A DNA stretch of 36,685 bases. Source: Actinomycetota bacterium. GTDB lineage: Bacteria > Actinomycetota > Actinomycetes > Actinomycetales > Microbacteriaceae. Each line of letters starts with the position of its first letter. Positions within the stretch are counted from its first letter, which is position 1. The stretch covers positions 1-36,685 of the forward strand of contig WLPL01000005.1 in assembly GCA_009698805.1 (NCBI GenBank), given 5' to 3'. Position numbers and translations under genes: made by a program. Positions 1 through 36,685 of the stretch are shown here, piece by piece. The notes below the pieces were generated by a model. The model had not been told where the DNA came from, ran no database searches, and was given only the letters and a program-made list of their open reading frames with translations.

Positions 1-21
1 CTTTTTTGTGAAGGATCCCTA

Positions 22-519
22 ATGTCTCGGTTACTTGTTGTTGTCGATATCCAAGTGGCTATGGTTTTGGGAGACTTCGCCGTGCCAGACTCCCAAGAGT
101 TTTTGGCGAAGTGGGGCTCTCGAATCGACGAGGCTCGAGCGCAGGAAACACCGGTTATGTTCGTGCAGAATGACGGTGAAGAGCCATGGGACGATGCGCC
201 AGGTCACCCGGGCTGGGAACTCTATTTCAAGCCTCTGGCAACCGAACGTGTGGTTCGCAAGACTACTCAAAACGTCTTCGAATCCAACACTTCTCTGGCA
301 GATGAACTCAGGGTAGGGGGCTTCGATGAACTTGAGATGATTGGCCTGCAATCTGAGCTCTGCGTGTTCGAAAGTAGCAAAGGCGCGTTAACCGAAGGAT
401 TCAAGGTCGTGCTCCCCGTTGGCATGCATGCCACTTACGACGCCGACTACGGGCTTGCGGCAAATATTTCGCAGGATATTCAGCGAACGCTCGAGGAGCT
501 AGGCGCTAGCAACAGCTAG
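22..519 (+). CDS. Isochorismatase-family cysteine hydrolase
   Basis: ORF MSRLLVVVDIQVAMVLGDF... with N-terminal VVDIQ and GLQSELCVFESSKGA motif around the catalytic Cys; SD-like gaagga upstream. Confidence 0.85.
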   Translation: MSRLLVVVDIQVAMVLGDFAVPDSQEFLAKWGSRIDEARAQETPVMFVQNDGEEPWDDAPGHPGWELYFKPLATERVVRKTTQNVFESNTSLADELRVGGFDELEMIGLQSELCVFESSKGALTEGFKVVLPVGMHATYDADYGLAANISQDIQRTLEELGASNS

Positions 520-725
520 CGGTGAACTTCGTTCACTAAGAAGTGCCAGCCCACCCACCACCAGGCGATCATGATCGCCACTCTGGTTGCGCGATGGTGC
601 ATTACCCGGTCGAACAGCTTGCCGATTGACGCGGTTTTAGATGCCGCTCGCTTGGTGATAAGCCAAGCCCCAACACCCGCAACTACGAAGCTCAGGTAGC
701 CACAGACCGTGATCCAGTAGGTCAT
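516..725 (-). CDS. Small integral membrane protein (DUF6186-like)
   Basis: Likely start is MTYWITVCGY (internal Met of ORF 516..797); its ATG overlaps the stop of the upstream gene (ATGA at 722-725); hydrophobic. Confidence 0.6.
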   Translation of the reverse strand: MTYWITVCGYLSFVVAGVGAWLITKRAASKTASIGKLFDRVMHHRATRVAIMIAWWWVGWHFLVNEVHR

Positions 726-1291
726 TTGCGAATCCCCAGACGCAAAAAGCCCCAGCCGGCGGACAACCACAAGACTACGAAGAGGCTTTGGCCCCAAACC
801 GCATCGAGAGCCGGATCAATCAAAACCGATATGGTGGGGAACTTGGTCAGCGTGTGGTTGAGCTGACCCACGATATTGGCTGCCAGTTCCCAAACACAAA
901 TTCCAACACTCAGTGCCGCCCAAAGCGAACGAGCTCTTTTCTCGCGCAAATTCGGCTTCACCTTTTCTCCCGAATCCCTGTGCCAAACCAGCGCCAAAAC
1001 TACGGGCAAGATTCCGATGAAGATTGCCGCGTGAATCGGACTGTGTCGCGGCAACAGGCTAAGAGCCAGTGCGAGGCCAATTGCGACCGGAACGCTCACC
1101 GTGTGTCGAACCTGTTCGCGATTTAGGAAGTCTCGATCGATTGCCGAAGTTGCCGCTAGGGCCACTACCAACGCACCGAGACCGAAGATTAGGGTGTCAC
1201 CAAAAGAGCCTCTAAAAATCTGAAAGGCAGCTGTGATGCCGAAAAACCAAACCCAAGGGGATTTGAGAATTTTTCTGCTGGCGTTGCTCAT
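722..1291 (-). CDS. Multi-pass membrane protein of unknown function
   Basis: Start MSNASRKILKSPWVW (internal Met of ORF 722..1384); several hydrophobic helices. Confidence 0.65.
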   Translation of the reverse strand: MSNASRKILKSPWVWFFGITAAFQIFRGSFGDTLIFGLGALVVALAATSAIDRDFLNREQVRHTVSVPVAIGLALALSLLPRHSPIHAAIFIGILPVVLALVWHRDSGEKVKPNLREKRARSLWAALSVGICVWELAANIVGQLNHTLTKFPTISVLIDPALDAVWGQSLFVVLWLSAGWGFLRLGIRK

Positions 1292-1353
1292 GCTTGAAGT
1301 GTATTCGCGACGAATCGGTAGGCAACCTCTGTAAATGGGAGGACAATCGAAAT

Positions 1354-2097
1354 ATGCGCGTTTTGAGAATTCTCTCGGTGGCACTGCTGACCTCGTTGCT
1401 TTTTTTGGGTTTGGTGCCGGCCCAAGCGACTACTCCGAATCTTTACATCTACCTGGTGAGGCATGGGCAGTCGGTCGATAACGCCTCGGGTTTGCAAAGC
1501 GGTTGGTCGGCAACGCCACTAACGGCACTCGGGCAAAGACAGGCCGCAGCGATTGGCCTAAAGCTGACCGCGATTGACTTCGCGGCGACCTATTCAAGCG
1601 GTTCGGTTCGAGCCGCCCAAACCTTGACCGCGATCTTGGCGGCTAGAACCGGTAGCCTCAGCGCGCAGGTGGCACCTGAATTTCGGGAGTGGGGAGTCGG
1701 CTCATTCGATCAGAAACCAGGGTCGGTGATTCAAGCTGCCGAGGCAAAGATTTTGAAGACCAAGGCGGCAAACGTTTGGAAATTTACAGACGAGCAAAGG
1801 TTTAATGCCCTAGCCAAGGCCGACCCAACCAAGAAGACCGAAAACTGGTTGCAATTCAAGAATCGTATTTTGCTCGGTGTCTCTAAAGTGAAAGCCTCCA
1901 ACAAGAGCGGTCAGGTTTTAGTTGTGAGCCACGGTTACGTAATCAAGCACCTAATCAAGCTCTTGACCGGCTCTTACACGTCACTTCCGATCAGTAACAC
2001 GGCCGTAACTGTTCTTCAGTTCGCCAATGGGCGCTGGGTCTTGAAGCAGGGCCCGAGTCTTACTCCGAAAGTATTCGGAACACCGTCAAACCAGTAA
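1354..2097 (+). CDS. Secreted histidine phosphatase superfamily protein
   Basis: Signal peptide MRVLRILSVALLTSLLFLGLVPAQA; LVRHGQSVDNASG catalytic RHG motif; VVSHGYV second His; SD gggagg before ATG 1354. Confidence 0.85.
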   Translation: MRVLRILSVALLTSLLFLGLVPAQATTPNLYIYLVRHGQSVDNASGLQSGWSATPLTALGQRQAAAIGLKLTAIDFAATYSSGSVRAAQTLTAILAARTGSLSAQVAPEFREWGVGSFDQKPGSVIQAAEAKILKTKAANVWKFTDEQRFNALAKADPTKKTENWLQFKNRILLGVSKVKASNKSGQVLVVSHGYVIKHLIKLLTGSYTSLPISNTAVTVLQFANGRWVLKQGPSLTPKVFGTPSNQ

Positions 2098-2943
2098 CCC
2101 CTTGGCGGCTTCGAGTATCAGAAGAGCCCCGAGTCTGACTGTTCGCTGGTCTGCCGAATCCATCGTGGCGTCGATCTCGGTGATGTCCATGCTTCGAACA
2201 TTGGTGCTTCGAGTGATCAGGTTGGCGAAGGTCCTCAGCTCGAATGCCGAGATCCCGCCGGGTGCGCTGGCTGGGCAGGCTGGCACGAACGAGCGGTCGC
2301 AGACATCGACGTCGAAATCTACGTGCGTAGCTGGGCCGGCAACCTCGAGCGCCTGAGCGATGACATCTTCGGGGCTTCTGCGGGCGAGTTCTTCGCGCGT
2401 GATAACAGTGATTCCGAGGTCACGCGCCTGGCGCGAGTACTCGGGTGAATTCGAGAAGTCGTTTATGCCGATCTGCACGATCCGCTTCGGGTCTAGCCCA
2501 GCCTCGTCGATTAGCCTGCGAACCGGCGATCCGTTTGAGACGCCTGCTCGGATGTCGTGGTGAGCGTCGAACGTGATTAGACCGCCGTTCAGGTGACGGG
2601 CGACCGCAAAGGTGATTGAGTTGTCGCCGCCCAGGGCAATGGTGAGCCGCGCTTCTCCGGTCAGGCGAGCGGCAAGTTTGCTGGTTGCGTCCTCGTTTTG
2701 ATCAGGGTTAGAGATGTCGCCAAAGTCTCGTGCGGTTAGTGATTCGAGGCTTCCGTTGCTGCTCTGGAGGCTGTAACGGCTAAGGGCGGCCCTTATTGCG
2801 GCAGGAGTTTTGTCGGCGCCGGTTGGCGAAATGCTGGTCGAATTTGCTGGCACTCCAAATACCGCGATGTCTGGCTTTGTGCCGTCATCGGGCTTCAACC
2901 AAGCGCTGGCTCTTGGCCAGTTGGCGTCCTCGCTGATGCTCAT
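2086..2943 (-). CDS. hutG: Arginase/formimidoylglutamase-family hydrolase, probable HutG
   Basis: GGDNS, FDAHHD and DFDVDVCD motifs of the arginase fold; adjacent to hutUIH. Confidence 0.8.
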
Positions 2944-2965
2944 ACAAAGTAGTCTGCCAGAAGCC

Positions 2966-2971
2966 TAGGAT
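2966..2971 (+). promoter_or_regulatory. Putative -10 element TAGGAT of hutU, 7 nt before the ATG at 2979 (leaderless geometry)
   Basis: TAGGAT-gtatgtc-ATG read directly. Confidence 0.45.
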
Positions 2972-2978
2972 GTATGTC

Positions 2979-4646
2979 ATGAGCAATGACGCACATTACC
3001 CACTGCACGCGGCAACCGGATCAACAATTACGGCGCAGGGGTGGCAGCAAGAAGCTGCGATTCGAATGTTGCACAACAACTTGGACCCAGCCGTTGCCGA
3101 ACACCCCAGAGAACTAGTCGTCTACGGCGGCACGGGTAAGGCGGCTCGCAACTGGGAATCCTTCGACGCAATCGTCAAGACTCTCACCCACCTTAAGAAC
3201 GACGAAACCATGCTCGTTCAGTCGGGCAAGCCGGTCGGTGTTTTTCAAACTCACGAATGGGCACCGCGCGTCCTGCTAGCGAACTCTAACCTCGTCGGTG
3301 ACTGGGCTACCTGGCCGGAGTTCCGCCGCCTAGAGCAGCTCGGCCTGACAATGTACGGCCAGATGACGGCCGGTTCGTGGATTTACATCGGCACTCAGGG
3401 GATCCTCCAGGGCACCTACGAGACCTTTGCTGCGGTTGCCGCAAAACACTTCGGCGGCTCGCTGGCCGGCACGTTGACGCTAACCGGAGGCTGCGGTGGC
3501 ATGGGTGGCGCACAGCCTTTGGCCGTCACCATGAACGAGGGCACCTGCCTGATTGTGGACATCGACGAAACCCGCTTGCGTCGCCGCATGGAAGACCGCT
3601 ACCTCGACGAAATCGCAGACAACATCGACGACGCAATCGATCGTGTCGTGGCCGCCAAGACTGCTCGCAAGGCAATCTCGATTGGGCTGGTCGGCAACGC
3701 GGCAACCGTTTTTGCCGAACTACTAAAGCGTGACGTGCCTATCGACATAGTGACCGACCAAACTTCGGCCCACGACCCGCTTTATTACATCCCCGAGGGC
3801 GTCGAGGTCGAAGATGCTCGAGCGCTCGCCGACAAAGACCCCGAAGACTTCACCAAGCGCTCAGAAGAGTCCATGGCAAGACAGGTCGAGGCCATGGTCG
3901 GCTTCATGGACAAAGGTGCCGTGGTCTTCGACTACGGCAACTCGATTCGTGACGAAGCGCGAAAGGGCGGCTACTCGCGAGCCTTCGCGTTTCCTGGCTT
4001 CATACCTGCATTCATTCGTCCGCTGTTTTGCGAGGGCAAGGGCCCGTTCCGCTGGGTTGCTCTTTCGGGCGACAAGAAGGACATCTGGCGAACCGACCAG
4101 GCGATTCTCGACCTGTTCCCCGAAAACGATCACCTTCGACGCTGGATCAACATGGCGCAGGAGCGAGTCGCGTTCCAGGGTCTACCCGCGCGCATCTGCT
4201 GGCTCGGCTATGGCGAGCGCGACAAGGCCGGTGCCGTCTTCAACGATCTAGTCGCTCGCGGCGAGGTCAGTGCGCCCATAGTGATTGGTCGCGACCACCT
4301 GGACTGTGGTTCGGTTGCCTCGCCTTACCGCGAATCAGAGGCGATGCTCGATGGTTCCGATGCAATTGCCGACTGGCCATTGCTGAACGCGATGATCAAC
4401 ATCGCCTCGGGTGCCTCCTGGGTTTCGATTCACCACGGTGGTGGCGTTGGCATCGGTCGAAGCATTCACGCAGGTCAGGTCTCGGTTGCCGATGGCACCG
4501 AGCTGGCGGCTCAAAAGCTTCAGCGAGTACTAACCAACGACCCCGGCATGGGTGTCATTCGTCACGTCGACGCCGGCTACCCGGAGGCCGTCGAGGTCGC
4601 TCGTCACAAGCACGTCCACGTGCCGATGCTAGACACCGAAGAGTAA
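2979..4646 (+). CDS. hutU: Urocanate hydratase
   Basis: Long ORF with [50 protein letters not shown]; start chosen as MSNDAHYP. Confidence 0.95.
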
Positions 4647-4647
4647 A

Positions 4648-5826
4648 GTGCCTACCGCCTTCACGAACATCGGTTCGCTGGTCACTAACGACCTCGAACG
4701 AGGCACAGGACTACTCGGCGAGATTGAAGACGCCGCCTTCGTAGTTGATGAAGGCAGGATTGCCTGGGTTGGTTCGGCTCTCGACCTGCCCGCGGTTGAT
4801 GATCGATTCGACCTAGAGGGCAAGACGGTGATCCCGGGTTTCGTTGACTCCCACGCTCATCTCGCGTTCGCTGGGGATCGCTCAGAAGAGTTTGCCGCCC
4901 GAATGGCTGGGACGCGCTACGAAGCCGGTGGCATAAAAACTACCGTGGCGGCGACTCGCGCTGCCAGCGACGAAGAGCTGCGAAGTCAAATCGCATCGAG
5001 AGTTGCTGAGTTTCACCGTTCGGGAACCACAACTTTTGAATCGAAGAGCGGTTACGGGCTAACCGTAGCCGACGAGGCGCGAACAGTTCGTTTGAACTCA
5101 GAAGTAACCAGCGAAAGCACGTTCTTGGGCGCGCATGTTGTGCCGGCGGAATTTGCCGCCAACCCAGATGACTACGTTGACCTGGTCTGTAACGAGATGA
5201 TGTTCGCTGCGGCACCTGATGCCAAGTGGATCGATGTCTTTTGCGACCGAGGGGCTTTCGACTACGACCAGGCCGAACAGGTTCTTCGAGCCGGCATGGC
5301 AGCTGGACTCATGCCACGAATCCACGCCAATCAGTTAGAAGCCGGCAGGGGAGTCGAACTTGCCGTCAAGCTCGACTGCGCCAGCGCCGACCACTGCAGT
5401 CACTTGAACGTTCGCGACATCGAACTCCTTGCCGGCAGCAGCACCGTAGCCACGCTGTTGCCGGGTGCCGAATTCTCCACTCGAGCCGAATACCCGGACG
5501 CCCGAAGGCTTTGGGGTGCTGGAGTCACAGTGGCGATTGCGACCGACTGCAACCCAGGCTCCTCGTTCACCACCTCGATGGCGTTCTGCGTCGCCGTTGC
5601 TGTGCGCGATATGCACTTCACGCCAGAGCAGGCAATCTGGTCGGCAACCAAGGGCGGGGCCATGGCCCTGCGCCGAAGCGACATCGGTGCATTCGGCCTT
5701 GGCATGAAGGCAGACTTTGTGGTCTTGGATGCTCCCAGTGCCACGCACATCGCCTACCGACCGGGCGTCGACCTTGTTGAATCAACCTGGATTTCTGGAA
5801 AAGCTGTTCATCGGAGGAACAAATGA
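4648..5826 (+). CDS. hutI: Imidazolonepropionase
   Basis: [43 protein letters not shown] start; follows hutU directly. Confidence 0.95.
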
Positions 5827-7310
5827 CCGTAACCATCAACCCAACCGGAATGACCATGGAGCAAGTGGTCGCGGTTGCCAGAGGTAACGAGCCGATCGAG
5901 CTGTCTCAGCAGGTGCTCGAAGGCATGGCAAAGTCTCGAGCACGCATCGACGAACTCGCCGGTGGCGAAACCCCCGTCTATGGAATCTCGACTGGTTTTG
6001 GCGCCCTAGCCAACCGACACATCGCACCAGCCGATCGCGTGCAGTTGCAAAAATCACTTATTCGTTCACACGCCGCCGGAATTGGCGCATCGGTTGAGCG
6101 GGAGGTCGTCCGAGCTCTCATGCTTCTTCGCCTAAAGACTCTCGCTTCCGGTCGCACCGGCGCTCGCCCGCTAGTTGCTGAAACCATGGCCGCAGTTCTC
6201 AACGCAGGTATCACGCCGATCGTTCACGAGTTCGGCTCGCTCGGTTGCTCCGGCGACCTCGCACCCTTGGCCCACTGCGCGATGGTTTTGATGGGCGAGG
6301 GTCGCGCGCTCGACGCCAACGATGTTGAGCGACCAGTGCTCGAACTTCTGGCTGAGGCAGGCATCACCCCGCTCGAATTACAAGAAAAAGAAGGCTTGGC
6401 GCTGATCAACGGCACCGATGGCATGCTCGGAATGCTGATTCTGGCGATTCACGACCTACGCAAGCTTCTAGACCACTCCGATGTGATTGCAGCGATGAGC
6501 GTCGAGGGTTTGATGGGCACCGACCAGGTGTTTCGCCCAGAGCTCCACGAACCCCTCCGCCCGCACCCCGGCCAAGCAAAGAGCGCGGCCAACATGTTTG
6601 CCGCGTTAGCGGGCTCCGAGATCGTTGCCTCGCACCGCCACGGAGACAACAGGGTTCAGGACGCCTACTCGCTGCGTTGCGCACCACAGGTAGCCGGCGC
6701 GGTCAGAGACACCGTCGAATACGCAGCGCTCGTCGCAACACGAGAGCTCGCAGCCACGGTTGACAACCCGGTCGTGCTGGATTCGGGTGAAGTCACCTCT
6801 AACGGCAACTTCCACGGCGCACCGGTGGGCTATGTCCTCGACTTTTTGGCGATCGCCGCCACCGACCTCGGCTCAATCTCTGAGCGCAGACTCGATCGCA
6901 TGCTCGATCGCGCTCGCAACCAAGACCTACCACCGTTCTTGGCGGGCGACCCAGGCGTCGATTCAGGCCTAATGATCGCTCAGTACACGGCGGCAGGTTT
7001 GGTTAGCGACTCAAAGCGTTTGGCAGTGCCCGCGAGCGTTGACTCGATACCGTCTTCGGCGATGCAGGAAGACCACGTTTCGATGGGTTGGCACGCGGCT
7101 CGCAAGTTGCGCAAGGTAGTCGATAACCTTCGTTCGATCATCGCCATCGAGTATTTGGGCGCTGCGCGCTGCATCGATCTGCGTGCACCTCACAAACCTG
7201 CCAAAATCACGGGAGAGTATGTCGCGAGGCTTCGCAAAGTCGTCGCCGGTCACGGCCCCGACCGCTTTTTGGCCCCAGAAATGGCCGCAGCAGCGGAGCT
7301 TCTTCGTTAG
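5823..7310 (+). CDS. hutH: Histidine ammonia-lyase
   Basis: [17 protein letters not shown]-forming motif, [24 protein letters not shown] ggagga; overlaps hutI end. Confidence 0.95.
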
Positions 7311-7319
7311 GATTTTTTT

Positions 7320-7727
7320 ATGAATTTCCTAGCAATCAACTGGGCTGCCTTTGCAGTCGTTTATCTAGTCGGCTTCATGTTCAGCGCAGTCTGGTTTGGC
7401 CCCAAGACCTTCTACCCGACCTGGTGGAAGCTCATGGGTGACCGCCCGATGCCAACACGTGACGAGCCGGACGCGACTCCCGCTATCGTCTTGTTCGGGT
7501 TAACCATGCTCGGCCTATTCGTTCAGGTAACCGCTGTGGCACTGCTTGTGCAGGTGCTTGACCTGCCGGGTGCACTGATCGGACTTGGAGTCGGGCTCGT
7601 TGCGGCTTTCGCTTCACTCGGTCACCGAATGTTCGCCCGCCACGGCATCAAGGTTTGGGCTATCGAGGTAACACCCGACGTGATCGTCGCTGTCATCGCA
7701 GGCGTCATCCTTTCTCTCTGGCGCTAG
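7320..7727 (+). CDS. DUF1761-family membrane protein
   Basis: INWAAFAVVYLVGFMFSAVWFGPKTFYPTWWKLMG; four hydrophobic segments. Confidence 0.7.
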   Translation: MNFLAINWAAFAVVYLVGFMFSAVWFGPKTFYPTWWKLMGDRPMPTRDEPDATPAIVLFGLTMLGLFVQVTAVALLVQVLDLPGALIGLGVGLVAAFASLGHRMFARHGIKVWAIEVTPDVIVAVIAGVILSLWR

Positions 7728-8065
7728 TGTCCAAAGAGGAAGTCGACTTTTATCTGGCAGGTTTGCCGGAACCGAAGCGTTCTACCCTGGAGCTACTTCG
7801 CGAGCGAATCCTGCAGGTAATCCCAGAGGCCGAAGAATGTATTTCCTACGGCATGCCCGCATTTCGCGTGAACGGCAAAGTGCTCGCGGGTTTTGCGGCC
7901 TTCAAAAATCATCTGGCTTACCTTCCGCACAGTGGCTCGGTCTTGGGCAAGTTAGATCTCTCGAATTATGAGCAAACGAAAGGGTCGCTTCACTTCCAAA
8001 TCGACGACTGTCTAGAGCTGGAACTTGTAGAGAAACTAATTGCTGCGAAGCGCCTGGTTCTCTAG
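7727..8065 (+). CDS. DUF1801/YdhG-like protein
   Basis: Likely GTG start at 7727 (TAGTG overlap), VSKEEVDFYLAGLPEPKRSTLELLRERI...CISYGMPAFRVNGKVLAGFAAFKNHLAYLPHSGSVL. Confidence 0.75.
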   Translation: MSKEEVDFYLAGLPEPKRSTLELLRERILQVIPEAEECISYGMPAFRVNGKVLAGFAAFKNHLAYLPHSGSVLGKLDLSNYEQTKGSLHFQIDDCLELELVEKLIAAKRLVL

Positions 8066-8072
8066 ACGGGTG

Positions 8073-9407
8073 CTATTTGAGTGGCAACTCGAGGCGAATC
8101 GATAGGCCACCGAGTTTGGACTTAGACACCTCGACCTTACCGCCGAGAGAATCTGCGATGGCATCCATGATGCTCATTCCGAGGCCAGTTCCCCCGGCTT
8201 CTTTGGATCTTGACGAATCAAATCGCTTGAAGCTTCTAATGCCTTTTTGGTAAGCACCTGCGGGGAGGCCAGGTCCGCCGTCGTCTATTACTAGCAAGAC
8301 TTTCTCGCCCACCTTTTTGAGAATGACTTCAACCTTCGCTTTGACTGGCACGTAGCGGCGAATGTTTGAAGTCACATTGTTCAGGAACTTTGAAACGAGT
8401 TCGGGGTCTGTCGTCATGCTCGTCTTCGAGAGGGTCAGTTTGATTGAACGTTTCGAGTCGAGGATCAAGAGGTCGTCGAAGGCTTCGCGAACCAAGGTGT
8501 CCAACTCGACCCGTTGCAAGTCGGCCGCTCCAACTTCACCGAGTCTTGCCAAAAGCAAAAGGTCTCCAACCAGGACGCTCATCTTGTCGACTTCGCGGAT
8601 AATTTTCTCGCTCGCGCTCTTTCGAAGAGCCGCGTCTCCCTGGGTCAACAGTTCGCTGTAGCCACGGATCACGGTTAGCGGGGTTCTAAGTTCATGTGAG
8701 GCATCGGCTATGAAGCTTTCCATCGAGAGTTTGCTTCGCTTCTCAACCTCGAGAGCGTCGCTGAGTCGCGAAACCATTTTTCTAAGGGAGCGGGCGAGGC
8801 CGGCGATTTCAGAATTGCCTATTTTCTCGGGGATAGTGGACGTGAGGTCACCATCGGCAATTCGCAGAGCAGCGCCGTTTATGACCTTTATCGAGCGCAG
8901 GTCGCGCCTTAGCGTCAACCAAACCAGGGCAACCATGAGAGCGAGGGTGGCCAGGTAGATTGCCACTAAGCCTTGAACATTTTTGGCAAGATTCGTATTT
9001 GCGCTCGCAAATGATGTCTCGAAAACCAGGTATCCACCCTGTTTGAGTTTCAGGGTCGAAATGAGCCGGTCACCCTGCTCGATCGCTTTTCTTTGGGAGG
9101 CAAGTAATACGGCTGCCGTCGGGGCTTCGATAATCTTTGGGCCATCACTTGCAATAACGCTGAGTCTGCGTTGGGCATCAATAAAGGCGATCGAAACCGG
9201 CACCTGACTGCTTTGGGCCGATATTAGGGCGTCGTCTAGCGCGTCCAAGTTGGTTGGATCAACCATAGCGACAACGCTCTTGAGAGACTTAGAGATTACG
9301 GTTCTTTCACCTTGGTAACCGAGGACGATGGATGCCGAACCTAGGGTTGCGGCCCCTAGAGTGGCCACAAGCGCTGTCGCCAAATAAACCTTGGTGGTCA
9401 GCTTCAT
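8073..9407 (-). CDS. Sensor histidine kinase, two TM segments with extracytoplasmic domain
   Basis: HAMP region, H-box ASHELRTPLTVIRGYSELL, N-box NNVTSNIRRYVP, DDGGPGLP, GTGLGMSIM. Confidence 0.93.
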   Translation of the reverse strand: MKLTTKVYLATALVATLGAATLGSASIVLGYQGERTVISKSLKSVVAMVDPTNLDALDDALISAQSSQVPVSIAFIDAQRRLSVIASDGPKIIEAPTAAVLLASQRKAIEQGDRLISTLKLKQGGYLVFETSFASANTNLAKNVQGLVAIYLATLALMVALVWLTLRRDLRSIKVINGAALRIADGDLTSTIPEKIGNSEIAGLARSLRKMVSRLSDALEVEKRSKLSMESFIADASHELRTPLTVIRGYSELLTQGDAALRKSASEKIIREVDKMSVLVGDLLLLARLGEVGAADLQRVELDTLVREAFDDLLILDSKRSIKLTLSKTSMTTDPELVSKFLNNVTSNIRRYVPVKAKVEVILKKVGEKVLLVIDDGGPGLPAGAYQKGIRSFKRFDSSRSKEAGGTGLGMSIMDAIADSLGGKVEVSKSKLGGLSIRLELPLK

Positions 9408-10081
9408 TAGTTATCGGAGATGGTGAAGCCCTCACCGCGGATCGTTTTTATTCCGTTCCAGTCGGCGGTGTGCAACTTTCGTCTGAGATAAGAAATATAG
9501 GTGTCGACGACGGTGGCTCCGGTGGCGAAGCCCATTCCCCAAATGTTCTCGAGGAGGTCTCGTTTTCTGACCACTTTGCCCTTGCGCTCCATCAACTCAA
9601 CGAGTAGGCGGTATTCGGTGCGGGTGAGTTGGACGCGCTCGTCGTTTACCTCGACAGCGCGTTCGTCGTCGATAACTCGGATTGGGCCACACTCGAGTAT
9701 TTTGCCTGCCGAGAGAAGTCCGCTTCTGCGCAAAACGGCGTTGACCCGCAGGATCAGTTCTTGCAAGACAAAGGGTTTCGGGAGGTAGTCGTCGGCGCCG
9801 GTGGTGAAGGCCTCGGCCAGATCTTTCTTTTCGGTTCTCGCGGTCAACACGATTGCCGGAATGTTGTTTCCCGCTGACCGGAGGCGCTCGAGAAGCTCGA
9901 AACCGTCGAGTTTTGGCATGTTCACATCAGTGATTAGCAGGTCTGGGAGTCGCTCTCGCAGCATCGTTAGCGCGGCGAATCCGTCACCTGCGGTGATGGT
10001 CTGGTGCCCGGCAAGTTCAAGAGCGTCGCTAATCATTTCGGCAACACCGGGTTCGTCATCGACTACAAGAATTAGGGCCAT
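9407..10081 (-). CDS. OmpR/PhoB-family response regulator
   Basis: MALILVVDDEPGVAEMI, TDVNMPKLDG, winged-helix LTRTEYRLLVELMERKGKVVRKRDLLENIWG...DTYISYLRRKL; start codon of the kinase overlaps its stop (TAATG). Confidence 0.93.
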   Translation of the reverse strand: MALILVVDDEPGVAEMISDALELAGHQTITAGDGFAALTMLRERLPDLLITDVNMPKLDGFELLERLRSAGNNIPAIVLTARTEKKDLAEAFTTGADDYLPKPFVLQELILRVNAVLRRSGLLSAGKILECGPIRVIDDERAVEVNDERVQLTRTEYRLLVELMERKGKVVRKRDLLENIWGMGFATGATVVDTYISYLRRKLHTADWNGIKTIRGEGFTISDN

Positions 10082-10118
10082 GGCTTTAGCCAACCAGAGT
10101 GCACGCGCTCTGGCAAAC

Positions 10119-10157
10119 TCCACAGGCACCTCTAGTGAGTTTCACAAAGTATTCACA
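10119..10157. promoter_or_regulatory. Putative response-regulator operator: phased repeats TCCACA (10119), TTCACA (10141), TTCACA (10152)
   Basis: Offsets of 22 and 11 bp, in the intergenic region between the response regulator and the divergent secreted-protein gene. Confidence 0.45.
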
Positions 10158-10211
10158 ATGGTCGTGGGGTGAAATAGAGACAAGCGAAAACTCGCTCATC
10201 GAAAGGTAGAA

Positions 10212-10766
10212 ATGAACAAGCTAACCAAAACAACGATTGCAGCAGCATTCAGCGTTTCGCTCATTATCGGCTCTGGTGCATTTGCATCCGCCCACGAAAA
10301 CCGCGTTCCTTGCCCAACCGCTTCCTCCACGGCGACGAACTCGGCAGCCGACTACGCTAACGTCAGCAACGCGTACGCAAACTACATCAACGGCACTAAC
10401 TCGGCCTACAACTCTTCGGTAACAGAGGCTAACCTTGCAGCCGAAGCAGCAATTGCTGCTCAAAAGGCCGTCGTAAAGGCCGCTAAGGATGCCCTAAAGG
10501 TTGCCCATGACAAGGTAGTCGCCGCAAAGCAAGCCCTAAAGGTTGATCCAACTTCGGTTGAGAAGAAGGCAGCTCTTGACGCAGCCAAAGTAGAGGCCAA
10601 AGCAGCTAAGGCAGTTGTTGAAGCGCAGCGGGCTCTTTTGAAGGCAGAACGCGATGCTAATGAGCAAGCGCACAAGGCAATTCGCAAGGCTACTTCAGAC
10701 AGAACTCAAGCTCTAAAGTCTTGCCACGCACCTAAACCTCCTAAGGCAAAGGGCAAGAGAGACTAA
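10212..10766 (+). CDS. Small secreted Ala/Lys-rich helical protein
   Basis: Signal peptide MNKLTKTTIAAAFSVSLIIGSGAFASA; SD gaaaggt; long Ala/Lys/Glu-rich heptad-like segment; basic C-terminus. Confidence 0.8.
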   Translation: MNKLTKTTIAAAFSVSLIIGSGAFASAHENRVPCPTASSTATNSAADYANVSNAYANYINGTNSAYNSSVTEANLAAEAAIAAQKAVVKAAKDALKVAHDKVVAAKQALKVDPTSVEKKAALDAAKVEAKAAKAVVEAQRALLKAERDANEQAHKAIRKATSDRTQALKSCHAPKPPKAKGKRD

Positions 10767-10773
10767 AAGTTCT

Positions 10774-11277
10774 CTAGATAGTGCGAGCGGGGTTACCGAT
10801 TACGGTGACCCCGTTTGCCACGTCCTTGGTGACTACCGACCCAGCTCCAACAATCGAATCGTCATGCAAGGTGACATTGCCGATGACGATTGCTCCAGCG
10901 CCAATCACGACTCGGTTGCCGACGGTTGGATGCCGCTTGCCGCTGGTAGCACTCTTAGCACCTAAAGTCACCCCGTGATAGAGAAGGACGTCGTCGCCAA
11001 CCACCGCGGTTTCGCCGATCACGATGCCCATTCCGTGATCGATTACTAGTCTCCGGCCAATCTTGGCGGCCGGGTGAATCTCGATACCGGTGGAAATGCG
11101 GCCGGCGTATGCCCACATTCGAGCGAGAGTTTTGAGTCGAAGCCTCCAGAGGAAGTTTGCTTGGCGATGGTTCCAGAGAGCGTGTAGCCCGGGTGAGGTA
11201 AGAATTACCTCTAGTGCGTGACGAGAGGCAGGGTCTCTTTCGAGACCTGCCTTGATGTTTTCACCGAAACGGATGAT
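10774..11277 (-). CDS. cysE: Serine O-acetyltransferase (non-canonical start proposed)
   Basis: Hexapeptide repeats GIEIHPAAKIGRRLVIDHGMGIVIGETAVVGDDVLLYHGVTLGAK; the conserved N-terminal region IIRFGENIKAGLERDPASRHALEVILTSPGLHALWNHR is encoded upstream of the Met at 11118 in the same frame. Confidence 0.85.
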   Translation of the reverse strand: MIRFGENIKAGLERDPASRHALEVILTSPGLHALWNHRQANFLWRLRLKTLARMWAYAGRISTGIEIHPAAKIGRRLVIDHGMGIVIGETAVVGDDVLLYHGVTLGAKSATSGKRHPTVGNRVVIGAGAIVIGNVTLHDDSIVGAGSVVTKDVANGVTVIGNPARTI

Positions 11278-11282
11278 GTTAC

Positions 11283-12215
11283 CTAGTTCTCGAGTAGGTC
11301 CTTGTAAAGAGCGGTCGAAAGGTAACGCTCGCCAAACGAGGCGAAAATCACAACAATCTTTTTACCGGCGTTTTCAGGACGATTCGCTATTTGCGTTGCT
11401 CCCCAGGCTGCAGCGCCGGACGAGATACCTCCAAGAATACCTTCCTCCGCGGCCAAGCGTCTCGCGTAGGCAAACGCAGCCTCGCTCGGGGCATCCAAAA
11501 CCTCGTCGTAGATGTCGGTGTCTAGAACCTCGGGGACGAAGTTGGCTCCGATTCCTTGAATCGGGTGACCCGCCGGGCTGCCGCCATTGAGAATTGGCGA
11601 TGCTGCCGGCTCAACCGCGATGATTTTGACGTTTGGGTTTAAGGCCTTGAGAGCCTGACCAACACCTGTGATGGTTCCGCCGGTGCCGATTCCAGCAACC
11701 ACGATGTCGACCTCACCATTGGTGTCGCGCCAAATCTCGGCGGCCGTGGTTTCGCGGTGAATCTTTGGCCCAGCTGGGTTAGCGAATTGACGAACCGCGA
11801 TTGCTCCGGTGCTTGTCGAAAGCTCTTCTGCCTTCGAGACCGCGCCCTTCATACCCTCGGCGGCAGGGGTGAGAACTAGTTCGGCTCCGTAGGCGCGCAA
11901 CAGGGTGCGACGCTCAATGCTCATGCTGTCTGGCATCGTGAGGATGACCTTGTAACCGCGGGCTGCTCCAACCATCGCCAGTGCGATGCCGGTATTGCCC
12001 GAGGTTGCCTCAACGATTGAGCCACCGGGCTTCAGCTCGCCAGTTTCTTCGGCGGCGTCGACCATTGCGATGGCAAGGCGATCCTTGACCGAAGATGACG
12101 GGTTGTAAAACTCGAGCTTTGCGTAAACTTCGGCGGCTGCCCCATCGGTGATTCGATTCAGTCGAACCAGGGGAGTGTTGCCGAAAGCTTCGGTGATGTT
12201 GTTGTAGATAGTCAT
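11283..12215 (-). CDS. cysK: Cysteine synthase (O-acetylserine sulfhydrylase)
   Basis: [49 protein letters not shown]. Confidence 0.95.
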
Positions 12216-12276
12216 ACTTTGATTTTGCCCCCAAAGCCTGAGAGCTTGCCGAGTGTTTCACCTTGTTACATCGTTC

Positions 12277-12282
12277 TAAACT
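12277..12282 (+). promoter_or_regulatory. Putative -10 element TAAACT of mmsA, 6 nt before the ATG
   Basis: TAAACT-gaagcc-ATG. Confidence 0.45.
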
Positions 12283-12288
12283 GAAGCC

Positions 12289-13770
12289 ATGACTTCGAAT
12301 TGGATCAATGGGCGGGTCGCCGAATCGACCAGTGGCAGAACCGCGGCCGTTTACGACCCTGCTCTTGGCATAGAAACCAAGCGCGTTGGGCTTTCGAGTC
12401 GCGCCGAGTTAGACGAAGCGGTTGCATCTGCCAAGAGGGCTTACCCGGCTTGGCGAGATGCCTCGCTAGCTAAGCGCCAGCAGGTCATGTTTGCCTTTCG
12501 CGAGCTGCTAAACGCCCGCAAGGGAGAGTTGGCGGAGCTAATCACCGCAGAACACGGCAAGGTCCTCGCGGACGCGCTTGGCGAGATTACGCGCGGGCAA
12601 GAGATCGTGGAATTTGCAACCGGAATCCCGCACCTTCTCAAGGGTTCGTTCACCGAAAACGCTTCGACCGGGGTCGACGTCTACGAGATTCGCCAACCGC
12701 TCGGTGTGGTTGGAATCATCAGTCCGTTCAACTTTCCGGCGATGGTGCCAATGTGGTTCTTCCCGCTGGCAATAGCCGCCGGCAACACCGTCATTTTGAA
12801 GCCATCCGAAAAGGCACCGAGCGCGAGCATTTGGATCGCCAAGTTGCTCAAGGAGGCCGGTCTACCCGACGGTGTGTTCAATGTTGTCCAGGGTGACAAG
12901 GAGGCCGTCAATGGTCTGCTCGAAAACCCGGACGTCGCCTCGATTTCTTTCGTCGGTTCGACACCGATCGCCAAATATGTTTACGAAACTGGCACGGCGA
13001 GCGGCAAGCGTGTTCAGGCTCTGGGTGGTGCTAAGAATCACATGCTGGTTTTGCCCGATGCCGACCTAGAACTGGTTGCCGACTCGGCGATAAACGCGGG
13101 CTTTGGCTCCGCGGGAGAACGTTGCATGGCGATTTCGGTCTTGGTTGCCGTTGAACCGGTAGCCGACGCCTTGATTCCGAAGATTGTCTCGCGTATGTCG
13201 ACCCTTCGAACCGGTGACGGCCGCAGAAACTGCGACATGGGTCCGCTGGTGACTCGGGAACACCGCGACAAGGTTGCTAGTTACATCGACACAGCGGCTG
13301 CCGATGGCGCTACCATCGTGGTTGATGGGCGTGGAGTTCAGGCTGACGGCGATGCCAACGGCTTCTGGCTCGGCCCAACTCTGATCGACAAGGTCCCGAC
13401 CACTTCGAAGGTTTATACCGAGGAGATTTTTGGCCCGGTGCTCTCGGTGGTTCGCGTAAAGAGTTACGAAGAGGGCCTAGCCCTGATCAACTCCGGCGCC
13501 TTCGGCAACGGCACTGCGATTTTCACCAACGATGGCGGAGCCGCACGCAGATTCCAGAACGAGGTCGAGGTCGGAATGATCGGCATCAACGTGCCGATTC
13601 CGGTGCCGGTTGCCTATTACTCGTTCGGCGGCTGGAAAAACTCTCTGTTTGGCGACACCAAGGCCCACGGAGTCGAAGGCGTGCACTTCTTCACTCGTGG
13701 CAAGGCGGTCACCTCAAGGTGGCTAGACCCTAGCCACGGCGGAATCAACCTAGGATTTCCGCAGAACTAG
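12289..13770 (+). CDS. mmsA: CoA-acylating methylmalonate-semialdehyde dehydrogenase
   Basis: ALDH fold with NWINGRVAESTSGRTAAVYDPA, ISPFNFPAMVPMWFFP, GAKNHMLVLPDAD, GSAGERCMAISV. Confidence 0.92.
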   Translation: MTSNWINGRVAESTSGRTAAVYDPALGIETKRVGLSSRAELDEAVASAKRAYPAWRDASLAKRQQVMFAFRELLNARKGELAELITAEHGKVLADALGEITRGQEIVEFATGIPHLLKGSFTENASTGVDVYEIRQPLGVVGIISPFNFPAMVPMWFFPLAIAAGNTVILKPSEKAPSASIWIAKLLKEAGLPDGVFNVVQGDKEAVNGLLENPDVASISFVGSTPIAKYVYETGTASGKRVQALGGAKNHMLVLPDADLELVADSAINAGFGSAGERCMAISVLVAVEPVADALIPKIVSRMSTLRTGDGRRNCDMGPLVTREHRDKVASYIDTAAADGATIVVDGRGVQADGDANGFWLGPTLIDKVPTTSKVYTEEIFGPVLSVVRVKSYEEGLALINSGAFGNGTAIFTNDGGAARRFQNEVEVGMIGINVPIPVPVAYYSFGGWKNSLFGDTKAHGVEGVHFFTRGKAVTSRWLDPSHGGINLGFPQN

Positions 13771-14524
13771 CTTCGTGTAGCAAGCCGTTGGTTGCCAAGA
13801 CCGACGATGTCGTCTCGGTAAGTTCGCCGTCAATCGCGGTGAGGCGCCCGCCGGCCTGCTCGACGATCGGCACAAGCGCTGCGATGTCGTAAATCTTTAG
13901 GTCGTGTTCGGCAACGACGTCTAGCGCCCCCTCGGCGAGCAGCATGTAGCTCCAAAAGTCACCGTAGGCACGAGTGCGCCAAACCTTGCGGGTGAGACTC
14001 ATCAAACCGCCGAGCATTCCTGAGCGATCCCACAGTTTCAAGTTGTTGTAACTGATCGACGCGTCCTCTAACTGCAAAACCTTCGAAACGCTTAGCTCGC
14101 GAACCGCGCCATTAATCTCGACGGTTCTTGCCCCGACGCCTGGAGCGGCCCACCAGCGACGACCGAGAGCGGGTGCCGAAACCACCGATACAACCGGCTT
14201 GCCGTCTATCGCTAGGGCGATCAGGGTTGCCCAAACCGGGACGCCACGCATGAAGTTGGCGGTGCCGTCGATAGGGTCGATGATCCAAACACGGTTATTG
14301 CCAACGCTGGCGCCGAATTCTTCGCCAATAACGCCATCTTCGGGTCGTTCCTGGGCGAGCGTTTCCTTGATGGCCAATTCGGTCGCGCGGTCGGCGTCGG
14401 TTACCTCTGTGGCGTCCGGCTTCTTTTCGACCAGCAAATCTTGGGCCAAGAAACGCGCGCGTGTGATCGCATCGGCAATGTCGGCTAGCTCCAGGGCTAG
14501 AGCTAGGTCTTCGGTGTAAGTCAC
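13745..14524 (-). CDS. hisN: Inositol-monophosphatase-family histidinol-phosphatase
   Basis: GEEFGAS, WIIDPIDGTANFMRGVPVWATLIAL, EHDLKIYDIAALVPIVEQAGGR; rsgA-aroA neighbours. Confidence 0.85.
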   Translation of the reverse strand: MTYTEDLALALELADIADAITRARFLAQDLLVEKKPDATEVTDADRATELAIKETLAQERPEDGVIGEEFGASVGNNRVWIIDPIDGTANFMRGVPVWATLIALAIDGKPVVSVVSAPALGRRWWAAPGVGARTVEINGAVRELSVSKVLQLEDASISYNNLKLWDRSGMLGGLMSLTRKVWRTRAYGDFWSYMLLAEGALDVVAEHDLKIYDIAALVPIVEQAGGRLTAIDGELTETTSSVLATNGLLHEASSAEILG

Positions 14525-14526
14525 GA

Positions 14527-15543
14527 TTAGAGATTACCCGCCGTAGCAAGTGAGCTCATCAAGCGTCTAAGCGAATCCAGACGCATTGCCGAAACAGCGC
14601 CACCGGCCACGGCTTCATCGAGTGCGCAGTCTGGTGAACCCTCGAGGTGGCTGCAGTCGCGGGGGCATTCCTCGGCGAGGCGGCTTAGGTCCTCGAACGA
14701 CTTGAGTAGGTTTTCTGGCTTCACGTGCCCAAGGCCGAATGAGCGCACACCCGGGGTGTCGATGATCCAACCCTCGGGGAGCTTTATTGCGCGTGCCGAA
14801 GAGGACGTGTGTCGCCCGCGGCCGGTGACCTCGTTGACCACACCGGTGGCCCTGAACGTGCCTGGAACCAAGTCATTCACCAGTGTGGACTTTCCAACGC
14901 CTGAGTGGCCGACCATGACGGTCATGTTGTTGGCGAGTAAAGCGTGGACGGCTTCGAGGTTTGGCGAATCCGAACGGGTTTCGACCACGGGAATGCTAAG
15001 GCCTTCAAAGTTTTTCAAGAATTCTTCGGTCGAGGCCAGATCGGTTTTTGTGATGATCAAAATCGGTTTCAAGCCAGCATCGAAGGCTGCCGCAAGGTAG
15101 CGGTCGACCAGTCGCGTTCGTGGCTCCGGGTTCGCAATGGCCACGACGATTGCCATCTGGGTCGCGTTTGCCACGATCACACGCTCGACCTGGTCGCTGT
15201 CGTCAGCGCTTCTGCGCAGCAACGATGTGCGCGGTTCTACTCGAACGATTCGCGAAAGCGCGCCTTGAGTGTCTGAGGTGTCGCCAGCTAGGGCCACTCG
15301 ATCTCCCACCACGGCGCCGTCCTTGCGCAACTCTTTACCCATAGTTGCCATGACGCTGCGGTCGTCTTCTAGTAGGACGTGATATCGACCCAAGTCGACA
15401 CCCGTCACCATTCCGACCAGTGCGTCCTTGTAACTAGGTCGGTTTTTGGTTCGAGGCTTGTTGCCCTTGGGGTTTGGGCGAATCCGAACATCGGTCTCGT
15501 CGAGGTCGTGCCCGCCGTCTTCCGGCTCGTAAAGCCAACTCAC
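14527..15543 (-). CDS. rsgA: Ribosome small-subunit biogenesis GTPase
   Basis: Circularly permuted GTPase: ITKTDL, GHSGVGKSTLVNDLV, DTPGVRSFGL, Cys/His cluster ECPRDCSHLEGSPDCAL; GTG start at 15543 overlaps the aroA stop. Confidence 0.93.
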   Translation of the reverse strand: MSWLYEPEDGGHDLDETDVRIRPNPKGNKPRTKNRPSYKDALVGMVTGVDLGRYHVLLEDDRSVMATMGKELRKDGAVVGDRVALAGDTSDTQGALSRIVRVEPRTSLLRRSADDSDQVERVIVANATQMAIVVAIANPEPRTRLVDRYLAAAFDAGLKPILIITKTDLASTEEFLKNFEGLSIPVVETRSDSPNLEAVHALLANNMTVMVGHSGVGKSTLVNDLVPGTFRATGVVNEVTGRGRHTSSSARAIKLPEGWIIDTPGVRSFGLGHVKPENLLKSFEDLSRLAEECPRDCSHLEGSPDCALDEAVAGGAVSAMRLDSLRRLMSSLATAGNL

Positions 15544-16829
15544 TTTTGGCCCAGCATCGCGAGCCAAAGTTGCGTGAAATTCGGCATGGTCTTCGCCGTC
15601 GTACCGATGTTTTCGATTTCGATGCCGGGCACCCGCAAGCCAATGATTGCACCGGTGGTAGCCATGCGGTGATCCTCGTAGGTTTGCCACAGGCCACCGT
15701 GAAGTTTGTTAGAAGGCCGAATGATTAGCCCGTCCTCGGTTTCTTCACAGTCGCCGCCGATTCGATTTATTTCGGTGGCGAGGGCCGAGAGCCTGTCGGT
15801 TTCGTGACCGCGCAAGTGGGCGATGCCTCGAAGGCGACTCGGGGTGGTCGCGAGGGTAGCCAAACCGGCTATGACCGGAGCGAGTTCGCCGCCGATCGAT
15901 AGGTCGATGTCCACGCCTAGGATTTCACCGTTGCTGGTGAGGGTCAGCCCGTGGACGTCCCTCGAAATCTGAGCGCCCAGCTGCTGCAGGATTCCGTCGA
16001 ATTCGTCGCCGACCTGAGTGGTTTTAGTTGGCCAACCTGGAATCCTGACGCTGCCGCCAGCGACCATCGCGGCAGCCAGGAAGGGCCCGGCGTTTGAGAG
16101 GTCCGGCTCGATTGACTTGGTGCCGCCCGAGATTGCACCGGGTTCGACCCGCCAAACCAGCGGTTCGGGCTCAGAAACGCTGATTCCGCGCTCTCTGAGG
16201 CATTGCAGAGTCATTTCGATGTGCGGCATAGACGGCAGGTGTTCGCCCCTGTGACGCAGGGTGATGCCGTTTTCGAAGCGCGGTGCGGCAAGTAGCAGAC
16301 CAGAGACGAACTGACTCGAGCTGGACGCATCGATGGTGATTTCGCCACCCGAAACCGCGCCCAGTCCGTGCACTTCGAAAGGTAGTGCGCCGTCTTGATT
16401 CTCGACCACCGCACCGAGAGCTCGAAGGCTGTCGATGGTGGTTTTCATCGGGCGTCGCCTGGCGGCTTCGTCCCCGTCAAATTTTGTGATTCCTCGGTTC
16501 AAAACCGATACCGGGGGAACAAATCGCATCACGGTTCCAGCGAGTCCACAGTCAATCGTTGCATCTGCGGAAAGCGTGGCCGGGTGAACGGTTGGGCTTG
16601 TGCGGTTTGCATCGTCAACCTTGGCGCCAAGTTGCTGGAGTGCAGCGATCATTAGTGCGCTGTCTCTCGAAACCAGGGCTCCGGTAAGTTGGGTGAGCTC
16701 GATTGCTAGCGCCGAAAGCACCAGTTCGCGGTTCGTCAGCGATTTTGAGCCAGGTAACTCAACCGACGCGTTGATAGCGCCACTGGCCAAGGGGGCATCC
16801 AGGTTGTGGGAATAAAGGTCTGAACTCAT
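15540..16829 (-). CDS. aroA: 3-phosphoshikimate 1-carboxyvinyltransferase
   Basis: LPGSKSLTNRELVLSALA, DCGLAGTVMRFVPP, DASSSSQFVSGLLLAAP, LRGHETDRLSALATEINRIGG, EDHRMAT. Confidence 0.95.
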   Translation of the reverse strand: MSSDLYSHNLDAPLASGAINASVELPGSKSLTNRELVLSALAIELTQLTGALVSRDSALMIAALQQLGAKVDDANRTSPTVHPATLSADATIDCGLAGTVMRFVPPVSVLNRGITKFDGDEAARRRPMKTTIDSLRALGAVVENQDGALPFEVHGLGAVSGGEITIDASSSSQFVSGLLLAAPRFENGITLRHRGEHLPSMPHIEMTLQCLRERGISVSEPEPLVWRVEPGAISGGTKSIEPDLSNAGPFLAAAMVAGGSVRIPGWPTKTTQVGDEFDGILQQLGAQISRDVHGLTLTSNGEILGVDIDLSIGGELAPVIAGLATLATTPSRLRGIAHLRGHETDRLSALATEINRIGGDCEETEDGLIIRPSNKLHGGLWQTYEDHRMATTGAIIGLRVPGIEIENIGTTAKTMPNFTQLWLAMLGQK

Positions 16830-16834
16830 GTGTT
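16808..16834 (+). promoter_or_regulatory. Putative SigR/SigH-type ECF promoter GGGAAT-N18-GTT
   Basis: GGGAAT at 16808-16813, 18-nt spacer, GTT at 16832-16834; directly upstream of the SigR-like gene. Confidence 0.7.
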
Positions 16835-16837
16835 ACA

Positions 16838-16843
16838 AAATTA
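16838..16843 (-). promoter_or_regulatory. Putative -10 element TAATTT of aroA, 8 nt before its ATG
   Basis: On the minus strand TAATTT-tgtaacac-ATG. Confidence 0.35.
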
Positions 16844-16864
16844 CCAGCAACGAGAAGGAGCCAC

Positions 16865-17515
16865 TTGACCATTACTTTGGGGTTTTACGATTCGGCCATA
16901 GACTTTGGCTTGATGAGTGAAGAAGTAACACCGCTAGATGCCGAAGCAAAGCGTATCCAGTTTGAGGAGCAGGCCATGCCTCTAACGCCATACCTGTACG
17001 CAGCCGCTCTAAAAAATACCAGGGGAAACTACTACGACGCCGAAGACCTGGTTCAAGAAACCTTCATAAAGGCCTTCAAGGCCTGGCACCAGTTTGAGCA
17101 AGGCACCGAGCTGAAAAGCTGGCTCTCAACCATTTTGAAAAACACTTTCATCAACAAGTACAACAAGAAGATGAAAGACAAGGCCGTCGGAGGCCTAGAC
17201 GACCTCGAAGACTGGCAGTTGGGCTCCGCCGAGAGCATGAGCGCTGTCAAGGAGCTTTCGGCAGAGGTCGAATCGCTCAAAGCTCTTTCATCAAAAGAAG
17301 TCAATGCCGCGATGCGCGCACTTAGCCCCGAATTTCGTTCGGTGGTCTTCATGGCGATCGTCGAGCAGCTTTCGTACGCCGAAATAGCCGAACAACTGGA
17401 CGTTCCAATCGGCACCGTGATGAGCCGCCTGCACCGAGGCAAGGCAAAGCTACGCAAACTGTTAGCGGAATTCGCTAAATCAGAGGGGTACAACGTGGAA
17501 GGCGAAGAGTCATGA
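16865..17515 (+). CDS. sigR: ECF sigma factor, SigR/SigH/RpoE-like
   Basis: YYDAEDLVQETFIKAFKAWHQFEQGTELKSWLSTILKNTFINKYNKK; SYAEIAEQLDVPIGTVMSRLHRGKAKLRKLL; TTG start with SD aaggag, alternative ATG at 16913. Confidence 0.9.
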   Translation: MTITLGFYDSAIDFGLMSEEVTPLDAEAKRIQFEEQAMPLTPYLYAAALKNTRGNYYDAEDLVQETFIKAFKAWHQFEQGTELKSWLSTILKNTFINKYNKKMKDKAVGGLDDLEDWQLGSAESMSAVKELSAEVESLKALSSKEVNAAMRALSPEFRSVVFMAIVEQLSYAEIAEQLDVPIGTVMSRLHRGKAKLRKLLAEFAKSEGYNVEGEES

Positions 17516-17769
17516 CCGAAAAGGTAATGAACTGCGAAGAAACCAAACGGCACGTTCACGAGTATCTGCAGAAAGAGCTGAGCGAGGCCGAGCTAGAGTC
17601 GATCACCACTCACATCGCCAACTGCGACCACTGCGAGTGGGAGTATGACTTTGAGGCCGCCCTCAACCGAACAATTCAGATGTCTTGCACCGAAACGCCG
17701 GCCGAGGAGATCGCCGAAAAGATTCTCGAGCGAATTCGTTCAATCGACCTAAACGACATTCAGCACTAG
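17512..17769 (+). CDS. rsrA: Zinc-binding anti-sigma factor, RsrA/RshA-like
   Basis: C8 plus H34-x3-C38-x2-C41, the same spacing as the RsrA Cys11/His37/Cys41/Cys44 set; overlaps the sigma gene by 4 nt. Confidence 0.88.
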   Translation: MTEKVMNCEETKRHVHEYLQKELSEAELESITTHIANCDHCEWEYDFEAALNRTIQMSCTETPAEEIAEKILERIRSIDLNDIQH

Positions 17770-18365
17770 GCTTCGGCTAGCCCCAGCCACTCGTTCCAAC
17801 CGCGGTTCAAAACCAGCCAGGCGATAAGCCCGTGCCCAACTTGACCGGGCACCCCGTTATCGGAATCGGCCATTTCGCTGCGCCAACCCTCGTGTTCGAC
17901 GAGTGGTTTGAAGCAGTCCACGAATGGGATCTGCCTTCTGGTAGCCACGTCTTCAAAACCCCAAGCTAGATGCTCGATTTCGGCGTTTTGCTCTTCGAAA
18001 CGGCTAGGAGCCGGCCCAACCACAAATGGCTCTAGGTGACGCTTGCGTGCATCGTCAAGGATGGTGGCAAGGTTGAGGCGACTTCGAGAGATCGAGATGC
18101 CGGCAGCTGGATCGGTGTTTCCGAGAGCGACAACCAAACGAATCTCGTCGGCTCCGCTAATTCGCCTCTCAACCTCACCCCACCAGCGTTCACCAAGTTG
18201 CGCGGTGGTTTCGTTCGGCACGGGCAGTGCGATGACTTCGAAGGTTAACTCGTCACTGAATGAGCGCGAAAGCACGCGTCCGAGCCAGCCCAAGCCTCGC
18301 GGGTCGCCGCTGGGGCTGACCAATAGGTCGCCCAGGACGATGATGCGAATGATTCGCTTAGCCAT
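17766..18365 (-). CDS. SGNH/GDSL-type hydrolase
   Basis: IIVLGDLLVSPSGDPRGLGW, VVALGNTDPA; SGNH-like layout. Confidence 0.65.
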   Translation of the reverse strand: MAKRIIRIIVLGDLLVSPSGDPRGLGWLGRVLSRSFSDELTFEVIALPVPNETTAQLGERWWGEVERRISGADEIRLVVALGNTDPAAGISISRSRLNLATILDDARKRHLEPFVVGPAPSRFEEQNAEIEHLAWGFEDVATRRQIPFVDCFKPLVEHEGWRSEMADSDNGVPGQVGHGLIAWLVLNRGWNEWLGLAEA

Positions 18366-18367
18366 GG

Positions 18368-21300
18368 CTAGGCGTCGAACGCTCTCGCGACTAGGTCGGC
18401 CTGCTCGGCGGCATGGCGCTTAGCCGAACCTGTGGCAGGTGAAGCGCTCGCAGGTCGCGAAACCAGCTTCGCAACCTGTCCGTTCATGTACTTCGGCAGG
18501 AACAGGCCAATGTAGGTCCAAGGTCCTTGGTTGGCGGGTTCGTCCTGAGCCCAAACCAACTCGGCGTTCGGGTAACCGGCGTAAATCGACTTGATCTCGT
18601 CGACCGGGGTCGGGTAGAGCTGCTCGACGCGCACGATTGCGGTGTCGCGCGTGCCACGCTTCTCACTCTCGGCAAGAAGATCCCAGTAGACCTTGCCGGA
18701 GCAGAAGATGACCCGCTTGACGGCGTTTTTGTCTAGACCCTGTTGGTCATCAATTACAGGCATGAAGGTTCCGGTGGTGAAGTCTTCCACCGAGGACGAA
18801 GCCGCCTTCAGGCGAAGCATCGACTTAGGCGAGAAAACAATTAGCGGGCGACGAGGGGTGGTGTAGGCCTGTCGACGCAGCAGGTGAAAGTGCGAGGCCG
18901 GTGTCGATGGCTGAGCCACAGTCATGTTGTTTTCGGCGCAAAGCTGCAGGTAACGCTCGATGCGAGCCGAAGAGTGGTCTGGCCCCTGGCCCTCGTAGCC
19001 GTGCGGTAGTAGCAGGACGACACCGGAGTGCTGACCCCACTTCTGCTCGGCAGATGAGATGAACTCGTCGATGATCGTCTGGGCACCGTTGGCGAAGTCG
19101 CCGAACTGAGCCTCCCAGAGAACCAAAGCGTTTTCGTCTTCGACCGAGTAGCCGTATTCGAAGCCCATCGTTGCGTACTCGCTCAGGAGTGAGTCGTAGA
19201 TGTAGAACTTGGCTTGGTCGACGCTCAGGTTACGAAGCGGCATCCACTCCTGACCGTTGACCCGGTCGTGGAACACGGCGTGACGCTGCACAAATGTGCC
19301 GCGACGACTGTCTTGGCCGGCCATTCGAACACGCTTGCCCTCGACCAAGAGCGAACCGAAGGCCAGCAGTTCGCCGAATCCCCAGTCGATTCCGCCTTGG
19401 CGACTCATTTCGAGTCGCTTTTCGAGCAGTTGCTGGAGTTTTGGGTGAACGGTGAAGCCTGGCGGTTGGTTGTTGTGGGCGTTACCGATCAATTCGACAA
19501 CCTCGCGGGAGATCGCAGTTTCGTGCGCGATCACAGGGTGGTCGCTTGCGGTGGTGCCGATTCCAATCGGGCGAGGGGTCAGCTCCACCGGCTGCTGCAT
19601 CGCGGCATGCACCTCGGTGAAGGCATTTTCAAGCTGAGCTTGGAATGTGGCGTTTGCTGCTTCAAACTCTTCGCGAGTGATGTCGCCTCGGCCGACCAGC
19701 GATTCGAGGTAAAGCGTGCGAACCGAACGCTTGGCCTCGATCAGGTTGTACATCAGTGGCTGGGTCATCGAAGGGTCGTCGCCCTCGTTGTGACCACGGC
19801 GACGGTAGCAGACGAGGTCGATGATGACGTCCTTTTTGAAGGTCTCGCGGAACTCGAAGGCAAGTTGCGCCACACGAACCACGGCCTCCGGGTCATCGCC
19901 GTTCACGTGGAAGATCGGAACCTGGATTCCCTTGGCGATGTCGGTCGCGTAGGTCATCGAACGTGACTGACTTGGCGGGGTAGTGAAGCCAACCTGGTTG
20001 TTGATCACGATGTTGATGGTTCCGCCAACCTTGTAGCCGCGAAGCTGCGACATGTTGAGAACCTCGAAGACGACTCCCTGACCGGCGAAGGCTGAGTCGC
20101 CGTGAATCAGAACTGGCAGGAACGGGTAGACGCCTTCTGCGGTGCCATTGACCTGATCGACCTTGGCGCGAACGATTCCCTCAAGAACCGGGTTGACCGC
20201 TTCGAGGTGAGACGGGTTGGCCGCCAGGGTTACACCCACGGTTGCGCCGTTTGGTGCGGTGAAGGTGCCCTCGGTGCCCAGGTGATACTTGACGTCACCG
20301 GAACCTTGAACGGTCTTGGTGTCGATGTTGCCCTCGAACTCGCGGAAGACCTGCGCGTAGGTCTTGCCGGCGACGTTGGTGAGCACGTTGAGGCGACCAC
20401 GGTGAGCCATGCCGATGTTGACTTCACGAAGTCCGGAGTTAGCAGCTGCTTGCAAAATTGCGTCTAGGGCCGCGATGGTGGATTCGCCACCCTCTAGCGA
20501 GAAACGCTTCTGGCCGACGAACTTGGTCTGTAAGAAGGTTTCGAAAGCCTCGGATTCGTTGAGTTTTTCTAGAATGCGCAACTGCTCTTCGCGAGTTGGC
20601 TTGGCGTATGGGCGCTCGAGCTTGTCTTGGAACCACTGGCGCTGTTCCGGGTCCTGAATGTGCATGTACTCCACGCCGACGGTTCGGCAGTAGGAGTCGC
20701 GAAGGATCTTGTAGATTTCGCGGAACTGCATCTTCGACTTGCCGCCGAAGCCAGCGGTTTTGAACTCGCGGTCAAGATCCCACAGGCTCAAGTGGTGGCT
20801 CAGGATGTCGAGGTCAGGGTGCGAGCGTTGGACGTACTCGAGCGGGTCGATGTCGGCCATCAGGTGGCCGCGAACGCGGTAGGCGTTGATCATTTCCTGA
20901 ATGCGAGCAGCCTTCGAGCGGTCGTCGCTGTCGTCCTGCGAAAAGTCGCTGACCCACTTGACCGGCTCGTAAGGGATGCGCAGGTCGGAGAAGATTTCTT
21001 CGTAGAAACCGCGCTCGCCGAGCAATAGTTCGTGGATCTTCTTTAAAAACTCGCCCGAACCAGCGCCTTGGATCACCCGGTGGTCGTAGGTCGAGGTGAG
21101 AGTGATGGTCTTTGAGATGCCCATCTTGGCGAGGTGTTCCTCGCTCATGCCGGCAAATTCGGCAGGGTAGTCGAGAGCTCCAGCGCCGACGATGCAACCG
21201 GCACCCTTCATTAGGCGCGGAACCGAGTGAACAGTGCCAATGCCGCCAGGGTTGGTTAGCGAGATGGTCGAACCGGCAAAGTCGGTAGCGGTCAACTTAT

Positions 21301-22093
21301 TCTCGCGAGCACGCTTGACCAGTTCTTCGTAGGCTGCAAGGTATTCAGCAAAGTTGAGGCGTTCGGCCTTTTTGATGTTCGGCACTAGAAGAGCACGTGT
21401 GCCGTCTTCCTTCGGGATGTCGATTGCCAAGCCCATGTTGATGTGGGCCGGGCTAACTACCACTGGCTTCTCATCGACGATGTCGTAGAAGACGTTCTGG
21501 CTCGGGAACTCCTTGAGCGCGCGAATGATCGCGAAACCCAGGATGTGCGTGAACGAAACCTTGCCACCGCGGGTGCGGCCGAGGTGCGAATTGATGACGA
21601 TTCGGTTATCGATCAAAAGCTTGGCGGGGATTGTGCGAACGCTGGTTGCCGTTGGAACGCTCAGGGACGCGTCCATGTTGGTCACCAGCGACTTCTGCAT
21701 GCCCTTGAGGATCGTCACGGTGTCTTCGCCATCTTCGACGATGTCGATGGAACCCGTGACCGGTGCCTGTGCTGGAATCGGCTGTGGCCTTGGTTCAACA
21801 CGGGTGGTCTTAGCGATTATCTGGGTGTCGGTAGTTGGAGCGGCCTCTGTGACGGCTGCTGGCGGTGCGATTGTGGGGGTTGTTGCTGGATTACTGGTCT
21901 GCATCGAGTGGAAACGCTCGAGAATCGGCCACCACTCTTTATCGACGGCGTCGGGGTTCACCTTGTACTGTTCGTACATTTCTTCGACAAGCCATGCATT
22001 GGCTCCGAATTCGCCTTCGGCTTCTGGAGTTTGTCCTGGAGTCGACAGAGTAACCACCTCAAATTTTGTGCTGAACGACGTCGTTCCTGCCAC
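18368..22093 (-). CDS. kgd: Multifunctional 2-oxoglutarate dehydrogenase E2o-E1o fusion (Kgd/OdhA type)
   Basis: N-terminal FGANAWLVEEMYEQYKVNPDAVDKEWW, E2 catalytic segment TSTYDHRVIQGAGSGEFL, E1 AHRGRLNVLTN, GDSAFAGQGVVFE, RRGHNEGDDPSMTQPLMY. GTG start assumed. Confidence 0.93.
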   Translation of the reverse strand: MAGTTSFSTKFEVVTLSTPGQTPEAEGEFGANAWLVEEMYEQYKVNPDAVDKEWWPILERFHSMQTSNPATTPTIAPPAAVTEAAPTTDTQIIAKTTRVEPRPQPIPAQAPVTGSIDIVEDGEDTVTILKGMQKSLVTNMDASLSVPTATSVRTIPAKLLIDNRIVINSHLGRTRGGKVSFTHILGFAIIRALKEFPSQNVFYDIVDEKPVVVSPAHINMGLAIDIPKEDGTRALLVPNIKKAERLNFAEYLAAYEELVKRARENKLTATDFAGSTISLTNPGGIGTVHSVPRLMKGAGCIVGAGALDYPAEFAGMSEEHLAKMGISKTITLTSTYDHRVIQGAGSGEFLKKIHELLLGERGFYEEIFSDLRIPYEPVKWVSDFSQDDSDDRSKAARIQEMINAYRVRGHLMADIDPLEYVQRSHPDLDILSHHLSLWDLDREFKTAGFGGKSKMQFREIYKILRDSYCRTVGVEYMHIQDPEQRQWFQDKLERPYAKPTREEQLRILEKLNESEAFETFLQTKFVGQKRFSLEGGESTIAALDAILQAAANSGLREVNIGMAHRGRLNVLTNVAGKTYAQVFREFEGNIDTKTVQGSGDVKYHLGTEGTFTAPNGATVGVTLAANPSHLEAVNPVLEGIVRAKVDQVNGTAEGVYPFLPVLIHGDSAFAGQGVVFEVLNMSQLRGYKVGGTINIVINNQVGFTTPPSQSRSMTYATDIAKGIQVPIFHVNGDDPEAVVRVAQLAFEFRETFKKDVIIDLVCYRRRGHNEGDDPSMTQPLMYNLIEAKRSVRTLYLESLVGRGDITREEFEAANATFQAQLENAFTEVHAAMQQPVELTPRPIGIGTTASDHPVIAHETAISREVVELIGNAHNNQPPGFTVHPKLQQLLEKRLEMSRQGGIDWGFGELLAFGSLLVEGKRVRMAGQDSRRGTFVQRHAVFHDRVNGQEWMPLRNLSVDQAKFYIYDSLLSEYATMGFEYGYSVEDENALVLWEAQFGDFANGAQTIIDEFISSAEQKWGQHSGVVLLLPHGYEGQGPDHSSARIERYLQLCAENNMTVAQPSTPASHFHLLRRQAYTTPRRPLIVFSPKSMLRLKAASSSVEDFTTGTFMPVIDDQQGLDKNAVKRVIFCSGKVYWDLLAESEKRGTRDTAIVRVEQLYPTPVDEIKSIYAGYPNAELVWAQDEPANQGPWTYIGLFLPKYMNGQVAKLVSRPASASPATGSAKRHAAEQADLVARAFDA

Positions 22094-22135
22094 CTAGCCT
22101 ACCGCCTGTTTGGCGAGGCTATGCTTAGAGAACAT

Positions 22136-23449
22136 ATGGATAATGCTTGGTGGATGCTCGCTCTGGGGGTTTTGCTGACCTTCGGCACTGGCGTTTTTGT
22201 GGCCAGCGAGTTTTCGATGGTCAGCCTCGAACGCAATGAGGTCGAGGCGCGCGCCGCCAAGGGCGAAAAGGGCCTTGCCTACACGATCCGGGCTCTCCGA
22301 AAAACCAGTACCCACCTCTCGGGAGCGCAACTAGGCATAACCCTGACCACCATGCTCACCGGCTTTTTGGCCGAGCCAGCTCTAGCCAAACTTCTCGGCC
22401 CGTCGCTTGCCCAGTTGGGTTGGAGTGCAGCCACCCAGAGAGCCGTTTCTCTAGTTCTGGGCATGATTATCGCGACCCTGTTTTCGACCGTAATTGGCGA
22501 ATTGGTGCCCAAAAAGCTCGCGCTAACACTGCCACTAAAGGTCAGCAAGGTCGTGGCCGGTTTTCAGCTCCTGTTCACCTGGTTGTTCACCTGGATGATT
22601 TTCATCTTGAACAAGACCGGCAACTCGATCGTGCGTCTCTTCGGCATCGAACCGAAAGAGGAACTGTCATCAACTAGGACGGCCGAGGAGCTCACCTCAC
22701 TGGTCAGGCGTTCGGCAATTCTCGGTGCACTCGACCAGCAAACGGCAACGCTGCTAACCAAGACCCTTGCTCTGAGTCAGCTCGTGGCCGCCGATGTGAT
22801 GACTCCGCGGCCTCGAATGCACAGCATCGATCGCGAATCTACCGTTGCCGACGTCATCGCGCTTTGCAACAAGACCGGTCACAGCAGGTTTCCGGTGCTC
22901 GATGGCTCTAGCGATGACGTAATCGGCGTGGTCCACGTCAAACAAGCCGCCGCGGTGCCTCGCGAAAAGCGTGCCAGCGTGCCCGTGAGTGCTATTTCAT
23001 CCGAGGCTTTACGTGTTCCCGAAACTATGCCGCTAGAGGCGCTAATGGTTGAGCTTCGTGGCAAAGGCCTTCAGCTCGCCATCGTGATCGACGAATACGG
23101 CGGCACAGCGGGTCTGGCAACACTCGAAGACCTGATCGAAGAACTGGTCGGCGAATTGGTAGACGAACACGACCGCGCTCGGGCTGGCATCACGAGGGGA
23201 GCTAACAGCTCGGTACTGTTCCCGGGCATGATCCGCCCGGACGAGTTGGCCGAGATGGCCGTGCGCGTGCCCGACGACGGCGCATACGAAACCGTAGCCG
23301 GCTACATCATGAGCAAGATCGGTCGAATCCCGGCGGTTGGCGACGAACTAGAGATCGATGGCGGAACCTTGCGCGTCGAGCGCATGGACGGCCGCCGCGT
23401 TGATCGCGTTCGATTCACTCCAGCTGTCGAGGAGGTGCAGAATGACTAA
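22136..23449 (+). CDS. CNNM/CorC-HlyC hemolysin-family membrane protein with CBS domains
   Basis: FVASEFSMVSLERNEVEARA, IGELVPKKLAL, VMTPRPRMHSID, IVIDEYGGTAGLATLEDLIEELVGELVDEHD; start MDNAWWML (alternative Met at 22121). Confidence 0.88.
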   Translation: MDNAWWMLALGVLLTFGTGVFVASEFSMVSLERNEVEARAAKGEKGLAYTIRALRKTSTHLSGAQLGITLTTMLTGFLAEPALAKLLGPSLAQLGWSAATQRAVSLVLGMIIATLFSTVIGELVPKKLALTLPLKVSKVVAGFQLLFTWLFTWMIFILNKTGNSIVRLFGIEPKEELSSTRTAEELTSLVRRSAILGALDQQTATLLTKTLALSQLVAADVMTPRPRMHSIDRESTVADVIALCNKTGHSRFPVLDGSSDDVIGVVHVKQAAAVPREKRASVPVSAISSEALRVPETMPLEALMVELRGKGLQLAIVIDEYGGTAGLATLEDLIEELVGELVDEHDRARAGITRGANSSVLFPGMIRPDELAEMAVRVPDDGAYETVAGYIMSKIGRIPAVGDELEIDGGTLRVERMDGRRVDRVRFTPAVEEVQND

Positions 23450-24482
23450 CCCGTGGGATGGCATCGGCTGGTTCTTCATACTGCTACTCGGCAATGCTTT
23501 CTTTGTCGCTGCCGAGTTCGCTTTGATCTCGGCAAGGCGCGCCCAGATCGAGCCGCGTGCCGAGGCCGGTAGTCGCCCGGCGCAAATCACCATCAAGTCG
23601 ATGGAGAAGGTTTCGTTGATGCTGGCAACCATTCAGCTCGGCGTAACCATTTGCTCGCTACTAATTTTGGTGATCGTCGAACCGAGCATCCACCAGCTGC
23701 TCGAAGGGCCGTTGGCTGGCCTCGGGCTCACCGAAGGCGCCGCAACCGGAGTTGCCTTCGGTATCACGCTCGTTGTCGTCTCTTTCATGCACGTGGTCGT
23801 AGGTGAAATGGTGCCGAAAAACATCTCGTTCTCAATCCCCGAGCGTGCCGCGTTGGTTTTGGTGCCACCGCTTTATCTAATCGCTCTGGTCATGCGTCCA
23901 CTGGTTTGGTCGCTGAACGCACTGGCCAACCTGATCTTGCGAATCTTCGGCGTCAAAGCTGCCGACGAGGCAAACAGCGCCTACACGATCGATCAGGTCG
24001 AGGACATCGTCTCGCACTCCACCCGTGAGGGCGTGCTAAACGACGCTTCCGGCGCGATCAGCAACACCTTCGAGTTCACCGAAAAACGGGTGGTCGACGT
24101 GGCCGTTGCCACCAACCGGGTCGTTAGTTTTGACGAGACCGTCACCCCGCGTGAAATCGAGCAAGCAGTCGCCAAATACGGCTTCTCGCGCTACCCACTA
24201 ACCGACGACTCGGGTGACTTTGTCGGCTACCTTCACCTCAAGGACGTCCTAGACCTCCGCGACGACGAGGTGGACGAAAAGATACCAGCCAAGCGAATTC
24301 GCACCCTTATTTCGCTACCGGCCTCGATGGAACTCGAGGACGCGCTGGCTTCGATGCGTCGAGTCGGAGCCCACATGGCGAGATCCTTCGACCGTGCCGG
24401 CAATGTCAAGGGAGTGCTTTTTCTAGAAGACATCCTCGAAGAGTTGGTTGGCGAAGTTCAAGACGCCACCAGGCGTGACTAG
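23442..24482 (+). CDS. Second CNNM/hemolysin-family membrane protein with CBS domains
   Basis: Start MTNPWDGIGWFF (internal Met of ORF 23358..24482), overlapping the upstream stop; AAEFALISARRAQIE, VGEMVPKNISFSIPE, FLEDILEELVGEVQD. Confidence 0.88.
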   Translation: MTNPWDGIGWFFILLLGNAFFVAAEFALISARRAQIEPRAEAGSRPAQITIKSMEKVSLMLATIQLGVTICSLLILVIVEPSIHQLLEGPLAGLGLTEGAATGVAFGITLVVVSFMHVVVGEMVPKNISFSIPERAALVLVPPLYLIALVMRPLVWSLNALANLILRIFGVKAADEANSAYTIDQVEDIVSHSTREGVLNDASGAISNTFEFTEKRVVDVAVATNRVVSFDETVTPREIEQAVAKYGFSRYPLTDDSGDFVGYLHLKDVLDLRDDEVDEKIPAKRIRTLISLPASMELEDALASMRRVGAHMARSFDRAGNVKGVLFLEDILEELVGEVQDATRRD

Positions 24483-25564
24483 CTTTTGGGGAACTTACCG
24501 CGTTCGTACTGAACCGGCCAGTGAACCTCAACGCCTAGCTCTGCGGCTGCTCGAAGCGGCCAGTGCGGGTCGCGAAGCGCCGCACGCCCGAGCATGATCA
24601 CCTCGACCTCACCGCGCTGCAAAATCTCTTCGGCCTGTTGGGCATCGGTGATCTGACCAACCGCGGTAACCGGCTCGGCCACTCGTTCTGCGATGAACTC
24701 CGAGAGCGGAACCTGGTAACCAGGGCCCGAGGGAATCTGAACGCCGGTGATTAGGCCACCCGAGGAGATGTCGAACAGGTCGGCGCCAGCCTCGGCGCAC
24801 CACTTTGCGACCTCGGCCGTCTGGGTTTCGTCCCAGCCTCCCTCTCGATAATCGGTCGCCGAAAAGCGAATGAATAGTGGGACGTCGTTACCAACGGCTG
24901 CGCGAATAGCGCTCACGGTCTCGATCAGAAGGCGGGCACGATTTTCGAGCGAGCCGCCGTATTCGTCTTCGCGGTGGTTTGAAAGCGGCGATAGGAACTG
25001 GTGCATCAGATAGCCGTGAGCCGCGTGAATCTCGAGAGCCTCGAAGCCGGCCGCGATTGCGTTCTTCGCACCGGTCACAAACGCGTCCACGATTCCGCGC
25101 AATTCTGATGTTTCGAGGGCGCGTGGCGCAAAGTAACCGGTGAACGCCTCATCGGTCGAAGAAACCGTCTGCCAACCGCCGTCGGCAAGCGTGATCGAGC
25201 CCGAGCCATCACGGTGGGTCGATGCCTTGCGCCCGGCGTGAGCGAGCTGAATGGCTGGAACCGCGCCTTGAGACTTCACGAACGCCGTGATGGGCTTCCA
25301 AGCCGCTACCTGCTCCGCACTCCAAATGCCAGTGCACCAAGGCGTTATGCGGCCGTCAGCGCGGACCGCTGTAGCCTCGACGATTACGACTCCCGCGCCA
25401 CCGAGGGCCAACGAACCGAGGTGTGCCATGTGAAAATCGCCGACAACGCCGTCCTTGTTCTCGCAGGAATACATGCACATCGGGGCAATCCAAGCGCGAT
25501 TTTTGGCTGTGATCCCACGAATGGTTAGCGGGCTGAAGAGTTTGGTCATCTGATTTTCTTCCAT
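24479..25564 (-). CDS. NADH:flavin oxidoreductase, Old Yellow Enzyme family (YqjM/NamA-like)
   Basis: LTIRGITAKNRAWIAPMCMYSC, EIHAAHGYLMHQFLSPLSNHREDEYGGSLENRARLL; actual start may be MTKLF at 25549. Confidence 0.9.
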   Translation of the reverse strand: MEENQMTKLFSPLTIRGITAKNRAWIAPMCMYSCENKDGVVGDFHMAHLGSLALGGAGVVIVEATAVRADGRITPWCTGIWSAEQVAAWKPITAFVKSQGAVPAIQLAHAGRKASTHRDGSGSITLADGGWQTVSSTDEAFTGYFAPRALETSELRGIVDAFVTGAKNAIAAGFEALEIHAAHGYLMHQFLSPLSNHREDEYGGSLENRARLLIETVSAIRAAVGNDVPLFIRFSATDYREGGWDETQTAEVAKWCAEAGADLFDISSGGLITGVQIPSGPGYQVPLSEFIAERVAEPVTAVGQITDAQQAEEILQRGEVEVIMLGRAALRDPHWPLRAAAELGVEVHWPVQYERGKFPKS

Positions 25565-25627
25565 GATTCATTGGCTAGGGCAGCTCGAGCTCTTCTCGGG
25601 TTCGGGTTCTGGCTCACTCCTCAAGCC

Positions 25628-25633
25628 TAGACT
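25628..25633 (+). promoter_or_regulatory. Putative -10 element TAGACT, 6 nt before the ATG at 25640
   Basis: TAGACT-tacaaa-ATG. Confidence 0.45.
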
Positions 25634-25639
25634 TACAAA

Positions 25640-26827
25640 ATGAGCAGCCTTCAAAGTTTGTCGAAGCCGTTTGTCCTCGGCTTAGCAGTAGTAGCCACCT
25701 ATGCGATTCTCATTTATTCGGGCCTAAACGGCGCGGGTATGCCGATGGGCGATCTAACGCTCGCTTATCAGAACTGGGCGAATTCCAACCAGGCGCTCGG
25801 TCTTAACGTCGACTGGGTTTACCCGTATGTTTCGCTTTTGCCGATATGGCTAGCGAACACGGTTTCCCCTGGAGCGCTGCTCTGGCCTTGGCTAATCGGC
25901 AGCGGCCTGATCACCCTAGGCATCGCGGTGACGATCGCCTATCGGGCCAAATCAAGAACCGCCTATCTAGCCATGTATTTCTGGCTGGCCTCGCTAATAA
26001 TGCTCGGGCCGGTTTCTATCTCTCGCCTCGACACCGTGAGCGTCGAGCTCGCGATTGTCGCCGTCTATTTGCTCTCGCGGGGAAGCGAAGCTACCGCGGC
26101 AATCTGGTTGAGCGTGGCCACCTGGGTAAAGGTTTGGCCGGTTGCCGCGCTTTCGGCCCTTTTTGTAACCGCCAAGAGGCGCAAAAACATAATCGTCGTG
26201 ATTGTTTGCACCAACCTGGCGATTTTGCTAATCGGGTTTGTCCTGGGTGCAGATGCCAGCATCTTCTCGTTCTTAGCTGGCCAAACCGGTCGCGGAATCC
26301 AGATCGAGGCACCGATTGCCGAGTTCTGGCTGTGGCCACCGATCCAGGGCGATCACCACTTCGGCATCGAATACAACGCAACGATGATGACCTTTGAGGT
26401 TTTCGGCCCGAACACCGAAATTGTCGCCAACCTGATGTCGCTGGTTCAGGTGGGAGCCATCGCCATCACCTTTGGCCTCGGCTACTTAGCAATTCGCAAA
26501 GGTGCCAGGGCTACCGATGTTTTCTTCTGGGTGCTATTCACCGGAATCCTCGACCTGATTGTTTTCAACAAGGTCGGTTCACCCCAGTACCTAACCTGGT
26601 TGGCAGTACCAATCGTCTACGGGCTCTTGGTGGGTGCGAATCGCATCAATTGGGTCGCGGTCGGCGTCCTAGTTTTGAGCGCTCTCACCTGGCTGATATA
26701 TCCGGTGCTTTACAACGGAATCTTGCTCGGCGGATACGGCGAAACCATGGCGCTTACGGTTAGAAACCTTTTGCTGGTAGCAGGCTTGGTTTACGCGAAC
26801 CTAAGACTTCAGAAGCTTGGCAAGTAG
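25640..26827 (+). CDS. Multi-pass membrane protein, GT87/DUF2029-like mannosyltransferase
   Basis: Many TM helices; YPYVSLLPIWL, WLSVATWVKVWPVAAL typical of polyprenol-phosphate-dependent transferases. Confidence 0.6.
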   Translation: MSSLQSLSKPFVLGLAVVATYAILIYSGLNGAGMPMGDLTLAYQNWANSNQALGLNVDWVYPYVSLLPIWLANTVSPGALLWPWLIGSGLITLGIAVTIAYRAKSRTAYLAMYFWLASLIMLGPVSISRLDTVSVELAIVAVYLLSRGSEATAAIWLSVATWVKVWPVAALSALFVTAKRRKNIIVVIVCTNLAILLIGFVLGADASIFSFLAGQTGRGIQIEAPIAEFWLWPPIQGDHHFGIEYNATMMTFEVFGPNTEIVANLMSLVQVGAIAITFGLGYLAIRKGARATDVFFWVLFTGILDLIVFNKVGSPQYLTWLAVPIVYGLLVGANRINWVAVGVLVLSALTWLIYPVLYNGILLGGYGETMALTVRNLLLVAGLVYANLRLQKLGK

Positions 26828-27997
26828 CGGGCCAACGATCTGAGTTTCGATCAAGAAACCGTCGTGGCCGTATTCGCTATCGATTACGTGGAGCTTGCCA
26901 CCGACTAATTCGCCGCCCAAGCTTTCTGCAATGACCTTTTGACCGCTCAGCGGGAACAACCGGTCGCTCGTGATTCCGACAACGAGCGCTTTCTGCTTGA
27001 TTTTGCCGAGTGCCTTTGCAACTCCGCCGCGATCTCGACCGATGTCGTGCGAGCTCATGGCCTCGACGAGAGTGATGTATGAGTTTGCGTCGAATCGGCG
27101 CGTGAACTTATTGCCGTGAAAGTCGAGGTAAGACTCGACCGCGTATTTGCCGCCGCCGCCAACCGGGCTGACGCCAGACTGCCAGGTGCGCTCAAAACGG
27201 TCGTTCAACTCGCTCGGGCTTCGGTAGTTCAAAAGAGCCATTCGGCGCGCTAGGGCCAAACCGCGGTGCGGCCCAAGCCCGGCCTTGGCATCGTAGTAGT
27301 GGCCCTTGTCGAAGGCTGGATCGATCTTGATGGCTTCAATCTGCACAGAGTTCAGGGCAATTTGGTCGGCAGTGCTAACCGGAGGTGCTGCAATGACGGC
27401 GATTCGGCTGGTGCTTTTGGGGTAGAGGTAAGCCCATTCGAGGGTGTGCATTCCACCCATTGAGCCACCGATTACGGCGTGCAATTCGGTGATGCCGATT
27501 ACGTCCGTGAATGCCTTGGCCGCAACTACCTGGTCACGAATGGTCAGGAAAGGAAACTTCGAACCGTATTCGCGCCCGTGCTTGTCTAGCGAACTCGGGC
27601 CGGTCGAACCCTGACAGCCACCGAGCATGTTCGGGGCAATTACGTAAAACTTGTCGGTGTCTATCGAGAGCCCTTGCCCGATTACTCCAACCCACCAGCC
27701 TTCTGTCGGGTGAGCCTTGCTGGCTGCACCGATCGCGTGCGAGTCACCGGTTAGGGCGTGAAAGACGAGGACGGCCGGGTTGGCGGGGTCACCCCAGGTT
27801 TCGTAGGCGATTTTTGCGCCGGAAAGTTCTTTTCCGCTCTCTAAAACAATGGTTGGTAGCGGGGCGAACTGTCTGTCGCCAACCGAGTCGCCGTCGCGCC
27901 AGGCACCGGTCGCGGGTGGGCGACCGACGAGCTGTCGGCTGAGTTCATCGGTGATGAACGCTGACGGGACTGTGTCCTCGGGGGTTTGAAATTCCAA
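26801..27997 (-). CDS. metX: Homoserine O-acetyltransferase
   Basis: AYETWGDPANPAVLVFHALTGDSHA, GGCQGSTGPSS, VIGGSMGGMHTLEWAYLYP, SEYGHDGFLIE; TTG start. Confidence 0.93.
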   Translation of the reverse strand: MEFQTPEDTVPSAFITDELSRQLVGRPPATGAWRDGDSVGDRQFAPLPTIVLESGKELSGAKIAYETWGDPANPAVLVFHALTGDSHAIGAASKAHPTEGWWVGVIGQGLSIDTDKFYVIAPNMLGGCQGSTGPSSLDKHGREYGSKFPFLTIRDQVVAAKAFTDVIGITELHAVIGGSMGGMHTLEWAYLYPKSTSRIAVIAAPPVSTADQIALNSVQIEAIKIDPAFDKGHYYDAKAGLGPHRGLALARRMALLNYRSPSELNDRFERTWQSGVSPVGGGGKYAVESYLDFHGNKFTRRFDANSYITLVEAMSSHDIGRDRGGVAKALGKIKQKALVVGITSDRLFPLSGQKVIAESLGGELVGGKLHVIDSEYGHDGFLIETQIVGPLLAKLLKS

Positions 27998-28063
27998 CTG
28001 CTACCTTGGGCCGAAAGTTTTACTGCTGCTCAACTTTGAACGGCGAGTGTGGTTGGTTCAATG

Positions 28064-29281
28064 TTACTGAGCCGAGTGCCAGTCTTCTAGTGCCTCAAAG
28101 GCCAAGCCAGCGAGCAAGGCCGCGCCATCGGGCAGCACGCCCTCGTCGAAGGTGGCGTAGTTCGAGTGGTTTGGGGCGGCGGTCATCCAGTCTTGCTTGT
28201 CTGGGCTCGCACCCAGAAAGATGAAGGCTCCAGGGATTTCGCGCACGATTGAGCCGAAATCTTCGGCGCCAGCAATCGGGTGCGGCCATTCGATCCAACG
28301 GTCGTCACCGAAGGTTGCCTTGACCACTCGGCGAACGCGCTCGGTTGCGGCTTCGTCATTCATTACCACCTCGGTCGGGTGAGCTCCGATGTCGTAGCTG
28401 ACCTCTACGCCAAAAGCCTTAGCTATTCCGTCGAGCAACTCACCGGCGTATTCCTGAACCTTGGCCAAGTTGCCGGGTGAGAAGGTGCGAATGGTTGCAC
28501 CAAACGCGGCAGTCTCTGGAATCACGTTTGTGGTGTGGGTGTCACCGGCGTTGATCCAGCCGACATTCACCACAACAGGGTCGAAGGCGTTGAAGCGCTT
28601 GGTAACCATAGTCTGCAAGGCAGTGATTGCCTCGGTCATGGCGCTGATCGGGTCCTTGGCCATCCAGGGGCTCGAACCGTGACCGCCACGGCCTTTGAAG
28701 GTGACCAGCATGTCGCTCGCAGAGGCCATCAGTGCGCCGGACTTACCGCCGAAAGTGAATGGGGGCTGCCATGACGATGTGACGTGGATGCCGTAAGCGG
28801 CGATCGGCTTCGAACCGGTGATCATGTGGAGGTTTTCTTCGAGCATGATGTCGGCTCCGCCGTGACCTTCCTCGCCAGGCTGGAACCAAATGATGACGTC
28901 CCCCTTGAGTTCGTCTTTGTGGGTGGCGAGGAGGTGCGCTGCGCCAATTCCAATCGCCATGTGCAGGTCGTGACCGCAGGCGTGCATGTAACCATTCGTG
29001 GACGCGAAATCTAGACCGGTTGCTTCGGTCACCGCAAGGGCGTCCATGTCGGCTCTGAGTAGCACGGTTGGGCCAGGTAAGCCGCCTTTGATGTGCAGCA
29101 CGATGCTCGACTGGCGTTCGCTCAGGTGAATCTCGCCGAGACCGTGAATCGAAGCGAGCACTCGCTCACGCGTCTTCGGCAGGTTGATGCCAAACTCGGG
29201 TATCTGGTGGAGGTCTTTGCGGATCTCGGAAAGAACGGATTGGTAGCCGGCTGCTTCATCGGCAAAGTCACGAGTAATCAT
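28064..29281 (-). CDS. M20-family amidohydrolase (hippurate hydrolase-like)
   Basis: LHQIPEFGINLPKTRE, LRADMDAL, HACGHDLHMAIGIGAAHLL, FQPGEEGHGGA, GAEDFGSI; SD gaaggag. Confidence 0.9.
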   Translation of the reverse strand: MITRDFADEAAGYQSVLSEIRKDLHQIPEFGINLPKTRERVLASIHGLGEIHLSERQSSIVLHIKGGLPGPTVLLRADMDALAVTEATGLDFASTNGYMHACGHDLHMAIGIGAAHLLATHKDELKGDVIIWFQPGEEGHGGADIMLEENLHMITGSKPIAAYGIHVTSSWQPPFTFGGKSGALMASASDMLVTFKGRGGHGSSPWMAKDPISAMTEAITALQTMVTKRFNAFDPVVVNVGWINAGDTHTTNVIPETAAFGATIRTFSPGNLAKVQEYAGELLDGIAKAFGVEVSYDIGAHPTEVVMNDEAATERVRRVVKATFGDDRWIEWPHPIAGAEDFGSIVREIPGAFIFLGASPDKQDWMTAAPNHSNYATFDEGVLPDGAALLAGLAFEALEDWHSAQ

Positions 29282-29334
29282 GAAAACTCCTTCGTTGGAT
29301 ACGAAAGTCAGCGTATCAAGTTCCCGAAACCTTT

Positions 29335-29340
29335 TACGCT
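29335..29340 (+). promoter_or_regulatory. Putative -10 element TACGCT of ung, 6 nt before the ATG
   Basis: TACGCT-agaggt-ATG. Confidence 0.4.
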
Positions 29341-29346
29341 AGAGGT

Positions 29347-30000
29347 ATGTTCTTCGAGCAAATGCACCCAACCTGGCAAGCCGCGATGGCAGAAACGCGC
29401 GAACAGCTGTTGATGCTCGAGATGAGAATCATCGATGGTCGCGAATCCGCCCCAATTCCTCAGCGGGTGATGCGTGTTTTTCAAAACAGCATGGACGACG
29501 CCAAAGTGCTGATCGTGGGTCAAGACCCATACCCCAAGGCCGGTCACGCCATCGGTCTCTCGTTTGCCGTCGAGCAGGGCACAACCCCGCTTCCTCGATC
29601 TCTGCAAAACATGATGACCGAATTGCATGACGATCTCGGTGCAACCGTCAGTAACAGAGGTGATTTGACTCGTTGGGTTGCTCAAGGCGTCATGCTTATG
29701 AACCGTCACCTAACAGTCCCAATCGGAAAAGCCGGCGGACACATGGACATCGGCTGGGATGCCTTTACCGACAAAGCGGTGGCAGCGCTCGCCGCCCGAC
29801 GCGGTAGCAAACTCGTTGCAGTTCTCTGGGGTAAGGAAGCTCAAAGCCTAGAAGTGCTTTTGGGGCAAGCTCAAGTGATCAAGAGCGCTCACCCGAGCCC
29901 GCTTTCAGCTTCCAGAGGATTCTTTGGCTCTAAGCCGTTTTCGAAGGCAAACGCAGCCCTGCGCAGCGTTGGCCAACTACCCGTCGACTGGTCCTGTTAG
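29347..30000 (+). CDS. ung: Uracil-DNA glycosylase
   Basis: VLIVGQDPYPKAGHAIGLSFAV, VLMNRHLTV (LLN-like), AHPSPLSASRGFFGSKPFSKAN. Confidence 0.95.
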   Translation: MFFEQMHPTWQAAMAETREQLLMLEMRIIDGRESAPIPQRVMRVFQNSMDDAKVLIVGQDPYPKAGHAIGLSFAVEQGTTPLPRSLQNMMTELHDDLGATVSNRGDLTRWVAQGVMLMNRHLTVPIGKAGGHMDIGWDAFTDKAVAALAARRGSKLVAVLWGKEAQSLEVLLGQAQVIKSAHPSPLSASRGFFGSKPFSKANAALRSVGQLPVDWSC

Positions 30001-30008
30001 GAGCGAAT

Positions 30009-30578
30009 ATGCCTTTAGATTCCGAATCCCGCTGGCGCATGGTTCGCCGAAATCGTAATAAACCCGAAGAGGTCAACGGCGAGGTTGTGATTCGCGATGC
30101 CGAGGACGCTGATTTGGTTCAGGTGATCGAGATCTACAACTATTACGTTCGAAACTCAGTAGTCACTTTCGATCTTGAACCGCTCACAATTGCCGATTGG
30201 CAAGAGAAGTTCAGTTGGATTAAATCGCTAGAACTTCCCTTCATTGTGGCGATTAGCCCAGGCGGGCAGACTCTCGGTTTTGCCTACGTCGCACCCTGGC
30301 GCCAAAAGGCCGCTTACCGTCGAACGGTCGAGAACAGTATCTATCTGCGACCGGCGGCAACCGGAAAACGGGTTGGAACCAACTTGCTTAGAGTTCTCAT
30401 AGAAAAGTCCAAAGCCGCAGGTGTGAAAGAAATCGTTGCGGTAATTTCAGACAAGGGCGCCGAATCTTCGATTGCCCTGCACGAGTCTTTCGGTTTCAAA
30501 CATCAGGGCCACCTGGGTAAGGTCGGCTTCAAGTTTGGCCGCTGGCTCGGCACCGTTTTAATGCAGAAATCTCTCTGA
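30009..30578 (+). CDS. GNAT-family N-acetyltransferase (phosphinothricin acetyltransferase-like)
   Basis: IRDAEDADLVQVIEIYNYYVRNSVVTFDLEPLTIADWQEK; RPAATGKRVGTNLLRVLIEKSKAAG; ALHESFGFKHQGHLGKVGFKFGRWL. Confidence 0.9.
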   Translation: MPLDSESRWRMVRRNRNKPEEVNGEVVIRDAEDADLVQVIEIYNYYVRNSVVTFDLEPLTIADWQEKFSWIKSLELPFIVAISPGGQTLGFAYVAPWRQKAAYRRTVENSIYLRPAATGKRVGTNLLRVLIEKSKAAGVKEIVAVISDKGAESSIALHESFGFKHQGHLGKVGFKFGRWLGTVLMQKSL

Positions 30579-30583
30579 GGCTA

Positions 30584-32653
30584 ATGAAAAAACTGGGTGT
30601 TGTCACAGCGCTGGCACTTGCGCTCAGCGCACTCGGCCTTGGTCAACAGTCTTTCGCTGCCTCAACGTCAACCTCGGTTTCGGCCTCCACCAAAGACGTT
30701 GTCGGTTTGATGATCAAGTATCGTCCCGGCGTTTCGCCTCTCGCGCCTAACGGCGAAGTTACCGGTGAAAATTTTGCTGGCGCTAGCCTTCGTGGGCTTC
30801 ATGGAATCGGCGGGGGAGTAGAGGCCGTGAGTTTTGAGTCGGCAATGACCCGCGCCGAAGCATCCGTTCTGGCCGCTAACCTCGAGCGTGACTCGCGCGT
30901 CGAGTCAGTTTCGCTAGACCACCAGATCGGCGGCACTGCATACAGTCAGCGCAACTCCGGTAGACAGCAACTGGCCTTGGCTCTGGGTGCAGTAATAAAA
31001 GCGGCAAGTTCCCCGGCAAAGGTCTCAATCACTGATTCTTGGAGGGCCTCTGCCCCAACAGCTCCTCGGGTAAAAATTTCGTGGACACCTCCAAAATCTC
31101 TCTACGGGGCAAAGCTAATCGGTTTTCAAATTTGGACGAGCGTGAACGGCGCAAAATTCACGCTCACTCAAATGGTCAATAAGTCCACAACCAGAAGTAT
31201 CTACGTTTCTGCTGGTTTGAGAGCCGGTTACTCCTCTCGCGCTTTCGTAAAGGCCGTGACCAAAGCGGGGTTAGCCGTAAAAATCGGTTTGCCGTCAAAA
31301 ATAGTTTCGGTGGTGCCAACCTCGGCCCCTGCAGCACCGTCAATCACGGGCTACTTCGAAAACGTGATTTCAAAGCCGAAGTGGTCAGCACTTTCGGCGA
31401 GTCAACGGGGTGGCTTGCCAGTAACCTACACGGCTACGGCAACCGCGAGCTCGTCACCTTCGGTTACTTGCATCACTAACTCGAACACTTGCCAGCTGCC
31501 CGGTTTGGTAGCGGGCATTAACTACGCGATCACTGTAACCGCCGCGAACTCAAGAGGCTCCTCAGTCTCGCCAAGCGTGCTTAGGCCAAGCGACGAGCGC
31601 TTTTACGACCAGTGGTACCTATTTGGTGACTACGGTATTAATGCACCGGCGGCCTGGGCCATGCGCACTCAAAATCCAGCTCCAAACCAAGTCGTGGTGG
31701 CGGTGCTAGACACCGGAATCACCAGCCACTCCGATCTGAACGCCGCCGTGGCTGGAATCTCGGGCTATGACTTCGTTTCTCTGGGCGGAAACGACGGCGA
31801 CGGTTGGGATTCCAACCCAACAGACTCGGGCGATTTCACCAGCGACCCGACTAGCACTTCGAGTTGGCACGGAACCCATGTCACCGGCTTGATCGCCGCC
31901 GCTGCCAACGGTCAGGGGATCGTTGGCGTAGCTCCTGGCGTGAAGATTCAGGCTGTTCGCGTACTCGGCGCAACCGGTGGCAGAGAGTCAGATCTTTACG
32001 CGGCAATAACCTGGGCCTCGGGCGGGATTGTTCCCAACGCACCCATAAACACGACTCCCGCAAAAGTAATCAACATTTCGATGGGAACTACCACCTACAC
32101 CCCTTGCGACCAGATGGTTCAGAGCGCAATAACCGCGGCGCTCGCACGAGGCGTCACGATTGTCACCTCAGCAGGCAACGGCGACGCCCAGGGAAACCCG
32201 ATTGACGCGATGCAGTCTTACCCAGGTGACTGTCATGGCAACATCACGGTCGGCGCAACCGGTGCTGGAGGTGACGCGACCTACTTTTCGAACAACGGTC
32301 TCGGCGTCGACATCTCCGCTCCAGGCGGAGACGACCAGGTGCGGGCTGGCACCTCGAACCAGGCACAGGGAATGATCATCTCAACCCTCAACGCAGGGAC
32401 GCGCGCGCCAGGGGCAGAAAACTTCGCCTACGACGAAGGCACCTCAATGGCCTCACCCCTTGTCGCCGGCGCTGCCGCTCTGCTCTATGAGAAAAGCTCA
32501 ACCATGACTCCCGCTCTGGTCTGGCAATACCTCCAGGCCGGGGTGAAAAAGTTCGCGACCGGAACCCAGTGCGCCCTAACGGCTAAAACCGTGAACCAGA
32601 TGTGCGGAATCGGCATACTCGACGTAGCAAAGACGCTCGCAGCGGTTAAATAA
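30584..32653 (+). CDS. Secreted subtilisin-like serine protease (S8) with Fn3-like domains
   Basis: Signal peptide; catalytic triad VAVLDTGIT (Asp), SWHGTHVTGLIAA (His), EGTSMASPLVAGAAALL (Ser); Fn3-like APRVKISWTPP segment. Confidence 0.93.
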   Translation: MKKLGVVTALALALSALGLGQQSFAASTSTSVSASTKDVVGLMIKYRPGVSPLAPNGEVTGENFAGASLRGLHGIGGGVEAVSFESAMTRAEASVLAANLERDSRVESVSLDHQIGGTAYSQRNSGRQQLALALGAVIKAASSPAKVSITDSWRASAPTAPRVKISWTPPKSLYGAKLIGFQIWTSVNGAKFTLTQMVNKSTTRSIYVSAGLRAGYSSRAFVKAVTKAGLAVKIGLPSKIVSVVPTSAPAAPSITGYFENVISKPKWSALSASQRGGLPVTYTATATASSSPSVTCITNSNTCQLPGLVAGINYAITVTAANSRGSSVSPSVLRPSDERFYDQWYLFGDYGINAPAAWAMRTQNPAPNQVVVAVLDTGITSHSDLNAAVAGISGYDFVSLGGNDGDGWDSNPTDSGDFTSDPTSTSSWHGTHVTGLIAAAANGQGIVGVAPGVKIQAVRVLGATGGRESDLYAAITWASGGIVPNAPINTTPAKVINISMGTTTYTPCDQMVQSAITAALARGVTIVTSAGNGDAQGNPIDAMQSYPGDCHGNITVGATGAGGDATYFSNNGLGVDISAPGGDDQVRAGTSNQAQGMIISTLNAGTRAPGAENFAYDEGTSMASPLVAGAAALLYEKSSTMTPALVWQYLQAGVKKFATGTQCALTAKTVNQMCGIGILDVAKTLAAVK

Positions 32654-32684
32654 CAATCGGACCCAGTAAAACTGAGTCCGATTG
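32654..32684. terminator. Inverted repeat terminator, possibly bidirectional
   Basis: CAATCGGACCCAG-TAAAA-CTGAGTCCGATTG followed by GTTTG, between the protease and the convergent tRNA. Confidence 0.75.
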
Positions 32685-32691
32685 GTTTGCT

Positions 32692-32777
32692 TGGTGCGGA
32701 AGGTGGGACTTGAACCCACACGCCTATTAAGCGCTAGAACCTAAATCTAGTGCGTCTGCCAATTTCGCCACTCCCGC
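32692..32777 (-). tRNA. tRNA-Leu, anticodon UAG, CCA encoded
   Basis: Revcomp GCGGGAGTGGCGAAATTGGCAGACGCACTAGATTTAGGTTCTAGCGCTTAATAGGCGTGTGGGTTCAAGTCCCACCTTCCGCACCA folds with acceptor GCGGGAG/CTTCCGC, anticodon stem CTAGA/TCTAG with loop TTTAGGT, a variable arm, and GTGGG/CCCAC T-arm. Confidence 0.96.
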
Positions 32778-32841
32778 GTAGCCCACCTATTCTAGCAACT
32801 CTTACCTGTGCACAAATCTCGCGGTCAAAGTTTTTTCTGGA

Positions 32842-33936
32842 ATGCTCAACGCAATCATGAACAATCTTTTGGCGACCATCGGGTCTAGAGCGCGCGATGT
32901 GGCCGTAACTTTCGGCCTCTCTGCTCGCGAGGCAGCCGAACAGGCTCTGGACGAGTTGGCCGAAGAGTCGTCGCTACAAAACGAGCCGCAAATGCTTCGG
33001 CAGGCAATCTCGGTCCTGAGCGGTTACGGCCCCCTCGAGCCCTATTTGGCAGATCCCAGCGTTGAAGAACTTTGGATGAATCGGCCTGATGAACTGTTTA
33101 TCCATGTTTCGGGCCGGACCGAGAAAAGGTCTATCGACTTTTCAGCTGAACAACAAGCAATCGTAATCGACCGAATGCTAAGAACCATCGGGCGAAGGAT
33201 TGATCGATTCACTCCCTTTGTCGATGCTCCTCTGCCAGACGGCTCGCGATTGCATGTTGTGATTCCAGACGTAACCAGAGCCAACCTGAGTTTCAATATT
33301 CGCCGCTTCACCAAAGTGCGCTCGAGTTTGCAGACACTCTGTTCGGAAGGCGTTCTCTCGGCCAACCAGTTAGACGAGCTCCAGAAGGCCATGATTTCCG
33401 GTGAAACCGTTCTGATTTCTGGAGCCACGGCAGCCGGTAAAACAACCTTCCTGTGCGCTTTACTCGCTGAATTGCCTGCGGACGAAAGAATCGTCACAGT
33501 CGAGGACACCTTTGAAATACAGCTCGCTAACGAAGATTGGGTCGCAATGCAAACCCGATCGGAATCCATCGAAGGTGCCGGTTCAATCGATTTGCGACGC
33601 TTGATTCGAGAGGCCCTGAGAATGCGTCCAGGGAGATTGGTAGTCGGCGAGGTGAGAGGTGCCGAGGCTATCGAATTGCTCGTGGCGTTGAATTCGGGAA
33701 TCCCGGCTCTTTGCACAGTGCATGCCAACAGCGCCAGGCAGGCAATAACCAAAATGCTTACCCTGCCTCTGCTCTCGGGTGTTTCGGTCCCGTTGGAGTT
33801 TGTTGAGCAGGTCATCGGTTCGAGCGTTGGCTACATCGCGCACTGTGAGCTTGGCGCAGATGGCATAAGGAGACTTCGAGAGTTACTTCGAGTTTCACAG
33901 GGGAGTGAGGGGCTGGTTTTTGAACCAATTTATTAG
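32842..33936 (+). CDS. tadA: TadA/CpaF-type secretion ATPase
   Basis: Walker A ISGATAAGKTTFLCALL, EDTFEIQL, RPGRLVVGEVRGAEAIELLVALNSG, CTVHANS. Confidence 0.93.
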   Translation: MLNAIMNNLLATIGSRARDVAVTFGLSAREAAEQALDELAEESSLQNEPQMLRQAISVLSGYGPLEPYLADPSVEELWMNRPDELFIHVSGRTEKRSIDFSAEQQAIVIDRMLRTIGRRIDRFTPFVDAPLPDGSRLHVVIPDVTRANLSFNIRRFTKVRSSLQTLCSEGVLSANQLDELQKAMISGETVLISGATAAGKTTFLCALLAELPADERIVTVEDTFEIQLANEDWVAMQTRSESIEGAGSIDLRRLIREALRMRPGRLVVGEVRGAEAIELLVALNSGIPALCTVHANSARQAITKMLTLPLLSGVSVPLEFVEQVIGSSVGYIAHCELGADGIRRLRELLRVSQGSEGLVFEPIY

Positions 33937-34573
33937 TCCACAAATCGTTTTGCTTGCCGCGCTTCTCACCGCGCTGGTTTCGGTTGCAGTGGGTGTTCGC
34001 TCAAACAGAAGATCTCTTGGGCTTTTGAAGCAACGGGAGGCTTGGCCCGCATTCGTCGAAAGCGTTATCTCGGGCCTAAGCGCTGGCCTCTCAAGAATCG
34101 AAGCGGTCGCACTTGCAATTCAGGCATCGCCCGCAGTTTTGCAGAGACCTCTTTCGCGCTTTCGCATGAAACTGAATGATTCAAGATTGCGCGATGCCCT
34201 GCCAGCGCTAAAAGACTCGATGGCCGACTCGTTCGTCGATGAATTCGCAGAGCTTCTCAGGTTGAATGAATTGCTTGGCGGGGTTGGTTTGGTTCCGGTT
34301 CTCAAGGAGCACGCTAAGAGATGTCGAACCGCCAACATTGCCAATTCGCAGGTTCGAGTCAAAAGTTCGGCCACCATGTCAATGGCCAGGCTCTCGGTTG
34401 CCGCCCCTTGGATTCTGCTTGCTCTTTTGCTCTCGAGGTCCGAGAGCGAGGCCAGCTTCGCTAGCTCCCAGGGTTTGGGAGTCCTGCTTTTCGGCCTTTT
34501 GGTTTGTTTTCTCGCCTACCGCTTGATCGGTTCACTCGGGCGATCAAAGGCCGAGGTGCGTGTTTATGGCTAG
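33905..34573 (+). CDS. TadB-like pilus assembly membrane protein
   Basis: T2SSF-like layout: VISGLSAGLSRIEAVALAI...FVDEFAELLRLNELLGGVGLVPVL; follows tadA with 32-nt overlap. Confidence 0.75.
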   Translation: MRGWFLNQFISPQIVLLAALLTALVSVAVGVRSNRRSLGLLKQREAWPAFVESVISGLSAGLSRIEAVALAIQASPAVLQRPLSRFRMKLNDSRLRDALPALKDSMADSFVDEFAELLRLNELLGGVGLVPVLKEHAKRCRTANIANSQVRVKSSATMSMARLSVAAPWILLALLLSRSESEASFASSQGLGVLLFGLLVCFLAYRLIGSLGRSKAEVRVYG

Positions 34574-35033
34574 TAAGCGTTTCGAGACGTCTATTGAGGT
34601 TGCGGCAATCGCGACCATGGTTTCTCTGGCAGTAAAGGGAGGCGCCAATGTCATTTCTGCTCTTGAAATTGGACTCCAACACGCAAATGGACGAGTTGCC
34701 GAAATGCTGAAGGAGGTTTTGGCTCGAATCGAATTAGGCGCGTCTTTCACAGAGGCGTCAGAGGATATCCGCTCTAAAACCTCGGGCACTGCGGTCGAAG
34801 AGTTCTTATCAAAACTTCAGCAGTCGGCTCAACTGGGTTCAGGTCTGGCAGAACAGTTGGATGACTTGGTTCTCACCCTCAACTCCGAGGTGGCAGTGAC
34901 GAAGATGGCTAATGCCACCGCCAACGAAACCAAAATGCTCCTGCCACTGGTCTTCCTGATTTTGCCGGTAACCGTGATTTTTGCCCTCTACCCGAGCTTG
35001 CAAATGCTCAACCTACAAATGGAAGGAACATGA
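34566..35033 (+). CDS. TadC-like pilus assembly membrane protein
   Basis: GGANVISALEIGLQHANGRVAEMLKEVLARIELGASFTEA...LPLVFLILPVTVIFALYPSLQML; T2SSF-like C-terminus. Confidence 0.75.
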   Translation: MASKRFETSIEVAAIATMVSLAVKGGANVISALEIGLQHANGRVAEMLKEVLARIELGASFTEASEDIRSKTSGTAVEEFLSKLQQSAQLGSGLAEQLDDLVLTLNSEVAVTKMANATANETKMLLPLVFLILPVTVIFALYPSLQMLNLQMEGT

Positions 35034-35185
35034 TGAAAACACTGAGAGACGAACGCGGCGATGTGCCAGGTTGGGTGCTGATAACGCTCATGACCGCTGG
35101 GTTGGTAGTCGTGTTGTGGTCAACGGCGGGTCCAGCGCTGAGTGGCCTCTTCGGGTCTTCGCTCACCCGTGTTTCGACGTTCTGA
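35033..35185 (+). CDS. 50-aa Flp-pilin-like small membrane protein, not in the supplied ORF track
   Basis: My translation: MKTLRDERGDVPGWVLITLMTAGLVVVLWSTAGPALSGLFGSSLTRVSTF*; ATG at 35030 also possible (ATGA overlap with tadC stop); SD ggaagga. Confidence 0.75.
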   Translation: MKTLRDERGDVPGWVLITLMTAGLVVVLWSTAGPALSGLFGSSLTRVSTF

Positions 35186-35510
35186 AGGTTCTGCCCCGGT
35201 GGATTTTGTCCTGATTTCGGGGCCGCTCCTAATCTCGTTCGGCCTCGTTCTCTCAGTTGTCATTCTCGGGTATCAGAAGGTGATCCTGACCGGTGTGGCG
35301 AACACGCTCGCCGAACGCGCAGCACTCGCCGATGTTTCCGAAGCCGAGTTCGCAACCCTTGCTGAGGCAGAGATGGCGAAATGGAACCTGAATTTGGCGA
35401 ACTTGAGCGTTGCCGATTCCGAGGGCATCGAAACAGTGAGGCTCAGCCTCAACGGATTTGCCGGCTGGCAAATTGAGGCGGTGGGTTTTGCGACAAAGGA
35501 ACTTCAGTGA
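35169..35510 (+). CDS. TadE-like pseudopilin
   Basis: EGSAPVDFVLISGPLLISFGLVLSVVILGYQKVILTGVANTLAERAALAD; GTG start at 35169 or 35142. Confidence 0.7.
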   Translation: MFRRSEGSAPVDFVLISGPLLISFGLVLSVVILGYQKVILTGVANTLAERAALADVSEAEFATLAEAEMAKWNLNLANLSVADSEGIETVRLSLNGFAGWQIEAVGFATKELQ

Positions 35511-35805
35511 TCAATGCGGCAACGCTGTCATTGAATTCGTTGGTTTTGCTTTTTTAGTTTTTGCCCCGATTGCAACATTTGCAGCAACCGACACAATGAA
35601 ATGGATTCAAAAAATTGAGGTCACCACTTCGGCTACGCAGCTCGCTCGAGCCTATGCAATAAGCCCCGACGCATTTGTGCGGCTCGAGTCGCTTCTGCAG
35701 AGCGAATATCGCGGTCTGGTGGTGGCTGTGTCGACCAGCAAGGGATTCGTCGAAGTTCGGGTGCGCCTAGAAGACCAAGTCGCAAGTTCGAGGCAGTTCT
35801 TATGA
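35488..35805 (+). CDS. TadE/TadF-like pseudopilin
   Basis: CGNAVIEFVGFAFLVFAPIATFAATDTMKWIQKIEVTTSATQLARAYA; start uncertain (TTG 35488 or ATG 35458). Confidence 0.65.
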   Translation: MRQRNFSDQCGNAVIEFVGFAFLVFAPIATFAATDTMKWIQKIEVTTSATQLARAYAISPDAFVRLESLLQSEYRGLVVAVSTSKGFVEVRVRLEDQVASSRQFL

Positions 35806-36161
35806 AAGCTGACGAAGGCTCGACTCTGCCATTGATAATCGGTCTCTCGGCACTTCTGATCTCAATGGTTCTGGTGACGGCAGAAGTTCAGAGTCTGGTT
35901 CTGGTCAAAGCGAGAGCCTTTTCTGAGGCCCGCTTGGCTGCGCTTTACATAGCGAATCAGACCGAGGGCTTCGCTCCAGTTCGCGGGCTGGACTACTCGG
36001 AGGCTGCCCTGCCGGTCCTCGGGCCAATTTTGTCGGTTCGAGTTTCCTCTAGCGACGGTAAAACCTTCGACGCCGAAGTTTGCGAAAAGTGGGAGTCGCC
36101 GTTCGGGCTTCACCCGGCGGCTACGATTTGTGATCGCGCTAAGGCTAGAGCGATTTCTTGA
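35802..36161 (+). CDS. Rv3654c-like small membrane protein of the Tad locus
   Basis: DEGSTLPLIIGLSALLISMVLVTAEVQSLVLVKARAFSEARLAALYIA; ATGA overlap with the preceding gene; contains Cys pair CEKW...TICDRAKARA. Confidence 0.65.
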   Translation: MKADEGSTLPLIIGLSALLISMVLVTAEVQSLVLVKARAFSEARLAALYIANQTEGFAPVRGLDYSEAALPVLGPILSVRVSSSDGKTFDAEVCEKWESPFGLHPAATICDRAKARAIS

Positions 36162-36685
36162 TCGGCTTTGGGCTATAGCGCGGAATGTACTTCCAGAGCA
36201 GCCAGGCTCCGCCGAATCCCGCCCAGCCGAAGATTGCCATGGCCGGGCCGAGGGTCACTAGAGCGGCGACCCCAACTAGAAGTGGTCCAGCACCGGCAAC
36301 TGCGGCATCGGTGAGTAGGCGGTAGGAGGCCAAGAACTCGTTGCGGGCGTCTGTCGGCGCTAGGTCTGAGCCCAGAACCAGAATTACACCGCTGCCGACG
36401 CCGTTGACCAGGGCCATGACGATCGCGATTGCGAAAAAGGTGGGGGAGTTGAAGGCGAAGGCCACGAGCAGGTGAGCAACCGAAAGGCCGATAACGGTAG
36501 GCACAGCGGCCCAGCGTCGCCCAAAGCGATCCATAATCGCACCGGACGCGTAAAAAAGTGCAAAGTCGAGGGCGTTCGCGATTCCGATATAAACCGCGGC
36601 TTCGGCTGCGGGCAGGCCGATACTGAGAGCCCAGAGCGGCAGGCCAATCTGGCGCGAAGTTCGGAGGATTCCAATTACCGAAACA
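36145..36685 (-). CDS. MFS transporter, N-terminal part cut off by the window edge
   Basis: Frame is open to the edge: ...VSVIGILRTSRQIGLPLWALSIGLPAAEAAVYIGIANALDFALFYASGAIMDRFGRRWAAVPTVIGL; DRFGRRW is the MFS loop motif. Confidence 0.8.
   Translation of the reverse strand, partial: VSVIGILRTSRQIGLPLWALSIGLPAAEAAVYIGIANALDFALFYASGAIMDRFGRRWAAVPTVIGLSVAHLLVAFAFNSPTFFAIAIVMALVNGVGSGVILVLGSDLAPTDARNEFLASYRLLTDAAVAGAGPLLVGVAALVTLGPAMAIFGWAGFGGAWLLWKYIPRYSPKPIKKSL

Follow-up and report, generated by a model that had tools for sequence, protein, structure and literature searches.

The aroA and sigR genes stand back to back in a contig of a Microbacteriaceae bacterium (WLPL01000005.1; the whole stretch of 36,685 nucleotides that was analysed is called the window here), and the place where they meet raises the question of whether the start of a core biosynthetic gene also serves as the promoter of a stress sigma factor. 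When RsrA is oxidised it releases SigR, and SigR then transcribes the operon that encodes it. The initial annotation had placed a SigR consensus promoter across the aroA start codon and -10 region, ahead of a gene pair described as a SigR-like ECF sigma factor and an RsrA-like anti-sigma factor. From sequence comparison, we consider this site to be the SigR-dependent, autoregulatory promoter of sigR-rsrA, a counterpart of sigRp2, embedded in aroA and mutually exclusive with the aroA promoter, and we put the probability of this reading at about 85%.

The site and the genes on either side

The product of aroA is EPSP synthase (TIGR01356: 360.7 bits, cut-off 287). The sigR product contains PF04542 and PF08281 (ECF regions 2 and 4); its best NCBIfam match is actinobacterial SigH (TIGR02947) at 197.8 bits, below the cut-off of 251.55, and its best PDB match is M. 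tuberculosis SigH (5zx2, E value 2.5e-48). RsrA is the best match of the adjacent product (TIGR03988, 51.9 bits, below the cut-off of 62.5), which keeps the HxxxCxxC zinc motif (His34, Cys38 and Cys41) and the upstream cysteine (Cys8). In each case the family named is the best by far, and the scores point to a divergent branch; the cut-offs serve automatic naming and are not a measure of function. The identities first proposed for the pair are borne out by best matches and expected domains, though under the curated cut-offs.

The letters of the site can be read directly. GGGAAT and GTT are separated by exactly 18 nt, the ATG of aroA falls inside that spacer, and TAATTT precedes the ATG on the opposite strand, letter for letter as first described (Table 1). 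Sites used exclusively by SigH in C. glutamicum have the consensus GGAAT-N18-19-GTT, SigE sites having a C in place of a T (PMC10012870), and the match to this consensus identifies the site as one of the SigR/SigH kind. Counting the motif was uninformative: the window holds 1 match where shuffles give 0.92, and the genome holds 19 matches compared with 12 for the reversed control pattern (30 versus 12 for GGAAT-N18-GTT), the other genomic matches of the motif lying mostly inside reading frames. Since the count is near chance in the window and weak in the genome, it was dropped as evidence, and position and conservation carry the case.

Table 1. Features of the aroA/sigR region, in window coordinates
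Feature	Position	Strand	Remarks
aroA, 3-phosphoshikimate 1-carboxyvinyltransferase	15540..16829	-	ATG 16829-16827; PF00275; TIGR01356
SigR-type promoter -35, GGGAAT (putative sigRp2 counterpart)	16808..16813	+	reads as aroA codons 6-7 (TAT TCC, Tyr-Ser) on the opposite strand
SigR-type promoter -10, GTT	16832..16834	+	in 131/134 loci picked by GGAAT at -20 only
aroA predicted leaderless-type promoter -10, TAATTT (TANNNT type)	16838..16843	-	8 nt before ATG
Shine-Dalgarno-like AAGGAG for the long SigR' start	16855..16860	+	SD-led in-frame upstream starts in 107/134 site loci
sigR long frame (SigR'), TTG start, 16-residue extension	16865..17515	+	expected product of the SigR-dependent transcript
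sigR p1 -10, TAGACT, predicted leaderless-type housekeeping promoter	16899..16904	+	TANNNT conserved in 172/174 loci
sigR short isoform, ATG, MSEEVTPLD...	16913..17515	+	ECF sigma, SigR/SigH type
rsrA, zinc-binding anti-sigma factor	17512..17769	+	ATGA overlap with sigR; zf-HC2; HIANCDHC motif

Conservation and the codons of aroA

The sigR loci of relatives, of the family and of the order were gathered and duplicates removed. A divergent aroA lies upstream of sigR in 174 loci, 162 of which were treated as Microbacteriaceae. The initial annotation had named beforehand, as grounds for refuting the site, its absence where the sigR-aroA arrangement is conserved; GGAAT-N17/18-GTT is kept across the aroA start, its register unchanged, in 131 of these 162 non-identical Microbacteriaceae loci, which span dozens of genera, and this conservation supports the claim of a SigR/SigH-type site ahead of sigR-rsrA. 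A further 8 of the 162 have a relocated site or a spacer of 19 (GGAAT-N17..19-GTT upstream of sigR). In a non-circular test, 134 loci were picked solely for a GTT lying 1-2 bases behind an in-frame aroA start, and GGAAT starts exactly 20 nt inside aroA in 131 of them; reciprocal selection on GGAAT found GTT in 131/134. The spacing in relatives is 17, 18 or, once, 19 (locus L181, where the overlap is kept), and the length always differs ahead of the aroA ATG, outside the coding sequence. The 13 nt of spacer that lie inside aroA are near-random in sequence, and the motif columns approach 2 bits. A chance match in AT-richer DNA would agree with the near-chance count in the window and the weak excess in the genome, but it is refuted by the 131 conserved loci, and we allow it next to no probability. 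The SigR-type site over the aroA start is real.

Judged from codon usage, the promoter -35 constrains aroA codons 6 and 7 as NAT-TCC, and so imposes two residues on AroA. Codon 7 is TCC in 131 of the 134 GTT-anchored loci and codon 6 is TAT (116), AAT (8) or CAT (8), with Ser7 present in 132 of the proteins and Tyr6 in 116. These frequencies are also what one would expect if Tyr-Ser were kept for AroA function and GGAAT were its by-product. The codons argue against this, since Tyr6 is TAT in 116/116 whereas Tyr14 of the same proteins is TAC in 56/60 (raw counts, kinship ignored), and residue 6 alternates between Tyr, Asn and His while the DNA stays constant. Among aroA genes with GC3 >0.8, codon 6 ends in T in 78/78, compared with 425/3617 such codons in the rest of the genes (kinship again ignored); this subset was picked on GGAAT, so that the GTT-anchored Tyr6/Tyr14 count is the unbiased one. 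Because the codon counts ignore kinship, relocated sites serve as the control. The AroA proteins of loci with a relocated site begin MAISKIAQP, MFVARNNAQ, MGIINQLDP, MALSRIAKP, MLVGKMNPG and MTAYAAPLA, with no Tyr-Ser at positions 6-7, and those of the Aquiluna clade, where the site was lost, begin MTSLHPYWP, MIEFPAWPAP and so on, the Tyr-Ser likewise gone. GGAAT moreover co-occurs with GTT, which lies outside the coding sequence. The codon and relocation evidence together rule out the protein-level explanation, which we regard as extremely improbable.

Two predicted sigR starts, the regulon and known systems

The initial annotation had started sigR at a TTG about 30 nt past the GTT. A TTG is indeed found 30 nt after it, but it is not the sole start: TANNNT-N6..9-ATG/GTG occurs in frame at sigR in 172/174 loci (spacer 8 in most, TAGACT in 83), and this conserved, TANNNT-led ATG besides the TTG means that sigR has two starts. 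Neither the second promoter, p1 (TAGACT-N8-ATG), nor the layout of a long and a short isoform appeared in the earlier description, which likewise did not mention the dual-coding constraint on AroA or that trxB and msrA of the window's genus have no such site upstream. The SigR-dependent transcript would be translated from the TTG to give the longer SigR', and p1 would give a leaderless transcript and the short SigR from the ATG. Loci with the site have an open frame upstream of the short start in 130/130 cases, and loci without it in 12/19 (Fisher p 1.8e-7; kinship ignored). As 26 of the 130 have no obvious SD-led upstream start, SigR' is not certain everywhere. A pattern [VIL][LM][ED]x[PR] is often seen near the start of the SigR' extension (40/102 versus 1.6 in shuffles; for example L102, L109 and L177) and is a candidate recognition tag for proteolysis; it is not evident in the extension of the window's own SigR'.

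The -10 of aroA is of the same predicted type as p1. TANNNT lies 6-9 nt before the aroA ATG in 131/131 overlapping loci, and almost none occur at other spacers, so the first description of an aroA -10 overlapping the SigR-type site extends to every one of these loci. TANNNT is the known form of leaderless actinobacterial promoters (PMC3898074), and the same element 6-9 nt before the start of aroA and of short sigR shows no difference in kind, the leaderless character being predicted here from sequence.

The layout resembles sigRp2/sigRp1 of S. coelicolor. In Streptomyces, p1 yields the short SigR and the SigR-dependent p2 yields a longer, unstable SigR' (PMC5472188, PMC4921905), which is a Clp substrate (PMC5472188). 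Shared with that system are a SigR-dependent autoregulatory promoter upstream and a housekeeping promoter downstream (both predicted here), a longer in-frame protein from the upstream promoter and the ATGA overlap of sigR and rsrA (PMC5472188, PMC4921905). The differences are that p2 of S. coelicolor is not described as covering an aroA start, that the SigR' extension has 55-58 residues in Streptomyces compared with 16 here (mostly 9-52 in relatives), and that the short SigR starts at GTC in Streptomyces and at a leaderless-type ATG here. The SigH-RshA system of C. glutamicum shares the GGAAT-N18-19-GTT consensus (PMC10012870, PMC3489674) and a zinc anti-sigma factor; there, however, the four sigH promoters look like housekeeping promoters and a SigH-dependent one lies ahead of rshA (PMC3489674), whereas here the SigH-type site precedes sigR.

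A conjugation switch of pLS20 reportedly uses overlapping divergent promoters. Common to that type and the present locus are opposite-strand core promoters that share bases and should exclude each other; unlike it, one promoter here is of the kind served by an ECF sigma factor, with its -35 falling among the codons of a core biosynthetic gene, and the arrangement is conserved across a family. A search of the open-access literature found no account of a sigR-aroA promoter overlap and no transcript data or start-site map for any member of the Microbacteriaceae. The promoter type and the feedback system are known, and as far as the open-access literature shows the arrangement was previously unreported.

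GGAAT-N18-GTT lies upstream of trxB in 3/3 and of msrA in 2/3 large-genome Microbacteriaceae, and no site was found upstream of either gene in the window's genus (0/5 each), where trxB and msrA were rejected as SigR targets and the regulon is reduced or different. The mycothiol ligase MshC scored over its cut-off in 2/3 of the large-genome relatives, and the four genomes searched from the window's genus (G000, G006, G008 and G017) gave no such hit, which suggests that SigR works without mycothiol there. The genus thus apparently has an RsrA/SigR system with neither mycothiol nor the usual thioredoxin target.

Three further sites were seen at other genes. A SigR-type site precedes ribD and the likely FMN riboswitch ahead of it in 10/17 genomes of the genus, including that of the window, and in 0/11 outside it (L250, L296-L311), and SigR control of riboflavin synthesis is possible. 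Another precedes a nitroreductase-like gene by a few bases in 6/18 same-genus sequences, from the window's genome and its nearest relatives (L252, L276-L280); like ribD, this gene is a possible regulon member. At L248, GGAAT-N18-GTT overlaps the leaderless-type TAGACT start of a menG/ubiE-like methyltransferase gene on the same strand, possibly a second case of promoter overlap.

A putative promoter overlapping aroA, and its history

By coordinates the two core promoters overlap, the SigR elements occupying 16808-16834 and the aroA -10 and ATG lying at 16838-16843 and 16829. In Microbacteriaceae the putative SigR promoter is embedded with its -35 in aroA codons 6-7, the aroA start codon in its spacer, and its -10 and start region coinciding with the -10 of the predicted aroA leaderless promoter. 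Once RsrA is oxidised and SigR released, the RNA polymerase carrying SigR would initiate at about 16842, within the aroA -10. The SigR and housekeeping polymerases would need to melt the same ~12 bp, and since both open complexes need these bases the promoters should exclude each other. We infer that the start points of aroA and sigRp2, recognition by SigR and mutual exclusion are probably as described. Free SigR would then raise sigR-rsrA and lower aroA initiation in proportion to occupancy by SigR-polymerase, and at rest the housekeeping polymerase on aroA would help to hold the SigR promoter inactive. The geometry makes it likely that aroA would be repressed under stress, as the initial annotation proposed, and that earlier interpretation as a whole is partly supported.

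The overlap is peculiar to the Microbacteriaceae among the genomes sampled, since in the outgroup families aroA is not adjacent; most of these have a p2-like site 50-390 nt upstream of sigR. The overlap prevails on an AroA tree made with FastTree; relocations are scattered over it, about six of them independent, and the site was lost once by a whole clade (16 Aquiluna-type loci) and singly in a few cases. The relocated sites lie in the intergenic region (L107, L108, L120, L156, L158, L190 and L210), and these loci are natural controls for the overlap. In the Aquiluna clade (loss loci L057, L059-L065, L071-L076, L078, L095, L099 and L100) the SigR site and the AroA Tyr-Ser were lost together and the leaderless-type promoters of aroA and sigR remain; the sigR feedback has apparently been given up there. 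The aroA gene keeps its own -10 where the site was lost or moved. The starts of aroA and short sigR are between 57 and 231 bp apart, so it is not for lack of room that the overlap exists, and the relocations and the Aquiluna loss mean that it is not obligatory. The overlap is old but dispensable.

Why it has lasted can be read in more than one way. The SigR promoter may be real and its position over aroA a historical accident, with aroA output barely changing under stress, and to this we give even odds. With the -35 in coding sequence and the spacing limited to 17-19, the promoter would be locked to aroA whether useful or not, and a locked register says nothing about aroA regulation. The register is indeed constant within the coding sequence, and variation of one or two bases is confined to the non-coding side, as frame and spacing demand; about six independent relocations and a clade-wide loss have been tolerated, and aroA kept its own -10 through them. 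Against an accident stand the persistence of the overlap in 131/162 loci despite room to move, and the rarity of separation on the tree. Selection could instead keep the overlap if occlusion under thiol stress lowered aroA together with rsgA and a HisN-like phosphatase gene, which lie behind it, and if the aroA polymerase restrained the sigR promoter at rest. The complete overlap of the core promoters in all 131 overlapping loci and its long persistence across the family would fit; the independent separations, the clade-wide loss and the lack of any known reason for a thiol-stressed cell to turn down the shikimate pathway do not, and we think such selection unlikely. The relocations and the Aquiluna loss fit a frozen overlap as well as they fit a selected switch. 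The fullest version, a two-way switch across the family in which free SigR shuts the leaderless aroA promoter and amplifies itself, aroA transcription sets the threshold of the SigR loop, and the switch is written into AroA as the promoter-imposed Tyr-Ser, is doubtful.

The Microbacteriaceae are soil and freshwater actinobacteria, and in almost the whole family the putative sigR promoter lies over the aroA start. The locus offers a concrete case, open to experiment, of an alternative sigma factor whose own promoter should repress a housekeeping metabolic gene through the overlap itself, no repressor being needed. It also presents a promoter element that dictates codons, and the residues they encode, in the gene next to it throughout the family, with the separations and losses as controls provided by nature. 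The Streptomyces p1/p2 scheme with two sigR isoforms is indicated across the Microbacteriaceae, and loss of the feedback promoter is indicated in the Aquiluna clade. Annotation of sigR in this family may pick the wrong start, and the TTG at 16865 taken alone misses the short isoform.
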